The position numbers and the translations under genes were made by a program. Of a stretch of 64,000 nucleotides of DNA, positions 1 through 64,000 are shown piece after piece. The number at the start of each line of letters is the position of its first letter. The first letter of the stretch is position 1. Below the pieces are notes generated by a model that saw only the letters and a list, made by a program, of their open reading frames with translations, searched no databases and was not told where the DNA came from. This DNA is from Maribacter sp. (GTDB taxonomy: Bacteria > Bacteroidota > Bacteroidia > Flavobacteriales > Flavobacteriaceae): positions 1 to 64,000 of the forward strand of contig JAHENB010000003.1 of assembly GCA_024643345.1 (NCBI GenBank), written 5' to 3'.

Positions 1-602
1 GGTTCCATCAAAGGGGAATGGAACGCCCCGCCCACGGGCAATAACAAGGCCCTTCTTGCCCCCACTTCCTTCAATTTTTCGCAAGCTTGGGTAACGGCCT
101 CCACTTCTCCTGAAATCACCAATTGCCCAGGACAGTTGTAATTTGCCGCGACAACGATACCGGGGGTTTGCTGACAGATTTCTTCCACTTTGAAATCGTC
201 TAAACCCAAAACAGCGGCCATAGTACCCGGTCGCGTTTCACAGGCCTTTTGCATGGCTAGGGCCCGTGCCGATACCAATTTTAAGGCATCCTCGAACGTA
301 AGCACCCCATTGGCCACCAGGGCCGAAAATTCTCCCAGCGAATGACCGGCCACCATATCGGGTTTAAAATCCCCGCCCAACACCTTACTCAAAATCACGG
401 AATGCAAAAAAATGGCGGGTTGGGTCACCTTGGTTTCCTTCAGGGCTTCGGGCGTGCCCTCGAACATGGTATCCGTGATCCGGAAACCGAGTATATTATT
501 GGCGTTCTCGAACATTTCCTGAGCCATGGGATACTTTTCATAAAGATCAAGTCCCATTCCCACGAACTGTGCGCCCTGTCCTGGAAATATATATGCGTTC
601 AT
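1..602 (-). CDS. fabD: Malonyl-CoA:ACP transacylase, 5' part (runs off the left edge)
   Basis: Transfers the malonyl group from CoA to acyl carrier protein to feed type II fatty acid synthesis in the cytoplasm. The start is the ATG at 602-600; about 200 residues lie in the window and the 3' part is missing. The N-terminus reads MNAYIFPGQGAQ, the usual opening of this family, and the nucleophile elbow GHSLGE places the catalytic Ser near residue 88. A later Gln-rich/VVAANYNCPGQ region also fits FabD. A TAnnTTTG box lies only about 24 bases upstream of the start, so the gene has its own promoter and a short leader. It is separated from the carbonic anhydrase-like gene by about 180 bases. The call is firm although the C-terminus is outside the window. 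Confidence 0.93.
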   Translation of the reverse strand, partial: MNAYIFPGQGAQFVGMGLDLYEKYPMAQEMFENANNILGFRITDTMFEGTPEALKETKVTQPAIFLHSVILSKVLGGDFKPDMVAGHSLGEFSALVANGVLTFEDALKLVSARALAMQKACETRPGTMAAVLGLDDFKVEEICQQTPGIVVAANYNCPGQLVISGEVEAVTQACEKLKEVGARRALLLPVGGAFHSPLME

Positions 603-625
603 TGGTTATTTTTTAAATTGTGCCG

Positions 626-633
626 CAAAAATA
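626..633 (-). promoter_or_regulatory. Predicted -7 box of fabD promoter
   Basis: On the minus strand this reads TATTTTTG, an exact match to the Bacteroidetes -7 consensus TAnnTTTG. It lies 24 bases upstream of the fabD ATG. No good TTG is seen at the -33 distance, so only half of the promoter is supported. Confidence 0.45.
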
Positions 634-780
634 AGTATAATTTACTGGATATTGGTTTGGAACGTCGCGTTTGCGTCAAACCCACAAAGGGTCCCCGAAT
701 TATAGCAACGGCTTGTCATCCAGCGCTGGCAACCCCTGCTGCATAGCTATCGAAAATACCGGAAAATGGAAATCGAAAAT

Positions 781-1290
781 CTATTTGAACCAGCTCGCAT
801 ACTTCACATAGCTGTCCGCTATCCGGTCGACCTCACCGGCACTGAGTTCCGGGCTGATATCCTTGATTTTCTTGGCGGGCATTCCGGCAAAGACCGTTCC
901 AGCCGGCACATGGGTTCCCTTGGCGAGTACTGCTCCTGCCGCGATGATGCTATGGCTTTCGATCACACAATCGTCCATCACGATACTGCCCATGCCGATC
1001 AGCACATTGTCTTTTATGGTACAGCCATGTACGATGGCATTATGCCCTATTGATACATTGTTGCCAATCGTGGTGGGCGACTTCAGATAGGTACAATGCA
1101 CCACGGCACCGTCTTGAACGTTCACTTTATTGCCCATTTTAATGAAATGCACATCGCCACGTAAAACAGCGTTGAACCAAATACTGCATTGATCCCCCAT
1201 GTGCACCTCCCCCACGATTACCGCATTTTCAGCAATAAAACAGTCGTTTCCGAATTGGGGTGTTTTTCCATTTATGGTTTTTATGATCAT
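781..1290 (-). CDS. Gamma carbonic anhydrase-like left-handed beta-helix protein
   Basis: A 169-residue hexapeptide-repeat protein of the gamma-carbonic anhydrase/PaaY family, expected to form a trimeric left-handed beta-helix with metal sites between subunits. Repeats run from about residue 12 to 135. The three family metal-ligand histidines are present: His65 (GAVVHC), and His83 and His88 (IGHNAIVH). Whether it hydrates CO2 or acts as a metal-dependent thioesterase or acyltransferase-like protein cannot be told, because many family members have no demonstrated activity. It starts at ATG 1290, 39 bases after the LytTR regulator stop, so it may be the last gene of the kinase/regulator transcript. 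Confidence 0.88.
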   Translation of the reverse strand: MIIKTINGKTPQFGNDCFIAENAVIVGEVHMGDQCSIWFNAVLRGDVHFIKMGNKVNVQDGAVVHCTYLKSPTTIGNNVSIGHNAIVHGCTIKDNVLIGMGSIVMDDCVIESHSIIAAGAVLAKGTHVPAGTVFAGMPAKKIKDISPELSAGEVDRIADSYVKYASWFK

Positions 1291-1329
1291 GCTTCAGTGT
1301 TTTTTTGTTTCCGATTGCTGCGTTAAGGT

Positions 1330-2058
1330 TTAAAAATACGACAACAATTCATGTTTTTTGGAAGCAGATACCGATAATTCCTTGCCATTGGAAATCACCA
1401 CGCTACCCCCTTTCCCTTTTTTATAGCGAGCCACTGCGTTTACATTCACCAAATACGATTTGTGGATCCGCACAAAACCAAATGGGGACAGTGCTTCTTC
1501 GAAATATTTCAGGGTTTTGCTCACCACGATCCGCTTGTCTTCAAGATAGACCTCGGTGTAGTTGTCATCGGCCTTACAATATAGGATATCCTTTACTTCC
1601 AGAACCTGAAAACCGTCCTGAAGGGGAAGCGTGATCTTGCCAGGTACCGATTTGTGTTGGGGTTGCAAAATCTTGTCTTCCAGAAGTGCTTCACATTGCT
1701 TGATATCGATGACATAGTTCACCGCCTTGACCAATTCGTCGATGGCTATCGGTTTCATCAGATAATAGGCCGCGTGGTTGTTCAGCGCATCCATGGCATA
1801 TTCGCTGTAGGCCGTAACAAATATGGTCTCAAAGCTGCGATCGGGCAACTGGTCCAACAGATCAAAAGCATTGCCAAAGGGCATCTCAACATCCAAAAAA
1901 ACCAGATCCAAAGGGTGTTCCTCAATAAGTTTCAAACCTTCCTTTACCGAGGCGGCCTCCCCTTTTAAGGTGACATCGGCACAGTACTTTGCCAAATAGT
2001 TGCGCAATATTTCGCGGCTTTGGATCTCATCTTCGACAATGATCGCATTTAGTTTCAT
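1330..2058 (-). CDS. LytTR-family response regulator
   Basis: A 242-residue two-component response regulator that would bind DNA through a C-terminal LytTR domain. The receiver domain (about 1-120) has the acidic pocket near Asp10, the phospho-acceptor Asp56 in FLDVEMP, and Lys102 in MKP. The LytTR domain (about 140-240) has the typical DDNYTEVYL and RIHKSYLVN segments. I chose the ATG at 2058; a TTG one codon upstream is the longest possible start but is less likely. It follows the histidine kinase gene by about 70 bases, so the pair is probably co-transcribed. Its target genes are unknown; the autolysin, quorum and carbon-starvation roles known for other LytTR systems should not be transferred. 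Confidence 0.92.
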   Translation of the reverse strand: MKLNAIIVEDEIQSREILRNYLAKYCADVTLKGEAASVKEGLKLIEEHPLDLVFLDVEMPFGNAFDLLDQLPDRSFETIFVTAYSEYAMDALNNHAAYYLMKPIAIDELVKAVNYVIDIKQCEALLEDKILQPQHKSVPGKITLPLQDGFQVLEVKDILYCKADDNYTEVYLEDKRIVVSKTLKYFEEALSPFGFVRIHKSYLVNVNAVARYKKGKGGSVVISNGKELSVSASKKHELLSYF

Positions 2059-2129
2059 CAATTGCTTTATTTCTTAGGGTTTTAGATGTAAAATCATTCA
2101 ACCATATATCATGACTTTAATGCTAGATC

Positions 2130-4103
2130 TCAGGCCTTCGTTAAAATCAAGGTAATCTTGGTTCCCGAACCATCCGATTCGAGATCTACTATGTGCACGG
2201 CTACGCTGTCTTTATACATTTGGTTCAAGATCGCAATGCGCTTATTGATATTGCCCATGGCCTTAGACTTTTGATTCTTTTGGTTTTCGGTTTTTAACTG
2301 TGCCGATTTCGTTCTCCCGATGCCATTATCGGTAATGGTGATTTCGAGATCCCCGTCATCCCTTGGGGTCAAATCGATATTCAAAAATCCCTTCCCTTCC
2401 TTATAGCGCAAACCGTGCCAAATCGCGTTTTCGATATAGGGCTGCAACAACATCGGGGGAATGAGATAGTCAGCTATCACGGTTCGATCGTCGATTCGAA
2501 TCTGGTAATCGAATTTTTCCGGAAATCGGGAATGCTCCAATTTTAGGTAGAGCTCCAGCAGTTCCAATTCTTTCGTCAAGGGGATAAAATCTTCTTCCGA
2601 ATTTTCAAGAACGGCCCGCATCAAGCTCGAGAAATCGCTTAGATAACGATTGGCGCTTCGTTCATCGTTTTTGGCGATATAACTGTTCACCGAATTGAGG
2701 GCATTGAAAATAAAATGCGGATTCATTTGTGTCCGCAAAGATTTCAGGGCCAACAGATTGTTCGCGAGCTTTTGCTGTCGGTTACTGCGGTAAAAAAAGA
2801 ATACCGCAAATCCCATTAAAAAAATGCCGAATACCAAGGAATATATGACCCATTGCTGACGTTTGTTGCTTTCGGAAGCCAACATCTGTTCGGTAAGCGC
2901 CAGATCATACTTGCTCTGTGACAGTTCCCGTTCCTGTTCAAGTCCGTCAATACGGCTTTGCTTGGCCGCAATTTCTCGGTTAAAGCGCGCTGCCCTTATT
3001 ATTTCCTGTTCTTTTCTAACATAAAGGGTATCAACGACAGACACATAGTCTTGATAGGTTTTCAAAGCTTTGGTGTAATCCCCCTTGACAGCGTAAACTT
3101 CCGACAGTTTTCGGGTTGCGTCCTTTTGTACCACCAGATCGTCTTCCGCATCGGCCTCTATAATGCTTCTTTCCAAATAGGGTATGGCTTCATCCATTTG
3201 ATCTTGGGCGATATAGGCCTTTGCAATCTTAAAGTTGATCTGTTGGGCGGTTATGGTATCGGCCTCCATTTCATTTGAAACGCCCTCTATTCCCGATTTT
3301 GATATGTTCTGAAGTTCCTCCAGGCTCCTTTTCCGCATGCCGATCTCTTCGGGATACCTGTTTTTCTTATTGTAAAAGTCGGCCACCTTTTCCTTTTCCT
3401 GAATGGAACGCTGCGGGGGCTGCGATGCGGCCAATTTTAGGGAATTGCCATAATAGCCTTCTGCCTCCACGCTTTTTCCGTCCCTGGCATAGGCATCGGC
3501 AATCTTGGAATTGAGGTCGGCCATTTTCGGCGCAATACGGTTTAACTGCGCAATTTTTAACCCTTCTTCATAATAGATTATCGCCTCAGCGGCTTTATCG
3601 AGACCCAAATAAGCGTCGCCCAACAGTTCATAGACCGCTACCTTTTGATAGGGCACCCAGGTCTTTTGTTCCAATAAGGGCTTCAACAAGTCCCCCGCCT
3701 CGGTATAATTGGCGTTCATGATATAGGCCTTCCCCAAAAGCAGGGCGGTTCCCATGGTCTTATCGGCCTTAAGAGCGTCTTTATAACTGGAAATGGCCAA
3801 GTCGAGCTGGTTGTGGTATTGATATACCTCTCCCAGCATGGTCAGCGACTTCGAAAGTTGCTTTCCGTCGGCGTTGTTCCCAAGGCCGGCAATGGATTGG
3901 GCAATAAAGTCGATGCTCTTTTCAATACTGGTCTTCTTGAAGTAATTGGCAGAATCCAAAAGGGTTTGGTGCTGCGGAGCGCTCTCGTTCCCCCTTTGAT
4001 CGACCCCTTCTTTCTTAAGATCATTTTCCTTTTGGCCCCCTTGGGGGAACACGGTCAAAGTGACCAAAAATAGGATCCAAATAATAGGTTTCATCCCTGC
4101 CAT
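2130..4103 (-). CDS. TPR-containing LytS-type sensor histidine kinase
   Basis: A 657-residue membrane histidine kinase of the His_kinase/LytS class. Order: signal peptide (1-21), exported tetratricopeptide repeats (about 80-355), a coiled coil (about 365-410), one membrane helix (417-437), the dimerisation/phospho-acceptor segment MNPHFIFNALNS with His463, and a GHKL ATPase domain (about 545-655) with NAIWHG and DNGIGR motifs. The N-terminal repeats suggest sensing by protein-protein contact rather than a small ligand; this is inference. The ATG at 4103 gives the longest product, and a second ATG three codons in is also possible. It sits directly upstream of the LytTR regulator, its probable partner, and is divergent from the VWA gene. 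Confidence 0.92.
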   Translation of the reverse strand: MAGMKPIIWILFLVTLTVFPQGGQKENDLKKEGVDQRGNESAPQHQTLLDSANYFKKTSIEKSIDFIAQSIAGLGNNADGKQLSKSLTMLGEVYQYHNQLDLAISSYKDALKADKTMGTALLLGKAYIMNANYTEAGDLLKPLLEQKTWVPYQKVAVYELLGDAYLGLDKAAEAIIYYEEGLKIAQLNRIAPKMADLNSKIADAYARDGKSVEAEGYYGNSLKLAASQPPQRSIQEKEKVADFYNKKNRYPEEIGMRKRSLEELQNISKSGIEGVSNEMEADTITAQQINFKIAKAYIAQDQMDEAIPYLERSIIEADAEDDLVVQKDATRKLSEVYAVKGDYTKALKTYQDYVSVVDTLYVRKEQEIIRAARFNREIAAKQSRIDGLEQERELSQSKYDLALTEQMLASESNKRQQWVIYSLVFGIFLMGFAVFFFYRSNRQQKLANNLLALKSLRTQMNPHFIFNALNSVNSYIAKNDERSANRYLSDFSSLMRAVLENSEEDFIPLTKELELLELYLKLEHSRFPEKFDYQIRIDDRTVIADYLIPPMLLQPYIENAIWHGLRYKEGKGFLNIDLTPRDDGDLEITITDNGIGRTKSAQLKTENQKNQKSKAMGNINKRIAILNQMYKDSVAVHIVDLESDGSGTKITLILTKA

Positions 4104-4421
4104 AATACAGCAAATTCTCTGTAAACTTAGCAGTTTTATGTGGCACTAGAAAATCCCATGCTTTGAAAGACAAGACCATTACATCGACTTTTTGGCGGTT
4201 TACGAGATCGGAACGGACGGTCACCCATTGAAAAGGGGTATTCCCTCAATCGTAGTTTTTTTTGAAAAAGTTTGGACCTAGTTTTATCAAGGATCGAAGG
4301 CCAATAAAAAGCAGATTTGGCATTGCATGCCATCTTTAGGGTGAACGCGCAATGCCGAGATCTTTTTTCCAAAAAGGCATTTGTACCAGATAAAATTATT
4401 AATCCATAAAAAAGAAACAAG
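4104..4421. other. Divergent intergenic region, no gene seen
   Basis: A 318-base gap between the minus-strand kinase and the plus-strand VWA gene. It must hold both promoters, but I find no clear TTTG/TAnnTTTG pair on either strand. A short palindrome TGGCA-N5-TGCCA sits near 4318-4332 and could be a regulator site. Minus-strand open frames across it extend into the VWA gene and look like shadows. Confidence 0.5.
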
Positions 4422-5600
4422 ATGAAAAAAGTAAATCGACATTTGGCCATCATCGCCGCAGGCTTCATGATGACCGCTGCAGTCCCAGCCGATACGATAA
4501 ACCCCGACACGAATCGAACAAAGCTGAATCCACGGCTGTATGGAAAAACCTTGAAAACATCGAAACAAACGGTCAAAATTGCGTTGCTGTTGGATACCAG
4601 CAACAGCATGGACGGGCTGATCAACCAGGCCAAGGCCCAACTTTGGGACATCGTGAACCAGTTTACGCACGCCAAATGCGGTGACGCGACCCGGCCCAAA
4701 TTGGAAATCGCACTGTATCAATACGGCAATGACAAGCTTTCGGCCCAGGAAGGCTACGTTCAACAGGTATTGGGCTTCAGCAGTGATTTGGATGAAATCT
4801 CGGAAAAGCTTTTTTCGCTTTCGACCAACGGAGGGGAAGAATATTGTGGGCAGGTCATCCAAACTTCCCTAAAACAACTCGATTGGGGCAAAAATCCCGA
4901 TAACCTGAAAATGATATTTATCGCCGGGAACGAACCTTTCGATCAGGGCAGGCTGGCTTACAAAGCGGCCGTGTTGAACGCCATGGAAAAGGACGTGGTG
5001 GTCAATACCATTTTTTGCGGCAACTATGAAGAAGGCATCCATACCTACTGGAAAGATGGGGCCACACTTACCGGCGGCGAGTATATGGCCATCGACCATA
5101 ACCGTCAGGTGGTTCACATCAGCACACCCTATGACGACATCATTATTAAACTCAATGGCAATTTGAACAAAACCTATGTTTCCTATGGTGCTTTAGGTGC
5201 CGCCAAGCAATATCAACAAAGCGCGCAAGATGACAATGCCATGGAAATGGAAGAGGCGGTGGCCGTAAAAAGGGCGGTAAGCAAAAGTTCGAGCCTATAT
5301 ACCAATGAATCCTGGGATTTGATCGATGCCTCGGAAAAACCGGATTTTAACCTCTCCAAGATTGAAAAAAACCAATTGCCCGCAGAATTAAAGGGCAAAT
5401 CGAATCCTGAAATCGAAGCGTTCATCAACGCCAAGAAATCCGAACGCGGCAGGATCCAAAAAGAGATCCAATCGCTGAACGCCAAACGAGAAGCGTTTAT
5501 CCTGGAAAATCAAAAAGATGTGACGAAAGGGGAATTGGAAAACGCCATGCTAGAGGCGATCAAAAAACAAGCTGCAAAAAAAGCCTTTAGTTGGGAATAG
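4422..5600 (+). CDS. Exported von Willebrand factor A-domain protein
   Basis: A 392-residue protein with a signal peptide (about 1-23) and a VWA domain (about 50-240). The metal-ion-dependent adhesion site begins Asp58-x-Ser60-x-Ser62 (LLDTSNSMDG), so divalent-metal-dependent ligand binding is plausible. The domain contains NGGEEYCGQV and FIAGNEPFDQG. The C-terminal third (about 315-392) is rich in Lys, Glu and Gln and predicted to be coiled coil. It has no lipobox, no LPxTG and no type IX C-terminal domain that I can see, so it should be periplasmic. It stands alone, divergent from the TPR kinase and convergent with the PorP-like gene. A functional link with the kinase is possible but unsupported. 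Confidence 0.8.
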   Translation: MKKVNRHLAIIAAGFMMTAAVPADTINPDTNRTKLNPRLYGKTLKTSKQTVKIALLLDTSNSMDGLINQAKAQLWDIVNQFTHAKCGDATRPKLEIALYQYGNDKLSAQEGYVQQVLGFSSDLDEISEKLFSLSTNGGEEYCGQVIQTSLKQLDWGKNPDNLKMIFIAGNEPFDQGRLAYKAAVLNAMEKDVVVNTIFCGNYEEGIHTYWKDGATLTGGEYMAIDHNRQVVHISTPYDDIIIKLNGNLNKTYVSYGALGAAKQYQQSAQDDNAMEMEEAVAVKRAVSKSSSLYTNESWDLIDASEKPDFNLSKIEKNQLPAELKGKSNPEIEAFINAKKSERGRIQKEIQSLNAKREAFILENQKDVTKGELENAMLEAIKKQAAKKAFSWE

Positions 5601-5639
5601 CCTTGTTCAAAATCTTTAAAAAATCGAAGTAAATATTGG

Positions 5640-5676
5640 ATGGGCCGCTTCTTAACCGAAGTAGGCCCATTTTATC
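5640..5676 (+). terminator. Hairpin terminator between the VWA and PorP-like genes
   Basis: Stem ATGGGCC (5640-5646) pairs with GGCCCAT (5664-5670), with an inner CTTC/GAAG pairing, followed by TTTTAT. It lies 40 bases after the VWA stop. The T-run suits the plus strand only. Confidence 0.55.
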
Positions 5677-6697
5677 ATTGGGCCGCAGGGCAATAGCAAT
5701 CGTACTTGCGTTCGGTCTGACCGAAATCATACCCCAAGGTAATCTGGTGAAAACCGCCATTCGACAAGCGTATGGCACCCGATTGGTATGAATAATTATA
5801 GGAAACCATAAAATTATTGATATTGGCCCCGATGATGGGCGTAAACAGTTGCAATCTTTGTTCTCCGAATGATGTGCCATCAACGAATTGCGCCCCATCA
5901 AAACTTCTTCTGTAGGAAAGACCGCCCCAAATGCGGCCAAAATTAACATCCTTATAAACCTTGGCATTGATATCGATGGTTTTCTCCTTGGTAAAGTCGG
6001 TCAGTTGAAAAAGTACCGAAGGCTCTACCTGCCATTCATTTCTACCAAAAATATATCCCGCCGAAATCAGATAGCGCCTAAGATTGTCCACCACCGGAAC
6101 GTTCGCGGGATCTAGCCTGCCCACACGGTACAGACTTCTTTCTGTCGACAATACGTTGAGTGCGGCGAAATGGGCATAGAATTCCATAAGGCTATACGAC
6201 ATGCCAATATCGACATTGTAATATGCGGCACTGATATTTGAACCGGAAATGGCCGGATCCAAAATTCCGCCAGGAGAAAGAAATTCACTTTCGTCCAACC
6301 TGGTCTGCAGTAAAGTGGGACTTATCCCAAACGAAACCTGATTGAGGTATCTCACGTCCCCCCCTAGTTTTAGATGATGGGCATACGTTAACTTTACTCC
6401 GGTTTGCGAATGGTAACCATTGGCATCGTTGAATATTATTGCCCCTACCCCGCTGTTGGTCTCTCCAATTCTAAAATGGGCATTCAAGGTCTGTAAATTG
6501 GGAGCATCCTGAACGTCGAACCACTGTTTTCGTATGGTAGCCCGGATTTTTCCTCCTTCCCCTATTCCGGCCATCGATGGGTAAACCAAGTAGTAGTTAT
6601 CGGCCAAATAATCAAAATAAACAGGGATGCCCTCTTGTGCAGTGGTTTGAAAACCGAAAGCAAAAACCGAAAGCACAATTAAAAAGCGATATCTCAT
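5675..6697 (-). CDS. PorP/SprF family type IX secretion outer-membrane protein
   Basis: A 340-residue predicted outer-membrane beta-barrel with a signal peptide cut after about residue 20 (TTAQ|EG). Near the N-terminus it has YYLVYPSMAG, the segment by which the PorP/SprF family is recognised, then KQWFDVQDAP and repeated amphipathic strands ending in an aromatic-rich C-terminus plus a short Cys-containing tail (CYCPAAQ). In Flavobacterium, SprF helps export and attach the SprB adhesin, and homologues commonly sit beside the giant gene they serve. Here no adhesin or gliding-motor gene is adjacent, so it is either a stand-alone helper or its cargo is encoded elsewhere. Family assignment is firm; the substrate is unknown. 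Confidence 0.87.
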   Translation of the reverse strand: MRYRFLIVLSVFAFGFQTTAQEGIPVYFDYLADNYYLVYPSMAGIGEGGKIRATIRKQWFDVQDAPNLQTLNAHFRIGETNSGVGAIIFNDANGYHSQTGVKLTYAHHLKLGGDVRYLNQVSFGISPTLLQTRLDESEFLSPGGILDPAISGSNISAAYYNVDIGMSYSLMEFYAHFAALNVLSTERSLYRVGRLDPANVPVVDNLRRYLISAGYIFGRNEWQVEPSVLFQLTDFTKEKTIDINAKVYKDVNFGRIWGGLSYRRSFDGAQFVDGTSFGEQRLQLFTPIIGANINNFMVSYNYSYQSGAIRLSNGGFHQITLGYDFGQTERKYDCYCPAAQ

Positions 6698-6765
6698 CTA
6701 GGTCAAGGGGATGTATTAAATCGACTAAACATAAACTATAACGGTTCAAATACCACATTATTATA

Positions 6766-6798
6766 TGGTGGGCAAATAGGAAAATGATTGTATTTTTG
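6766..6798 (+). promoter_or_regulatory. Promoter of the NifU-family gene
   Basis: TATTTTTG at 6791-6798 matches the Bacteroidetes -7 consensus exactly, and a weak TG-containing -33 element lies about 20 bases upstream. The leader to the ATG at 6815 is about 10 bases. Confidence 0.6.
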
Positions 6799-6814
6799 CG
6801 TAAAATAAAATGAT

Positions 6815-7717
6815 ATGAAGGAATATGTAATCACGGTCAAGGAAACCACCAATCCTGCGATTTTGAAGTTTGAGGCAAACCACTTTCTCACCCAGCATCA
6901 AAATTATGAGTTCAAGAACATCGATGAGGCCAAAAACTCTCCATTGGCACAGCAACTGTTCTACCTTCCCTTTATTAAAACCGTTTATATATCCGGTAAT
7001 TTTATCGCTTTGGAAAGATATGGCATCGTGGAATGGGAAGATGTAAAAGACGAAGTAGCCCAGCAGTTGGTAGAATACCTTAATGCAGGGGAACCGATAG
7101 TGGCCGAAGAGCCCGTGGTCAAGCAAGTCGCGGTTACGGTTTATGCCGAAGTGACGCCCAACCCTTCGGTGATGAAATTCGTGGCGAGCAGAAAAATTGT
7201 GCCGACCGCGTTGGAATTTAAGAATATCGATGATGCGAAAGATGCCGCTTTGGCCAAAGCTTTGTTCCACTTTCCATTTGTAAAAGAGGTTTTTATGGAT
7301 GAGAACTATGTGTCGGTGACCAAATACGATATGGCCGACTGGGAAGAGGTTACCCTTGAACTCAGGGAATACATCCGCGACTTTATCGCCGATGGAAAAG
7401 AAGTTGCCAGTACCCAAAGTATCGTGCAAAAGGCAAAAGTTGCCCCTTCCCATAGCAACCGGTCGGCCACCTTGGATGATACCTCCAAGCAAATCATCGA
7501 CATTCTTGAAGAATATGTGAAGCCAGCGGTCGCCAGTGATGGGGGCAACATTCTGTTCCAATCCTATGAGGAAGAAAATAAAAGGGTAAATGTTATCCTC
7601 CAAGGGGCGTGCAGTGGGTGTCCCTCTTCCACCTATACCTTAAAAAACGGGATAGAGACCATGCTCAAGAACATGATGGGCGATAAGGTCAACGAAGTAG
7701 TCGCCTTGAACGGCTGA
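6815..7717 (+). CDS. NifU-family Fe-S scaffold with two N-terminal Nfu_N domains
   Basis: A 300-residue cytoplasmic protein expected to carry and deliver iron-sulfur clusters. Two tandem Scaffold_Nfu_N-type domains (about 5-95 and 105-195) share the pattern TxNPxxxKF ... FKNIDxAK ... ALFxxPFVK. A linker (200-220) leads to a C-terminal NifU domain (about 222-298) with the cluster-binding pair Cys266-Ser-Gly-Cys269 (GACSGCP). Most Nfu proteins have one Nfu_N domain; the doubled form is, as far as I know, a Bacteroidetes arrangement. It has its own promoter and is followed 72 bases later by the dodecin-like gene. No other isc/suf gene is in the window. Confidence 0.9.
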   Translation: MKEYVITVKETTNPAILKFEANHFLTQHQNYEFKNIDEAKNSPLAQQLFYLPFIKTVYISGNFIALERYGIVEWEDVKDEVAQQLVEYLNAGEPIVAEEPVVKQVAVTVYAEVTPNPSVMKFVASRKIVPTALEFKNIDDAKDAALAKALFHFPFVKEVFMDENYVSVTKYDMADWEEVTLELREYIRDFIADGKEVASTQSIVQKAKVAPSHSNRSATLDDTSKQIIDILEEYVKPAVASDGGNILFQSYEEENKRVNVILQGACSGCPSSTYTLKNGIETMLKNMMGDKVNEVVALNG

Positions 7718-7789
7718 TCTTAATAAGTCGCCATGGACATTTGACTATTTTATTCCTTATCTTGTAAGGAACCTTAAATTATAAAACAT

Positions 7790-7990
7790 ATGTCAGTATT
7801 AAAAGTAATCGAAATCTTGGCCAGCTCTGAAAAAAGTTGGGAAGATGCCGCACAGAATGCTGTGACGGAAGCATCGAAATCTGTTAAAAACATTCGTTCG
7901 GTTTATGTTCATGAACAAAGTGGCACTGTAAATCACGGTAAAATAGAACAGTACCGCGTGAACGTCAAAATTACCTTTGAGGTAAAATAA
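7790..7990 (+). CDS. Dodecin-like small protein
   Basis: A 66-residue protein with the dodecin fold signature: VLKVIEILASS, SWEDA, and the C-terminal strand YRVNVKITFEV. Dodecins form hollow dodecamers that store flavins, stacking the isoalloxazine ring on a conserved Trp in the second strand. In this protein that position is Ser37 (NIRSVYVHEQ), so the flavin-stacking Trp is absent. The oligomer may form but bind another ligand, or nothing. The start is the only ATG and has AT-rich upstream sequence. A terminator follows at 8013. Fold confidence is high; ligand unknown. Confidence 0.82.
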   Translation: MSVLKVIEILASSEKSWEDAAQNAVTEASKSVKNIRSVYVHEQSGTVNHGKIEQYRVNVKITFEVK

Positions 7991-8012
7991 ATTTGTGGCG
8001 ACCCATAATGGT

Positions 8013-8048
8013 AAAGCATCAGTCTCCCGGCCGATGCTTTTTTGTTTT
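8013..8048 (+). terminator. Rho-independent terminator after the dodecin-like gene
   Basis: AAAGCATC (8013-8020) pairs with GATGCTTT (8033-8040), with a 12-base loop and a T-rich tail to 8048. Confidence 0.75.
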
Positions 8049-8051
8049 GTT

Positions 8052-8059
8052 TAAATTTG
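8052..8059 (+). promoter_or_regulatory. Possible -7 box for the DUF255 gene
   Basis: TAAATTTG matches TAnnTTTG exactly, just after the dodecin terminator and about 70 bases before the ATG at 8129. No convincing -33 TTG is present. Confidence 0.35.
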
Positions 8060-8128
8060 CAGGGGCATCACCAGTAGCGTCCATCAGCATATAAGAAATA
8101 CCCGATTTCAAGTGCATAAACCCTTATT

Positions 8129-10183
8129 ATGAAACCTAAGTTCACCAATGCCCTTATCCATGAAACGAGTCCCTACCTGTTGCAGCATGCACATAATCCG
8201 GTGCACTGGGAAGGTTGGCATCCCGAGGTATTGGCAAAGGCAAAAAAAGAGAAAAAATTACTGTTGATCAGCATTGGGTATGCGGCCTGTCATTGGTGCC
8301 ATGTAATGGAACACGAGTGTTTTGAAGATGCCGAGGTGGCCAAGGCAATGAATTCTAATTTTATCAACATTAAAATCGATAGGGAAGAACGTCCCGATGT
8401 GGACCATATTTATATGGATGCACTTCAGATAATGACGGGTAGCGGGGGTTGGCCGTTGAATATCGTGGCCCTTCCGGATGGCCGGCCGTTCTGGGGCGCC
8501 ACATATGTCTCCAAAGACAAGTGGATCGATGTCCTCGGACAACTGTCATCCTTGTACCAAAATGATCCTGAAAAAATATTGGGTTATGCCCAAAACATGG
8601 CGGAGGGCATAAAGGCCATCAATCTGATCGAAAACAAAACGGACATCAAGGTTTACGGCATGCCGCAGTTGGTCGAGACCGTGCAGGATTGGTCGAATTA
8701 TTTTGATGACTTTTTGGGCGGATATAAGCGTGCCCCTAAATTCATGATGCCGGTCAACCTTAATTTTTTGCTGCATTTCGGTACCGTACAAAATGATTCC
8801 AAAATCCTGGATTATGTGCATACCACGCTCAAGAGGATGGCATGGGGCGGCATTTTCGACCCTATTGGAGGTGGTTTTTCACGGTATTCGGTCGATGTCA
8901 AATGGCATGTGCCCCATTTCGAAAAAATGCTTTATGACAATGCCCAACTTGTAAGCCTTTATGCAAATGCCTATGCCGCTACAAAAAATGAACTCTATCG
9001 TGAAACGGTAGAACGGACGGTTGATTTTGTCAAAACCGAACTGATGGACAAAAACTATGGCTTTTATTCGGCCCTTGATGCTGATAGCATCAACGAGACA
9101 GGGGTTTTGGAAGAGGGCGCGTATTATGTTTGGAAACAGGAAACCCTCGAATCGTTGTTAGGGGAAGACTATCCCGTGTTCAAGGATTATTATAACATCA
9201 ACGATTACGGCCTCTGGGAGCATGGCAACTATGTTTTGATCCGGGATGCCACTGCAGCGGAGCACGCCAAAAAACATGGTATCGGAAGCGAACCATTGAA
9301 GCGAACCATTGATATGTGCCTTAAAATATTAAAAAAGCATCGCGACCAAAGGGAGCGACCCAGACTGGACGATAAAATACTCACCTCTTGGAATGGATTG
9401 ATGCTCAAAGCCTTGGTCGATGCCCATCGTTATCTGGGCCACCGGAAATATCTAGATCTGGCCTTAAAAAACGCTGAATTCCTTCAAAAAAACATGATTA
9501 CCCAAGAAGGCGGGCTCTTTCATAACCATAAGAATGGCAAGAGCAATATCAACGGTTATCTTGAAGATTATGCCTCGGTCATCGAGGGCTATACGGCCCT
9601 TTATGAGGTTACTTTTGAAGAAAAGTGGCTCAAAATGGCCAAATCACTTGCCGATTATTGTCTGGAGCACCATTATGATGCGGAAAGCAAATTGTTTTAT
9701 TTTACCCAAAAAGAGGATGATTTCATCATCCGCAGAACCCTGGAAACAGCAGACAACGTGATTCCGGCTTCGAACTCGATCATGGCCAAAAACCTGTTCC
9801 GCCTCTCCCATTTTTATCCCCTGGAGCGCTATGGGGCGCTTGCATTGCAGATGCTCATGAACATTCAGGACCATTTTTCAACCAACGCGCAAAGCCATGC
9901 AAATTGGCTGCAATTGGTGCTACTTGTGAACCTTCCATTTTATGAAGTGGCCATTGTAGGTCCCGAATACAACGACAAGGCAAGTCAAATGGTCAAACAC
10001 TATTTGCCCGATACCGTTTTCGCGGCGGCCCCCAAAGAGAGCCAATTGGCTCTTTTGGCCGATCGATTTATAGAGGGAAAAACCCCTATCTACATCTGCG
10101 AAAAGGGCACCTGCCAACTGCCCGTTGAAGAGGTTTCGGTTGCCCTGGCCCAGCTCCATGAATCCAAAGATTTTTCTTTTTAA
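8129..10183 (+). CDS. DUF255 thioredoxin-domain protein (YyaL/SPATA20-like)
   Basis: A 684-residue cytoplasmic protein. The N-terminal DUF255 thioredoxin-fold domain (about 4-165) starts [19 protein letters not shown] and has a Cys54-His-Trp-Cys57 redox motif ([12 protein letters not shown]). The rest is an (alpha/alpha)6-type domain resembling N-acylglucosamine epimerase/glycosidase folds, with [27 protein letters not shown] and SNSIMAKNL segments. The length is normal for the family. The enzymatic role is not established; the CHWC pair suggests redox activity, but this is inference. The gene is flanked by a terminator upstream and an MscS gene with its own promoter downstream. Confidence 0.9.
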
Positions 10184-10204
10184 CAAGATTTTAATTTTCA
10201 TAAA

Positions 10205-10235
10205 TTGATAAATGCCTTGATTTTTATTAGGTTTC
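10205..10235 (+). promoter_or_regulatory. Promoter of the MscS gene
   Basis: TTG (10205-10207), 20-base spacer, TAGGTTTC (10228-10235), a 7 of 8 match to TAnnTTTG. The ATG is at 10259. Confidence 0.55.
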
Positions 10236-10258
10236 GGAATTAAATACAAAATAGGATT

Positions 10259-11080
10259 ATGACAGAAATAAGCAATTACCAGGAATATTTGGATAAGGCC
10301 ATTGCAATCATTTGGGAGGTCCTTCCCAATTTGATTACCGCAACCATAATTTTTGTAGTAGGTCTTTGGGTCGTGCGTTTTATAAATCGAATGGTACATC
10401 GGTTCTTTCAAAAGAAAGATTATGACCTTGCCTTGGAATCCTTTTTACAAAGTTTTATCAGTTTGGCCCTTAAGGCCTTGTTGTTCGTGCTGGTGATTAC
10501 CCAATTAGGGGTTAAATCCTCGTCATTGGTAGCCATCGTAGGTGCTGCCGGCCTGGCAGTAGGCCTGGCATTGCAAGGTTCCCTGGCCAATTTTGCGGGC
10601 GGGGTTTTGATCTTGATCTTCAAACCTTTTAAGATCGGGGATTTTATTTCTGCCCAAGGCGTTGACGGTACGGTGAAAGAAATCACCATTTTTACCACCA
10701 AGCTCAATACCTTTGGGAACCAAGTCGCCATACTTCCCAATGGGCAACTGAGCAACAACAACATCATCAATTACAATTCAGAGTCTACCCGCCGTGATAA
10801 AATAGATGTGGGTATCGGCTATGGATCCAATATTAAAGAGGCAAAGGACATTCTTCTGCAGATATGTACAGAAAAAAGCAACATTCTTAAAGAACCCGCT
10901 CCTGAGGTATATGTAGGCGAATTGGCCGATAGTTCGGTAAACCTCACCTTAAGGTTTTGGGCCAAGAACGAGGATTTTTGGAATGCCCATTTTTATGTCA
11001 TTGAAGAAACCAAGCATCGCTTCGATGCCGCCGGTATTGAAATCCCCTTTCCACAACGGGTGGTATACGGCCTCAAATAA
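10259..11080 (+). CDS. Small-conductance mechanosensitive channel, MscS type
   Basis: A 273-residue inner-membrane channel that would open under membrane tension to release solutes during hypo-osmotic shock. Three N-terminal helices (about 18-42, 63-83 and 88-120) are followed by the MscS beta domain. The pore helix has the Gly/Ala pattern AAGLAVGLALQGSLANFAGG, then PFKIGDFI and the FxxxxxILPNGQL segment of the soluble domain. The C-terminus ends IPFPQRVV, as in short MscS proteins. The length matches E. coli-like MscS, with no extra sensory domain. A -33/-7 pair lies upstream, so it is probably monocistronic. Confidence 0.93.
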   Translation: MTEISNYQEYLDKAIAIIWEVLPNLITATIIFVVGLWVVRFINRMVHRFFQKKDYDLALESFLQSFISLALKALLFVLVITQLGVKSSSLVAIVGAAGLAVGLALQGSLANFAGGVLILIFKPFKIGDFISAQGVDGTVKEITIFTTKLNTFGNQVAILPNGQLSNNNIINYNSESTRRDKIDVGIGYGSNIKEAKDILLQICTEKSNILKEPAPEVYVGELADSSVNLTLRFWAKNEDFWNAHFYVIEETKHRFDAAGIEIPFPQRVVYGLK

Positions 11081-11117
11081 ATTTCAGGCACCATAGGATA
11101 ATCAAATTTCTAACTCC

Positions 11118-11148
11118 TTGATTTTTAGCATGGTTTTTGCTATCTTTA
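11118..11148 (+). promoter_or_regulatory. Promoter of the exported hypothetical gene
   Basis: TTG (11118-11120), 20-base spacer, TATCTTTA (11141-11148), a 7 of 8 match to TAnnTTTG. The ATG is at 11171. Confidence 0.55.
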
Positions 11149-11170
11149 AGTAAGATAAATCATTTGGATC

Positions 11171-11881
11171 ATGGAAAAATTTTGGATAATAATGCTTTTG
11201 GGCACAGTTAGTGCCTATGCACAGATCAATGGCAATGGCGACGGTATTACCACGGATACCCAGGCCGGTATTGTGATCAGGGAGGTTCCCATAGAAGGCT
11301 CCCGTTATATGAACGAGATTTATAAACAAGGGGAAACCATAATCAATGGAACCCAACAGACCGCTGCCTTGATGCGATACGATGCGCTGAATGATGCCGT
11401 GGAGTTGTTGGACAATAACCAGCAGCCCCGCAAACTCTTAAGAAGGAAAAACATCTGGGCCATATTTGATGGGAAAACCTATGCAGTTCTCGATTACAAA
11501 GAAGGGAACCGGATTAAAGAAGGCTACTTCAACCCGCTGAACATTGGTAAAATAGTGCTCTTGTTCAAGCCCAAGAAAATGTTCAGGCAGGCCGAAAAGC
11601 CCGATAACGGCTACGACACCTATGATCCGCCCGCCTATCTGGACATTTCGGAACACTATATCAAAAAAGGGGATGCCCCGGCCCAATTGATCAAACTGAA
11701 CAAAAGAAATGTGCTGAAGGCCATTGGTGGCAATACTGCGGAACTTAAAAAGTATGTGTCACAAAACAGCTTGAACCTCGGCAAAGAAGAAGATGTGGTG
11801 CGATTGCTCGACCATTACAACAAAATCGATACTCCTTCCAATAACGGAAGCAGCGGAGGTAGAAGCAGTTTGGGCTTATAA
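11171..11881 (+). CDS. Exported protein of unknown function
   Basis: A 236-residue protein I do not recognise. It has a clear signal peptide (about 1-18, ending SAYAQ). The mature part is soluble and mixed alpha/beta, with KNIWAIFDGKTYAVLDYKEG in the middle and a C-terminal Lys-rich half (KKYVSQNSLNLGKEED). The last 15 residues are Ser/Gly/Asn-rich (NNGSSGGRSSLGL) and look disordered. No transmembrane segment, lipobox, Cys pair or type IX C-terminal signal is seen. It has its own promoter and is convergent with tsaB. Composition resembles its neighbours, so there is no sign of recent transfer. Confidence 0.7.
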   Translation: MEKFWIIMLLGTVSAYAQINGNGDGITTDTQAGIVIREVPIEGSRYMNEIYKQGETIINGTQQTAALMRYDALNDAVELLDNNQQPRKLLRRKNIWAIFDGKTYAVLDYKEGNRIKEGYFNPLNIGKIVLLFKPKKMFRQAEKPDNGYDTYDPPAYLDISEHYIKKGDAPAQLIKLNKRNVLKAIGGNTAELKKYVSQNSLNLGKEEDVVRLLDHYNKIDTPSNNGSSGGRSSLGL

Positions 11882-12164
11882 GGCTATTGTTCCCAAAATA
11901 AGATATCCGTTTTCTGAAATTTTTCAATTAAAAAAGTTAGTCTTTCTTTTGTTTTACTGCCCATGCTTTTGAGTAAAATCCCGCGACCGCAATCGGTTAT
12001 AGTGGGATTGCATGTAATTGCGATGGGCCAATGATCAGCGACCCTTAGGGTATTGTCTCAGGTCTTTTTGGCAGGGGCGATATGTGTGATGTGTGCTAGA
12101 ATGCCAGGCAAGATGTGATTGCATTTTGGATAACGACAAAACACCAAGGGTACTGCCTCTTTGA
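11882..12164. other. Intergenic region between convergent genes, nothing recognised
   Basis: 283 bases between the exported hypothetical and the end of tsaB. No open frame with coding character, no strong hairpin with a T-run and no repeat is seen. A GCAATC (11989) / GATTGC (12006) pair could fold weakly. Confidence 0.5.
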
Positions 12165-12833
12165 TCAAACCTGCTTCTTGGTGATCAAAAAGTCCTTTAA
12201 ATAAAGGGGTTCAAAATAGGCAAGGTCCTCAAAGTCCTTTGAAAGGAATTTCCGATACGAAAGGGCCGCCATTTCCCTTGCAGACGGCACCGCTTCGGAA
12301 TTAAAATATATATTGGGTCCCGAGAGCACTTCCTTGCATTTTTGGGCGCCGCTGCCCAACAACCATACTTCCCCTTTTTGGATAAACGCTTCGAAAGAAT
12401 GCTCATCGATGATTTCGGCCCTGGTCTCCCTTACCATTTGTAGGTTTTGGTCAAAAACTGCGGAATAGACCTCCATACGACGGGCATCCAACATGGGAAT
12501 GATAAAGGCTCCCTTGGTCGCCTGTTGAGCCATACTTTCAAGCGTGGGAATGGCGATCAAGGGAAGGTCTAAAGAAAAACAGAGTCCCTTCGCCGCCGAA
12601 ACCCCTATTCGGAGTCCGGTATAAGATCCGGGGCCCTTGCTTACGGCAATGGCATCCAAATCGGGAAAATTCAGGCCAGCATCGGATAGCACTTCTTCAA
12701 TGAAGCGGTGCAACTGTTCTGAATGGGAATAGTTGGGTGAGTTGTCTTCCTTTAAGGCCATAATTACCCCATCCTTCGCCACCCCTACCGAGCAGTTGGT
12801 GGTTGCCGTCTCTATGTTCAGGATCTGGGCCAT
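12165..12833 (-). CDS. tsaB: tRNA threonylcarbamoyladenosine biosynthesis protein TsaB
   Basis: A 222-residue ASKHA-fold partner of TsaD in making the t6A base of ANN-decoding tRNAs. TsaB is the non-catalytic subunit that holds TsaD and TsaE together. The N-terminus MAQILNIETATTNCSV and the segments KGPGSYTGLRIG and IPMLDARRMEVYSAVF are diagnostic. It lies 16 bases after tolC on the same strand, so it is likely expressed with the export locus; I see no functional connection between them. The ATG at 12833 gives the expected N-terminus. Confidence 0.95.
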   Translation of the reverse strand: MAQILNIETATTNCSVGVAKDGVIMALKEDNSPNYSHSEQLHRFIEEVLSDAGLNFPDLDAIAVSKGPGSYTGLRIGVSAAKGLCFSLDLPLIAIPTLESMAQQATKGAFIIPMLDARRMEVYSAVFDQNLQMVRETRAEIIDEHSFEAFIQKGEVWLLGSGAQKCKEVLSGPNIYFNSEAVPSAREMAALSYRKFLSKDFEDLAYFEPLYLKDFLITKKQV

Positions 12834-12849
12834 GTAACAAACTCCTCGA

Positions 12850-14190
12850 TTAATTCAGTACGATGGGAAGACCAAAATAGAATTCCAAAACCTTGATTCT
12901 AAAAATATAATCGTACTTGGTCCGGATCACTTCGGCTTCGGCATTATCAACCCTTGCCTGGGCCTGGCTAAAATCGAAGGCGTTCATCAACCCAACATCA
13001 AAACGTTCCTTGGTATATACATAGGCCAATCGCCTTGCTTCCAAAGTTTTTTGGGTCGCTTCATAGGCTTTAGCGGAATTCTTCACATCTACATAGGCCT
13101 GGTTAACCGTGGTCTCAAGATCCAATTTGTCTTGTTCGAACTGCAACTGTGCCTTTTTATAACTGATCAGGGAACGCTTCACATTGTTCCTTGTGCTCAT
13201 CCCATTAAAAACAGGCACATTCAATTGGGCTCCAAAGGAAATACCGTCATTGATCCACAACTGATCTCTAAAAGGAATCAAATCTCCCGTAATGGGATCT
13301 AAAAACTGATCCGAATATCTCGTATTGTAATTGACAAATGCGCCAAGGGTAGGATAAAATGCCCCTTTTGCTATGGCTACGTCCTTCTCGGCAAGGGCCA
13401 CGCTATATTCTGAAAATTTAATGTCGTTTCGGAAGGTAAGCGCCTTATCAAAAATAACCTTGGCAGAATTGGAAAGAATATCGGAAGGGGGAACATCGAA
13501 TTCCTCCTCAGCGATATCAAAATTTTCGTAATCGGTGATCTGTAACAGTTGAGCCAAGGCGATACGCGATATCAACACCTGGTTTTCCCCGTTGACTATT
13601 TGCTGTTCCTGATTGGCAGCAGTGGCCTGAATCTCCAATAAATCTCCTTGTGGCACTACACCGGAACTTACCAATTGCTCTGTTCTTAATAAATCTTGTT
13701 GGGTTACGGCATATTGTGCTTCAAAAACCTTTAATGCTTCCTTGTTCGACAAAACGTTCAAATAATTCACTGCAACATTCAAGCGGATGTCATCGACCAA
13801 ATTATCCAGGCGGTACTGGTTGGCTATGGCATTCAATTTCGCACGGTTCAATTGATTATAATTGATAAGCCCATTGAAAAGGTTGACCCTAGAAGTGACG
13901 CTACCCGATGAAGTGTTTTGCGTAGTATTTACGGGACGGTTGTTGGTGGGGTCAAATGACAAACCCGTGTTGCTTGAAAAACTTATGGAACCATTTAAAT
14001 CGGGCAATAGATTGCCAATGGCATCGGACTTGTCAATTCGAGCATTTTCAAGGTCCAATTCAAATTGCTGTATGGTCAAATTATTTTCTTGCGCGTAGGT
14101 TACGCACTCTTCCAAGGTCCATTTTCTTTGTTGGGCCGAAATTAAGCCTATGGAAAATAGCAACAGCATTGCCGTTAGTTTAACTTTCAT
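12850..14190 (-). CDS. TolC-family outer-membrane efflux protein
   Basis: A 446-residue outer-membrane channel with a signal peptide (about 1-19, SAQQ). It has two repeated outer-membrane efflux domains made of long amphipathic helices and short barrel strands, including NLTIQQFELDLENARIDKS near the start and the mirrored YTKERFDVGLMNAFDFSQA near the end. It is expected to assemble as a trimer and connect to a periplasmic adaptor. It lies 42 bases after the MacA-like gene, is the only channel gene in the locus, and so probably serves both adaptor/permease sets. Confidence 0.93.
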   Translation of the reverse strand: MKVKLTAMLLLFSIGLISAQQRKWTLEECVTYAQENNLTIQQFELDLENARIDKSDAIGNLLPDLNGSISFSSNTGLSFDPTNNRPVNTTQNTSSGSVTSRVNLFNGLINYNQLNRAKLNAIANQYRLDNLVDDIRLNVAVNYLNVLSNKEALKVFEAQYAVTQQDLLRTEQLVSSGVVPQGDLLEIQATAANQEQQIVNGENQVLISRIALAQLLQITDYENFDIAEEEFDVPPSDILSNSAKVIFDKALTFRNDIKFSEYSVALAEKDVAIAKGAFYPTLGAFVNYNTRYSDQFLDPITGDLIPFRDQLWINDGISFGAQLNVPVFNGMSTRNNVKRSLISYKKAQLQFEQDKLDLETTVNQAYVDVKNSAKAYEATQKTLEARRLAYVYTKERFDVGLMNAFDFSQAQARVDNAEAEVIRTKYDYIFRIKVLEFYFGLPIVLN

Positions 14191-14232
14191 TTGATGAATT
14201 TTTCTTGATTATTTATTTTGATTGATGTTTGC

Positions 14233-15372
14233 TTATTCACTGGTTTCCTCGTCATCTTCTCCCTTCTTGATCGGCTCGGTTTTATTCCATTGCTTTACCT
14301 GATCTTCTTCGGTAATTCCTGAAATAATTTCAACGTTAACCCCATCGGAAATTCCGATCTCGACATCCTTTCGTTCAAACTTTTGTTGGGCCACGTCACC
14401 GACCGCAACCTCAACATAGGGCTTGTCGGTGTTCTTGTCAAATTGCAGCAAGGCCTCCGGAATCACCAAAATGCTGTCTTTCTTCTCCAACACCAAGGAA
14501 GCATTGGCACTATAGCCAGCACGGATGAAAATGTCATCCTTAACTTCCACATCCCCTTCAATCTTGAACTGGACCGCACCGGCCTCTTCGAGCCCTTTTG
14601 GTGCGATAAACTTCAATTTGGCTTCAAGTTCCTTCCCTTCCACTGCGCCAAGACTTATCTTCAATGGCATGCCCACCTCCAATTTCCCAACCTCCCCTTC
14701 GTCCACTTTGCCCTCAAAAATCATCTTGCCCAAATCGGCAATGGAAGCAATGGTGGTGCCGTCGTTAAAGTTGTTGCTCTGGATCACCTGGTCCCCTTCC
14801 TTCACGGGAATTTCCAAAATGGTACCAGAAACGGTTGCTCGTATATTTGTATTCGCTGTGGTAGATCCCCCAGCAGATCCCTGGCGGATGATCTGGTAAT
14901 CGGCCTGCGCGTTCTTCAGTTCCTGTTCGGCCTGTTCAAATTGCAGTTTGAGGGTATTGAAATCCTGGCTTGATATCACCCCTTTTTCAAAAAGCGCCTT
15001 ATTACGATCGTATTCGATTTTCACATTGCCCAAAGACAATTGGGCGGTTCGAACCCTCCCACTTGCCTGGTTCAGTGCCTGTTCGTTGGGCACTACCTTA
15101 ATTTTGGCAATCAGGTCTCCCGCTTTGACTTTGGCACCTTCTTCCAAATAGATTTGGTCAATAATTCCCGATATCTGCGGTTTGATCTCTACCTCGTCTT
15201 CCGGAATCACCTTGCCCGTGGCAACCGTTTTCTTTTCGATGTTTGCTATAAAGGGTTTTTGGGTCTCAAAGGTGATGGCAGATTTGCTGTTCGATTTAAT
15301 AAAAAACGCGGCGGCCCACAATGCGCCAAGTACCAAAATACCTATTAGTACATATTTTACGATTTTGTTCAT
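14233..15372 (-). CDS. MacA-like periplasmic adaptor (distal copy)
   Basis: A 379-residue membrane-fusion protein with one N-terminal membrane anchor (about 7-25) and then lipoyl/hairpin/beta-barrel domains: KVIPEDEVEIKPQISGII, a coiled-coil hairpin (about 105-160) and the second lipoyl half VSGTILEIPVKEGDQVI. MacA-type adaptors join an ABC permease to TolC. It is paralogous to the adaptor at 18706-19818 along its length, including the phrase FNDGTTIASIADLGKMIFEGKVDE versus its near-identical counterpart. It starts 34 bases after the permease and is followed by tolC. The C-terminal acidic tail (DDEETSE) is not in the other copy. Confidence 0.92.
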   Translation of the reverse strand: MNKIVKYVLIGILVLGALWAAAFFIKSNSKSAITFETQKPFIANIEKKTVATGKVIPEDEVEIKPQISGIIDQIYLEEGAKVKAGDLIAKIKVVPNEQALNQASGRVRTAQLSLGNVKIEYDRNKALFEKGVISSQDFNTLKLQFEQAEQELKNAQADYQIIRQGSAGGSTTANTNIRATVSGTILEIPVKEGDQVIQSNNFNDGTTIASIADLGKMIFEGKVDEGEVGKLEVGMPLKISLGAVEGKELEAKLKFIAPKGLEEAGAVQFKIEGDVEVKDDIFIRAGYSANASLVLEKKDSILVIPEALLQFDKNTDKPYVEVAVGDVAQQKFERKDVEIGISDGVNVEIISGITEEDQVKQWNKTEPIKKGEDDEETSE

Positions 15373-15406
15373 TTCAAGTGTATTTGATTAAGTGTTGGTT
15401 TATAGT

Positions 15407-16669
15407 TTATTCTTCTCTAAGTGCGTCGATCGGTCTAATACTTACGGCCCGTTGGGCAGGAATGAGACCTATTAGGGTTCCCAAAACCACCATTAATGCC
15501 AAAGCACCGATCACATAGGGAATGGGTACGGTAGGATTGGTATACGGGAAATCAGTGCCTTGTGTGGCCAAATCGATACCCTTGAGGGTGAGGGCCCCGA
15601 CAATGACCCCAATGATACCTGCCAAAAGGGTCAAGAACAAAGATTCGATGATGATCTGGTTGCGAACCTCAGCCGGGGTTGCCCCCAAGGCCCTTCGAAC
15701 CCCCAATTCCCTGGTACGTTCCTTTACCGATATCAAAAGGATGTTGCCGATACCGATTACACCTGCCAAAATGGTGGCAATTCCCACAATGAGGGATAAA
15801 AAGGTAAGTCCGTTGGCAAAACCAACAATCCTATTGAAGATTTCCCCAAGGTTAAAAGAACCAAATGCCCGTTCATCTTTGGGATCTACCCTATGGATAC
15901 TTTTCAAGATGGTCTTCACATCTTCCTCCACTTTCACCACGTCTGCATCATCATAAGCGGCGATAGTGAGCCAGGAAACATCATCACCGGTGTTATAAAG
16001 TTTTTTGAATGTGGTAAAGGGAATGTAAATGTCCCCATCGGATTCAAACCCGCCCCCTGGGGTAAATTTGTGCACTCCGACGATTTGGAAGTATACATTG
16101 TCCAATCTTATGTAGCCCCCGATGGGATCTTCATCTTTTTCAAACAGCTCGGATTGCGTACGCTCGCCTATCACACATACTTTTCTACTTTGCTCCACGT
16201 CTTCATCGTTGATGAAACGGCCGCCGTCATAAATTTTCTTGGTCGCGATTCTCGTAAAGACCGGATAATCGCCATAGATGGCATAATTGCCCGATTTCAA
16301 ACCACGCACCACGGTCGCCGCGGTATCTCCGAAAACCCCTCTGGCATTCCTTGGTGCGATATATTGTATCTCCGGAATCCTATTTTGCAAGGTTTGCACA
16401 TCCGATAGCTTCAACTGCAATTGCCTTCCGGTTTTATAACCCCCGTAGGGTATACTCGTACTCTGCGCCCATGCGAACATGCTGTTCATGGCCACCGATT
16501 CAAATTCACGTTCAAACCCGTTATCCAAGCCTTTAGAAGCCCCAGAAAGACCTATGTAGATATAGATGCCCACGAACACCCCGATCATGGTAAGAAAGGT
16601 CCTCACCTTGTTTCTGCTGATCGATTGAAAGATCTCCTGCCAGGTATTGCTATCAAATAACTGTCGCAT
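15407..16669 (-). CDS. MacB-like ABC transporter permease (fourth in the locus)
   Basis: A 420-residue type VII ABC permease without its own ATPase domain. It has one N-terminal helix (about 22-42), a large MacB-type periplasmic core (about 45-285) and three C-terminal FtsX-like helices (about 292-315, 343-368 and 382-405). The cytoplasmic segment KERTRELGVRRALGATPAEV is the ATPase contact. The C-terminus PAQRAVSIRPIDALREE is typical. It lies one base after the previous permease stop, suggesting translational coupling and a heterodimer with it. The shared ATPase is two genes upstream. Confidence 0.93.
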   Translation of the reverse strand: MRQLFDSNTWQEIFQSISRNKVRTFLTMIGVFVGIYIYIGLSGASKGLDNGFEREFESVAMNSMFAWAQSTSIPYGGYKTGRQLQLKLSDVQTLQNRIPEIQYIAPRNARGVFGDTAATVVRGLKSGNYAIYGDYPVFTRIATKKIYDGGRFINDEDVEQSRKVCVIGERTQSELFEKDEDPIGGYIRLDNVYFQIVGVHKFTPGGGFESDGDIYIPFTTFKKLYNTGDDVSWLTIAAYDDADVVKVEEDVKTILKSIHRVDPKDERAFGSFNLGEIFNRIVGFANGLTFLSLIVGIATILAGVIGIGNILLISVKERTRELGVRRALGATPAEVRNQIIIESLFLTLLAGIIGVIVGALTLKGIDLATQGTDFPYTNPTVPIPYVIGALALMVVLGTLIGLIPAQRAVSIRPIDALREE

Positions 16670-16670
16670 A

Positions 16671-17903
16671 TTATTCGTCTCTAAGTGCTACAATGGGTTT
16701 TATTCTCGCTGCCCTCCTTGCCGGCACATAACCGGCGATCGTACCACATATGATCAATAAGATGGTCGCAAATATCGCGGTTCCCGTATTGATGAAAGGA
16801 CTTGTAATAAAATAATCCTCGGCCAATTTGTTGCCCAGATACTTGAGTAGCCCTATCCCCAGGAGCATTCCAAAGATTCCGAAGATCGTGGTGATAAAGA
16901 TCGATTCCATGAGTATGGTAGTGGTTACAATCCTTGGGGTGGCGCCCAAAGCCTTTCGGATCCCTATTTCCTTGGTCCGTTCCTTTACAACAAAGAGCAT
17001 AATATTACTTATTCCTATGATTCCTGAGATAATCACGACAAAAGCGATTCCGGAGATGATCAATTGCAATACTCCAGCGAACTGTTGGTTCTGTTTTAAC
17101 TGATCCGCAATGTTTCGGATAAAAAGCCCGTTCGGATCTTTGGGACTGATGATTTTTTTGCTTCGAATATATTTATCCAGGCTCCTTTCAAACGCCATGG
17201 CGCCTGCATAGCCTATCTGTGGTTTGAATGCCAAAACAATTTGATCTATCTTATCGGTGTTCTTCTCGATCAGTTGGCGGGTGGTATAGGGAATATAGAT
17301 GATACGTTCTTCATTATCCCCCCCATCATCCTGAAAAACCCCTATTACTTTAAAGACGCTACCTGAAATATCGATGAACTCCCCAATCGGTTCTGCCCCT
17401 TTAAACAAATCCTTTGCCACCAAACGGCCAATGACCGCATATTTGGTCTTTTCTTTGATATCGGTTTCATTCAGATAACGGCCTTGCATGATCATGGTCT
17501 TCTCCGAAAATTGGTGTGCAGGACCTACACCATACGTTGTATAGTTGTTCGATTCTTCGTGGTATTTCACCAAACCCGATCTACGAATCCTTGGGGTTAT
17601 GTACTCCATGAACATGGCAAAATTCTTTTCAATATCGGCCAAATCCTCATTCTCAAATTCAATGCGCCGATTCGCCTTATACCCTTTATAAGGTAAGGTC
17701 GTTTGTCCGGGAAACAGATAAAATACATTGGTGGCATCTTGCCCAAAGAACTTGGCAAAGGTATTGTTGAGGCCATTGCCCATACCGAAAAGAGCCACAA
17801 AAATGAAGATGCCCAGGGCTACCGTAAACCCCGTAAGAAAGGTCCGAAGCTTGTTCTTTTGGATGGTCTCGAATATTTCCTTCCAGGTATCCCTACTGAA
17901 CAT
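16671..17903 (-). CDS. MacB-like ABC transporter permease (third in the locus)
   Basis: A 410-residue permease with the same design as its neighbour: an N-terminal helix, a periplasmic core and three C-terminal helices. It has KERTKEIGIRKALGATPRIV at the ATPase-binding loop and ends PARRAARIKPIVALRDE. Its start overlaps the end of the ATPase gene by 11 bases and its stop is one base from the next permease, so ATPase-permease-permease form a tightly coupled trio. It most likely pairs with the 15407-16669 product. The substrate is unknown; MacB relatives export macrolides, peptides or lipoprotein-like cargo. Confidence 0.93.
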   Translation of the reverse strand: MFSRDTWKEIFETIQKNKLRTFLTGFTVALGIFIFVALFGMGNGLNNTFAKFFGQDATNVFYLFPGQTTLPYKGYKANRRIEFENEDLADIEKNFAMFMEYITPRIRRSGLVKYHEESNNYTTYGVGPAHQFSEKTMIMQGRYLNETDIKEKTKYAVIGRLVAKDLFKGAEPIGEFIDISGSVFKVIGVFQDDGGDNEERIIYIPYTTRQLIEKNTDKIDQIVLAFKPQIGYAGAMAFERSLDKYIRSKKIISPKDPNGLFIRNIADQLKQNQQFAGVLQLIISGIAFVVIISGIIGISNIMLFVVKERTKEIGIRKALGATPRIVTTTILMESIFITTIFGIFGMLLGIGLLKYLGNKLAEDYFITSPFINTGTAIFATILLIICGTIAGYVPARRAARIKPIVALRDE

Positions 17904-18597
17904 ATGATGAAGCCCTTACCTGTTTAACTTTTTTATCTTCGACGATAACGCCGTCTTTAAGATGAACAATACGCTTGCACATTTGAGCGATATCGGCCTC
18001 ATGGGTAACGATCAATATAGTGTTGCCATCGTCGTTGATTTTTTGGATCAGCTCCATGACCTCAAGGGAGGTTTTACTATCCAGTGCACCGGTAGGTTCA
18101 TCGGCAAGCAATACCTTGGGTTCCGCCGCCATCGCCCGGGCAATGGCCACCCTTTGTTTCTGACCTCCGGAAAGTTCACTGGGCAAATGGGTCGCCCACT
18201 CCTTCAAACCAACCCGTTCGAGATACATTAAGGCCTTCTTTTCACGTTCCTTTCGGGCAACCCTTTGGTAATAAAGAGGCAAGGCCACGTTTTCCATGGC
18301 CGTTTTATAGTTGATCAAATTAAACGATTGGAACACAAAGCCCAAAAACTTGTTCCTATAATTGGCGGCCTTCGTTTCGTTAAGGTTCTTGATGGGTACG
18401 CCATCCAAGGTGTATTCCCCTGAGTCGGCCTCATCGAGCATCCCCAGAATATTCAACAGCGTTGATTTACCAGAACCCGAAGAGCCCATAATGGCTACCA
18501 ACTCCCCTTCTTCAACGGAAAAATTGATTCCCTTGAGAACATGGAGGGAATTGCTCCCCATTTTATAGGACTTGTGAAGATTTTTAATTTCAATCAT
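17893..18597 (-). CDS. LolD/MacB-type ABC transporter ATPase
   Basis: A 234-residue cytoplasmic ATPase, the only ATPase gene in the export locus. Walker A GSSGSGKST is at residues 38-46, followed by the Q-loop FVFQSFNLI, the signature LSGGQKQR, Walker B VLLADEPTGALD and the switch His in IVTHE. The short C-terminal extension after VEDKKVKQ is unremarkable. In the MacB/LolCDE mechanism it would drive periplasmic conformational change rather than carry cargo through the membrane. It overlaps the downstream permease by 11 bases. A gap of 108 bases separates it from the upstream adaptor. Confidence 0.95.
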   Translation of the reverse strand: MIEIKNLHKSYKMGSNSLHVLKGINFSVEEGELVAIMGSSGSGKSTLLNILGMLDEADSGEYTLDGVPIKNLNETKAANYRNKFLGFVFQSFNLINYKTAMENVALPLYYQRVARKEREKKALMYLERVGLKEWATHLPSELSGGQKQRVAIARAMAAEPKVLLADEPTGALDSKTSLEVMELIQKINDDGNTILIVTHEADIAQMCKRIVHLKDGVIVEDKKVKQVRASSYVQ

Positions 18598-18705
18598 GCT
18601 GTAATGGTTAGTGAGTAGGGTCGCGAATTGACCTGAAGTCAGATATAAGACCGCTAAGGTGTTAAATTGTTACAAGAAATATTATAAAATAAATGTTAAA
18701 ATCGT

Positions 18706-19818
18706 TTAACCATTAAACTGATCTGGTTTTACCGCGTTCCAAACCTTTATTTTATCATCTTTGGTGATGCCCGATTTTATTTCCACGAATATTCCATCGC
18801 TTAGTCCCAACTCGACCTCGGAACGCTCAAATTGCTGGCTTTCTTTTTCTATCTCCACAAAAGGTTTTTTGGTTTTATCATCGAACTGCACCAAAGCTTC
18901 CTTTATGACCAAAACACTATCGGCCCTTCCCAAGATGATGGAGGCATTGGCACTCAAACCGGCACGGATAAAGGTACTGTCCCCTTTTTTGAGCGAGCCT
19001 TTGATCTCGAATTGAATGGCGCCATTTTCAGCATTGCCCTTGGGGGCGATATAATCCAATACAGCATCGAAAACTTTGTTTTCGATGGCCCCTACGGTAA
19101 TTTCCAATGGCAGGTCTTCTTTGATCTTGCCCACTTCAGACTCATCTACCTTTCCCTCGAAGATCATTTTGTCAACATCCGCAATGGCGGCAATGGTCGT
19201 TCCCTCGTTAAAATTATTGCTCTCGATGACCTGATTGCCCACCTCTACCGGCACTTCCAAAACCATTCCACTCACAGTAGCACGGATTTGAGTATTGGCC
19301 GTATTCCCATAACCTTGGGTCGTTCCGGTCTTAACAATGTCATAGCGTTTGTTCGCCGCGGCAAAGGTTTGTTTGGCCTGATCCAAGGTAAGTTGCGCCC
19401 GCTCCAAATCTACTTTTGAAACCACGCCTTTTTCGAACAGGTTCTGTTGGCGCAGAAAATTTCGCTTTTGATCCTCCAAGGCTATTTTCGCATCCTCAAT
19501 GGCATTTCGGGCATCATTCAAAGCTGTTAGGTTGGGCACCACTTTAATGCGCGCCAAAAGATCTCCCGATTTCACATAATCGCCCCCTTCCACGAATATT
19601 TCTTCGATCACACCCGATATATTGGGCTTGATCAATACTTCCTCCAAAGGTAATATGCTCCCGGTCGCGACCGCTTTTTTAATGATGGTCTGCGTGGAAG
19701 GCTGCTCTGTTTGGTAAACAACGGGGTCTTCAGCGTTCTTTTGGTACAAGTAGTACATAGAGCCTCCAAAGGCCAGAACGATGAAAATAAGAATACCAAT
19801 GGTCACTGACTTTTTCAT
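18706..19818 (-). CDS. MacA-like periplasmic adaptor (proximal copy)
   Basis: A 370-residue membrane-fusion protein with an N-terminal membrane helix (about 5-24), two lipoyl halves around a helical hairpin (about 105-165) and a beta-barrel. Segments GSILPLEEVLIKPNISGVI and VSGMVLEVPVEVGNQVIE are characteristic. It is a clear paralogue of the 14233-15372 adaptor, so the locus holds two adaptors. An exact -7 box lies about 60 bases upstream, so transcription may restart here and cover adaptor, ATPase, two permeases, second adaptor, tolC and tsaB. Confidence 0.92.
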   Translation of the reverse strand: MKKSVTIGILIFIVLAFGGSMYYLYQKNAEDPVVYQTEQPSTQTIIKKAVATGSILPLEEVLIKPNISGVIEEIFVEGGDYVKSGDLLARIKVVPNLTALNDARNAIEDAKIALEDQKRNFLRQQNLFEKGVVSKVDLERAQLTLDQAKQTFAAANKRYDIVKTGTTQGYGNTANTQIRATVSGMVLEVPVEVGNQVIESNNFNEGTTIAAIADVDKMIFEGKVDESEVGKIKEDLPLEITVGAIENKVFDAVLDYIAPKGNAENGAIQFEIKGSLKKGDSTFIRAGLSANASIILGRADSVLVIKEALVQFDDKTKKPFVEIEKESQQFERSEVELGLSDGIFVEIKSGITKDDKIKVWNAVKPDQFNG

Positions 19819-19879
19819 ATGAATTTAATCGTTAAAGGTCTGTTATTATGATGTTTATGTTTGCTGATTCTTTAATATT

Positions 19880-19887
19880 CAAATGTA
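19880..19887 (-). promoter_or_regulatory. Possible internal promoter -7 box of the export locus
   Basis: The minus strand reads TACATTTG, an exact TAnnTTTG match, 62 bases upstream of the proximal adaptor ATG. The -33 element is not obvious. Confidence 0.4.
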
Positions 19888-19921
19888 CTTCCTGGCATGT
19901 CCCCTGTTTGTAAAACGCTTT

Positions 19922-21181
19922 TCATTCGGTTCTGAGCGCTTCTATCGGCCTAACTTTTATAGCGCTTTGAGCTGGGATAAAACCTGCCAAAAGTCCGGAA
20001 ACCACTAAAATGAACAGCGCGCCCACCACGACCCCCAGGCTTACGCTTGGATTCATGAACATATCTACAGGACCTGCAGAATCGAGCAAAGCGTTGATCC
20101 CAAAAATGAACAAAGCCCCGAACACAATACCGAGCATCCCCGAAATGATGGTCAAAAATATCGACTCCAAGAGAATCTGCCCCCGTATTGATGCCGGCGG
20201 TTCCCCCAAGGCCCTGCGAATACCTATTTCCTTGGTGCGTTCCTTCACCACGATCAGCATAATGTTACTGACCCCAATGATGCCCGAAAGCAGCACCAGG
20301 ATACCCACGAAATACGCAATGAACCTCATGGCACCGAAAAGACTTTCAACCCTGTTGTACTGTTCGTAAAGGTCGAAATAACCTACGGCACGTTGATCAT
20401 CGGGATGTATTTTGCGATTTCGTTTTACCACACTTACGATTTTCTCCTTAACACTGGTAATGGAAGTACCGTCATTGGCCGTAATGGCCATCCAGCCTAC
20501 ATCGTTTCCGCGATTAAAGGCTTGAGAAAATGCGGTGAACGGTACAAAAATCTGTTTTTGGCCTTCTTCCCCATCCCCATCGTTCGTCTTCTTTTTATAA
20601 GTTCCGATGACCATGAAATTAACCCCCTGTATCTTGAGATATGTGCCGATTACTTCTTCTCCTTTCTCGTATAGTTCGGAGCGAACACCTTCACCAATAA
20701 TAGCGATCTTTCGTTTTTCGTTGATATCGGATTGATTGATAAACCTCCCTGAGGTAATCGTCATGGGATCTTGATTGATAATTTCAGGAAAATCTCCGTA
20801 AACATTGAAAGCGCCAGTATGCAAACCCCGCACCACATTATTTGCCCCTCTGAAACCTCCTAATTGGTTTCTTGGGGAAATGAAACGGAGATTGGGCACC
20901 TCTTGATTGATGGATTCCACATCTTCCAATTTAAAATTATAACTTCTCCCCTTGGGCAGTCCTTGATATTCCTTGGTGGTATTTCTTGACCACATGAACA
21001 TGGTGTTGGTGGCAATATCCCCAAAATCGGCCTTTATGCCATTCTCCAGCCCTTTACCAGCCGCCAACAAGATAATCAGGATCAGAATTCCCCAAAATAC
21101 CCCAAAAGCCGTCAACACCGTACGGAACCAATTGCCGGTGAGCACTTCTATTATTTCCTTCCAACGGTCTTTATTAAACAT
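19922..21181 (-). CDS. MacB-like ABC transporter permease (second in the locus)
   Basis: A 419-residue permease with one N-terminal helix (about 20-42), a MacB-like periplasmic core and three C-terminal helices. The ATPase-contact loop reads KERTKEIGIRRALGEPPASI, where the other three permeases of the locus have GATP or GAKP. It ends PAQSAIKVRPIEALRTE. It is 87 bases downstream of the first permease and 103 bases upstream of the adaptor; no ATPase gene is in this half, so it presumably borrows the ATPase at 17893-18597. Confidence 0.92.
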   Translation of the reverse strand: MFNKDRWKEIIEVLTGNWFRTVLTAFGVFWGILILIILLAAGKGLENGIKADFGDIATNTMFMWSRNTTKEYQGLPKGRSYNFKLEDVESINQEVPNLRFISPRNQLGGFRGANNVVRGLHTGAFNVYGDFPEIINQDPMTITSGRFINQSDINEKRKIAIIGEGVRSELYEKGEEVIGTYLKIQGVNFMVIGTYKKKTNDGDGEEGQKQIFVPFTAFSQAFNRGNDVGWMAITANDGTSITSVKEKIVSVVKRNRKIHPDDQRAVGYFDLYEQYNRVESLFGAMRFIAYFVGILVLLSGIIGVSNIMLIVVKERTKEIGIRRALGEPPASIRGQILLESIFLTIISGMLGIVFGALFIFGINALLDSAGPVDMFMNPSVSLGVVVGALFILVVSGLLAGFIPAQSAIKVRPIEALRTE

Positions 21182-21268
21182 AATTTAGTTTTAATATGGC
21201 ACGCTCGCCATGGCCATCACAACCTGCAACCCCATTCTATCAGCCCCTCCTTGTCTCAAAAATTTGAC

Positions 21269-22516
21269 CTACTGATCCCGCAGGGCATCTATGGTATGGA
21301 TATGGGCCGCCCGCCATGCCGGAAAAAACCCTGCTAGGGCACCCGCCAAAATCAACACAAAAACCGTCGAGAGCGCCACGTTAAAGTTCACGGATGGATT
21401 CAGGATATAATCTACTTCTATCAATGGTCCCACCAGCTCTAAAAGTGCCATACTGAAAACGAGACCGCTAAACCCTGAGATGGCGGTCACAAAAATCGCC
21501 TCGTGAAGAATCATTCCTACAATGGATATGGGCTTCGCCCCCAAAGCCTTTCGTATTCCTATCTCCCTTGTCCTTTCCTTGACCACAATGAGCATGATGT
21601 TGCTTACCCCCACCACCCCGGCAATGATGGTGCAAATTCCGACGAACCAGAAAAAGAATTTTATATTTCCGGTGAGCCCATAGAATCTTTTTGCATTTTC
21701 CAAGGTATTGTACACATTAATGGCACTCCCATCATCAGGAGCCACCGAATGGACCTCTTGCAAATAGGATTTCAATTCCTGTGAAAATTGCATCGATTCA
21801 ACAACCGCCTGCTCAAAGCTTTCCGCCGGCTGTAAGGTATAAGAAAGGTTGTTCACTTGGTTGGCCCCATTGAATACCCGTTGTGCCGTAGTGATGGGAA
21901 TGAACATCCTATCTTCTTCGCGTTCGCCCCCTACATCACCGAATACGCCTATAATTTTGAATTTAATTCCGGAAAGATCCAAATATTCCCCCATGGGATC
22001 CTCGCCATTTTTGAAATATTCCCTTTTGATCTTGTTGCTGATGACGATCACTTTGGCTACTGATTCTTCATCACTTTGGTTGATGAACCTCCCTTGGGAA
22101 AGAAACTGGTTCTCGATGAACTGGAATCCGGAAGAAACGCCTTGAATGCTATATCCAATGGTTTCTTTCCCATAATTTACCGACACGTCGCGCACGCGAT
22201 AGACCGGCGATTTTTTGTCCAGGTTATCGGAAAATCTTGAGTTAACATAATCGTAGTTTTCATTTTTCAGTTCAATGCGACGGCCCGGATTAAGGCCTTT
22301 GTATTCCTTAGTGGTTACCTGGGTCCAAACCCAAATACGATTGCTGGCATCGGCCGCAAATTCTTTCGCGATGCCATTTTGCATGCCTTGGCCGAACCCC
22401 AATAAAATAACAAGTATAAAAATGCCCGAGGCCACAGAGAGGCCTGTAAGAAAAGTGCGAAGTTTGTTTTTACGGATGGTATCAAAGATTTCCTGCCATC
22501 TTTCGATATCGAACAT
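21269..22516 (-). CDS. MacB-like ABC transporter permease (first in the locus)
   Basis: A 415-residue permease with the same domain order as the three below it. The periplasmic core includes SDNLDKKSPVYRVRDVSVN, and the cytoplasmic loop is KERTREIGIRKALGAKPISI. The C-terminus is PAWRAAHIHTIDALRDQ. It is the first gene of the export locus on the minus strand; 111 bases separate it from the oxidase accessory operon, and I see no terminator there, so read-through is possible. It probably forms a heterodimer with the 19922-21181 product. Confidence 0.92.
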   Translation of the reverse strand: MFDIERWQEIFDTIRKNKLRTFLTGLSVASGIFILVILLGFGQGMQNGIAKEFAADASNRIWVWTQVTTKEYKGLNPGRRIELKNENYDYVNSRFSDNLDKKSPVYRVRDVSVNYGKETIGYSIQGVSSGFQFIENQFLSQGRFINQSDEESVAKVIVISNKIKREYFKNGEDPMGEYLDLSGIKFKIIGVFGDVGGEREEDRMFIPITTAQRVFNGANQVNNLSYTLQPAESFEQAVVESMQFSQELKSYLQEVHSVAPDDGSAINVYNTLENAKRFYGLTGNIKFFFWFVGICTIIAGVVGVSNIMLIVVKERTREIGIRKALGAKPISIVGMILHEAIFVTAISGFSGLVFSMALLELVGPLIEVDYILNPSVNFNVALSTVFVLILAGALAGFFPAWRAAHIHTIDALRDQ

Positions 22517-22627
22517 ATTTTGGGTTGATTGATGATACGGTCGATAGCGCCGTACATATATAGGACTTGAGCGAACTAAGATTGTTACAGTAGCTTGACT
22601 TAAAAAAGTGTTAAATTTAGGCTCAAT

Positions 22628-22840
22628 CTAGGTCCTCATTTTACGATAGACGAAATAAAACAGTACGCCGACCAAGAGGTATGGAATCGCCATCAAATAA
22701 ACAATTCCATTGTTCACCCCTTCCGCGACCGAGGTATTTCCTTCACTTTCCAAAACGGCCCTGCACATGGCACACTGTGCCATGATGCTCTGGGGAAGCA
22801 TAAGCCAAATGATGACTACAAAAAAGATTTTCTTTTTCAT
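22628..22840 (-). CDS. Small exported membrane protein with CxxC, end of the oxidase accessory operon
   Basis: A 70-residue protein. I place the start at the ATG 22840 (MKKKIFFVVIIWLML), because the longer open frame upstream lies inside the DUF420 gene and has no signal peptide. It has a cleavable signal sequence (about 1-21, IMAQ) immediately followed by Cys-Ala-Met-Cys (residues 22-25), a short soluble stretch and one C-terminal membrane helix (about 46-65) ending in a basic tail. It would therefore present a Cys pair in the periplasm, tethered to the membrane. It lies 14 bases after the DUF420 gene. I cannot name the family. Position and the CAMC motif suggest a role in copper or thiol handling during oxidase assembly; this is inference. 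Confidence 0.72.
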   Translation of the reverse strand: MKKKIFFVVIIWLMLPQSIMAQCAMCRAVLESEGNTSVAEGVNNGIVYLMAIPYLLVGVLFYFVYRKMRT

Positions 22841-22854
22841 GAACTGTACTGTAG

Positions 22855-23385
22855 CTAAGGATAAAAAGGCGAGATCATAAAATAAACAATGACCCCGGTA
22901 ACCGCCACATATAACCAAATCGGAAAAGTAATCTTGGCCCATTTGCGATGTTCGGCGAGCTTGTTCAAATATGCCCTCATGTAGGTCTTCAGAACCAAAG
23001 GGATGATCGCAATGGATAATATAACATGGGAAACCAAAATGAAATAGTACAAATACCGTATTGGGCCCTCTCCGCCGTACGAAGTAGAATCGGAAGTCAT
23101 GTGATAGGCCACGTACATTACCAAAAAGATCAGTGAAAGCACTATGCAACCGGTCATAAGGTTCCTGTGCAATTGCCGCTTCCCACTTTTAATGGCCCAA
23201 ACCGCCAACATCAGTAAAATTGCCGTAATGCCGTTGATAGTGGCATATAGGGGCGGCAAAAATCCCAAACGTTCCACATTGGGAATCTTTACTCCAAACA
23301 ATAGGGCCACTACCACTGGAATAACGACAGAGACCACATTGATCCATACATTTAACTTCCGTTCCTTTTGTGCCAAGGGTTCCAT
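22855..23385 (-). CDS. DUF420 membrane protein (oxidase-associated)
   Basis: A 176-residue protein with five predicted membrane helices. It has the family patterns NGITAILLMLAVWAIKSGKRQLHR (split over a helix and loop), AYHMTSDST and HVILSIAIIPLVLKT. DUF420 proteins are usually found beside cytochrome oxidase genes; the Bacillus relative CtaM is needed for caa3/aa3 oxidase maturation. Its ATG follows the SCO stop codon with no gap, so the two are translationally coupled. Conserved His residues (in YHMTSD and SHVILS) could bind heme or metal. Confidence 0.88.
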   Translation of the reverse strand: MEPLAQKERKLNVWINVVSVVIPVVVALLFGVKIPNVERLGFLPPLYATINGITAILLMLAVWAIKSGKRQLHRNLMTGCIVLSLIFLVMYVAYHMTSDSTSYGGEGPIRYLYYFILVSHVILSIAIIPLVLKTYMRAYLNKLAEHRKWAKITFPIWLYVAVTGVIVYFMISPFYP

Positions 23386-24120
23386 CTATTCCTGCAACAA
23401 TTTTTTTATATCTTCCTTCAATATCGAAATTTGTTCCTTTTCACCCTCTTCATTGGAGCCTTGCGCCTCGGTAATCGTGCCCCTGTAATATACGATGGGG
23501 TTGCCGAACGAATCGGTCCGAGATCTCAAATAGCCATTCTTGTCGATCAAGGCAAAAAGTCCCGAATGTTCAAACCCCCCGGGAGCATCCGGAATTTCCG
23601 CTGCAAAAATATAAAACCCGGCATTGGCCAAATCCAATATTTTTTCACTGTCACCGGTCATCAAATTCCAGTCGAGATCGGTGATACCGTTTCGTTCGGC
23701 GTATTCCTTGAGCACTGATGGCGTATCGTATTCCGGCGTAATGCTAAAAGAGGCAATTCCAAAATTATCCTCATCCTTAAAAGTATTTTGTATCCCTACC
23801 AAATTTTTGTTCATGATGGGGCAGATCGACGGGCAACTGGTGAAGAAAAACTCGACTACAAAAACCTTTCCCTTATAGTCTTTATCGGTTACCAAAAGAC
23901 TGTCTTGGTTCAAAAATGCAAAATTGGGAACCTTCCTTTTTTTACCGTTCGTCAGCACGTAGGAAAGCGGGGCTCCATTGGCCATAACGCCCACGTTCAT
24001 CCTATCGTTTTGCACAATGGTACCGTGCTTTATCCTATCGATGATCCTGGGTATAAAGATGATCCCAAAAACCAAAATGACCAAGGAGACCCAAACATAA
24101 GTGTATTTTCTTTTTTCCAT
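23386..24120 (-). CDS. SCO family copper-delivery protein
   Basis: A 244-residue thioredoxin-fold protein anchored by an N-terminal helix (about 7-26). It carries the copper-binding Cys96-Pro-Ser-Ile-Cys100 (FFFTSCPSICPIM) and the third ligand His185 (GGFEHSG). SCO proteins deliver copper to, or reduce the cysteines of, the CuA site of oxidase subunit II, here the product of 53078-54136, some 29 kb away. The 30-residue C-terminal tail is rich in Glu and Lys. The upstream neighbour is a cysteine-free protein of similar topology and the downstream neighbour is DUF420. Confidence 0.93.
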   Translation of the reverse strand: MEKRKYTYVWVSLVILVFGIIFIPRIIDRIKHGTIVQNDRMNVGVMANGAPLSYVLTNGKKRKVPNFAFLNQDSLLVTDKDYKGKVFVVEFFFTSCPSICPIMNKNLVGIQNTFKDEDNFGIASFSITPEYDTPSVLKEYAERNGITDLDWNLMTGDSEKILDLANAGFYIFAAEIPDAPGGFEHSGLFALIDKNGYLRSRTDSFGNPIVYYRGTITEAQGSNEEGEKEQISILKEDIKKLLQE

Positions 24121-24177
24121 TACTTTTTCATGGGATGCCCATCCCTTTAAACGCCATATGACATAGTGCTAGTACCC

Positions 24178-24810
24178 TTACTTTGATCTATATGCGTTAT
24201 TTTTCTTCAATGCCAAGCGATACTCGGCCAAAATAATTTTAACGTCGTCCTCCATTTTATTATTAAGATCGGCCACCGAGGTGGTATCGAAACCATATTT
24301 GGTGCCTTCATCTTCATCGTCTTTGCGCCCCCGTAAATTTAAATCCTTATCTATAATGAATACATAAGGGGTATACAGGTCGGCGTCTAACAAGAGGTCG
24401 GTTTTTAAACCGTTGAACATCTCATGGATCCGGTTATCATCGGCATAAATGAAAAACCATTTGGAGGTATCGGCCAAGCTGCCCAATTCCCTTTTCAATT
24501 CATTGACCAGCGCCTCACTTTCTTTTGGGACCACGATTACGAACTGAAAATCATTAAACTCATAAAACCGCTTATAGATTTTTTGGTTGATATTAAAAAC
24601 ATTGCCTTTTTTGTTGGCCAAATCCCTGCCCAAAAAGCCCAATACCGTTATCTTATTTTTTAGCGAAAAAGTATCATTGAGTACGCTTATATCCGTAATA
24701 TTTTCGGTGAGTATAGGCAATTTCCCGAAGTTGTTCACCCCAGATGCAAAGAATAGGTAAGCGACAATGGGCAACACAAACAATACTAAGAGAACAAGGG
24801 TCTTTTTCAT
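24178..24810 (-). CDS. Cysteine-free SCO/thioredoxin-like membrane-anchored protein
   Basis: A 210-residue protein; I take the ATG at 24810 rather than the TTG one codon before. It has an N-terminal membrane helix (about 4-23), then a domain with ITVLGFLGRDLANKKGNVFN, FQFVIVVPKE, WFFIYADD and YTPYVFIIDKDLNLRGRKDD. This strand order and the late FIIDKDLNLRG segment resemble SCO/AhpC-type thioredoxin folds, but there is not one cysteine in the protein, so redox or CxxxC copper chemistry is excluded. It sits between oxidase subunit IV and SCO, behind a terminator with its own -7 box. The role is unknown; a structural or competing partner of SCO is a guess. Confidence 0.7.
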   Translation of the reverse strand: MKKTLVLLVLFVLPIVAYLFFASGVNNFGKLPILTENITDISVLNDTFSLKNKITVLGFLGRDLANKKGNVFNINQKIYKRFYEFNDFQFVIVVPKESEALVNELKRELGSLADTSKWFFIYADDNRIHEMFNGLKTDLLLDADLYTPYVFIIDKDLNLRGRKDDEDEGTKYGFDTTSVADLNNKMEDDVKIILAEYRLALKKNNAYRSK

Positions 24811-24826
24811 CAAACCAATTTCTGTG

Positions 24827-24834
24827 CAAAAATA
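24827..24834 (-). promoter_or_regulatory. -7 box overlapping the terminator T-run
   Basis: The minus strand reads TATTTTTG, an exact TAnnTTTG match, inside the T-rich tail of the hairpin and 16 bases before the ATG at 24810. The -33 element is weak. Confidence 0.4.
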
Positions 24835-24860
24835 AAAAAGACGGTTTTGAAACCGTCTTA
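24834..24860 (-). terminator. Terminator after oxidase subunit IV
   Basis: On the minus strand AAGACGGTTT pairs with AAACCGTCTT around a 2-base centre (24838-24859), followed by a T-rich run. It lies 32 bases past the subunit IV stop and directly before the cysteine-free SCO-like gene, so it likely terminates or attenuates the operon here. Confidence 0.75.
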
Positions 24861-24891
24861 TAATGCTGTTAATTTTAATAGATCTCTGGTC

Positions 24892-25275
24892 CTAAAAGTT
24901 CCATTTTACGAAGCCATCCTTGTACACGTTGTAAACGTAGTCTGCTTCAAATAAAAGGATGAACACCAAATAAGCTACCAGAAAAATGGGGGTCCAAACA
25001 ACCGCCCTTCGAAGGGAAGATTTTTCGTCCCGAAGATGCATAAAATCCCATGCGATATAATAGGCCTTTACTAGGGTCAGGGTGATAAATATCCAATTGA
25101 GCACCTTCATTCCCAAAAAATGCGAGTGGGTCAAAGACTGTGGCTTGGTGATACCCAAAGCTACCTCAACGGCAGTTACCACTGTTAAAAATACGAGAAC
25201 CCCCCAAATCTTTTGGGTGTTCGACTTAAATTTTAAAAGTCCCCTGAAAATCTCCAATTTGTGTGCGTGTGCCAT
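24892..25275 (-). CDS. Cytochrome c oxidase subunit IV-like protein
   Basis: A 127-residue protein with three predicted membrane helices (about 24-43, 55-78 and 90-112), matching the small prokaryotic subunit IV family (COX4_pro). It has ALGITKPQSLTHSHFLGMKV between the first two helices and AYYIAWDFMHLRDEKSSL on the cytoplasmic side. Subunit IV is not catalytic and stabilises the oxidase. It starts 56 bases after subunit III and is followed by a terminator hairpin. Confidence 0.88.
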   Translation of the reverse strand: MAHAHKLEIFRGLLKFKSNTQKIWGVLVFLTVVTAVEVALGITKPQSLTHSHFLGMKVLNWIFITLTLVKAYYIAWDFMHLRDEKSSLRRAVVWTPIFLVAYLVFILLFEADYVYNVYKDGFVKWNF

Positions 25276-25331
25276 CTGTTTTATAACGTATTAAAATCCT
25301 TTTTTCTAACTTAAACTGGTCGTGTTATGTC

Positions 25332-26306
25332 CTATACCAAATAAAAGAAGGTAAATACAAAGACCCAAACCAAATCCACAAAGTGCCAGTATAGTCCAAC
25401 TTTTTCAACCATTTCGTAGTGGCCCCTGCGTTCGTAGGTCCCTAAAATCACATTAAAGAAAATGATGATATTGATCATTACCCCAGAAAATACGTGAAAG
25501 CCGTGAAAGCCCGTAATGAAGAAAAAGAAATCGGCAAAAAGTCGACTGCCATATTCATTCTGTACCAAGTTGGCCCCTTCGACCACCATCTTGGCATCCT
25601 TGATCTTTTCTAGCGATGCCTCTCTTGAAAGTACCGTTTTGTGGCCGTCCTCATTAATGACCTCGGTACGTATCAAAATATTGGGGTTGGCCTTTAAGCC
25701 TTCCTCCACCTCGGTAACGGAATACGATGGCAAAAAGCCCTCTTTTTGGAACCAAACGCCATCGTTACGTTCGTCCCTTACCCGCTCCGATGGGATGGAT
25801 TTCGCAAAATCGGCCAAAGCTGCCCTTTCGCCCGTATCAGCCTTCACAAATTGCAATATCCTCCCGCCATTGGTCTCTATTGCCCCGTAATCGCCTCGAA
25901 TGAAGGTCGCCCATTCCCAGGCCTGTGAACCCACGAAAATGGCGCCCCCGATAATCGTAAGGAACATGTACCATATTACGGCATTTTGTTTCATTTTATG
26001 CCCTGCATCTACTGCAAGTACCATGGTAACCGAAGACATGATCAAAATAAAGGTCATGAATGCCACATAATACATGGGGTAATTTCCATGGAAAAACGGC
26101 ACGTGGGTAAATACTTGGTCGGCAATGGGCCAAGTTTCGATGAACTTGAACCTTGAAAAACCGTACGCTGCCAAAAAACCCGAAAAAGTAAGCGCATCCG
26201 AAACAAGGAAGAACCACATCATCAATTTGCCATAACTGGCACCCAAAGGCCTATTACCGCCTCCCCAAACGTTTTCTTCCGTAGCTGATGTTACCGTAGA
26301 ATCCAT
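25332..26306 (-). CDS. Cytochrome c oxidase subunit III, long form with hydrophilic insert
   Basis: A 324-residue subunit III of heme-copper oxidase, which binds lipid and supports proton uptake by subunit I. Five membrane helices are recognisable, with KLMMWFFLVSDALTFSGF, VGSQAWEWATFIRGDYG, FFFITGFHGFHVFSGV and GLYWHFVDLVWVFVFTFFYL. Between the third/fourth helix region and the fifth is a charged stretch of roughly 120 residues (about 138-258) that the 193-residue paralogue next door lacks. An exact -7 box with a TTTG lies just upstream. The insert has no recognisable motif. Confidence 0.93.
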   Translation of the reverse strand: MDSTVTSATEENVWGGGNRPLGASYGKLMMWFFLVSDALTFSGFLAAYGFSRFKFIETWPIADQVFTHVPFFHGNYPMYYVAFMTFILIMSSVTMVLAVDAGHKMKQNAVIWYMFLTIIGGAIFVGSQAWEWATFIRGDYGAIETNGGRILQFVKADTGERAALADFAKSIPSERVRDERNDGVWFQKEGFLPSYSVTEVEEGLKANPNILIRTEVINEDGHKTVLSREASLEKIKDAKMVVEGANLVQNEYGSRLFADFFFFITGFHGFHVFSGVMINIIIFFNVILGTYERRGHYEMVEKVGLYWHFVDLVWVFVFTFFYLV

Positions 26307-26334
26307 ATATTTTAATGAAAAGTTAAAGTTGAGA

Positions 26335-26363
26335 CAAATTTACATTTTTTTCGTGCATACAAA
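26335..26363 (-). promoter_or_regulatory. Promoter upstream of the long subunit III gene
   Basis: The minus strand has TTTG (26363-26360), a 17-base spacer and TAAATTTG (26342-26335). It is 29 bases from the ATG at 26306, in the 95-base gap between the two subunit III genes. Confidence 0.5.
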
Positions 26364-26401
26364 AGCCCAAATGGGGCCAAAACAAACTTTTATAGGAAAT
26401 A

Positions 26402-26983
26402 TTATTTAACAAGGGTCATGAACAATACCAAATACACCCATAACAGGTCTAAAAAGTGCCAGAATGTAGCCCCTAATGAGATTCCCAGATACGATTCGGA
26501 AGTGTATTTCCCATTCACTTGATTAAAGAGTACCACGGTCAAAGAAATGATCCCAGCCAATACGTGTGCAATATGCACCGCTGCAATCAAAAAAACATAG
26601 GACATTTTAATACTACTGGTCGGGCCGGTAAAGTAGTAGCCATATGACAGCATTTCGTTGAAGCCCCTGAATTGCAAAAAGATGAAGGCCGCACCCAGCG
26701 CCAAGGTGACGAACAGCCAGGTAGTGCATTCTTTTTTCCGATTGTGCCGTATGGCGTTTTTGGCCAAAATATAGCTTACGCTACTGACAAGGATTACCGC
26801 CGTGCTGATATAAAAATAATAGGGAAGTTGGAGATCGGTCAACCAGTCTTCCCGGCTGCTGCTCACGATATAGGCACTCGTCCAACCAGCAAAACCCATT
26901 AAAAGGCTAGCGATACCGAACCATAGCATCATTTTCTTTGCCCTTTCATTTTTCTCCTTATCGGTACCTTGGGTTAAATCCAT
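26402..26983 (-). CDS. Cytochrome c oxidase subunit III, short form
   Basis: A 193-residue, five-helix subunit III-like protein: MMLWFGIASLLMGFAGWTSA, the LQFRGFNEMLSYGYYFTGP loop, AAVHIAHVLAGIISL and the closing GATFWHFLDLLWVYLVLFMTLV. It keeps the HFLDLLWVYL motif of family members but has no hydrophilic insert. It lies 9 bases after the heme O synthase stop, so the two are co-translated. Two subunit III paralogues next to each other suggest either two oxidase forms or a split function within one complex; the sequence does not decide. Confidence 0.92.
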   Translation of the reverse strand: MDLTQGTDKEKNERAKKMMLWFGIASLLMGFAGWTSAYIVSSSREDWLTDLQLPYYFYISTAVILVSSVSYILAKNAIRHNRKKECTTWLFVTLALGAAFIFLQFRGFNEMLSYGYYFTGPTSSIKMSYVFLIAAVHIAHVLAGIISLTVVLFNQVNGKYTSESYLGISLGATFWHFLDLLWVYLVLFMTLVK

Positions 26984-26992
26984 AGTTTAGGG

Positions 26993-27892
26993 TTATATTA
27001 ATTTGTCAACGACATAGACCAATTGCATCAGGGTAATATAGGTTACACTTGCGAGCATCAATTTTTTGGCTGAGGCATTGTCCCTTTTTTCATAAAGTCG
27101 GAATGCAAAGAACAACATCACCGTGCCCATCAAAAAAATCAGGGCCGCTGCCAGAACGGAAAGCTGTAACTTTCCCGTTATGCCGAAGACAGGAATGACC
27201 GAAATGACCATCATCCAAATGGTATACATAATGATCTGCAATGCTGTGCCCTTGTCTTTTTTGCCCGTTGGCAACATTTTGAACCCGCCTTTTTTGTAAT
27301 CATCGTCCAACATCCATCCCAATGCCCAAAAATGGGGAAATTGCCAAAAAAATTGAATCATGAACAAGGTGCCGGGCTCAATTCCAAAATCATTGGTGGC
27401 CGCTACCCAACCCAACATGAAAGGAATGGCACCTGGAAAGGCGCCCACAAAAACCGAAAGCGGTGTTTTGGTTTTAAGGGGCGTGTAAACACTGGTATAC
27501 AAGAAGATCGAAATTGCCCCGAACATCGCCGTTTTCGGATTGAGGATATACAAAGTGACGATACCCAGAACGGTAAGTGCGATGGCTATAGACATGGCAC
27601 GGGTGACCGTCATTCTTCCGGAGGGAATGGGCCGGTTACGGGTACGGTTCATCAGCGCATCAAGATCTTTTTCAATGACCTGATTATAGGCGTTTGAGGC
27701 GCCGACCATACAATAGCCACCAAATGCCAACAGCAATAATGGCGTCAACGACAACTGATCTGCCCCCAAAAAATATCCCGCAATGGAAGAGAATACCACA
27801 CTGATGGCAAGCCGTGCCTTTGTAATTTCCTTAAAATCGGAAAAGACCAAAGCCAATGAGGTGTTTCGAGCCGTACCAACCGCGGTTTTCAT
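26993..27892 (-). CDS. cyoE: Protoheme IX farnesyltransferase (heme O synthase)
   Basis: A 299-residue UbiA-family polytopic membrane enzyme that adds a farnesyl group to protoheme to make heme O, the precursor of heme A for the aa3 oxidase. Residues 67-88 carry the Asp/Asn/Arg-rich active-site segment NAYNQVIEKDLDALMNR with RNRPIPSG. A second polar loop has FWQFPHFWALGWMLDDDYKKGG. Nine hydrophobic helices are expected. It is the first gene of the accessory operon, with a strong promoter 20-50 bases upstream, and is divergent from the metallo-beta-lactamase gene. Heme A synthase (CtaA) is not in the window. The name ctaB is also in use. Confidence 0.95.
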   Translation of the reverse strand: MKTAVGTARNTSLALVFSDFKEITKARLAISVVFSSIAGYFLGADQLSLTPLLLLAFGGYCMVGASNAYNQVIEKDLDALMNRTRNRPIPSGRMTVTRAMSIAIALTVLGIVTLYILNPKTAMFGAISIFLYTSVYTPLKTKTPLSVFVGAFPGAIPFMLGWVAATNDFGIEPGTLFMIQFFWQFPHFWALGWMLDDDYKKGGFKMLPTGKKDKGTALQIIMYTIWMMVISVIPVFGITGKLQLSVLAAALIFLMGTVMLFFAFRLYEKRDNASAKKLMLASVTYITLMQLVYVVDKLI

Positions 27893-27910
27893 CTGTTGTT
27901 TTTACGGCTG

Positions 27911-27941
27911 CAAAGATAACCTCATATGCCTATTTCTCCAA
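27911..27941 (-). promoter_or_regulatory. Promoter of the cyoE-cox accessory operon
   Basis: The minus strand has TTG (27941-27939), a 20-base spacer and TATCTTTG (27918-27911), an exact Bacteroidetes-type promoter. The start codon is 19 bases downstream. Confidence 0.7.
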
Positions 27942-27990
27942 CGAATTGCTTATGTTTATCTAATCTTTAATACAATTCAAAAATTTAGAC

Positions 27991-28902
27991 ATGAGGAAAA
28001 TTTCTTTTATTTTGCCTGTGATTCTTTGCCAGTTAGGGTTCTTGGCAATCAATGCTCAAGAGCAAGCTGTGAACATTTCAGTGGATACCCTTTCCAAACA
28101 GGTATATATGCTTACGGGCCAAGGGGGCAATATCGGTATTTACGTAGGGGAAGACTATGTTTTTATGATCGATGATCAATTCGACAGGTTGAGCGATAAA
28201 ATCAAAGCCTCAATAGCAACACTGAGCGATAAGCCCATTGCATTTTTATTCAACACCCATATGCATGGCGATCATTCGGGCGGCAATGCCAAATTCAATT
28301 CAAGCGAAACGGTATTGGTGGCGCATGATAATGTAAGGGGTAGAATCGGCGCCAATCAAAAAACGAAACTGGAGGCCAAGGAAATTTCCAAGGAAGAATA
28401 TGATAAAATGTTGCCGGAGGTGACTTTTTCAAACGATATCACTTTTTTTGACGGAGAGGAGCGGATCATGGCTTTTCATGTACACAATGCGCATACCGAT
28501 GGGGATGCCATGGTCTATTTTGCCGACAACAATGTATTACACATGGGCGACACTTATTTTGTGGGCCGTTATCCCTTCATAGACTTAGCTAGTGGGGGCA
28601 GTGTAAATGGCCTTATAGAGGCTCAAAAAAAGGCGTTGTTATTAATCAACGAAGACACAAAGATCATCCCAGGACACGGCACGCCTTCCACCAGATCGGA
28701 ATTGGAAGCATATCTCACCATATTGGAAGACATCAAAGGCAGGGTACAAACACAAATCGATGCGGGAAAAACTTTGGAAGAGGTGAAAACAGACAAAGTT
28801 CTTACCGCCGAATACGATGAATCCTTTGGAAGTGGTTTTATCAACCCAGAACGCTTGCGGGAGACTTTCTACAACAGCTTAAAAGGGATACAGGCAAACT
28901 AG
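27991..28902 (+). CDS. Exported metallo-beta-lactamase-fold hydrolase
   Basis: A 303-residue periplasmic protein with a signal peptide (about 1-22, INAQ). All zinc-site motifs are present: Thr-His90-x-His92-x-Asp94-His95 (NTHMHGDHSGG), His168 (HNAHTDGD), Asp187 (HMGDTYF) and His229 (IPGHGTP). These are compatible with the B3-like/MBL hydrolase group; the substrate cannot be deduced, and it should not be called a resistance gene. The C-terminal helices (DIKGRVQTQIDAGKTLEEV) are common to this exported subgroup. It is divergent from cyoE and ends before a strong bidirectional terminator. Confidence 0.9.
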   Translation: MRKISFILPVILCQLGFLAINAQEQAVNISVDTLSKQVYMLTGQGGNIGIYVGEDYVFMIDDQFDRLSDKIKASIATLSDKPIAFLFNTHMHGDHSGGNAKFNSSETVLVAHDNVRGRIGANQKTKLEAKEISKEEYDKMLPEVTFSNDITFFDGEERIMAFHVHNAHTDGDAMVYFADNNVLHMGDTYFVGRYPFIDLASGGSVNGLIEAQKKALLLINEDTKIIPGHGTPSTRSELEAYLTILEDIKGRVQTQIDAGKTLEEVKTDKVLTAEYDESFGSGFINPERLRETFYNSLKGIQAN

Positions 28903-29026
28903 GATTACCCTTGGTTGCTGCGGGCAGTTTGGACATTCAACTTTTTAGGGCACAAAGCTTGGCGGAAAACGCGGATCATGTCGATTGGCTTGAAAAGAAG
29001 CATCGGATTGCCCACTTGATAATATA

Positions 29027-29064
29027 TAACAAAAGACCAGGCGCTATGGCCTGGTCTTTTGTTA
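29027..29064. terminator. Bidirectional terminator between the MBL-fold and tonB genes
   Basis: A perfect 16-base-pair stem, 29027-29042 with 29049-29064, around a 6-base loop. The GC core is flanked by an A-run on one side and a T-run on the other, so it can act for both convergent genes. Confidence 0.85.
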
Positions 29065-29081
29065 TAAAGATATGTTGCTTT

Positions 29082-29786
29082 CTACTGCAGTTTGAAGGTG
29101 ATGGGGATACTAAAAGGTACTCTTACCGCCCTACCCCTTTGTTTACCTGGGGTCATTTTTGGAAGTTTGCTAATGATCCGTGCAGCCTCTTCCTCTAGAT
29201 TTTTATCTGGGCCACGCATTCTTACGTTGCCGATACTACCATCTTTTTGTATGACAAACATTACATTTACCCTACCCTGAACACCCATTTCTTGGGCAAT
29301 TTCCGGATAACGGAAATTTTTGCCGATGTGTTTCTGCATCATTGAATTAAAACAGGCCCTTTTATCTTTTTCATTCTCACAGCCGGGAAAAATGGGTACA
29401 TCTTCAATGACCGCAAATGGCACATCAATGTCATCTTCCACTTCCTCTGTTTCCACGTCGTCAACACTGATCACCTCTTCTTCCTGACTGGTTTCGGTTG
29501 ATTCAATTACGGTTTCTTCAACCTCTTCCTCATCTTCGACCACTTCGATGATTTCCGGTGCCGCAGGTGGTGGTGGTGGTGGTGGCGTCTTGATCTGTTC
29601 GGTCATTGGCACCTCCTCATCGAGTTGATCATCAACATTCAGCGAAATGTCATATTCATTTTCCTTATCATAGGTCTTCCATTCCAGTGCTTGCCAAATA
29701 ACCAGCATTACAACCGCCAAACCAATCACAAAATAAAGACTACTGTTTCGTCCTACATCTGCTTTCGGACTCTTTTTCGCTTCCAT
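29082..29786 (-). CDS. TonB energy transducer
   Basis: A 234-residue TonB protein that couples the proton-motive force to outer-membrane TonB-dependent receptors. It has an N-terminal membrane helix (about 16-36), a run of seven prolines (about 67-73), an unusually acidic linker (about 78-130) instead of the Pro/Lys spacer of proteobacteria, and a C-terminal TonB domain (about 145-234) with RYPEIAQEMGVQGRVNVMF and PGKQRGRAVRVPFSIPITF. The FPGCENEKDKRACF motif before the domain is common in Bacteroidetes TonB proteins. It follows vanZ by 53 bases. No ExbB/ExbD gene is nearby. Confidence 0.92.
   Translation of the reverse strand: MEAKKSPKADVGRNSSLYFVIGLAVVMLVIWQALEWKTYDKENEYDISLNVDDQLDEEVPMTEQIKTPPPPPPPAAPEIIEVVEDEEEVEETVIESTETSQEEEVISVDDVETEEVEDDIDVPFAVIEDVPIFPGCENEKDKRACFNSMMQKHIGKNFRYPEIAQEMGVQGRVNVMFVIQKDGSIGNVRMRGPDKNLEEEAARIISKLPKMTPGKQRGRAVRVPFSIPITFKLQ
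29566..29583. repeat. (GGT)6 triplet run in the tonB proline codons
   Basis: Six perfect GGT triplets (ACC on the coding strand) encode part of the poly-proline run. Slippage would change the proline number without breaking frame. Confidence 0.7.
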
Positions 29787-29839
29787 ATTTCTACTTTTTA
29801 ATGTTCGCTAATTTAATTAAATATTCCTTAAAAAAACAA

Positions 29840-30241
29840 TTAATATTTCCAATTTAATCGTCTTTCCCCTGAAAACACAAACAGAATGGTCAAAATACCG
29901 GCCAAAGCACCGATACAGTTGGCCAAAACATCATAGATGTTGCCATCTCTGGATGTGGTTACTGCATACTGCAATACCTCAATAACCATACCATAAACAA
30001 TCATCAATACTCCGATGTATACCAAGGTTGGTTTCATCCCATTTTTGCCATGGGAGCGTTCCCTGATAAAAAGACAGCCAAGAAAAGAAGCCACGGCATA
30101 AAAGACAAAATGAACCAACTTATCCATATTGGGTATGCCCAAATCGGGCAATTCACTGTCTTCAAAGGAATAAAGGCTGAGAAAGGTAATCAGGCCCATC
30201 CATGCAAAAAAAAATACGGTGAACCCTTTTTTATTAAGCAC
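29840..30241 (-). CDS. VanZ-family small membrane protein
   Basis: A 133-residue protein with four hydrophobic segments and the VanZ-like core [34 protein letters not shown] and [18 protein letters not shown]. The start is a GTG at 30241 that overlaps the last codons of gcvH by 8 bases, so translation is probably coupled. The function of VanZ-like proteins outside glycopeptide resistance is unknown; the short stand-alone form is common next to gcvH in Bacteroidetes, as I recall. Confidence 0.85.
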
Positions 30242-30614
30242 CGATCAATTCTTTGTAGGCTTCGGCACTGAGAAGTTCGGCAATTTCGGAAGCATCGCTT
30301 AACCTGATCTTTACCATCCAACCTTCACCGTAAGGATCGCTGTTCACTTTTTCTGGCTCCTGCTCCAATAAAGTATTGAAATCGATCACCTCCCCGCTCA
30401 ATGGCAGAAAGAGGTCAGAAACGGTTTTCACCGCCTCCACGGTACCAAAAACCGCTTCTTTTTCAAGGGTTTCATCTAAGGTCTCGACCTCTACGTAGAC
30501 TATATCTCCCAATTCGCCTTGGGCAAAATCGGTAATTCCAATCGTAGCGATATTCCCTTCGACCCTGATCCATTCGTGGTCTTTGGTATACTTTAATTCA
30601 GATGGTATCTTCAT
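30234..30614 (-). CDS. gcvH: Glycine cleavage system H protein
   Basis: A 126-residue lipoyl carrier of the glycine cleavage system, which shuttles the aminomethyl group between the P, T and L proteins. The lipoylated lysine is Lys63 in [13 protein letters not shown]. The N-terminus has [12 protein letters not shown] and [14 protein letters not shown], as usual. It has an excellent promoter 20-50 bases upstream and overlaps vanZ downstream. The P and T protein genes are not in the window. Confidence 0.96.
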
Positions 30615-30636
30615 TTTATCAATTATTATTATCGAA

Positions 30637-30667
30637 CAAATGTAAATGATTAAATAGAGCTTTTCAA
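30637..30667 (-). promoter_or_regulatory. Promoter of gcvH-vanZ(-tonB)
   Basis: The minus strand has TTG (30667-30665), a 20-base spacer and TACATTTG (30644-30637), an exact match to the Bacteroidetes consensus. The gcvH ATG is 23 bases further. Confidence 0.65.
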
Positions 30668-30780
30668 GAAAAAAAGGGAGGATCTGATCGTTCGATTCGG
30701 GCCTGGCAAAAGATCTGGAAGTTGAATTTTTGAAGGTGACAACAATTTGGTTTGTACCTAGACGCGATGTATCTTCAGAA

Positions 30781-33700
30781 TCAATTTCCGAAATTATAGC
30801 GAAGCGTGAATCCCGTGTTCACAGTGGTTTGGGGAAAAGCGGTAGAAACGGCAAACTTGGAAAAAGAATGGTCATAAAAGAAAAGTGCGTTCAGATTTTT
30901 GCTCAAAGCATAATCCGCAGTAAACTTGATAGAAAGCAGGTTCTGACCAGAAGTAATCTGATTGTTATCGATATCCAAATTCCTGATGATGGTAATGTTG
31001 TCTCTTAGGCTCACATCGGCCTTGAGGTTCAGATCACCTTTTAACCGTGTCTTGTTACCCCCGATATTGGTGACGAACTGCACATCTTTCAGGCGATATC
31101 CCAGCCCGACGGTATATTCCTTTCCATTGATCTCGGTGAGGAGGTTATTATCGAAACTCATCGACATTGCCCTATCGGTACGCACTTCCGCAAGCACACT
31201 TAAAGCGTTTTGCATTTCGAAATCGACCCGGATCAAGGGATTGAACTGATCGGTCAGGACCACATTGTTCAAAATCAACTCCGGTAAAAGGTTATTGGTT
31301 TCAGGGTCAACTGGACTCAAACCGTCTTTAATAAGTTGTTCTCGCTCTAAATTGGTCTGAAACGAATTAATGCTATAGGCGGCCCGATAACCGTGTTGTA
31401 AAGAAAATCGCCTAAATTTCTTTTTGAACCATTTATTGCGCATCAGCCCGGTATACTTAATATTCCAATTAGGTATGGGTATCTCCCTAAAAACATCGAG
31501 GTTAACGCGATTGACATCTTGGCCGGTATAAGCGGCAAAAAATGAAGGGAGCAGTACATCTTGACTGGTTTTTCCATAGAATTCGGGGAAACCATCTTCG
31601 TCCAAGTCCCCAGGGGCCTGCCCGCGATCGCTCACCAAGCGGTTGGCGATGGTGATTCTGTTTTGTTTAAAGATTTCGAAGTTGGTGGAATTGAATTCGT
31701 CGCTCTTTCCAAAAACGGTACCGATCATCATGGTAGAAATACTGAAATTTCCATAGTTATTTCCCAATTGCGAATCGTATTTCAACTCCCCGTTTTCGGT
31801 AATGATCTGAAAATTTTCCTGAAAACTATTTGCATATTGCCTATCGGCGATCAAATCGATGGTAAGGTCTTGGATAGGTTGTGCAGTGGCGGTTATGTTT
31901 AGCTGCTTGTTGGTGCGCTTTATAAATTGTTCATTATAATCCGCGAATGGGGTGAGCCAGCCATTTCGTGCCGCTTCGAAACGCACATCGGCTTGGCTCC
32001 CGAACACAAAACCCAGGGTAGGTCTTGCGGAACCGATAAAGCCAATGCTTTGGGTGTAGCCGGGCAAGACGGTGCCATTGCTTTCATTATAATTGACATT
32101 CAAGCGTTTTATCATGGTCACAATATCTACTGCCGTATTCCAGAGACCACTTGTCTTTTCAGGGGCCTTTTCCGCATTCTTTGCCGGATTCCCGGCTTTA
32201 TCTTTACGGATGGGCGCTTGGTTGGCCATTACTTTTCCATCAATTCTCTTAAGGCCGATCAGGTCATAGAATTTCTGCAAGGTGAGATTCGCTGTCAGGT
32301 TATGGGTATTCGCATTTTGGATGGTGTTTATTGCTGCCTGGTAGCCAAGCGCATTGCTGGCCACCTCTGTAAGCGCGTCTCCACCGCGTTGCCAGTCAAA
32401 GTTACTGGTATAGCTATACTGTGTCGAGATGAAATCCAGAGCTGGGATTTTATTGAAAGGCACCTCATAGTTCAATTGCATTTGTTGTGAATGGCGATTG
32501 GGCTCCCCCAAATCCCAAAAACCATCCCAAAGCCCCAAGGCCTTGTCGATTTCTGAATTGGGATCGTTCTGGTCTTCCAAGTAGTTTCGCACGATGTGGT
32601 TGTTGGATGCGGTAAGGTTAAGCCTCAAAGACTTGGTAAGGCTATAATTTACAGAATATTGCCAATTGAACAGATAATTACGCTGTTGTAATTCCGGCAG
32701 TGATAAGAAGTTGTTGGGATCCTCCCCGGCCGGAATTACATTCCTGAAGGTTTGACGGTTGAATTGCCTGTTGATGTTTGAATTTACCGATATACTTGTT
32801 GGCAATAGGCTAAGGTTCAATTCTTTGAGCCACTGCCAATACTTTCCTGTAAAGAGAGAGTCCTTTTTTACAAAAGGGGCCACCTCTACAGGTTTGAAAT
32901 TATGGGTATAGACAAATCCGGTGACCACATTCTGGTCTCTCAATCGCTCAATCTCAAAATCGCGGTGATCGGTTTGATTGTAAGAATAATTGAAGGTAAA
33001 ATTCTCGATGTCATAAAAGTTGGCCTTGGCTTCTTCACCCCGGTTCTTTCGCACCCCAATCAGGTTGATGCTGGTTCTTTTAGTGTAGTCCTCGGCCCTT
33101 TCCTTTATGTTTGCGGCATCTTCCTGATCAATGGCGGTATCGATCAAATCCTGCAGTTTTAGGTCATCGAATTCCGGGTCGAATTCCGGGGTGATCTTTT
33201 GCTCGGAAATCCCGTAATTAAACGGAATTTGAATACCCAATTTTGGAGGCAACAACTGCCCCACATTTACATTGGTGACCACATCGTAGGAAATGGCATC
33301 TTCCCTGGCGCGTTCGTTGGGCATTTGATCTATGGCCCCAAAACCAGAGGTGCTCTGGCTGCCGGTTGCGGTAACATTGGCAAAATCGGCCAAATTTGCG
33401 TCCATGGCCAGAACAGATGCCCAGCCCCCATTATTATCGAGGCCGGCCAATCGCAATTCATTGAACCATACTTCCCCATTGGTCGCCTGGTCACTGGTAT
33501 TCTTGATGCCCACCATCATGCTACGGATATTCCCCAATGATGGATTACCTTTGATACCGATACGCAGTATGCCCTCGGTTCTTGGATCGAATTCACCTAC
33601 TTCCCGTACTTCCCCATTCTCAATTTCGTAATAGCGTAGATCGCTCAAGGGCACCCCGTCGTTTCGGATATTGATCCTAAGCGATTTTACTTTGTTCAAA

Positions 33701-36700
33701 TCTGCAAGTGCCACTGACATTCTGTTGGCTTCGGGCCAGATTTCATCTTCATTCCTCGAGCCGAATTCGGTAAATTCCAAGGGCAGTTCTATTTGATAAA
33801 AGTTTTCGGTAAAATCGGTCCCAATTCTCAGAAACCCCACCAATGGGGCAACAGCTGGCTTCAATTCCACCCCAACTTCCTCGGCATGCAAAAACATTTT
33901 GATGTTCTTGTATTGCCTCAGATCGATATTGAGATTCTTGAAAACGCCCCGTGAATCTTGTGGCTCCAGATTTCTCACCAGCAACGATAATGATTGTTCG
34001 TTCTGTTGTATGATGGTATTGTTATTGTTCAGTTGTTCCCTTCGCACACTTGGTGGAAGCACATAGGGGATAGGGGTACGCTGCTCATTTTCCTGTATAT
34101 TGACCGCATTCACCTCCAAAGCAGTCATATCCAGGGAAGGATCTTCCCCATCGGGCTGTAATGATTTTGTATAGGTTCTCCAATCTCCACGGACCAAATC
34201 CAAGGTTGCAAAACGCAGCACTACATCTTCCGAGAATCCGGTGAGGTACATCCGCATGGCACTGATCGATCTAAAATCGGAGATGCCCCCGACGGCATCG
34301 GTAAAATCGCTCAAGGGTATCTTGTATTGGATCCAACGGGTTCGAACGGTACTGCCGTCCGGAATTCGATTGCCGCTAAGGACCAATGAATCGCGTATAT
34401 CGGTCACATACTTATCATTGATATTCGTACCCGGTTTTATATCGATTTCATAGGTATAGTAACTATCTACCGTGGTCATTGTCAAATCCCTATCGATGTC
34501 CTCCACATCTGGCAAGGTGGTATTCCCCCGGTTGTCGTTCGTTACTTGTACCGGAGAATTGCCCTGTGGGTTATTGAAATTCAAATACCGATTCAAAATG
34601 CCGCCATCACGTTGTAAAAAGTACTCGTAGTTATCGTAGGCAGGATCCTCAGCAGGTCCGTTATAAATTGGAGAGGTAGCCCCATCGGGGATAAAAGTGG
34701 CTTCTTGCTCGTCGTTTAAACCGTCGTACCCCACATCCTGTGCCTGTCTTGTTGCTTCGTCGACATCAAAGGCATATACCAAGGCCTGGGTTTGCGGTAC
34801 CTTACCCCATTCGGTACTCCTTGTTTCGTTGTTATCGGGATCCAATGGCAGTCCGTTTTCATATTGTTTTCTTCCATCCGGCAGGATATCTTCCGTGATA
34901 TTTCCCATGTTGATGACCAATTTTCCCGGTCCTGTGCCCAGATTGTCGACATAGGGATCCATAACCCAAAATTGTATGAATTCAACATTTGCCTGTTCGA
35001 AATTGGTACTGCTCAATGATCGCATGATTCCCGCCCATTTATCATTTGGCGCCTGTTGTTCAAAACTTTCACCACTATTATCGTTGGGAGAGGCATTATA
35101 GGGGCCCCTTAGATTAGGATAATAGGCCAAATCCAAGGTCGTTTGTTGTTGGGTCTGTCCTTGTGCAACCTCGACCCGAGGAAAAACCTCATCTATAAAA
35201 ATACGTCTGGTCTCGTTTTTGGAAATATCGCTGTCACTGATACTGGAGGGTCTTTGATTGGTATAAAATACGGGATCGATCGTGTACCAAGCCATTTTAG
35301 CACGCCGATAGCCTTTGCCTATTGAGGAATTTGCCTGATCGGCGATGGTTTTCGGCGTACTGGCCAAGGTCCATCCCAATGATGAACGAATATCGATCAA
35401 TGCCTGTGAGCCCTCAAAATCATCGAGATAGGTTGTGGTTTCTCCATCAAAATCCGCATTTTTTGGAGAGCTTGGTTTGAGCCATGCCATTTCGCCCCTT
35501 AGCGATAAATTTGAGGGAATATCGGTATCAATATTGGGCAACTTATTCACCAACCGTGTGAGAAACGGGATTTCCGTGGAATAATTACCATTAATCCCAA
35601 AAACGGTATTGTTCACAGGTTCTACCCCGAAATTAGACTTTTGGGTCAAAGGGCGTTCGTTCAAATTAAGCAAAGTCGCCCCTAATACGAAGTTTTTATT
35701 GACTTCATGCTCAACATTTATTCCCGTAAATCTCCTGGTCTGTTGGCCAAATACGGCATTATTCTCTACGGAAATATTAATTGGCGTATTGGAGGCTTCC
35801 AAACTTGGGTCCAAAATTTGAACGGTTCCCGCTTGGTAATTCACCGTATAATCAATGCCTTCCTGCAATTGGCGTCCTCCGGCGGTTACCCTGACCGAAC
35901 CTCTGGGCACATTGAAAGCGCCTATGGGGATACCATTGCTTCCTTCGGCCTTATAGCGGCCTTTGAGGATAAACTTATTCTTCTCGGGATCTTGAAGGGC
36001 AGCGGCCTTGGTCAAAGAATACATTTCCCGGAAAACATATCGTTTTTGATTCACATTATAATCTTGCTGATTTGGGGAGTTATAATCTCCGGTAGTCCCT
36101 ACACCAAGACTGTTGAACAAATATTCACCGAAGGGTTCCACTTTGGTAAAAATGATCCTTCCCCCTCTGGCATCCACCGTGATACCGGGAACAAAATCGA
36201 AAAAACCGTCTCCCCCTGGCTGAAGGTCATTATAAACATTTAAGCGATCCAAATTGAAAACATCCAATAGTATGCGCTCCTGTAAGCCATCCGGCCAGCC
36301 CGAACCCGGACCTTCCTGTACCGGGGTTATATAATTTCTGGGAGAAGGGTCGGAATACAGTATATTCAATTTAAAATCGTCTTGGCTCAATTGAAATGCC
36401 CCGGTGGCATAGATATTCTTCATCATCAAGTCCCAAATGGGATCGTTGATATTGGTAATGTTACTTTTTAAAAGTTTAAGGATCAGGGTATTATTGTTGA
36501 TTACCGGATTAACGCCTCCGGATATGGTCGTAGCATCAAGTCCGCCATTTGCAAATTCCCCAACTTGAAATACCTCCCCATTATAGATGTATTGAAAAGC
36601 TACGCCAAGCACTTCGTCATTGCTTAATCTCTGGTTAAGGGAAACATAACCCAACTGGGAATTAAAATCATAGTCCCTTCCCTGCTCCAATTTTCTCGCA

Positions 36701-38049
36701 TTTTCTAAAATCGCATAGTCAGATCCCTGGTTTACCTGATATCCAGAATTGATGTTAAAACCATTTTCAACGGTAGCGATGTCTCGGATAGATTGGGTTA
36801 AGACCCCTTGACCCGTTGCTATAAGTCCGGGGTCATAATCGTTGGCATTGTTTCTGGGCAGGGCATTATTGATTCCCAGGAAATTAAAGAAGCCTGCAGG
36901 ATCCCCATTGGCAATACCAATACGGGTCTTGTCCGATTGCGATTCCCCCAAATCCTGTAGGGCTACAATATTTCTAACGTTCAGGGTCTGCTGGCTGCGA
37001 TTGGTAACCCAAACCTCCAACCGGGTTATTTGTACCTGGCTTTTGATGTAGGGATAGTTCTCCAGTGCCACATCGTAATTGTCCCTAAAATATTGGGCCA
37101 AGAAAAAGTGCTTATCTTCGTCATAGTCGAGGGCAGAAAGGGAAAAGTCGTTCAAGGTACCGCCACCTTGGGCCACTACCGTGTTGTTTTGAGAGCGTTG
37201 CTCCGAGAAAACCGCAGTAACCGTGGTACGTCCAAATTGTAGCTGGGTCTTTACCCCAAAGAGGCTCTGCGCCCCCTGTATCAGCGAACTATTGAGCGGC
37301 ATGCTCACGTTGCCCACCTCTATCTTGCGAATGATATCGTCATCGGTAGGGGTATAATCCAACTTGACGATATTCTGAAAATCGAAGGTGGCTTCGGTAT
37401 CATAATTGGCCGTTACCTGAAGCCTTTCCCCTATTTTTCCCAACATACTCAGGCTGATCCTTTGGTCAAAATCGAATGCCAGGTTGGTCCTGTTCCTCGG
37501 GGAGAGTGCCGGATTGTCGTTCTTCTGCCAGATAATGCCCAGATCCATTGCCACGGATCCCTGTGGAATCACCTCTATGGTGTTGCCCCCAAAAACCGAT
37601 TGGAAGAAGTCGTTGTTGACATAAAAATTGGGCAGTAGGTTTTTTCGGGCTTCTTCGCTTCCTTCCTTTTTCCCTGAATAGGCATCCGATTTTTCCTTAA
37701 AATAGTCTTTGATGCCCTCTTTTCTTACCAACTCCAAATACTGTTCGGGGCTAAGCATAATGGGATAACCGATATCAAAATCCCCAACCTTTGAAGTGTA
37801 GATATAGCTGTTTAACTTGGGGTCGTAAACATATTTGGAAACGATACTTTCAGGATTTTTCATCTTGAGTTTCCCTAATTCGAACCCCGTTTTCAGGGAA
37901 TCTATCTCTTGATCAAGGGTGTCAATTTCTTGATCGTTGGCCGGTTCCCTTTCTTGGGCATTGACCCCATATGTGGCCATGGAACATAGCACGCATAAGA
38001 AAACAAGCTTAAATGAAGATTTAAGAATTTTTTTTGCCCCTTGTTTCAA
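30781..38049 (-). CDS. sprA: SprA, type IX secretion outer-membrane translocon
   Basis: A 2422-residue giant outer-membrane beta-barrel, the protein-conducting channel of the type IX secretion system (Sov in Porphyromonas) needed for gliding and adhesin export. The signal peptide (about 1-31, VNAQ) is followed by repeated SprA_N-like regions (for instance [20 protein letters not shown] and [16 protein letters not shown]), and the C-terminus FTLRYNFGN ends on an aromatic/Asn barrel strand. The start appears to be a TTG at 38049: the first in-frame ATG would delete the signal peptide. It begins 5 bases after the ruvA stop. Length is in the normal range. Translation rate may be limited by the TTG start. 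Confidence 0.95.
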
Positions 38050-38054
38050 ACTGA

Positions 38055-38636
38055 TTACAAATTTTTCAGCGTCTGTTTGATAATATCTTCGACGCTCAAT
38101 GCGGGATCTTGGGCCAGTACCTTATCCACCACCTTTTCGGCTTGTTTACGTACAAATCCAAGAACCTCTAATGCAGATAACGCTTCATCTTTATTTGTAT
38201 TGTTCGAAATGTGGGAAACTTCGTCTATCCCATAGATTTTGAGAATTTTGTCCTTTAGGTCTAAAATTACCCTTTGTGCCGTCTTGGCCCCAATACCTTT
38301 TATGGCCTGAATGGCCGGGACATTCCCGTTGGCGATGGCGTCCCGAATTTGAATCGGTTCCATGGAAGAAAGCATGGTGCGGGCCGTACTTGATCCAATA
38401 CCTGAAACGGAAAGCAAAAGACGGAAGATTTCCCTTTCAGAATGTTCCACAAAACCGAACAGGGTATGTGCATCTTCTTTGATCTGCAAATGGGTAAACA
38501 ACATGAGCTGTTCAGAATCGGATATTTTGGAATAGGTATGAAGTGAAATGTTCACAAAATAGCCCACTCCGCCACACTCAATGACCACATGGGTGGGATG
38601 TTTTTCTACCAATTTACCTCTTAAGTGATTGATCAT
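38055..38636 (-). CDS. ruvA: Holliday junction DNA helicase subunit RuvA
   Basis: A 193-residue protein that binds four-way DNA junctions as a tetramer and loads RuvB. Domain I (MINHLRGKLVEKHPTHVVIE) is an OB fold, domain II has two helix-hairpin-helix motifs (LLSVSGIGSSTARTML and AIQAIKGIGAKTAQRVILDL), and the C-terminal domain III (about 145-193) contacts RuvB. It is immediately upstream of sprA, an order that is widespread in Bacteroidetes. Its partner ruvB is 7 kb away in this window. Confidence 0.96.
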   Translation of the reverse strand: MINHLRGKLVEKHPTHVVIECGGVGYFVNISLHTYSKISDSEQLMLFTHLQIKEDAHTLFGFVEHSEREIFRLLLSVSGIGSSTARTMLSSMEPIQIRDAIANGNVPAIQAIKGIGAKTAQRVILDLKDKILKIYGIDEVSHISNNTNKDEALSALEVLGFVRKQAEKVVDKVLAQDPALSVEDIIKQTLKNL

Positions 38637-38715
38637 GTTATGGGTTCATAGGTTGTTTTCCTTACAGTCTTCGGCTTATGTCCATGAAGACCCTCAAAGC
38701 ACAAAGTGTATCCCG

Positions 38716-41013
38716 TTAACTGTTGGCCGCTTTCGCTTTCTTTCTTTTCTCCCGTTCCTGTGCATCAATAACGGCCACGGCGGTCATGTTCACCATTTCA
38801 TCAACACTGGCGCCAAGTTGCAATATGTGCACCGATTTGCTCAAACCCACCATAATGGGCCCTATCGAATCGGAACCATTGAGCTCCTTGAGGAGTTTAT
38901 AGGTAATGTTGGCGGCCTCCAAATTGGGAAAGATAAGGGTGTTCACCTTTTTTCCGGCCAGTTTAGAAAATGGGAATTGGCTTTGGTGGAGTTCCCTATT
39001 TAGCGCAAAATCGATTTGAATCTCGCCATCGGCAACCAAATCGGGGTTACTATTGTGCAATATCCTTAGCGCTTCCCTCACTTTGATGGCATGGGGGTGT
39101 GACGAAGATCCAAAATTTGCATAGGACAACAGTGCCAGTACGGGATCAAAACCAAAGGTTTTGGCAACATTGGCGGTCATCAAAGCGATTTCGGCGATTT
39201 CTTCCGCATTGGGGTCAATATTGATCGAGGTATCTGCCAAAAACATAGGACCCCGATCGGTTAGCATAATGTTTACCGTGGAAACGCGCTTTACGTTGGC
39301 AGCCCTTCCGATGACCTCAAATACCGGTTTTACCACTGTAGGATATGCCCTGGAATATCCGGAAATCATACCGTCGGCATCGCCTTCACGAACCATCATG
39401 GCGCCAAAATAATTGCGTTCCCTCATTTTGATCTTGGCACTGTACAGGGTAGTGCCGCTCCTTTGACGCTTTTCCCAGAATTTGTTGGCATATCGGAGCC
39501 TCATTTCGTCAGACGATTCGTCATTGGGGTCTATGATGGCCACATCGGTGTCGAATTCCAATTCGTGCTTCAATTCCATTATAATTTCCTTGTTGCCAAG
39601 TAAAATGGGGATCGCGATGCCCTCATCATAGGCTATCTGGGCCGCTTTCAAAACATCCAATTGATCGGCTTCCGCAAAAACGATTCTTTTGGCGTTGGCT
39701 TTTGCCCTACTGTGAAGCAGTCTCACCACCTTATTGTCGTTCCCGGACCGTTGCAACAGCTCTTCCCTGTATTTATCCCAATCCTCAATGGGTGCCTTTG
39801 CCACGCCGCTTTCCATGGCCGCTTTGGCGACTGCAGGTGGAATTTCGGCGATCAATCTCTGGTCAAATGGCTTGGGAATGATATATTCTTTGCCAAAAGT
39901 GAGCCGGGTTTCCCCATAGGCAATGTTCACTTGTTCAGGCACCGGTTCGCGGGTCAATTTGGCCAAGGCTTTCACTGCGGCCATTTTCATGGCTTCATTG
40001 ATCGAAGTCGCACGAACATCCAAAGCGCCCCTAAAAATAAAAGGAAATCCGAGCACATTGTTTACCTGGTTGGGATGATCGGATCGGCCCGTAGCCATAA
40101 TGATGTCTTTGCGGGTTTGTATGGCAAGGTCATATTTGATTTCGGGATCGGGATTTGCCATGGCGAACACAATGGGATTTTTGGCCATGGTCTTCAGCAT
40201 TTCGGGCGTTACGATATCGGCAATCGAAAGCCCTATAAAAACGTCGGCATCTTTCATGGCTTCGGCGAGGGTATCTATTTTCCGATGCGTAGCGAATTCG
40301 AGCTTAGACACCGCTACATTTTCCGCGTCTTGCCTGATGACTCCTTTGCTATCGAGCATCACTATATTTTCCGAACTTGCCCCGAATGCCTTGTACAATT
40401 TGGTGCATGAAACCGCAGCTGCTCCTGCGCCATTAACCACAATACGTACCTCCGATATCTTTTTCTTCGTGATTTCCAAGGCATTCAATAAAGCGGCTGC
40501 AGAAATAATGGCCGTGCCATGTTGATCATCGTGCATTACGGGGATATCCAACTCCTCTTTGAGCCTGCGTTCTATTTCAAAGGCTTCGGGGGCTTTGATA
40601 TCCTCCAAATTGATACCACCGAAAGTGGGGGCGATCATTTTAACGGTCTCCACAAATTTATCTACATCCTTGGTGTTGATTTCAATATCCATACCATCGA
40701 TATCGGCAAAAATTTTGAACAAGAGGCATTTGCCCTCCATCACCGGTTTGGAGGCTTCAGGACCTATGTCTCCCAAGCCCAATACCGCGGTACCGTTGGA
40801 AATAACGGCCACCAAGTTGCCTTTGGCGGTATACTTATAAACATTGTCTGTCTTTTTTGCGATTTCCAAACAAGGTTCCGCCACCCCGGGAGAATAGGCC
40901 AACGCCAGATCTCTTTGGGTAGCATAAGGTTTGGTAGGCACGATCTTGATTTTGCCTGGTTGGGGTTTGGCATGATAAATTAAGGCCTCCCGTCTTTGTT
41001 TGCTCTTGCTCAT
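38716..41013 (-). CDS. maeB: NADP-dependent malic enzyme with phosphotransacetylase-like domain (MaeB type)
   Basis: A 765-residue bifunctional-looking protein. The malic enzyme part (about 1-425) decarboxylates malate to pyruvate and has YSPGVAEPC, the Lys/Asp segment [10 protein letters not shown] and nucleotide-binding [12 protein letters not shown]. The C-terminal part (about 430-760) is a phosphate acetyl/butyryltransferase-like domain, which in MaeB proteins is thought to be regulatory and to mediate oligomerisation. The length fits the MaeB class. Together with pckA in this window it can connect C4 acids with C3 metabolism. Confidence 0.95.
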
Positions 41014-41032
41014 TAGCGGTTGTTTTGGTTAA

Positions 41033-41040
41033 CAAATTTA
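41033..41040 (-). promoter_or_regulatory. -7 box upstream of maeB
   Basis: The minus strand reads TAAATTTG, an exact TAnnTTTG match, 20 bases before the maeB ATG at 41013. No TTG is found at the expected -33 spacing. Confidence 0.45.
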
Positions 41041-41089
41041 AGGGTATTCTTTTATATACCTGCCTCTAATCAACAATCCTTTTCGTCAC

Positions 41090-41116
41090 AAAAAAGCACC
41101 GGTAGTAACCGATGCC
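41090..41116 (-). terminator. Terminator after the MFS transporter gene
   Basis: On the minus strand GCATCGGT pairs with ACCGGTGC (one G:U) around TACT, followed by TTTTTTG. It lies between the transporter stop and the maeB promoter. Confidence 0.75.
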
Positions 41117-41151
41117 ATAGAAATTGAGGATTAGGGTAAGTTTGGTCCCGA

Positions 41152-42462
41152 TCAGACCTTGTCAGCTGGAACTTTCAATCTTAAGGCCAACAGGGAAGCA
41201 ATTATAAAAAATACGCCTCCAAAAAGAATGGCGTTGATCGCGTTGTTACCTAGCAGATATTTGAAGATGGGACCGAAAGTAAGTGTTTCGATGCCCATCG
41301 GAATTACGATCATCATGTTCAAAATACCCATGTACACCCCACGACGTTCCTGAGGTACTATCTTTGAAACCATGGTATAGGGTATACCCATCATTGCTGC
41401 CCAACCAATACCGAACAATACCATCGGAAACAAAACAAAAATCGGATCGGCAATATAGGGTATCGCCAATAACGCCAGCCCTGTGCCGAGCAAACTGGCA
41501 GCATAGATCTTTTTTCCACCAAATTTCAGCGTTAATGGCACCAGAGCCAAAGCCACCACAACGGTCACTATGTTATAGGTGGTGCTCATTTTTGCAGCCT
41601 GTGCAGCAGCATTTGAAGTATCGTATCCCATGGTCACCCTAAAGAGGGGCACAATAAATTGCCAGTACACAAATAATGCGTACCATTGAAACAGGTATAC
41701 CACAGAAAGATTCCACATGAAAGGGGGCATTTCCTTTAACGCCTTGGAAATCTCAATAAATGGCATTTTAAAGCGTTCCACAAAAGACAAGGCCTTATGA
41801 CCATTAATCTCTGCCAATTCTTCTTCCGAGGGAGGAATTTCGGGCGTTTTCAAAACCGACCATAAAATGGTGCTAACCGATAACACGGACCCAATAAAAA
41901 AGGAATAGTACAGCCATTTGGGAATAGACCCCACGGCATCCACGGTACCATCAACACTAAACCAATCTTGGAACAAGAAAATAGATGCATTCGCCAAAAC
42001 AATACCCGCTCCCACAAAGAGACTCTGCATTTGATAACCCAAACTCAATTGGTTTACGGGCAGTTTATCGCCTACAAAAGCTCGGTAAGGCTCCATGGCC
42101 ATATTATTTCCCACATCCAATATCCAAAGAAGCCCAACGGCAAACCATAGTACAGGACTCAATGGAAATGCAAACAGGCAGAGACTGCCAATGATGGCAC
42201 CAACTAGGAAAAAGGGCTTGCGCCTACCCCAGCGCGGCGACCATGTTTTATCGGAAATAGCACCGATGATAGGCTGAATGATCAAGCCTGTAATCGGTCC
42301 GGCAATATTTAAAATGGGCAACATATCTTCCGGAGCGCCCAAAAAAAGAAAAATAGGATTGATTGCGGTTTGTTGTAATCCAAAACTGAATTGGATTCCC
42401 AGAAACCCAACGTTCATATTGAAAATTTGCCAAAAACTTAATCTAGGTTTGCCTAATTTCAT
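41152..42462 (-). CDS. MFS sugar transporter, SLC45/GPH-like
   Basis: A 436-residue twelve-helix inner-membrane carrier. The N-terminal LSFWQIFNMNVGFLGIQFSF and the loop IGAISDKTWSPRWGRRKPFF are typical of the SLC45/sucrose-maltose transporter group and its Bacteroidetes members, which import disaccharides. It stands alone: no glycosidase, SusC/SusD pair or LacI regulator lies next to it, so the substrate is uncertain. An imperfect dyad around AACGTTATCG about 100 bases upstream could be a LacI-type site. A terminator follows. Confidence 0.9.
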   Translation of the reverse strand: MKLGKPRLSFWQIFNMNVGFLGIQFSFGLQQTAINPIFLFLGAPEDMLPILNIAGPITGLIIQPIIGAISDKTWSPRWGRRKPFFLVGAIIGSLCLFAFPLSPVLWFAVGLLWILDVGNNMAMEPYRAFVGDKLPVNQLSLGYQMQSLFVGAGIVLANASIFLFQDWFSVDGTVDAVGSIPKWLYYSFFIGSVLSVSTILWSVLKTPEIPPSEEELAEINGHKALSFVERFKMPFIEISKALKEMPPFMWNLSVVYLFQWYALFVYWQFIVPLFRVTMGYDTSNAAAQAAKMSTTYNIVTVVVALALVPLTLKFGGKKIYAASLLGTGLALLAIPYIADPIFVLFPMVLFGIGWAAMMGIPYTMVSKIVPQERRGVYMGILNMMIVIPMGIETLTFGPIFKYLLGNNAINAILFGGVFFIIASLLALRLKVPADKV

Positions 42463-42591
42463 CTTTCCTTTGGTTTGGTCAAGAAATTTTAACGAGTCAA
42501 GATAGTCTTTTATCTCTTATTTTGATAAAGCCCATTGTAAAGTTTTAAAATAATACCGCAAAAACGTTATCGTATTTTGGTATGTCAAGTG

Positions 42592-43515
42592 CTAGTCCTT
42601 TAAAAAATCGATGTTACGCTGGAGGCCGGAATATTTGGTTCGCTTCACGGCCGATTTTTGAAAAACCTTTTTAAAGACGTCTTCCGTTATCTCTTCCCAA
42701 TCTTTCTTGGTCATCGAAAGCAACTCGGGATGGGGATCAAATAGGGGTTCCCTATGGGTCTTGGAAAAGCGGTTCCAAGGGCAAACATCTTGGCAAACAT
42801 CGCATCCGAATACCCAATCGTCGAATTTCCCTTGGAATTCATTGGGGATCTCGTTCTTCAGCTCTATGGTAAAATAGGAAATGCACTTGCTGCCATCGAC
42901 CACGTAGGGCTCCACAATGGCCTGGGTGGGGCAGGCATCGATACAGGCGGTACAGGTACCACAATGGTCGGTGACCGGGGCATCATATTCAAGTTCAAGA
43001 TCTACGATGAGCTCAGCGATAAAATAGAAGGAACCTACCTGTTGGGTGAGGAGATTGCTGTGCTTACCCATCCAGCCCAGGCCACTTTTGGCAGCCCAGG
43101 CTTTGTCCATAACAGGGGCCGAATCTACAAAGGCGCGACCGTTGACATCGCCGATTTCCTCTGAGATAAATTCCTGTAGCTGTCTTAGTTTTGATTTGAT
43201 TACCTGATGGTAATCCTGTCCGTAGGCATACTTGGAAATTTTGTAACTATCGGAGGATTGCGTTGCTTCCGGATAATAATTCAACAAAAGCGAAATCACC
43301 GACTTGGCACCATCGACCAACAGGCGTGGATCCAAACGCTTGTCGAAGTGGTTTTCCATATAGGCCATTTCGCCCTGCATGTTGTTCTTCAGCCATTTTT
43401 CCAATCTGGGTGCCTCTTTTTCCAAAAAGGCAGCCTTGGAAATACCGCATGACAAAAAGCCAAGGCGTTTGGCTTCTGCCTTGATCGCTTCGGTATGGTT
43501 ACGCTTATTCTCCAA
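42592..43515 (-). CDS. queG: Epoxyqueuosine reductase
   Basis: A 307-residue cobalamin- and iron-sulfur-dependent enzyme that converts epoxyqueuosine to queuosine in tRNA. Two 4Fe-4S motifs are complete: Cys185/188/191 with Cys245, and Cys238/241 with Cys195/211 region ([12 protein letters not shown] and [10 protein letters not shown]). The family acidic residue is Asp131 ([12 protein letters not shown]). No ATG exists near the N-terminus; the start is a TTG at 43515, giving [15 protein letters not shown]. The TTG lies in the same frame as the upstream P450, separated only by its TAG stop and one codon. Confidence 0.94.
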
Positions 43516-43518
43516 ACC

Positions 43519-44844
43519 CTATCTTTTGATAAATTTTATGGGAATCGCATTTGGTTTTAATGAGATCAGCGGATTGATATCCAAAGTATCCAAATCGGTC
43601 TGCAATTGAAATCTTTTGAGGACTTCTGCAACCGTCAGGATCATCTCGTACATCGCGAAATTATTCCCGACGCACATTCTTGGACCCGCCCCAAAGGGAT
43701 AATAATACTCCTGGAAGTCTTTTCCCTTTCCTTTATCAAAGCGCTCCGGAACGAAATCCCCGGGCGATTCCCAAAAGGACTGGTACCTATGCAGTTCATA
43801 AACCGACATCAAGATCATCGTATCCTTTTTTATGGTTCGCCCTTCAAAAATATCTTCGGCAACCGCAATTCGGTCAATGACATAGGCCGGCGGATAAAGG
43901 CGCAATGCTTCTTCGATGCACTGTTTGACATAGGGCAGTAGTGAGAGGTTTTCCATAATATCGCCTTCCTCCATATCGAGCTTCGTAACTTCTTGAAAAG
44001 CTTTTTCCTGTATGGCTTGTTGTTTCGCCAAAAAATAAAGGGAGAAACTAAGGGCGTTTGCCGTTGTCTCATGCCCTGCCGTGAAAAGAATGAGCACCTC
44101 ATCCAACAATTGATTCCTCGACATGGGAGTACCATCTTCATAGCTTGCATTTAGGAGCATATCCAACAGATCATCGCCTTCTCTGCCCGACCTTAAGCGA
44201 TCCTCTATGATGGTGTTCAAAATGTTCCGGCCTTCTTTCGATAAGTCCAATTGCTTTTTTATGGCCCCGCTCAGATAAAACCACCAGTTCAGATAGGGCT
44301 GGCGCATTTCCCGGATAAGCATTTTCTGATTGCTCTCTGTAATCTGTTGGAGCCTTTGCATGGGCCGCTCGATGTCGTTTCTACTGAAAAGAGATCTTGC
44401 CACCACCTGAAAGGCCAAATCTCCCATCAAGGGCGGGACATTATTTACCTCATCCGATTTGATCGCGTTCAGGGCATCACGAATGGCCAACTGCATGATG
44501 CCCATCAAACCCATCAATTTCTTTTTATGGAACGCCGGTTGCACCATGCGCCTGTGTGTTCTCCAATGCTCCCCGTTCGAGGTGAGGATTCCATGGCCCA
44601 CGTACTTGGCCAATTGAACTGTTTGCAAAGGGGACTTTTGGTAATTCTTGTGTTGTTTTTGAAGGACATGCTTGATCAGCGCGGGGTCTCTTGTAAATAC
44701 GATCGACTTACCATAACCGATGTTTACCCGGAACGTATCACCAAATTTTTGAAAATTATGATGGTGAAAAGGCAATGGGTTTTTTAAGATATCCTTTCGG
44801 TTCTTAAAAACTTCGAATTGTGTAACCGTTGGGAGATCGTTCAT
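43519..44844 (-). CDS. Cytochrome P450
   Basis: A 441-residue soluble P450 monooxygenase without a membrane anchor. It has the oxygen-binding I-helix segment FTAGHETTAN, the K-helix ExxR (EEALRLYPP) and the heme ligand Cys391 in PFGAGPRMCVG. Its overall length and motifs resemble CYP102/CYP110-like fatty acid hydroxylases more than steroid types; the substrate cannot be assigned. It overlaps the upstream zinc-ribbon gene by ATGA and is followed by queG in frame. No ferredoxin or reductase is adjacent. Confidence 0.94.
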   Translation of the reverse strand: MNDLPTVTQFEVFKNRKDILKNPLPFHHHNFQKFGDTFRVNIGYGKSIVFTRDPALIKHVLQKQHKNYQKSPLQTVQLAKYVGHGILTSNGEHWRTHRRMVQPAFHKKKLMGLMGIMQLAIRDALNAIKSDEVNNVPPLMGDLAFQVVARSLFSRNDIERPMQRLQQITESNQKMLIREMRQPYLNWWFYLSGAIKKQLDLSKEGRNILNTIIEDRLRSGREGDDLLDMLLNASYEDGTPMSRNQLLDEVLILFTAGHETTANALSFSLYFLAKQQAIQEKAFQEVTKLDMEEGDIMENLSLLPYVKQCIEEALRLYPPAYVIDRIAVAEDIFEGRTIKKDTMILMSVYELHRYQSFWESPGDFVPERFDKGKGKDFQEYYYPFGAGPRMCVGNNFAMYEMILTVAEVLKRFQLQTDLDTLDINPLISLKPNAIPIKFIKR

Positions 44845-45059
44845 TGTTCTTCAAGGAACCATTCGATGTGGCTGCAATCGGCACAGACATAACAATGGGC
44901 GCTTTTATTGGCCCAATCTATATTGAACAAGGTGGCCGCCCTTGTATTGAGCTGGGCCTTTCTATGATAAAAATGGTCATGGCCGCAAACGCTACAAAGC
45001 AGAATTTTACTTTTTACCTTAAGTTGTTGAGCCTCTTTATTCTCTGAAAATATTGCCAT
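44841..45059 (-). CDS. Small zinc-ribbon protein (YpzJ/DUF2082-like)
   Basis: A 72-residue protein with two Cys pairs, Cys22-x2-Cys25 (LCSVCGHD) and Cys59-x2-Cys62 (CADCSH), plus Cys56, forming a probable zinc ribbon. Between them is LNTRAATLFNIDWANKSAH, and the C-terminus is HIEWFLEE; the pattern resembles the zinc-ribbon nucleic-acid-binding family DUF2082, which I infer from memory. It starts 7 bases after ruvB and ends inside the P450 start codon, so it is part of a ruvB-P450-queG transcript. Function unknown. Confidence 0.75.
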   Translation of the reverse strand: MAIFSENKEAQQLKVKSKILLCSVCGHDHFYHRKAQLNTRAATLFNIDWANKSAHCYVCADCSHIEWFLEEQ

Positions 45060-45066
45060 CCTTTTA

Positions 45067-46089
45067 TTAAAATAGGCCTGGTTGGATCCCGCCCTTTGTT
45101 TTTCCCAAATGTTTATAGGCCAATTCGGTCACTTCCCTTCCACGCGGTGTTCGCATAATGAAACCTTGCTGGATCAAAAAGGGCTCGTACACCTCTTCGA
45201 TGGTCTCGGCACTTTCCGAAACCGCCGTCGCCAAGGTTGTGATTCCTACGGGACCTCCCTTGAACTTATCGATGATGGTGGACAAGATTTTATTGTCCAT
45301 CTCATCCAATCCATGGGTATCGACATTCAACGCCTTTAATCCGAATTTGGAGATTTCCATATCTATTTTGCCGTTGCCCTTGATCTGTGCAAAATCACGC
45401 ACCCTTCTTAAAAGGGCATTACAAATTCTAGGGGTACCTCTGCTCCTGCCCGCAATCTCAATGGCCGCGTCAAGGGTAATGGGCACTTTCAATATTTCCG
45501 CACTTCGCTCGACAATGGTAGATAATAGCTCTGTGGAATAATACTGCAATCTACTTTGTATTCCAAATCTGGCGCGCATGGGAGCGGTCAACAATCCCGA
45601 CCTTGTGGTCGCCCCGATCAGCGTAAAAGGATTGAGGTTGAGCTGTACCGAACGGGCATTGGGGCCCGTTTCGATCATAATATCGATTTTATAATCCTCC
45701 ATGGCAGAGTACAGGTACTCTTCGACCACGGGGCTCAATCGGTGGATCTCATCAATAAAAAGGACATCCCGTTCTTCCAAGTTGGTGAGAAGGCCCGCCA
45801 GATCGCCAGGTTTGTCGAGTACCGGCCCAGAGGTGATTTTGATGCCTACGCCCAATTCATTGGCCAAAATATGGGCCAAGGTCGTCTTCCCCAATCCCGG
45901 GGGGCCATGGAACAAGGTATGGTCCAAAGCTTCTCCCCGGCGGTTGGCGGCCTCTACAAATACCTTTAAATTTTCCAAAACCTGCTCTTGCCCTGTAAAG
46001 TCATCAAAAGTGATGGGACGTAAAGCCCTTTCTATATCGATTTCCTCAGGGGTGAAATGCTCGCCGGTGGCATCCAAATATTCATTCAT
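45067..46089 (-). CDS. ruvB: Holliday junction DNA helicase RuvB
   Basis: A 340-residue AAA+ motor that drives branch migration at RuvA-bound junctions. The Walker A GPPGLGKT is at residues 62-69, Walker B is FIDEIHR, the sensor region is [12 protein letters not shown], and the C-terminal winged helix ends [16 protein letters not shown]. Length is normal. It begins a likely four-gene transcript (ruvB, zinc ribbon, P450, queG). A near-perfect promoter sits so close that the mRNA may have almost no leader. Confidence 0.97.
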
Positions 46090-46096
46090 ACACTTA

Positions 46097-46126
46097 CAAA
46101 GATACTAAAAAGAGTAGCTGGCCAAA
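46097..46126 (-). promoter_or_regulatory. Promoter of ruvB
   Basis: The minus strand has TTTG (46126-46123), an 18-base spacer and TATCTTTG (46104-46097). The ATG (46089-46087) begins 7 bases after the -7 box, so the predicted transcript starts within a few bases of the initiation codon. Confidence 0.65.
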
Positions 46127-46240
46127 TGGGGTTGTCCGCTAAAAGAATACCAATTTGTATGAGCTGACATTTGTCATCTTTTTTTATAAAGGTTATGATC
46201 ATCTTTACCGACAACGCATCACTTATTTAATTCTAAAATT

Positions 46241-47845
46241 ATGTCAACGCCATTCAACCTAAGAGCCTACGGGATCAATACCGAAATTATTTACAGAAAT
46301 ACCAGTGTCCCCATTCTTTATGAACTGGGATTGCGTTTGGAAAAGGGAACTACGATTTCAAACGTTGGCGCCTTGATGACCTATTCAGGTGAAAAAACGG
46401 GCAGGAGCCCCAAAGACAAGCGCATTGTGAAGCATCCCGACTCTGAAAAAAACATTGATTGGGGGAATATAAATATTGGTTTGGACGAACACACCTTTAT
46501 GGTAAACCATGAACGTGCCATCGATTATCTCAATATCTGCAGCCATCTTTATGTCGTGGATGCCTATGCCGGATGGGATCCCAAATACCGCATCAAAACG
46601 AGAATTGTTTGTACCCGTGCCTATCATGCGCTTTTTATGCAAAATATGTTGATCATGCCCACAGAGGAAGAATTGGCAAATTTCGGCGAGCCCGATTATG
46701 TAGTCTTCAATGCCGGTGGTTTTCCGGCAAACCAATATACCTCGAACATGACTTCGAAGACCAGTATCGATCTGAATCTCGAACGAAGGGAAATTTTGAT
46801 ATTGGGGACCGAGTATGCCGGCGAAATGAAAAAAGGCATTTTTTCGATCATGAACTATTTGATGCCCTTGCAAAATGTCTTGCCGATGCACTGTTCGGCC
46901 AATGTTGGCGAAAATGACGATGTCACCATCCTATTTGGTTTATCGGGCACGGGCAAAACCACCTTGAGCGCTGACCCGGAAAGAAGATTGATCGGCGATG
47001 ATGAACATTGTTGGACGGATGAGGGCACCTTTAATATTGAAGGAGGGTGTTACGCCAAGGCCATAAATCTATCCGCCGAAAACGAACCCGACATCTTTAA
47101 TGCCATAAAATTTGGTACGGTTCTCGAAAATGTGGTCTATGATAAGCGAAGCAGGGAAGTTGACTATACGGATACTTCCATTACACAGAATACCCGGGCC
47201 TCGTACCCCATACAATTTATCAAAAACGTACAGATGCCTTGCGTTGCGGGACATCCCGAAAATATAATCTTTCTTACTTGTGATGCCTTTGGAATCTTGC
47301 CGCCCGTAAGCAAACTGACGCCAGAACAGGCAAGCTACCATTTCATTTCAGGTTATACGGCCAAAGTGGCCGGCACCGAAATGGGGGTCACCGAACCGCA
47401 GGCCACTTTCAGCGCTTGCTTCGGCGCGGCCTTTATGATGTGGCATCCCAACAAATATGCGGCGCTTCTGGCTAAAAAAATTAAGGAACACAAGGCCACC
47501 GCCTGGCTGGTGAATACCGGCTGGACAGGGGGTGCCTATGGGAAGGGATCAAGGATCAAACTGAAATATACCAGGGCGATGATCGATGCCATACATAACA
47601 AACAGTTCGATGATGTCGCCTTTGTCAAGGATGAGGCATTCGGATTTCAAATTCCAATGAGCTGCCCCAATGTGCCGGACGAGTTACTCCTCCCCAAAAA
47701 TACTTGGGACGACAAGCAGAAGTACGAAATGGTGAAAAACAAACTAATTTCGCTATTTAACGAAAATTTCAAGCAATTTGAGGCCAATGTGAACTATGAA
47801 ATCCTGGAAGCCGGCCCAAAAACCAAAGAGGCGCAACATTCCTAA
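46241..47845 (+). CDS. pckA: Phosphoenolpyruvate carboxykinase (ATP)
   Basis: A 534-residue enzyme that decarboxylates oxaloacetate and phosphorylates it with ATP to give PEP, the first step of gluconeogenesis. The kinase-1a/P-loop Gly233-Thr240 (GLSGTGKTT) continues with LSADPER, followed by IGDDEHCW, the metal-binding kinase-2 region. SGYTAKVAGTEMG and the Lys/Arg residues of the substrate site are present. The length fits the ATP-dependent class. The gene is divergent from ruvB and ends in a strong terminator. Confidence 0.96.
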   Translation: MSTPFNLRAYGINTEIIYRNTSVPILYELGLRLEKGTTISNVGALMTYSGEKTGRSPKDKRIVKHPDSEKNIDWGNINIGLDEHTFMVNHERAIDYLNICSHLYVVDAYAGWDPKYRIKTRIVCTRAYHALFMQNMLIMPTEEELANFGEPDYVVFNAGGFPANQYTSNMTSKTSIDLNLERREILILGTEYAGEMKKGIFSIMNYLMPLQNVLPMHCSANVGENDDVTILFGLSGTGKTTLSADPERRLIGDDEHCWTDEGTFNIEGGCYAKAINLSAENEPDIFNAIKFGTVLENVVYDKRSREVDYTDTSITQNTRASYPIQFIKNVQMPCVAGHPENIIFLTCDAFGILPPVSKLTPEQASYHFISGYTAKVAGTEMGVTEPQATFSACFGAAFMMWHPNKYAALLAKKIKEHKATAWLVNTGWTGGAYGKGSRIKLKYTRAMIDAIHNKQFDDVAFVKDEAFGFQIPMSCPNVPDELLLPKNTWDDKQKYEMVKNKLISLFNENFKQFEANVNYEILEAGPKTKEAQHS

Positions 47846-47861
47846 AAGCAATACTGCATTG

Positions 47862-47899
47862 AAGTAAAACCCGATACCCCCGTATACGGGTTTTACTTT
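47862..47899 (+). terminator. Terminator after pckA
   Basis: AAGTAAAACCCG (47862-47873) pairs with CGGGTTTTACTT (47887-47898), with a further inner ATAC/GTAT pairing. It starts 17 bases after the pckA stop. Confidence 0.8.
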
Positions 47900-47957
47900 A
47901 TCTATCAATTTACGGCTTCCTTGATTATAATTGGCACCAAAATCGTAAATTAAGGCA

Positions 47958-50222
47958 ATGAAAAAGAAAGCCTACTCCCCTGGTACCCTCCAGTATATAC
48001 CCTTTTTTTATGTTATCTGGTCAGATGACCTTTTATCGGCATCCGAGATCAATGTGGTACGGAAAGCCATCGAAAATGATCAATCCCTGACCCAGGAAGA
48101 TAAAAAAAGTCTCCAGAATTGGTTGGATGTTGACCGCCCGCCCCATGATACTGAATTTAAGCAATGGAAACAAACGATCAGCCAGTCTTCCGTGAAATTG
48201 GTTGAAGGCGACACCTATCCTCTGGCCACTTTCAGTCAAAAAGTGGTTTGCCACTACCAAGAAGTCTGCCCTTTTAATGATAGTTTAAAACAAATAGAGG
48301 TGAATTTGGGCATTCAGCCCAATCACTACAATCATTTGTTCGATGTGGCAGTAGAACATAAAACCACATCGGATCATTACCAAGCCGACGAAATAGATAC
48401 TTTACTAAAAGGAAAACATTCCCAATTGATCGATGAATTCCGTGCACAATTGGCCCATCCTATTTTTACATGGAAGATAAAACGGGATAAAAAAGAATAT
48501 CGCGAACTCGTATTGGACCAAGTGCGCTTTTTGGCAAAACAAAAATATGGTGCGCTTGCTTATTCTTCCGCCTATGGGGGCACGGGCAATATGGAAGGCT
48601 ATGCCAGCATTTTTGAAAACTTAATGTACGTTGATGGCAGTCTAACCATAAAGTTTGGGGTACAGTTTGGCCTATTCGGCGGAAGCATCCAAAAATTAGG
48701 TACCAAAATGCACCACGACCTTTATTTAAAAGCTGCCGGTGAAGCGAAGCTGTTGGGCTGTTTTGCCATGACCGAAACCGGGCACGGGTCGAATGTGCGC
48801 GGCATCAAAACAACTGCCACTTATGAACGCCACAACGATAGCCTTGTTATTCATACGCCAGGAAAAAACGACAATAAGGAATACATAGGCAACGCCCTGC
48901 ATGCGACCATGGCATCGGTTTTTGCCCAGTTGATCGTAGATGGTAAAAATGAAGGGGTGCATGCCATTTTGGTGCCCCTTCGCAATGAAAAGCATGAACT
49001 GTTACCAGGAGTGAAAATCGAAGACAACGGTTATAAGCTTGGGTTAAATGGGGTCGATAACGGTAAAATTTGGTTCGATCAGGTATCGGTACCACGGAAA
49101 AATCTGCTTAACAAATATGGTGACATCACCGAGGATGGCAGCTACCATTCCGAAATCGGCAACCCTAACAAACGGTTTTTTACCATGTTGGGCACGCTGG
49201 TGGGAGGCCGTATCTGTGTTGCACGTGCCGGACTGGGAGGTGCCAAGATGGCTTTGGCCATTGCCGTGAAACATGCCCTCAAAAGACGACAGTTCAATGA
49301 CAGTATCAAAATGCAGGAAGATTTATTGATGGATTATCCCACCCATCAATTGCGTTTGGCGCCTCTGGTGGCCGCTGCCTACGTCTACCATGTTGCCTTG
49401 GATAAAATGATGGAAATCTATTGTGATGAATCCCAGCCCGACAAAAGAGAGGTAGAGACCCAGGTTGCAGGTTTGAAGGCTCTTATCAGCTGGTATGCGA
49501 ACGGCGCCATTCAGGAATGTAGGGAAGCCTGTGGAGGAAAAGGATATCTCCTTGAAAACAGAATAGCCGACCTCAAGGGCGACGTCGATATTTTTACCAC
49601 TTTCGAAGGGGATAACAATGTACTGCTGCAATTGGCCGCCAAAGGGGTTTTGTCTGACTTTAAAGCGGAATTCAACAGTGCCGGGTTTACCTCGGTCCTG
49701 AAGTTATTGAGCGCACAGATCGGTGACAGGTTAACTGCCATCAATCCCATGTATGCCAACAAGATAGATCCCGAGCATCTTTACAATTCAAAATTCCATC
49801 AACATGCCTTTGATTACAGAACGCGAAGATTGACTTTTTCCTTGGCCATGCGGATAAGGGATTATGTAAAAAAAGGAATGCCATCGTACCAAGCCTTTCT
49901 CAAGGTGCAAACCCATTTACTTGCACTCGGAAAGGCCTATAGTATTGAATTGGCCTACCGAACCTTTACCGAATTTTCTTCACGGATACCTGATGAAAAA
50001 AACAGACTTTTGTTCCAAAAACTGGGGGCTTTATATGCTTTGCACCATATGAGGCTCGATGCATCGTGGTATTTGGAACAAGGGTATATCGGCACTACCA
50101 AATCCAAAGCGATACGCCAAAGGGTTGAGCGGCTCAGTACCGAATTAAGGCCACATATCGGGGTTTTGGTCTCCGGATTTGGCATACCGGATGCGTGCAT
50201 GACCGCGCCCATTGCGCAATAG
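47958..50222 (+). CDS. Acyl-CoA oxidase/dehydrogenase family protein, long form
   Basis: A 754-residue flavoprotein of the acyl-CoA oxidase type. It has GSLTIKFGVQFGLFGGSI, FAMTETGHGSNVRG (FAD/substrate loop of the acyl-CoA dehydrogenase fold), the long middle domain and a C-terminal ACOX-type region (about 590-754). REACGGKGYLLENRIADLKGD followed by DIFTTFEGDN contains the Glu of the TFEGDN motif near the position of the catalytic Glu of ACOX. It would oxidise acyl-CoA to trans-2-enoyl-CoA with FAD; whether O2 or ETF is the electron acceptor is not certain. It is convergent with the GIN-domain gene with a single intervening base. Confidence 0.9.
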   Translation: MKKKAYSPGTLQYIPFFYVIWSDDLLSASEINVVRKAIENDQSLTQEDKKSLQNWLDVDRPPHDTEFKQWKQTISQSSVKLVEGDTYPLATFSQKVVCHYQEVCPFNDSLKQIEVNLGIQPNHYNHLFDVAVEHKTTSDHYQADEIDTLLKGKHSQLIDEFRAQLAHPIFTWKIKRDKKEYRELVLDQVRFLAKQKYGALAYSSAYGGTGNMEGYASIFENLMYVDGSLTIKFGVQFGLFGGSIQKLGTKMHHDLYLKAAGEAKLLGCFAMTETGHGSNVRGIKTTATYERHNDSLVIHTPGKNDNKEYIGNALHATMASVFAQLIVDGKNEGVHAILVPLRNEKHELLPGVKIEDNGYKLGLNGVDNGKIWFDQVSVPRKNLLNKYGDITEDGSYHSEIGNPNKRFFTMLGTLVGGRICVARAGLGGAKMALAIAVKHALKRRQFNDSIKMQEDLLMDYPTHQLRLAPLVAAAYVYHVALDKMMEIYCDESQPDKREVETQVAGLKALISWYANGAIQECREACGGKGYLLENRIADLKGDVDIFTTFEGDNNVLLQLAAKGVLSDFKAEFNSAGFTSVLKLLSAQIGDRLTAINPMYANKIDPEHLYNSKFHQHAFDYRTRRLTFSLAMRIRDYVKKGMPSYQAFLKVQTHLLALGKAYSIELAYRTFTEFSSRIPDEKNRLLFQKLGALYALHHMRLDASWYLEQGYIGTTKSKAIRQRVERLSTELRPHIGVLVSGFGIPDACMTAPIAQ

Positions 50223-50223
50223 C

Positions 50224-51045
50224 TTATTCCTCTTTGTGCAGTTCCGATTTGTTGAGAAATTCGGAAATAGTAATCTTGGGATTACCGAATAGAAAGGTTT
50301 GAGAAGAACCTTGGGAGGAAAGATCCAAATTATCTCGAGCGAAAATTTCTGCGCGAGGGGATTCCTGTAAATTGATGGTCACGCTCCCCGCTTCGAATTT
50401 TTCGGCCTTTAATTTGGCATCGGCAAAAAGGTTCACCCGAAATTGCTCCGTAGCGCCTTCCATTGTAGCGGAGGCGTTTTGAACCATATCAATTGAAGTG
50501 CTCCTATTCAATGCATAAATTCGAACATCCGATCGATCTTTTAAATTGATCAGCAATGAATCGGTCTGTAGATTAAGTTCTCCCGAGCTGATTCCTTCCA
50601 TGTTCAAATCAATGATCCCTGCGTTGATGTTCATCATCAGACGTGAGGTACCGGTCTGCCGAATAGTAAAGGCATCTGAAGAAAAATTATCTTCCGATTC
50701 AATTTTCCCTTCTCGTAAGTGAACAGAACTTAATTCGTCGCAATCGATTACGATGTTCAATGTTTTCATGGATGTCACCTTGTAAAAAGAACTAATTGAC
50801 AAGATGCTGTCAGCTACCTTGAACTTGAATACATTGATCAAATTTTCATCCGCCGTGATTTGATAACCGTGTTCACTTGAATTTCTAAGCGTAATATCCA
50901 AATCATCATTAAGTTCAATCGCATTAAAGGCGGGCAAAGCTTCCCTTGACTCGACTACATTTCTATTGCCCTTGATTTTTGGTTTACGTTGCGCAAAACC
51001 ATAAAAACCAATGACAAGGGCCATAAAAACAAATACTCTTTTCAT
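50224..51045 (-). CDS. GIN-domain (DUF2807) exported protein
   Basis: A 273-residue protein with a signal peptide (about 1-18, GFAQR) and a GIN domain made of parallel beta-helical repeats: VVESREALPAFNAIELNDDLD at the start, then repeating LSSVHLREG, SRLMMNINAG, LNLQTDSLLINL and FRVNLFADAKLKAEKFEAGS-type rungs. GIN-domain proteins are abundant in Bacteroidetes and have no established function. The C-terminal 20 residues after the helix (SEFLNKSELHKEE) are likely disordered. It is not part of the oxidase operon, which ends at the terminator upstream. Confidence 0.87.
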   Translation of the reverse strand: MKRVFVFMALVIGFYGFAQRKPKIKGNRNVVESREALPAFNAIELNDDLDITLRNSSEHGYQITADENLINVFKFKVADSILSISSFYKVTSMKTLNIVIDCDELSSVHLREGKIESEDNFSSDAFTIRQTGTSRLMMNINAGIIDLNMEGISSGELNLQTDSLLINLKDRSDVRIYALNRSTSIDMVQNASATMEGATEQFRVNLFADAKLKAEKFEAGSVTINLQESPRAEIFARDNLDLSSQGSSQTFLFGNPKITISEFLNKSELHKEE

Positions 51046-51158
51046 AGGGTAACCATTTGATAATAACAGATAATCGCACCAACGCCCTTAAGCCAATTGA
51101 CCAGCTCCCAATTTCATTTTTCTATAGAGGCTCGAACCAACTTCGATTTAAATATATC

Positions 51159-51193
51159 AAAAAAAATGCCCAACTTTTTCAGTTGGGCATTTT
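51159..51193 (-). terminator. Terminator of the act-cox operon
   Basis: ATGCCCAACT (51166-51175) and AGTTGGGCAT (51181-51190) form a 10-base-pair stem with a 5-base loop. On the minus strand it is followed by eight Ts, and it lies about 20 bases beyond the subunit I stop. Confidence 0.9.
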
Positions 51194-51212
51194 AATTTGG
51201 AATACTGTAACC

Positions 51213-53036
51213 CTAATGGTTCATTTCTTCCTCGTCTTTTTGCAAAGGAACGGTCTGCGGCACAAAATCTTGTCCCGGAATAATGTATTCCCCATTTTCA
51301 TCGACCTTGCTATAATCATATGCCCAACGATGAACATGAGGTATGGGGCCATCCCAGTTGCCATGGATGTGTTTCATTTCTGCAGTCCATTCCAAAGTAT
51401 TCGATTTCCAAGGGTTTTTAGGGCCTTTCTTTCCATAAAATATACTACTGATGAAATTGTATAGAAAGACCAATTGGGCTAATCCAGCGATAAGCGCAAA
51501 TACCGTCATCAAAATCTGTACATCGGTCAATTCATCGAACATTGGGAAGGCCGTATTTTCATAATATCGCCTTGGCACACCCGCCATTCCCACGAAGTGC
51601 ATGGGAAAGAATACCCCATACGCACATATTGCGGTTACCCAAAAATGAACATACCCTAAATTCTTGTTCATCATTTTTCCTTCAAACATCTTGGGAAACC
51701 AGTGATAAACCCCAGCGAATAATCCGTACAAGGCCGATATTCCCATCACCAAATGAAAATGGGCAACAACGAAATAAGTATCATGTACATTGATATCAAG
51801 GGTACTGTCCCCTAAAATAATACCGGTTAAACCCCCGGTGATAAAGGTAGACACCAAACCTATGGAAAACAGCATCGCAGGATTCAGCTGCAAATTTCCT
51901 TTCCATAAGGTAGTGATATAGTTAAATGCCTTTACAGCGGAAGGTATGGCGATCAATAAGGTGGTAAAGGTGAACACCGAACCAAGAAACGGGTTCATTC
52001 CTGAAATAAACATATGGTGGCCCCATACGATGGTTGACAAGAATGCGATGGCCAAAATCGATGCGACCATGGCACGGTAACCAAAAATAGGTTTACGGGC
52101 ATTGGTGGACATCACTTCTGAGGTAATGCCCAAAGCCGGCAGCAAAACGATATATACCTCCGGGTGTCCCAAAAACCAGAACAAGTGCTCATAAAGCACT
52201 GGAGAACCACCTTGATAGTGCAATACTTCGCCTTGGATAAAAATATCGGATAGGAAGAAAGAGGTGCCAAAACTTCTGTCCATGATCAGCAACAACGCGG
52301 CCGACAATAAAACAGGGAATGAAATTACCCCAATGACCGCAGTTACAAAAAATGCCCAAATGGTCAGAGGCAACCTGGTCATCGACATGCCTTTGGTCCT
52401 AAGGTTGATTACCGTTACGATGTAGTTCAAGGAACCCAAGAGGGAAGAAGCAATAAAAATGGCCATCGATACCAACCAAAGGGTCATCCCCATACCCGAA
52501 CCTGGTTGTGCCATGGGCAGGGCGCTAAGTGGGGGATAAATCGTCCACCCCGCAGCGGCCGGTCCGGCCTCCACGAACAATGAGAGTACCATGATGACAC
52601 TAGATATGAAGAACATCCAATACGAGAGCATGTTCAAAAATCCCGAAGCCATATCACGTGCCCCGATCTGTAAAGGGATCAATAAATTACTAAAAGTACC
52701 GCTCAGTCCGGCCGTAAGTACAAAGAACACCATGATCGTGCCGTGGATGGTAATCAAAGCCAAGTAAATATTGGCATCCATTACGCCGTCAGGGGCCCAT
52801 CGTCCCAATATCGTCTCAAAAAGCGGGAAAGATTGCCCTGGCCAGGCCAGTTGCATCCTAAATATCAGGGACATGGCTATTCCGATAAAGCCCATGATCA
52901 AACCCGTAATCAAGTATTGCCTGGCGATCATTTTATGATCTTGACTGAAAATATATTTGGTTACAAAAGTTTCTTTGTGGTGGTGGGCGTGATCCTCTGA
53001 ATGATCTTCTACATGCGCATGTGCTGTTGCAGACAT
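51213..53036 (-). CDS. coxA: Cytochrome c oxidase subunit I with His-rich N-terminus
   Basis: A 607-residue catalytic subunit of an A-type heme-copper oxidase with at least twelve membrane helices. It has IHGTIMVFFVLTAGLSGTF, WFLGHPEVYIVLLPALG with the CuB/His-Tyr segment, and DTYFVVAHFHLVMG with the heme ligands. The first 20 residues contain seven histidines (positions 6, 8, 12, 16, 18, 19 and 20), an extension not needed for catalysis. The C-terminal 70 residues form a charged extramembrane tail. It is the last gene of the operon, 41 bases after subunit II. The exact heme type (a3) is inferred from operon context. Confidence 0.96.
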   Translation of the reverse strand: MSATAHAHVEDHSEDHAHHHKETFVTKYIFSQDHKMIARQYLITGLIMGFIGIAMSLIFRMQLAWPGQSFPLFETILGRWAPDGVMDANIYLALITIHGTIMVFFVLTAGLSGTFSNLLIPLQIGARDMASGFLNMLSYWMFFISSVIMVLSLFVEAGPAAAGWTIYPPLSALPMAQPGSGMGMTLWLVSMAIFIASSLLGSLNYIVTVINLRTKGMSMTRLPLTIWAFFVTAVIGVISFPVLLSAALLLIMDRSFGTSFFLSDIFIQGEVLHYQGGSPVLYEHLFWFLGHPEVYIVLLPALGITSEVMSTNARKPIFGYRAMVASILAIAFLSTIVWGHHMFISGMNPFLGSVFTFTTLLIAIPSAVKAFNYITTLWKGNLQLNPAMLFSIGLVSTFITGGLTGIILGDSTLDINVHDTYFVVAHFHLVMGISALYGLFAGVYHWFPKMFEGKMMNKNLGYVHFWVTAICAYGVFFPMHFVGMAGVPRRYYENTAFPMFDELTDVQILMTVFALIAGLAQLVFLYNFISSIFYGKKGPKNPWKSNTLEWTAEMKHIHGNWDGPIPHVHRWAYDYSKVDENGEYIIPGQDFVPQTVPLQKDEEEMNH

Positions 53037-53077
53037 AAGTTTTGAATTTATATTAATTTTCCTTTTCTAGCCTTTTT

Positions 53078-54136
53078 TTATTGTACCGAAGCCATGGTTT
53101 GGCCAAAAGACTGCTGTCCTGCCATCCAGGCATCATATTCTTCCTGCGTTTCGACAATAATCTTCATTTGCATATTGTAATGCGATTTACCGCAAATCTT
53201 GTTGCAAAGCAGAATATAGTCGAATTCCCATGGATCTGAATTATCTTCTCCATTGGCCGCCCTTTCTGCCCTAATGGCATTGGTACGTTTTACCTTATCT
53301 ACCACATCGGGATCTAGTCGTGCCTCTGCTGTGGTCTTTGTTGGGGTAAACGAAAATTCGGTGATCATGCCCGGAACACAGTTCATCTGAGCCCTAAAAT
53401 GGGGCATATAAGCCGAATGCAATACGTCTTGTGAACGCATTTTAAAATTCACTTTTCTTCCCACGGGAAGGTGTAGTTCCTTTACGATCACATCATCGGT
53501 CGCATAGGAATCCGATTCATCCAATCCAAGGACATTGGCCCTATCGATATCGATCATCCTTACATTGGCACTTCCCAATACGTTATCGGCACCGCCGTAT
53601 CTTGCCGTCCAGTTGAACTGTTGGGCGTAAAGCTCCACGATCAACGGATCGTCATCTTCGTTTACATCCATGATACTTGTCCAGGTATATAGTCCCCAAA
53701 GAATCAAGCCTGCCAAAACGATTACGGGAATAATCGTCCAAATAAATTCGAGGCGATCGTTATCGGAATAAAACAAGGCTTTTTTGTTTTTTTCTCCCCG
53801 ATATTTATAACCGAAGTAATGCAAAAGAGCCTGGGTTATCGTCTGCACTACAAAGATAATGATCATCGATATCAACATCAAATAATCATATTCCCCGCCA
53901 TGGGCAGAGGCCGCTTCCGGAAGCAGTACTTTGGTATACTTCCAAAAACTGAATATGGTGATGCCGTATATGAAAATCAAAAAGGCAAACAACATATAAC
54001 CATTGTTCTTGTTATCGGTGTCGTTGGCGATTTGGTGGCGCTCTGTTTTCAATCGGGACAATTCGAAAATCTTGGTCATTTGCCAAATTGCAATCGCCAC
54101 CAGAACCAGAACAGTTAAAATCAGTAATGTCGTCAT
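53078..54136 (-). CDS. coxB: Cytochrome c oxidase subunit II
   Basis: A 352-residue subunit that receives electrons at a binuclear CuA site in the periplasm. It has an extra N-terminal hydrophobic segment before the two usual membrane helices (about 50-70, 90-113 and 131-152). CuA ligands are visible: the DVLHSAYMPHF histidine, then Cys-Asn-Lys-Ile-Cys-Gly-Lys-Ser-His-Tyr-Asn-Met (LLCNKICGKSHYNM). About 50 extra residues lie between the first His loop and the Cys loop. No heme c domain is fused, so it is an aa3-type rather than a caa3 enzyme. It follows actF by 31 bases, supporting an Act-oxidase supercomplex. Confidence 0.95.
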   Translation of the reverse strand: MTTLLILTVLVLVAIAIWQMTKIFELSRLKTERHQIANDTDNKNNGYMLFAFLIFIYGITIFSFWKYTKVLLPEAASAHGGEYDYLMLISMIIIFVVQTITQALLHYFGYKYRGEKNKKALFYSDNDRLEFIWTIIPVIVLAGLILWGLYTWTSIMDVNEDDDPLIVELYAQQFNWTARYGGADNVLGSANVRMIDIDRANVLGLDESDSYATDDVIVKELHLPVGRKVNFKMRSQDVLHSAYMPHFRAQMNCVPGMITEFSFTPTKTTAEARLDPDVVDKVKRTNAIRAERAANGEDNSDPWEFDYILLCNKICGKSHYNMQMKIIVETQEEYDAWMAGQQSFGQTMASVQ

Positions 54137-54167
54137 CGTATGTTTTACTATTGTACGTTAAAACTCC

Positions 54168-55502
54168 TTAATAATGAAAATGCTTGCTTTCTTCGATAAA
54201 CGGGTTGCGCTTGGGCTGAAGCGGTACGGTCGATAAGGCTCGGAAAACCCAAAAAATGAATAGGCCCAAAAAGAAAATAACGGCACCAATTTCAGGAATG
54301 CCAATATACCACTGGTCTCCCACTGTAGAGGGCATGATCATATTGAAAATGTCCAAATAATGTCCGGCAAGGATGACCAATCCTGCCATGATCACGAACC
54401 AATTCACTCTTTTGAACTCGCTGTTCATCAAAATAAGTATCGGAAATACGAAGTTCATCACCACCATGGCGAAAAAGGGCAATTTGTAGTCCTCGATCCT
54501 GGTCACATAATAGGTAACCTCTTCAGGAATATTGGAATACCAAATCAACATGAACTGGGAAAACCACAGGTAGGTCCAGAAAATACTGATACCAAACATA
54601 AATTTGGCCAAATCATGAATATGGCTATCTGAAACTTCTTCCAGGTAACCTTTTGACTTCAAATAGATGCTAACCAAAGCAATCACCGTTATACCGGAAA
54701 CGAACATACTGGCAAACACATACCACCCGAACAAGGTGCTGAACCAGTGGGGATCGACACTCATGATCCAGTCCCAGGACATCATAGATTCTGTAATAAG
54801 ATAAAACACCAGGAAGCCCGCCGAAATTCTAAAATTCAATTTAAAATTTGCGTTATCGCTTGCACCATCTTGTTGCAATGACAGCTTTCTTGAATATTCG
54901 CGGTACAAGATCCATCCACCTAAAAAGATGGCGGCCCTTACCAAAAACCAGATGGGGTTAAGAAACCCGGATTTCCCCTGCAGCAATTTGTCCTCGGCGA
55001 CCACATCGGCGTCCATCCAAACGAACAAATGGTTCATGTGCAAAACAGAAAGCAGTAAGATTAAGAAAACAATAATACCCCCAGGCACTAGGTAGGAAGT
55101 AATCCCTTCCATCACCCTGAACAACAATGGCGACCAACCCGCCTGGGAAGCATGCTGGATGGCGTAAAAGGCCAGGGCCCCCAATGCGATCATGAAAAAA
55201 AAGAAGGCGGCCACATATAGGGCGGCCCAAGGTTTGTTCTGTAATTGGTGCAACAAATGTTCGTCGTGTGACATACCGTGTCCCGCTTCCTCATGTGCCA
55301 TGGCACCACTGTGTTCCGCTGCCGCGGCTTGACCCGCTTCTTCAGCATGGGCACCGCCATGACCATCATCGTGTGCCGCAACCATTGCTTTGGCCTGCTC
55401 TACCGTAGTTGGGGCCGAGACAAATCCAACCCCGATGGCAAGCGCTCCTATGGCCATTAAAATGAAGGAGGTTATTTTTAATCGATTTGAAAAAGTGTAC
55501 AT
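54168..55502 (-). CDS. actF: Alternative complex III subunit ActF with His-rich loop
   Basis: A 444-residue membrane subunit of the quinol:cytochrome c oxidoreductase alternative complex III, homologous to ActC with about ten helices: QHASQAGWSPLLFRVMEGIT, ESMMSWDWIMSVDPHWFSTLF and QFMLIWYSNIPEEVTYY. Helix 1 (about 11-31) is followed by an unusual stretch (44-85) containing nine histidines with Gly, Ala and Glu; it should face the periplasm or membrane surface. It ends 31 bases before subunit II. The role of ActF in quinol binding is inferred from homologues. Confidence 0.92.
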   Translation of the reverse strand: MYTFSNRLKITSFILMAIGALAIGVGFVSAPTTVEQAKAMVAAHDDGHGGAHAEEAGQAAAAEHSGAMAHEEAGHGMSHDEHLLHQLQNKPWAALYVAAFFFFMIALGALAFYAIQHASQAGWSPLLFRVMEGITSYLVPGGIIVFLILLLSVLHMNHLFVWMDADVVAEDKLLQGKSGFLNPIWFLVRAAIFLGGWILYREYSRKLSLQQDGASDNANFKLNFRISAGFLVFYLITESMMSWDWIMSVDPHWFSTLFGWYVFASMFVSGITVIALVSIYLKSKGYLEEVSDSHIHDLAKFMFGISIFWTYLWFSQFMLIWYSNIPEEVTYYVTRIEDYKLPFFAMVVMNFVFPILILMNSEFKRVNWFVIMAGLVILAGHYLDIFNMIMPSTVGDQWYIGIPEIGAVIFFLGLFIFWVFRALSTVPLQPKRNPFIEESKHFHY

Positions 55503-55514
55503 CGGATCTATGTA

Positions 55515-56075
55515 TTATTTTGTTAGGTCTTGCTTCAGTTTCATCACATATTCAGAGACTTGCCACATTTCTTTGGTGTTCATCTGGGAGGCATACGACC
55601 CCATAGAATTGAGTCCGTATTGCATGGTATGGTAAGTGGTCCCCACGGTTACGTTTCTTACTGCATCGGCATAGCTAGGTACCCCAAGAATTTTTTCGCG
55701 TTCTACCAGATAACCTTTGCCATCTCCTTTATTGCCATGACAGATGGCGCAATAGATTTCATATAGTGCCTGGCCTTCGCCAATATTCCTTTCCTGATCA
55801 AGGGAATCTAAAGGACTGGTCTGTAACCGTGCCAACTCTTTGCCTTCTGGGCTGTTTTCATATTCATAGGGCATCCAACCCCGATTGATGGTATTGGGTA
55901 CTGGAAGCTGCGCCTCAGAACCTTTGGGCAAAAAGTCGACCTTTTCATAGGTCTCATAGCTTACTGGCTCGTACATATTCGGCATGTACTGATAATTGGG
56001 CCTGCTTTTATCAAAACAGGAAACCATCCCCAAAAGGATACCCAATGCAATAATTAATTTTTTAAAACTGTTCAT
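55515..56075 (-). CDS. actE: Alternative complex III subunit ActE, mono-heme cytochrome c lipoprotein
   Basis: A 186-residue lipoprotein; the start is the ATG at 56075 (MNSFKKLIIALG), two codons inside the longest frame, which begins with a TTG. The lipobox is LGMVSC, so Cys20 is acylated. The single heme motif is Cys-Ala-Ile-Cys-His (YCAICHGNKGDGKG), followed by the class I Met region MNTKEMWQVSEYV. It contributes one c-heme to electron exit from the complex. It lies two bases after actD and 12 before actF. Confidence 0.94.
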   Translation of the reverse strand: MNSFKKLIIALGILLGMVSCFDKSRPNYQYMPNMYEPVSYETYEKVDFLPKGSEAQLPVPNTINRGWMPYEYENSPEGKELARLQTSPLDSLDQERNIGEGQALYEIYCAICHGNKGDGKGYLVEREKILGVPSYADAVRNVTVGTTYHTMQYGLNSMGSYASQMNTKEMWQVSEYVMKLKQDLTK

Positions 56076-56077
56076 AA

Positions 56078-56605
56078 TCAATGACTGTTTTTGATGATGT
56101 TCAATTCCACCGCTCCGGTATCCAGCAACAAGTCGGTGAGTTCCTTTTCGTTATCATGTACCTCGATTTCCATAATAAAATGGGCATCCGTAGATCTTAC
56201 ATCCGGATTTTCAGCCTTTTTGAAGGGCCACAAGCGACTTCTTAAATAAAATGTGATCACCATTAAGTGCGCAGCGAAAAATACGGTCAACTCAAACATG
56301 ATAGGCACAAAGGCGGGCATGTTCTCGATATAACTAAAACTCGGTTTACCTCCAATGTCCTGAGGCCAATCTTCGATCATGATATAATTCATCATTATGA
56401 TGGAGACCAGAAGGCCAATGCAGCCGTAGATAAAAGAGGTGATGGCAATTCTTGTTGGTGCCAAACCCATCGCCTTGTCCAAACCATGCACCGGAAAAGG
56501 GCAATATACTTCCTCAATATGATGTTTGGCCGCCTTTACCTTTTTGACCGCATGCATTAAAACATCGTCGTCGTCGTAATAGGCATGTATAGTTGTAGAA
56601 GCCAT
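56078..56605 (-). CDS. actD: Alternative complex III subunit ActD (DUF3341)
   Basis: A 175-residue protein of the DUF3341 family, the small membrane subunit of alternative complex III. It has two membrane helices (about 54-76 and 99-121) with a periplasmic loop between them, and segments HIEEVYCPFPVHGLDKAMGL and PTRIAITSFIYGCIGLL. The last 45 residues form the ferredoxin-like C-terminal part (TDAHFIMEIEVHDNEKEL). The ATG lies two bases from the actC stop. Confidence 0.92.
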   Translation of the reverse strand: MASTTIHAYYDDDDVLMHAVKKVKAAKHHIEEVYCPFPVHGLDKAMGLAPTRIAITSFIYGCIGLLVSIIMMNYIMIEDWPQDIGGKPSFSYIENMPAFVPIMFELTVFFAAHLMVITFYLRSRLWPFKKAENPDVRSTDAHFIMEIEVHDNEKELTDLLLDTGAVELNIIKNSH

Positions 56606-56607
56606 AA

Positions 56608-58353
56608 TTATTTATCCAAGTTTAAAAATTTTCTTGCCTGCCCGGCCCAGTCGTCCCTTTGCGCCCTTCCCGGAAAGGTTTCCGTCAGTGCATCGAGCAT
56701 TTCGTATTCTTTTTCACCCATTTTGCTTACCTGCAAAAAGCTGAAAATACCGAGCTTGTTCAGTGTTTTTTCCATTAAGGGCCCTATGCCCTTCACTTTT
56801 TTAAGGTCGTCCGGACTATTTTTTGTAGGATCGAACGTTCCAATGGTTCTCAATAAACTAAGAGCTGGTTGGTGATCCGAAGATTCCCTTTCCGCCACAC
56901 CGGCGTTTTCTCCAACCGATAATATGGTTTCCCTTACTTTACCGCCCTTGGTAATGGTGTACAAAGGTTTTCCTGCTTCTCGCAGTACCTTAAACCGTTC
57001 GCCCGATGATTTCAATATTGATTTAACCTCTGCCTGTGCGATAACGGGAAAGGTTCTTGCGTATAATAAGAAAAGTACAAAAAAGAACCCAAGCGTTCCT
57101 ATGAAGATACCGATATCCACAAAAGAGGGCGAAAACATGGTCCAAGATGAAGGGAGGTAATCCCTGTGCAAGGAGGTTACGATGATCACAAAACGTTCGA
57201 ACCACATCCCTATGTTCACCACAACGGAAATAAAGAAAGAGAACATGATGCTGGTGCGTAATTTTTTGAACCACATGAATTGTGGTGAGAACACATTACA
57301 TGTCATCATCGACCAATAGGCCCACCAATAGGGTCCTGTGGCCCTGTTCAAGAAAGCATACTGTTCATACTCAACACCTGAATACCATGCCATGAAAAGC
57401 TCAGTAATATAGGCGCACCCAACGATAGAACCTGTAATCATGATCACAATGTTCATCAATTCGATATGTTGCACGGTGATGTAGGCTTCCAAATGGCAGA
57501 CCTTGCGCATGATGATAAGTAAGGTGTTTACCATGGCAAAACCAGAGAATACGGCGCCCGCAACGAAATACGGTGGAAAGATGGTCGTATGCCATCCAGG
57601 GATCACCGAAGTGGCAAAGTCAAAAGATACGATGGTGTGCACAGATAATACCAAGGGTGTAGCCAAACCGGCCAAAACCAATGATACTTCTTCAAAACGC
57701 TGCCAGTCTTTCGCACGACCGGTCCATCCAAAACTCAATAAACCATAGATCTTTTTCTGGAACGGTAGTACCGCCCTATCGCGAATCATGGCAAAGTCGG
57801 GCAAAAGTCCTGTCCACCAGAATACCAAAGAGACGGAAAGGTAGGTCGAGATCGCGAATACGTCCCAAAGTAGGGGCGAATTGAAATTGACCCATAGTGA
57901 ACCGAATTGGTTGGGAATGGGCAACACCCAGTAGGCCAGCCAGGGGCGGCCCATGTGGATTATCGGAAACAAACCTGCCTGGATCACCGAAAATATGGTC
58001 ATCGCTTCTGCAGAACGGTTGATCGCCATTCTCCATTTTTGACGGAACAATAAGAGCACTGCTGAAATAAGGGTACCGGCATGGCCAATACCTACCCACC
58101 AAACGAAGTTGGTGATATCCCAGGCCCAGTTCACGGTCTTGTTCAATCCCCAAGTACCAATACCCGTTGAAATGGTATAAATGATACAACCGACACCCCA
58201 TAGGAATGCGGCCAAGGCAATTGTAAATACTATCCACCAATGCTTATTGGCCTTTCCTTCTACCGGAAAAGCTATGTCTACCGTTACATCGTGGTAGCCT
58301 TTGTCTCCAAGTACCAGGGGCTTTCTTATAGGTGCTTCGTAATGCGACGCCAT
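56608..58353 (-). CDS. actC: Alternative complex III subunit ActC (NrfD-type) with C-terminal helix-hairpin-helix extension
   Basis: A 581-residue subunit, longer than the roughly 460-490 residues I expect for ActC. Residues about 1-455 are the NrfD-like ten-helix quinol-binding membrane domain: WAWDITNFVWWVGIGHAGTL, RPWLAYWVLPIPNQFGSLWV, SFDFATSVIPGWHTTIFPPY and RDYLPSSWTMFSPSFVDIG. After a short soluble linker the last 80 residues (502-581) are DDLKKVKGIGPLMEKTLN-type helix-hairpin-helix, resembling the COG3743 domain found as a tail on other Bacteroidetes proteins, with an Arg/Trp/Asp-rich terminal motif. The extension is cytoplasmic if the helix count is even. It starts 35 bases after actB. 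Confidence 0.9.
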   Translation of the reverse strand: MASHYEAPIRKPLVLGDKGYHDVTVDIAFPVEGKANKHWWIVFTIALAAFLWGVGCIIYTISTGIGTWGLNKTVNWAWDITNFVWWVGIGHAGTLISAVLLLFRQKWRMAINRSAEAMTIFSVIQAGLFPIIHMGRPWLAYWVLPIPNQFGSLWVNFNSPLLWDVFAISTYLSVSLVFWWTGLLPDFAMIRDRAVLPFQKKIYGLLSFGWTGRAKDWQRFEEVSLVLAGLATPLVLSVHTIVSFDFATSVIPGWHTTIFPPYFVAGAVFSGFAMVNTLLIIMRKVCHLEAYITVQHIELMNIVIMITGSIVGCAYITELFMAWYSGVEYEQYAFLNRATGPYWWAYWSMMTCNVFSPQFMWFKKLRTSIMFSFFISVVVNIGMWFERFVIIVTSLHRDYLPSSWTMFSPSFVDIGIFIGTLGFFFVLFLLYARTFPVIAQAEVKSILKSSGERFKVLREAGKPLYTITKGGKVRETILSVGENAGVAERESSDHQPALSLLRTIGTFDPTKNSPDDLKKVKGIGPLMEKTLNKLGIFSFLQVSKMGEKEYEMLDALTETFPGRAQRDDWAGQARKFLNLDK

Positions 58354-58388
58354 AAATATTAATTATAGTTACTTTGCTATTCTTTTGC

Positions 58389-61300
58389 TTATGCTTCGTT
58401 GATGTTTCTCACTTTTACGTGATAGAAAACGTTGGGCTTTGTGCCCACATGCTCCAATAAGTGATACATCCGTTCGCTCTTGGACAACGCGGTCACCTGG
58501 CTCTCTGGATCGTTCACGTCGCCAAAGACAATGGCACCATTGCTACAGGCCGATGAACATGCCGTTTGGAATTCCCCATCCGTGATCAGGCGGCCATCCC
58601 TTTTGGCATCCAAAATGGTTTTTTGTGTCTTTTGGATGCACATTGAACATTTTTCGATGACCCCCCTGGAACGCACGTTGACGTCTGGGTTGATGACCAT
58701 TTTTCCCAAATCGTTGTTCATATGGTAATCGAACTCATCGTTATTGTTATAAAGGAACCAATTGAACCTACGCACTTTGTATGGACAGTTATTGGCGCAA
58801 TAACGTGTTCCGACACATCGGTTATAGGCCATATGGTTCTGTCCCTGTCTGCTGTGCGATGTTGCAGCGACCGGACAAACCGTTTCACATGGGGCATGGT
58901 TGCAATGTTGGCACATGACGGGTTGAAAGGCTACCTGTGGGTTGGCCGCAGGATCTTCCAATTCACCGAAACCACCTAAAGATCCTTTTTCACCAGATAG
59001 GCCATCGAATTCCTCTTTTTTGGTATCGTCCTGCAGGAAGGTGTCTTCAGAGGAATAGTAACGGTCTATGCGCAACCAGTGCATGTCCCTTGATCTTCGC
59101 ACCTCTTCCTTGCCTACTACCGGCACGTTGTTCTCCGCATGACATGCAATCACGCATGCACCGCAACCGGTACAGGCGTTGAGATCGATCGACATATTGA
59201 AGTGGTGCCCAATGGAACGATCAAAACTGTCCCAAAGGTCTACGGTAGTCGCTGGCACCTCTTGATGGTTCAAAGAGACCATCGGCACTTCATTCCACTC
59301 GGCGTGGTCTTTTGTATTAAAAATTTCCAACGTGGTTTCCCTGATGATGTCGCCCCTGCCCATCAAGGTCTTGTGCAATTGAATGCAGGCAAACTCATGG
59401 TTGCCATTTGATTTTTCTACGGTGGCCGATTGTATGCTGTTGAAACCTTGATAAAGAGGAAAGGAATTAATCCCAGTCTGCATTTCGGTCTTCATGCCCA
59501 CTTTCCTTCCATATCCAAAAGAAAGCCCAATGGACCCATTGGCCTGGCCAGGTTGAATGATTACGGGTACTTTATCAAGGGATACGCCATTGACCGTTAT
59601 TTTTGCATAGCTGCCATCAAGGCCCCCATTCGCTACATTCACGTTGACCAGTCCCAATTTTTCGGCATCATTCTTTGAGATGGTCATGTAGTTGTCCCAA
59701 GATACCCGTGTTATGGGATCGGGAAATTCCTGCAACCATGGATTGCTGGCCTGCTGGCCATCGCCCATGCCCACTTTGGAGTAAAGGGTCAGTTCCATAC
59801 CTTCGATGTTGGAACTGGTTAAACTACTTACCGCCGCTGCGATTGGCATGGTATTGGTCTCCTCGGCCAAGGAAGCATCCGTTTCTGATTCCTTATCGTT
59901 GGATTTTTGGGTATCGGCGGAAGGGTCGGACATTTCCATAGCGTTCGCCATCATCCCATCCGAGGCGACAAAAACTCCGTCCTGTAGTGCTTGGTTCCAT
60001 TTCGAACCATTCAAGATACCGGTATTCCAAGTGTCCTTTATATAATCGTAGTAATTTTTGTCGCTGTCCATCCACTGCAAAAGGGCAGCTTGAAATTGTC
60101 GCGTATCGAACAATTGTCTGATGGTGGGCTGCATTAAGCTGTAATGTCCTTTTTTGATCTGCGCATCGCCCCAAGATTCAAGAAAATGGTTGGCCGCGGC
60201 AGTGTATTGGGTCACTTCCGTGGTTTCGTTCCAATTGGTGGAAAAGGCCAATGAAAGCCCAACTTTTTCCAGACCTTCCTTGAAATCGGAAGCATTGGGC
60301 AATGAGTACATCGGGTTGACGCCATCCATGATCAAAGCCCCTACTTTACCAGCCTTCATATCGGCAATCAAGGCATTAACGGCCCTGCTGTTTCCCTGCC
60401 GGACATAGCGTGGCGCTTTGGGATCAAATGCCTTACTGTTCAACATTTCATTGATGGCAAGAACCACCGTTTGGGCATTGACATCATCGATTCCCGAAAC
60501 AACAACGGCAGCCGAGGTATTCTTGCGAATCTGTGCCACCACCTGGTCAATTGCCATTTCTGCATCCCCCAGCTCACCGCTGACGGTTGTGCCGTTCAAT
60601 TTGGCATATAACTTTGCCAGCGCGATCTTCTGCATACTGGGCGTCAATGGGATGCGCTTGTCGGCATTGGCGCCGGTAAGGGTCATATTTGATTCGAACT
60701 GTATGTGCCTTGACATTTTACCGTTCTTGGGAACACGTCCTTTAGCATAGCTACTGTCATAACCTCCCCCTTGCCAATCCGATAGGAAATCGGCACCAAA
60801 GGAAACGATGAGTTCCGCCTTTTCAAAATCGTAATCTGCCAAGGCCCTTTCACCATATTTACTTTCAAACGCAGTTAAAGCGGCATCTTCGGAAATGGCA
60901 TCATAGGTAACGTGGTTCACATTGCCATACATTCCTGAAAACTCTTTCATCAAACGGTCTGTCGACGGACTGGCATAGGTCTGTGTCAAAAAAGCGATCT
61001 GCTGGGCCGAATTCTTCAGCGAACCCAATTTTGCCTTTACAGCAGCGTCCATGGCCGTCCATTCTATAGGTTCCCCACTCGCTAAAGGGCCTTGGAGCCT
61101 GGTACTGTCGTACAATCCCAAGACCGATGCCTGTACCCTTGCATTGGCACCGCCCCCAACTTTAGCATCCGTGTTGTTTTCAACTTTGATGGGGCGACCC
61201 TCACGGGTTTTAATCAAAATGCTGGCAAAATCAAAACCATTGGCAATGGTGGTCGCATAAAAATTGGCCACTCCGGGAACGATATTCTCCGGTGCCACGA

Positions 61301-61544
61301 CGTAAGGAATCGATTTTATGACCGGTCCTTCGCAGGCCGCCAAAGAAGCGGCTGCGGTACTGAAACCCACATACTTTAAAAAATCCCTTCGATTCGTATT
61401 ACTGGTGGCGAGCGTGTCTTTATCGCCCAAGAACGAATCGACCGGAATCGCTTCCACAAATTCGTTGTGTTTTAGCGTCTCAACAATGGAATCGTTGGGA
61501 TTTAACTCCACCTCGTTTTTCCAATATTTTTTGTTTGATGCCAT
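58389..61544 (-). CDS. actB: Alternative complex III subunit ActB, iron-sulfur protein
   Basis: A 1051-residue periplasmic subunit of alternative complex III: a molybdopterin-oxidoreductase-like part (about 80-700) that lacks a recognisable cofactor site, fused to an iron-sulfur protein (about 780-1050). The N-terminus has the TAT variant Arg52-Arg53 (NRRDFLKYVG) after about 50 residues, then SLAAC with Cys71 as a possible lipoprotein cysteine. Ferredoxin-type clusters: Cys791/794/797/801, Cys878/881/886/890, Cys910/916/920 and Cys966/969 with Cys996/1000. It passes electrons from quinol towards the hemes of ActA. It is 36 bases after actA. Confidence 0.94.
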   Translation of the reverse strand: MASNKKYWKNEVELNPNDSIVETLKHNEFVEAIPVDSFLGDKDTLATSNTNRRDFLKYVGFSTAAASLAACEGPVIKSIPYVVAPENIVPGVANFYATTIANGFDFASILIKTREGRPIKVENNTDAKVGGGANARVQASVLGLYDSTRLQGPLASGEPIEWTAMDAAVKAKLGSLKNSAQQIAFLTQTYASPSTDRLMKEFSGMYGNVNHVTYDAISEDAALTAFESKYGERALADYDFEKAELIVSFGADFLSDWQGGGYDSSYAKGRVPKNGKMSRHIQFESNMTLTGANADKRIPLTPSMQKIALAKLYAKLNGTTVSGELGDAEMAIDQVVAQIRKNTSAAVVVSGIDDVNAQTVVLAINEMLNSKAFDPKAPRYVRQGNSRAVNALIADMKAGKVGALIMDGVNPMYSLPNASDFKEGLEKVGLSLAFSTNWNETTEVTQYTAAANHFLESWGDAQIKKGHYSLMQPTIRQLFDTRQFQAALLQWMDSDKNYYDYIKDTWNTGILNGSKWNQALQDGVFVASDGMMANAMEMSDPSADTQKSNDKESETDASLAEETNTMPIAAAVSSLTSSNIEGMELTLYSKVGMGDGQQASNPWLQEFPDPITRVSWDNYMTISKNDAEKLGLVNVNVANGGLDGSYAKITVNGVSLDKVPVIIQPGQANGSIGLSFGYGRKVGMKTEMQTGINSFPLYQGFNSIQSATVEKSNGNHEFACIQLHKTLMGRGDIIRETTLEIFNTKDHAEWNEVPMVSLNHQEVPATTVDLWDSFDRSIGHHFNMSIDLNACTGCGACVIACHAENNVPVVGKEEVRRSRDMHWLRIDRYYSSEDTFLQDDTKKEEFDGLSGEKGSLGGFGELEDPAANPQVAFQPVMCQHCNHAPCETVCPVAATSHSRQGQNHMAYNRCVGTRYCANNCPYKVRRFNWFLYNNNDEFDYHMNNDLGKMVINPDVNVRSRGVIEKCSMCIQKTQKTILDAKRDGRLITDGEFQTACSSACSNGAIVFGDVNDPESQVTALSKSERMYHLLEHVGTKPNVFYHVKVRNINEA

Positions 61545-61580
61545 ACGTATGTCTCTGTAATTAGCTGCTTAATGAATGGT

Positions 61581-62960
61581 TTAATAATGACATTTACCAC
61601 ATTCCAATCCACCCATTTGCGCGGCGGTAAGATTGTCGACCCCATATTTTTTTGAAAGTTCGGCGTGTATTTTTTCGTAGTAGGCGTTGCCTTCGACCTT
61701 AATGTTGGTTTCCCGGTGGCAATTAATGCACCATCCCATGGTAAGCGGGGAATACTGGTACATGATTTCCATTTCCTCTACCGGGCCATGACAGGTCTGG
61801 CATTCGATACCTGCGACCGAAACGTGCTGTGAGTGGTTGAAATAGGCGAAATCGGGCAGGTTGTGTATACGTACCCACTCAACCGGTTGCGATTCTCCGG
61901 TATATTTTTGATTCTCCTCGTCCCAACCTACGGCCTTATAGAGTTTTTTGATTTCCCCCGTATAAAAATCGTTGGTATACCCGTTGGCAAGATCTTCCTT
62001 GCTAGGTCCTTCCGGATCACCCTTGTATTCGTAAATTGATTTATGGCAGTTCATGCATACATTGAGCGAAGGGATGCCGGAATGTTTTGATACCCTTGCC
62101 GAAGAATGGCAATATTTACATTCGATTTTATTGGCTCCCGCATGGATCTTGTGGGAATAATGTATGGGCTGAATCGGGGCATAGCCCTGATCCACTCCTA
62201 CCTGCATCATCCAGCCGTAGGCGAAATAGGCACTTCCCAATAAAAGAAAAATCACTGTAACCAATACCAAGAACTGATTTTGGGCAAAGGCTTTCCAGAT
62301 CGGAGTACGTTTTTGCGCCGCTTCCTTTTCGAGAACAAGGCCATTGGCTTCGGCGATACGCCTTAGGGTGCTGTTGACCAGGTACAACATCATGATCAAT
62401 AACCCAAAAACAAGGGTAAGCGCCCCTAAAATGATTTCGTTCGATATCCCCGACGAAGCCTTGCCGGCACCTGTTGAGGTGGCCGCAGTGGCGGCGGCGG
62501 CGACCGGGGCCGGTGGCGGAGCTGCCGTATATGCCAAGATATCATCAATATCGGTATTGGAAAGGGTAGGGAAAGCGGTCATCGCCGCCTTATTGTATTC
62601 GTTGTAGATCTTATTGGCATAGGCGTCGCCCGATGCGATCATTCCCGGACTGTTCTTGATCCATTTATAAAACCATTCGCGGTCCAAGCCCTCTCCATCC
62701 GCCAGTCGGGATTCCACATTGGCCAATGCAGGTCCGGTCATTTTGCGATTCAGTGCATGGCATGCGGCACAATTCTGCGTAAAAAGGGTTTTTCCCTTGG
62801 CCACGTCCCCACCCGAACCGGCATCAGCGGCAATTGCAGCGTCTGCTTGCAAGGGAACGGCAGCGTCTTGGGATAATATCGGATTGGAAAAGAAAAGTGA
62901 AATTAGGAGGCTTAAGCCTAAAACGCTTGAAAGGAGAACACGGTACAAAACCTTTTTCAT
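61581..62960 (-). CDS. actA: Alternative complex III subunit ActA, six-heme cytochrome c with fused N-terminal domain
   Basis: A 459-residue membrane-bound cytochrome c. It has a signal anchor (about 5-28) and six CxxCH motifs: Cys64 (CAACH, in an N-terminal class I cytochrome c domain, about 50-145), then Cys281, Cys302, Cys387, Cys411 and Cys454 in the C-terminal pentaheme domain. The two are joined by an Ala/Pro-rich linker (148-170) and membrane helices (about 175-195 and 229-250). The pentaheme part matches the ActA of Rhodothermus-type alternative complex III. The extra N-terminal domain may be a tethered electron carrier; that is inference. It starts the act-cox operon. Confidence 0.93.
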   Translation of the reverse strand: MKKVLYRVLLSSVLGLSLLISLFFSNPILSQDAAVPLQADAAIAADAGSGGDVAKGKTLFTQNCAACHALNRKMTGPALANVESRLADGEGLDREWFYKWIKNSPGMIASGDAYANKIYNEYNKAAMTAFPTLSNTDIDDILAYTAAPPPAPVAAAATAATSTGAGKASSGISNEIILGALTLVFGLLIMMLYLVNSTLRRIAEANGLVLEKEAAQKRTPIWKAFAQNQFLVLVTVIFLLLGSAYFAYGWMMQVGVDQGYAPIQPIHYSHKIHAGANKIECKYCHSSARVSKHSGIPSLNVCMNCHKSIYEYKGDPEGPSKEDLANGYTNDFYTGEIKKLYKAVGWDEENQKYTGESQPVEWVRIHNLPDFAYFNHSQHVSVAGIECQTCHGPVEEMEIMYQYSPLTMGWCINCHRETNIKVEGNAYYEKIHAELSKKYGVDNLTAAQMGGLECGKCHY

Positions 62961-63146
62961 GTGTTTATATCATTATTTTCGACGATCGACAAAAACCTCA
63001 AAAAACGGAAGTAGTTGCATTTCATGTTGGTATAACTAGCTTCACAAGGATTGGCTTTTCTTATGAATCGCTTCTGTCTCAGTTTTGGCACGATTTTTAT
63101 GTTGTTTTCTTACGAAATTACACTTTATATGCGCCCAAATTGATGC

Positions 63147-63154
63147 CAAAAATA
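63147..63154 (-). promoter_or_regulatory. -7 box of the act-cox operon promoter
   Basis: The minus strand reads TATTTTTG, an exact TAnnTTTG match. A TTG at the -33 distance is missing, so this is a half-site prediction. Confidence 0.4.
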
Positions 63155-63254
63155 CGACATAGACTTTATTTTGGAAATGTTAAGGGATTGATAATTTATA
63201 ATTTATAACTGTTCTAAATAGCGTTGCGTTCCTATGGTTTGTTCTTTAAAAATA

Positions 63255-63262
63255 TACTTTTG
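63255..63262 (+). promoter_or_regulatory. -7 box of the SPOR-protein gene
   Basis: TACTTTTG matches TAnnTTTG exactly. A TG at 63235-63236 could be part of a -33 element. The ATG is at 63293. Confidence 0.5.
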
Positions 63263-63292
63263 TAACGCGTATTGGAAACCAAAGTCTTAAAA

Positions 63293-63667
63293 ATGAAGAA
63301 AGCAATATTAAATCTAATGGTTATGGCCTTTGTCCTCTTCTCCGTACAGGCACAGAAAGGGCAGATCAACATTGAACAAGACCATAAAATATCCGAGTTG
63401 TTGGATGCCTACAAATCCATGAACGAAAATGCAGATTATTACAAAATTCAAGTGGGTTTTGGTTCTTTTGATCATGCACAACGGATCAAGTCGGAGGTCG
63501 AGATCGATTTCCCGGACATGCCTTCCAAAATAGATTTTGATTCCCCAACCTATCGTGTCAGGCTGGGCCAATTCAAGAACAGGCTGGAAGCGGAAAGAAA
63601 ATACAATGAAGTGCGACTCAAATATCCGGACGCAATGCTCCTAAAACCAAAAAAATCGACCAAATAG
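63293..63667 (+). CDS. Exported SPOR-domain protein
   Basis: A 124-residue periplasmic protein. I start at the ATG 63293, which gives a proper signal peptide (about 1-21, SVQAQ); a TTG 21 bases earlier is the longest frame. Residues about 48-118 form a SPOR domain (YYKIQVGFGSFDHAQRIKSE, then VRLGQFKNRLEAERKYNEV), which binds glycan strands lacking stem peptides, as at division septa. There is no other domain. It lies between infB and actA, an order I believe to be conserved in Flavobacteriia. Confidence 0.87.
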   Translation: MKKAILNLMVMAFVLFSVQAQKGQINIEQDHKISELLDAYKSMNENADYYKIQVGFGSFDHAQRIKSEVEIDFPDMPSKIDFDSPTYRVRLGQFKNRLEAERKYNEVRLKYPDAMLLKPKKSTK

Positions 63668-63682
63668 ATCGATTTTTTTTAT
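63651..63682 (+). terminator. Terminator overlapping the SPOR-gene end
   Basis: AAAAATCGA near the last codons pairs with TCGATTTTT (from 63669), followed by more Ts. The stem is AT-rich, so it is weaker than the others. Confidence 0.5.
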
Positions 63683-63727
63683 TCTTTATTTGACGTATCG
63701 CCTAGGTGACCAAGCCGACAAGTTCGG

Positions 63728-64000
63728 TTATTTTAATTTCTTTTTCACCGCTACTTCCTTGAAAGCTTCCACAATGTCACCTTCGTTGATATCATTATAA
63801 TTCTTGATCTGCAGTCCGCAATCATAGCCTTTGGCAACTTCCTTCACATCATCCTTGAACCGTTTGAGCGAGGTGAGTTCCCCGGTATGCACTACTACTC
63901 CATCTCGGATCAAGCGGATACCCGAATTCCTGAATATCTTGCCACTGGTGACCATACAACCGGCGATGGTTCCCACCTTTGATATTTTAAAGGTTTCCCT
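63728..64000 (-). CDS. infB: Translation initiation factor IF-2, C-terminal end (partial)
   Basis: The last 90 residues of IF-2 domain IV, which binds the formyl-methionyl end of initiator tRNA. The frame continues to the right edge ([16 protein letters not shown]), so the gene is cut by the window. The segments [32 protein letters not shown] and [14 protein letters not shown] are diagnostic. It ends 60 bases from the SPOR gene stop and converges on it. Confidence 0.95.

Follow-up and report, generated by a model that had tools for sequence, protein, structure and literature searches.

Closest Described Systems

SCO1/SenC proteins and the TlpA/ResA-type proteins that act with them as reductants present a membrane-tethered periplasmic cysteine pair for CuA assembly, an arrangement resembling that of the 70-residue protein described here. 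However, they have a thioredoxin fold, whereas the 70-residue family gives no such domain match. CtaM (DUF420; YozB in B. subtilis, CtaM in S. aureus) is likewise an oxidase assembly protein, is encoded in the same cluster and co-occurs with the 70-residue protein in Bacteroidia, but it is a four- or five-helix protein (PMC9145763, in the section concerned) with invariant histidines in the sequences considered here, compared with the single helix of the 70-residue protein. The string “bacteroid” does not occur in that review. How copper reaches the oxidase where PCuAC and Cox11 are lacking is presented as open, and the role of DUF420/CtaM as unsettled, in the relevant parts of PMC9145763 and PMC13344008. 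The PCuAC and Cox11/CtaG carriers occupy the place in the pathway that we propose for the 70-residue protein, but their domains are not matched by the family, and the carriers were found in 0/119 sampled Bacteroidia genomes, while the same models match in 3/14 (PCuAC) and 1/14 (Cox11) control genomes.

Two further groups are similar in kind. CutF-type leaders act by an arrest mechanism during their own translation. CutF-like and DUF2946 proteins are small, exported and carry a Cys motif near copper genes (passages of PMC8456105), as does the 70-residue protein, but CutF has a CXXXC motif (CXXC in DUF2946) and a C-terminal PP motif, and the family has no such Pfam match. Prokaryotic UxxC/CxxU selenoproteins, in which selenocysteine (Sec) and Cys stand two residues apart and a SECIS-like hairpin follows the UGA, resemble the TGA-containing relatives described below; no row of Table 1 of a May 2026 inventory of 119 prokaryotic selenoprotein families and subfamilies, the part of PMC13188914 compared, matches the 70-residue family by description. 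No account of either the Cys or the Sec form was seen in the open-licence literature; Supplement S9 of PMC4807772, which covers candidate selenoproteins from two Planctomycetes, lies outside that scope. An oxidase assembly factor and a UxxC/CxxU selenoprotein are thus kinds of protein already known; the family itself, its link to SCO and DUF420, and its Sec forms appear to be new.

The Gene and Its Surroundings

The window, the 64,000 nucleotides of Maribacter sp. DNA analysed, contains a genuine open reading frame on the minus strand from 22840 (ATG) to 22628 (end of the TAG stop), encoding 70 residues, MKKKIFFVVIIWLMLPQSIMAQCAMCRAVLESEGNTSVAEGVNNGIVYLMAIPYLLVGVLFYFVYRKMRT; the plus-strand reading of the same positions gives a different product. 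Immediately upstream on the same strand are a DUF420 (CtaM-type) membrane protein (22855–23385, PF04238, E 6.9e-46), with 14 bp between its stop and the start of the 70-residue gene, and a SCO1/SenC protein with a CxxxC motif, CPSIC (23386–24120, PF02630, E 3.5e-25), so that the gene does directly follow SCO and DUF420, as the first-pass annotation had it. The minus-strand series begins with the heme O synthase gene ctaB (26993–27892, over the TIGR01473 cut-off) and continues with two genes for cytochrome oxidase subunit III-like proteins (26402–26983 and 25332–26306, both PF00510), subunit IV (24892–25275, PF03626), a SCO-like membrane protein without Cys (24178–24813, without a Pfam match, although an iterated profile recruits SCO proteins), SCO and DUF420, with the 70-residue gene last. 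COX1 (51213–53036, minus strand, PF00115), COX2 (53078–54136, minus strand; PF00116/PF02790, with the CuA-type string CNKICGKSHYNM in its translation) and the alternative complex III genes lie 28–40 kb away, within the window. The gene had been described as ending its operon. It is the last gene of oxidase content, but a MacB/FtsX-type gene (21269–22516) follows on the same strand after 111 bp.

Three details of the surrounding series were also observed. The Cys-free SCO-like gene (24178–24813, minus strand) adjoins SCO, and several relatives' loci likewise have two SCO-type genes in tandem. The COX3-type subunit encoded at 25332–26306 (minus strand) is 324 residues long, and its match to the COX3 profile is split in two, which suggests an insert. 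A terminator-like stem with a T-rich tail is present at 24838–24859 (minus strand), between COX4 and the SCO-like gene; terminator-like sites in this region are about as frequent as chance would give (9, compared with a mean of 6.9).

Gene position bears on the proposal that the product senses copper or redox state as a CutF-like leader peptide while it is being translated. Although a small exported Cys-motif protein within copper operons fits that description, the gene is last of its series in the window and relocated copies (see below) have varied neighbours. DUF2946 is not among the families listed for the 65 members of our family alignment, the consensus of which has neither the CXXXC nor the C-terminal proline motif that the parts of PMC8456105 consulted give for CutF. 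We therefore regard a leader function as very improbable.

Protein Architecture and Family Assignment

Residues 1–21 (MKKKIFFVVIIWLMLPQSIMA; 22778–22840, minus strand) form a predicted signal peptide with cleavage before Gln22, residues 23–26 are the Cys-Ala-Met-Cys motif with the CxxC pair (22763–22774, minus strand, from the alignment), and a single transmembrane helix spans approximately residues 46–64 (22649–22705, minus strand), followed by a basic tail ending in RKMRT. The helix is assigned from hydropathy, the most hydrophobic 15-residue windows being 5–19 and 46–60, and from an AlphaFold2 prediction made with the window protein and 21 relatives, which gives two helices, one of them at 36–69 (mean pLDDT 78, pTM 0.47), and has neither a domain nor a fold suitable for comparison. 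From the signal segment, the single helix and the basic tail we infer export and orientation: the CxxC pair should face the periplasm close to the membrane, whether the signal is cleaved or uncleaved.

The first-pass annotation placed CAMC directly at the mature N-terminus. The motif probably lies near it but is not its first residue, since Gln precedes the first Cys in 104/105 sequences, which fits signal peptidase cleavage before Gln, the Q-rule described for Bacteroidetes (PMC5837995, in the part consulted), and gives a predicted mature end of (pyro)Glu-Cys-Ala-Met-Cys. Pyroglutamate at inner-membrane proteins is named there, in the same part, as a point still to be tested. The mature protein would comprise only ~49 residues. 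A lipoprotein was rejected for Bacteroidia on the same grounds, there being no lipobox and Gln at −1 in 104/105 sequences; a lipobox-like start is found in 6/29 loci from a scan of named contigs, mostly MAGs of Kapabacteria/Ignavibacteria. Attachment of c-type heme was likewise rejected: no CxxCH is present, and the second Cys is followed by Lys or Arg in 87/106 sequences and by His in one.

Searched against Pfam, NCBIfam and PHROGs, the 70-residue protein does not reach the cut-off of any model, and PDB sequences gave no match to it. The family of 65 likewise has no PDB match, and at E≤0.01 any Pfam or NCBIfam family that matches at all does so in at most 2/65 members. The thioredoxin/TlpA/SCO fold is not among the families listed at this threshold, nor is the HMA copper chaperone (Pfam HMA) among those listed for the 65 members, and neither the window protein nor any of the 65 matches the PCuAC domain. 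We dismissed as noise a weak DUF898 match (E 0.031), single-member Pfam/NCBIfam matches (best E 0.0014, at most 2/65 members) and PDB matches at E≥0.26.

The absence of any member from solved structures, as searched in the PDB, argues in a small way against another alternative, that the protein is a structural oxidase subunit in which CxxC binds a structural metal or forms a disulfide. The point is weak because the oxidase part may not be modelled in 6btm, the alternative complex III (ACIII) entry, which gives the best match to ActD but is absent from the entries that COX1 matches at E≤1e-50. The gene stands beside COX3/COX4 and encodes a single helix with a conserved P-Y and a basic tail, as a small subunit might. 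However, the Cys pair is invariant, Sec forms exist, and the gene is retained away from the cluster in 24/105 genomes; we consider a structural role improbable.

Conservation across Bacteroidia

The first description of the locus as encoding a tiny membrane protein with a signal segment, CAMC and one transmembrane helix was confirmed. Relatives of the 70-residue protein are present in 105/119 sampled Bacteroidia genomes; Flavobacterium johnsoniae, a laboratory strain open to genetic manipulation whose bd oxidase is predicted to bypass ACIII/aa3 (PMC8552683), would by its family be expected to carry the gene. The Bacteroidia alignment contains 106 sequences, two of them from locus L099, and surroundings were fetched for 104 loci beyond the window; the broken second copy of G022 (L135) was removed before counting. 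Both Cys are invariant in all 106 sequences and in 65/65 of the family alignment (A1), in which identity to the window protein falls as low as 27%. Homologues without CxxC, which would have told against the original proposal, were not found in the Bacteroidia set, although conservation of the pair is somewhat favoured by the search because the query itself has CxxC. In or near the helix, Asn (102/106), Ile (103/106) and Pro (104/106) are also strongly conserved in this alignment. The codons of the pair vary, all four TGC/TGT combinations occurring (32, 26, 24 and 23 of 105); this variation and the presence of relatives in 105/119 genomes exclude a chance small ORF. The window protein uses TGT and TGC and no TGA, and hence is not a selenoprotein.

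The spacing of Cys and Met had been taken to suit Cu(I) binding. By profile column the Met before the second Cys is present in 84/106 Bacteroidia sequences and in 0/29 loci of the named-contig scan, where PA, PN or PS stands between the cysteines, and a Cu(I) site that depends on this Met is not supported.

The 14 Bacteroidia genomes without the gene yielded a lone profile match, L252, by eye a heavy-metal-type protein containing AQCEMCKKKIE; this CxMC-like string apparently belongs to another family, and we rejected it as a member. Tiny signal-CxxC-helix proteins were also observed in other oxidase clusters (L099:6844–7056, L150:9383–9607 and L168:1579–1821, all plus strand), with strings including ACSVCKGGAS... 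and ACPTCYGD...; they are too divergent for clear membership, and possibly form a wider superfamily with the 70-residue family.

Co-occurrence and Linkage with DUF420 and SCO

DUF420 scores over cut-off in 107/119 Bacteroidia genomes (the match in G089 is below cut-off), and its four His are invariant in 77/77 aligned relatives. A relative of the 70-residue protein is carried by 105 of these 107 genomes and by 0/12 of the others (Fisher 9.6e-15, with genomes treated as independent although they are related). The two exceptions, G031 and G102, have DUF420 but no relative, by the family profile or in the frames after DUF420. Heme A synthase is present in 106/119 and COX2 in 103/119 of the genomes.

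A same-strand gene of DUF420 or SCO type is found no more than 1.5 kb away in 76/105 Bacteroidia loci; in 71/105 DUF420 is the next upstream gene, and in 81/105 some oxidase-cluster gene is in the fetched region. The genes that separate DUF420 from the relative at L098, L106, L107 and L116 are unrelated by eye. In the remaining 24/105 loci, 3 of them at contig ends, the copy lies away from the cluster and no neighbour family recurs in more than four. Neighbourhood with DUF420/SCO thus holds for most loci rather than always, yet DUF420 persists in the genomes whose copy lies apart from the cluster.

By gene linkage, SCO and DUF420 are the partners of the 70-residue protein. The same linkage is consistent with a Cu(I) carrier, in which the Cys pair (or Sec and Cys) would take Cu(I) via DUF420 to SCO or to CuA/CuB without redox cycling: copper-assembly genes adjoin the gene, and CtaM/DUF420 is proposed to export copper to Sco in the relevant part of PMC13344008. 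A carrier is also wanted in these organisms because searches for PCuAC and Cox11 were negative in all 119 genomes, and the heavy-metal-type L252 protein, with its similar string, is among the profile matches. However, conserved His or Met ligands are absent beside the Cys pair, and the Sec forms described below bear further on this reading.

Relatives beyond Bacteroidia

Of 296 genomes sampled more broadly from the phylum, 75 match the profile and 149 have DUF420. Among 20 chosen DUF420 loci without a detected relative, six (L151–L154, L164 and L169) have a divergent relative, and 14 have none nearby. Because many DUF420 genomes of the wider phylum, together with G031 and G102, have no detected relative, DUF420 does not require the 70-residue protein. 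Several variant arrangements were observed. The relative stands after COX4 and before SCO in L136 and L137, and in L138 and L139 it follows COX4 with SCO upstream; DUF420 is elsewhere in all four genomes. L155–L159, from one family (f72) of the wider phylum, have DUF420 without SCO or a relative nearby.

Twenty-nine loci were recovered in the scan of named genome contigs; most come from Kapabacteria/Ignavibacteria MAGs, and one, L198, is labelled Pirellulaceae; several are on the same contigs or genomes that supplied the query. With L198 left out, 27/28 adjoin SCO and/or DUF420, the exception, L181, being at a contig edge. At six of the MAG loci (L185–L190, labelled Ignavibacteria, Kapabacteria or Bacteroidota) the relative directly follows SCO, with no DUF420 detected between them. 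L198 has no oxidase-cluster gene within its 11 kb. In its phylum (Planctomycetota, NCBI taxonomy) 46/149 genomes match the profile, and oxidase-cluster genes, counted on both strands, occur in the fetched piece at 17 of the first 20 Planctomycete-phylum loci. In five loci (L233, L245, L247, L249 and L250) the preceding gene fuses a CxxxC-bearing SCO region to a DUF420 region; Planctomycete SCO–DUF420 fusions are cited in a passage of PMC13344008 as support for copper transfer from DUF420 to Sco. Linkage to DUF420/SCO across classes and in a second phylum, together with the lack of a family match, bears out the original suggestion of a candidate small oxidase-assembly factor outside known families. 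A search of the plasmid collection gave no matches.

TGA Codons at the CxxC Positions

In 23 of the 46 positive Planctomycete-phylum genomes a single in-frame TGA lies within the match. It falls exactly at the first Cys in 18 genomes (UxxC) and at the second in five (CxxU), and never at both. Among the remaining 23, 20 have the CxxC form, and three (G541, G430 and G530) have no stop inside the profile match. L264, a locus of G405 with two adjacent TGAs and no intact motif, was set aside as perhaps a decayed family-like frame, and G405 was counted by its CPNC copy. Two-copy genomes were also seen (L243, and G490 with L235 and L272), the latter combining one Sec and one Cys form.

All 23 TGA genes have a start codon (ATG in 16, GTG or TTG in the rest) and a signal-type segment before the single internal TGA, and a helix and tail downstream of it; in 12/23 the terminating stop codon is also TGA. 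Annotated oxidase-cluster neighbours are present at 20/23 loci, and at least one of these frames, taken as annotated, ends in TGA in 20/20. Genome-wide reassignment of TGA was therefore rejected, as neighbouring frames terminate in it. Sequencing error was rejected in turn, with 23 genomes affected and the hairpin described below confined to the TGA forms. No match over cut-off in NCBIfam or Pfam was obtained for the 10/23 TGA members scanned, the best being QOXA (E 0.001, with 18 bits where the cut-off is 241). A tRNA-Sec was found in none of the fetched locus pieces, a result that carries no weight for or against Sec. Planctomycetes with full Sec-insertion gene sets are described in the part of PMC4807772 consulted. 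Because the TGA aligns with a conserved Cys, neighbouring genes stop at TGA and a SECIS-like covarying hairpin follows, the sequence comparison indicates that these codons probably encode selenocysteine in the Planctomycete-phylum relatives, which would then be UxxC or CxxU proteins. Annotation would probably treat such TGA forms as truncated genes or miss them altogether.

SECIS-like Hairpins

Bacterial SECIS elements share a small apical loop with a G (PMC1088965, in the section concerned). The rule applied here asks for a stem of 5 bp or more whose loop includes GGU, the first G falling at nucleotide 21–25 from the TGA. Such a hairpin was found in 17/23 TGA genes and, measured from either Cys, in 0/20 Cys genes (18 from the Planctomycete phylum; L197 and L199 from elsewhere), counts that are descriptive because the rule was fixed after folds had been examined. 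When the 57 nucleotides downstream were shuffled by single bases in 500 rounds, on average 0.7 and never more than 5 genes had the hairpin. In the CxxU genes, where the TGA comes 9 nucleotides later in frame, the GGU loop is displaced along with it. Six of the 23 TGA genes, five of them UxxC, fail the rule.

Covariation is the stronger check. Across all 18 UxxC genes, 87% of cells pair and 18 cells are changed on both sides; the covariation score is 0.456, compared with 0.150 ± 0.040 for shuffles that ignore the relatedness of the sequences, none of 500 of which scored as high, and slid partners score at most 0.113. Two of the five covariation measures were equalled by 17 and 15 of the 500 shuffles. 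In 13 genes picked for pairing, 5/6 pairs covary. The TGA genes also fold better than the Cys genes relative to shuffles (p 4e-4). The stability of single hairpins was unremarkable in most of the six tested (z −0.3 to −2.5), and for one of these, L259, the predicted fold differs from the SECIS-like hairpin. Rfam SECIS models gave no match at E≤5 on 14 loci.

Proposed Role

We propose, tentatively and with a little under even confidence, that these tiny exported single-helix proteins form a new family that acts as a redox partner of SCO and DUF420 in loading copper into the oxidase. The gene, its architecture, the invariant CxxC, co-occurrence, linkage, and the TGA-for-Cys exchange with its SECIS-like hairpins provide a computational basis, from which we infer a redox step and its substrate, and by which what the Sec relatives suggest would extend to the window protein, the Cys form with Cys at both positions. 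In the proposed mechanism a dithiol (or selenol–thiol) pair at the periplasmic membrane surface would work with SCO and DUF420/CtaM, reducing SCO, the CuA cysteines of COX2 or incoming Cu(II), such that copper could bind and move on into the heme-A cytochrome oxidase; Cu(I) might be held briefly by the 70-residue protein itself. A reductant of SCO, COX2 or Cu(II) is favoured because Sec at either Cys of CxxC is common in redox selenoproteins, UxxC and CxxU being their usual redox motifs (relevant parts of PMC1088965 and PMC13188914).

The same exchange of Sec and Cys at either position, as a common pattern of redox pairs, argues against the Cu(I) carrier without redox cycling. Sec does not, however, prove thiol catalysis, because it also ligates the metal of FdhA and of NiFeSe hydrogenase and is listed in metal-handling families (CopZ-type, SO_0444 Cu/Zn efflux, cation ATPase and mercuric transport protein) in Table 1 and related parts of PMC13188914. 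The inclusion of copper- and metal-transport families in that inventory lowers our estimate for the redox reading, and for the broader selenium proposal below, and raises that for the carrier, which we hold to be doubtful, if well short of improbable. No thioredoxin or other known redox domain was found among the 65 members, which counts against the redox partner, as do the short mature length of ~49 residues and the lack of an electron donor among the genes identified. Of the two functions offered at the outset, copper handling or thiol chemistry, the Sec forms tilt somewhat to thiol redox over metal ligation.

If the redox partner is the correct reading, selenium may enter oxidase biogenesis. 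This broader proposal, which we hold with slightly more reserve than the redox reading, is that in Planctomycetota, Kapabacteria/Ignavibacteria and Bacteroidota small membrane proteins of the UxxC/CxxU and Cys forms, a family not listed before, would reduce SCO/CuA (or Cu(II)) and so ready it for the insertion of copper. Among these bacteria, at least Bacteroidia are without PCuAC and Cox11. The Sec forms, if true, would link selenium to respiratory copper assembly and would mark the two Cys as working residues. A partner of DUF420 that is retained by nearly every sampled DUF420-bearing Bacteroidia genome would offer a direct handle on copper delivery to the oxidase.
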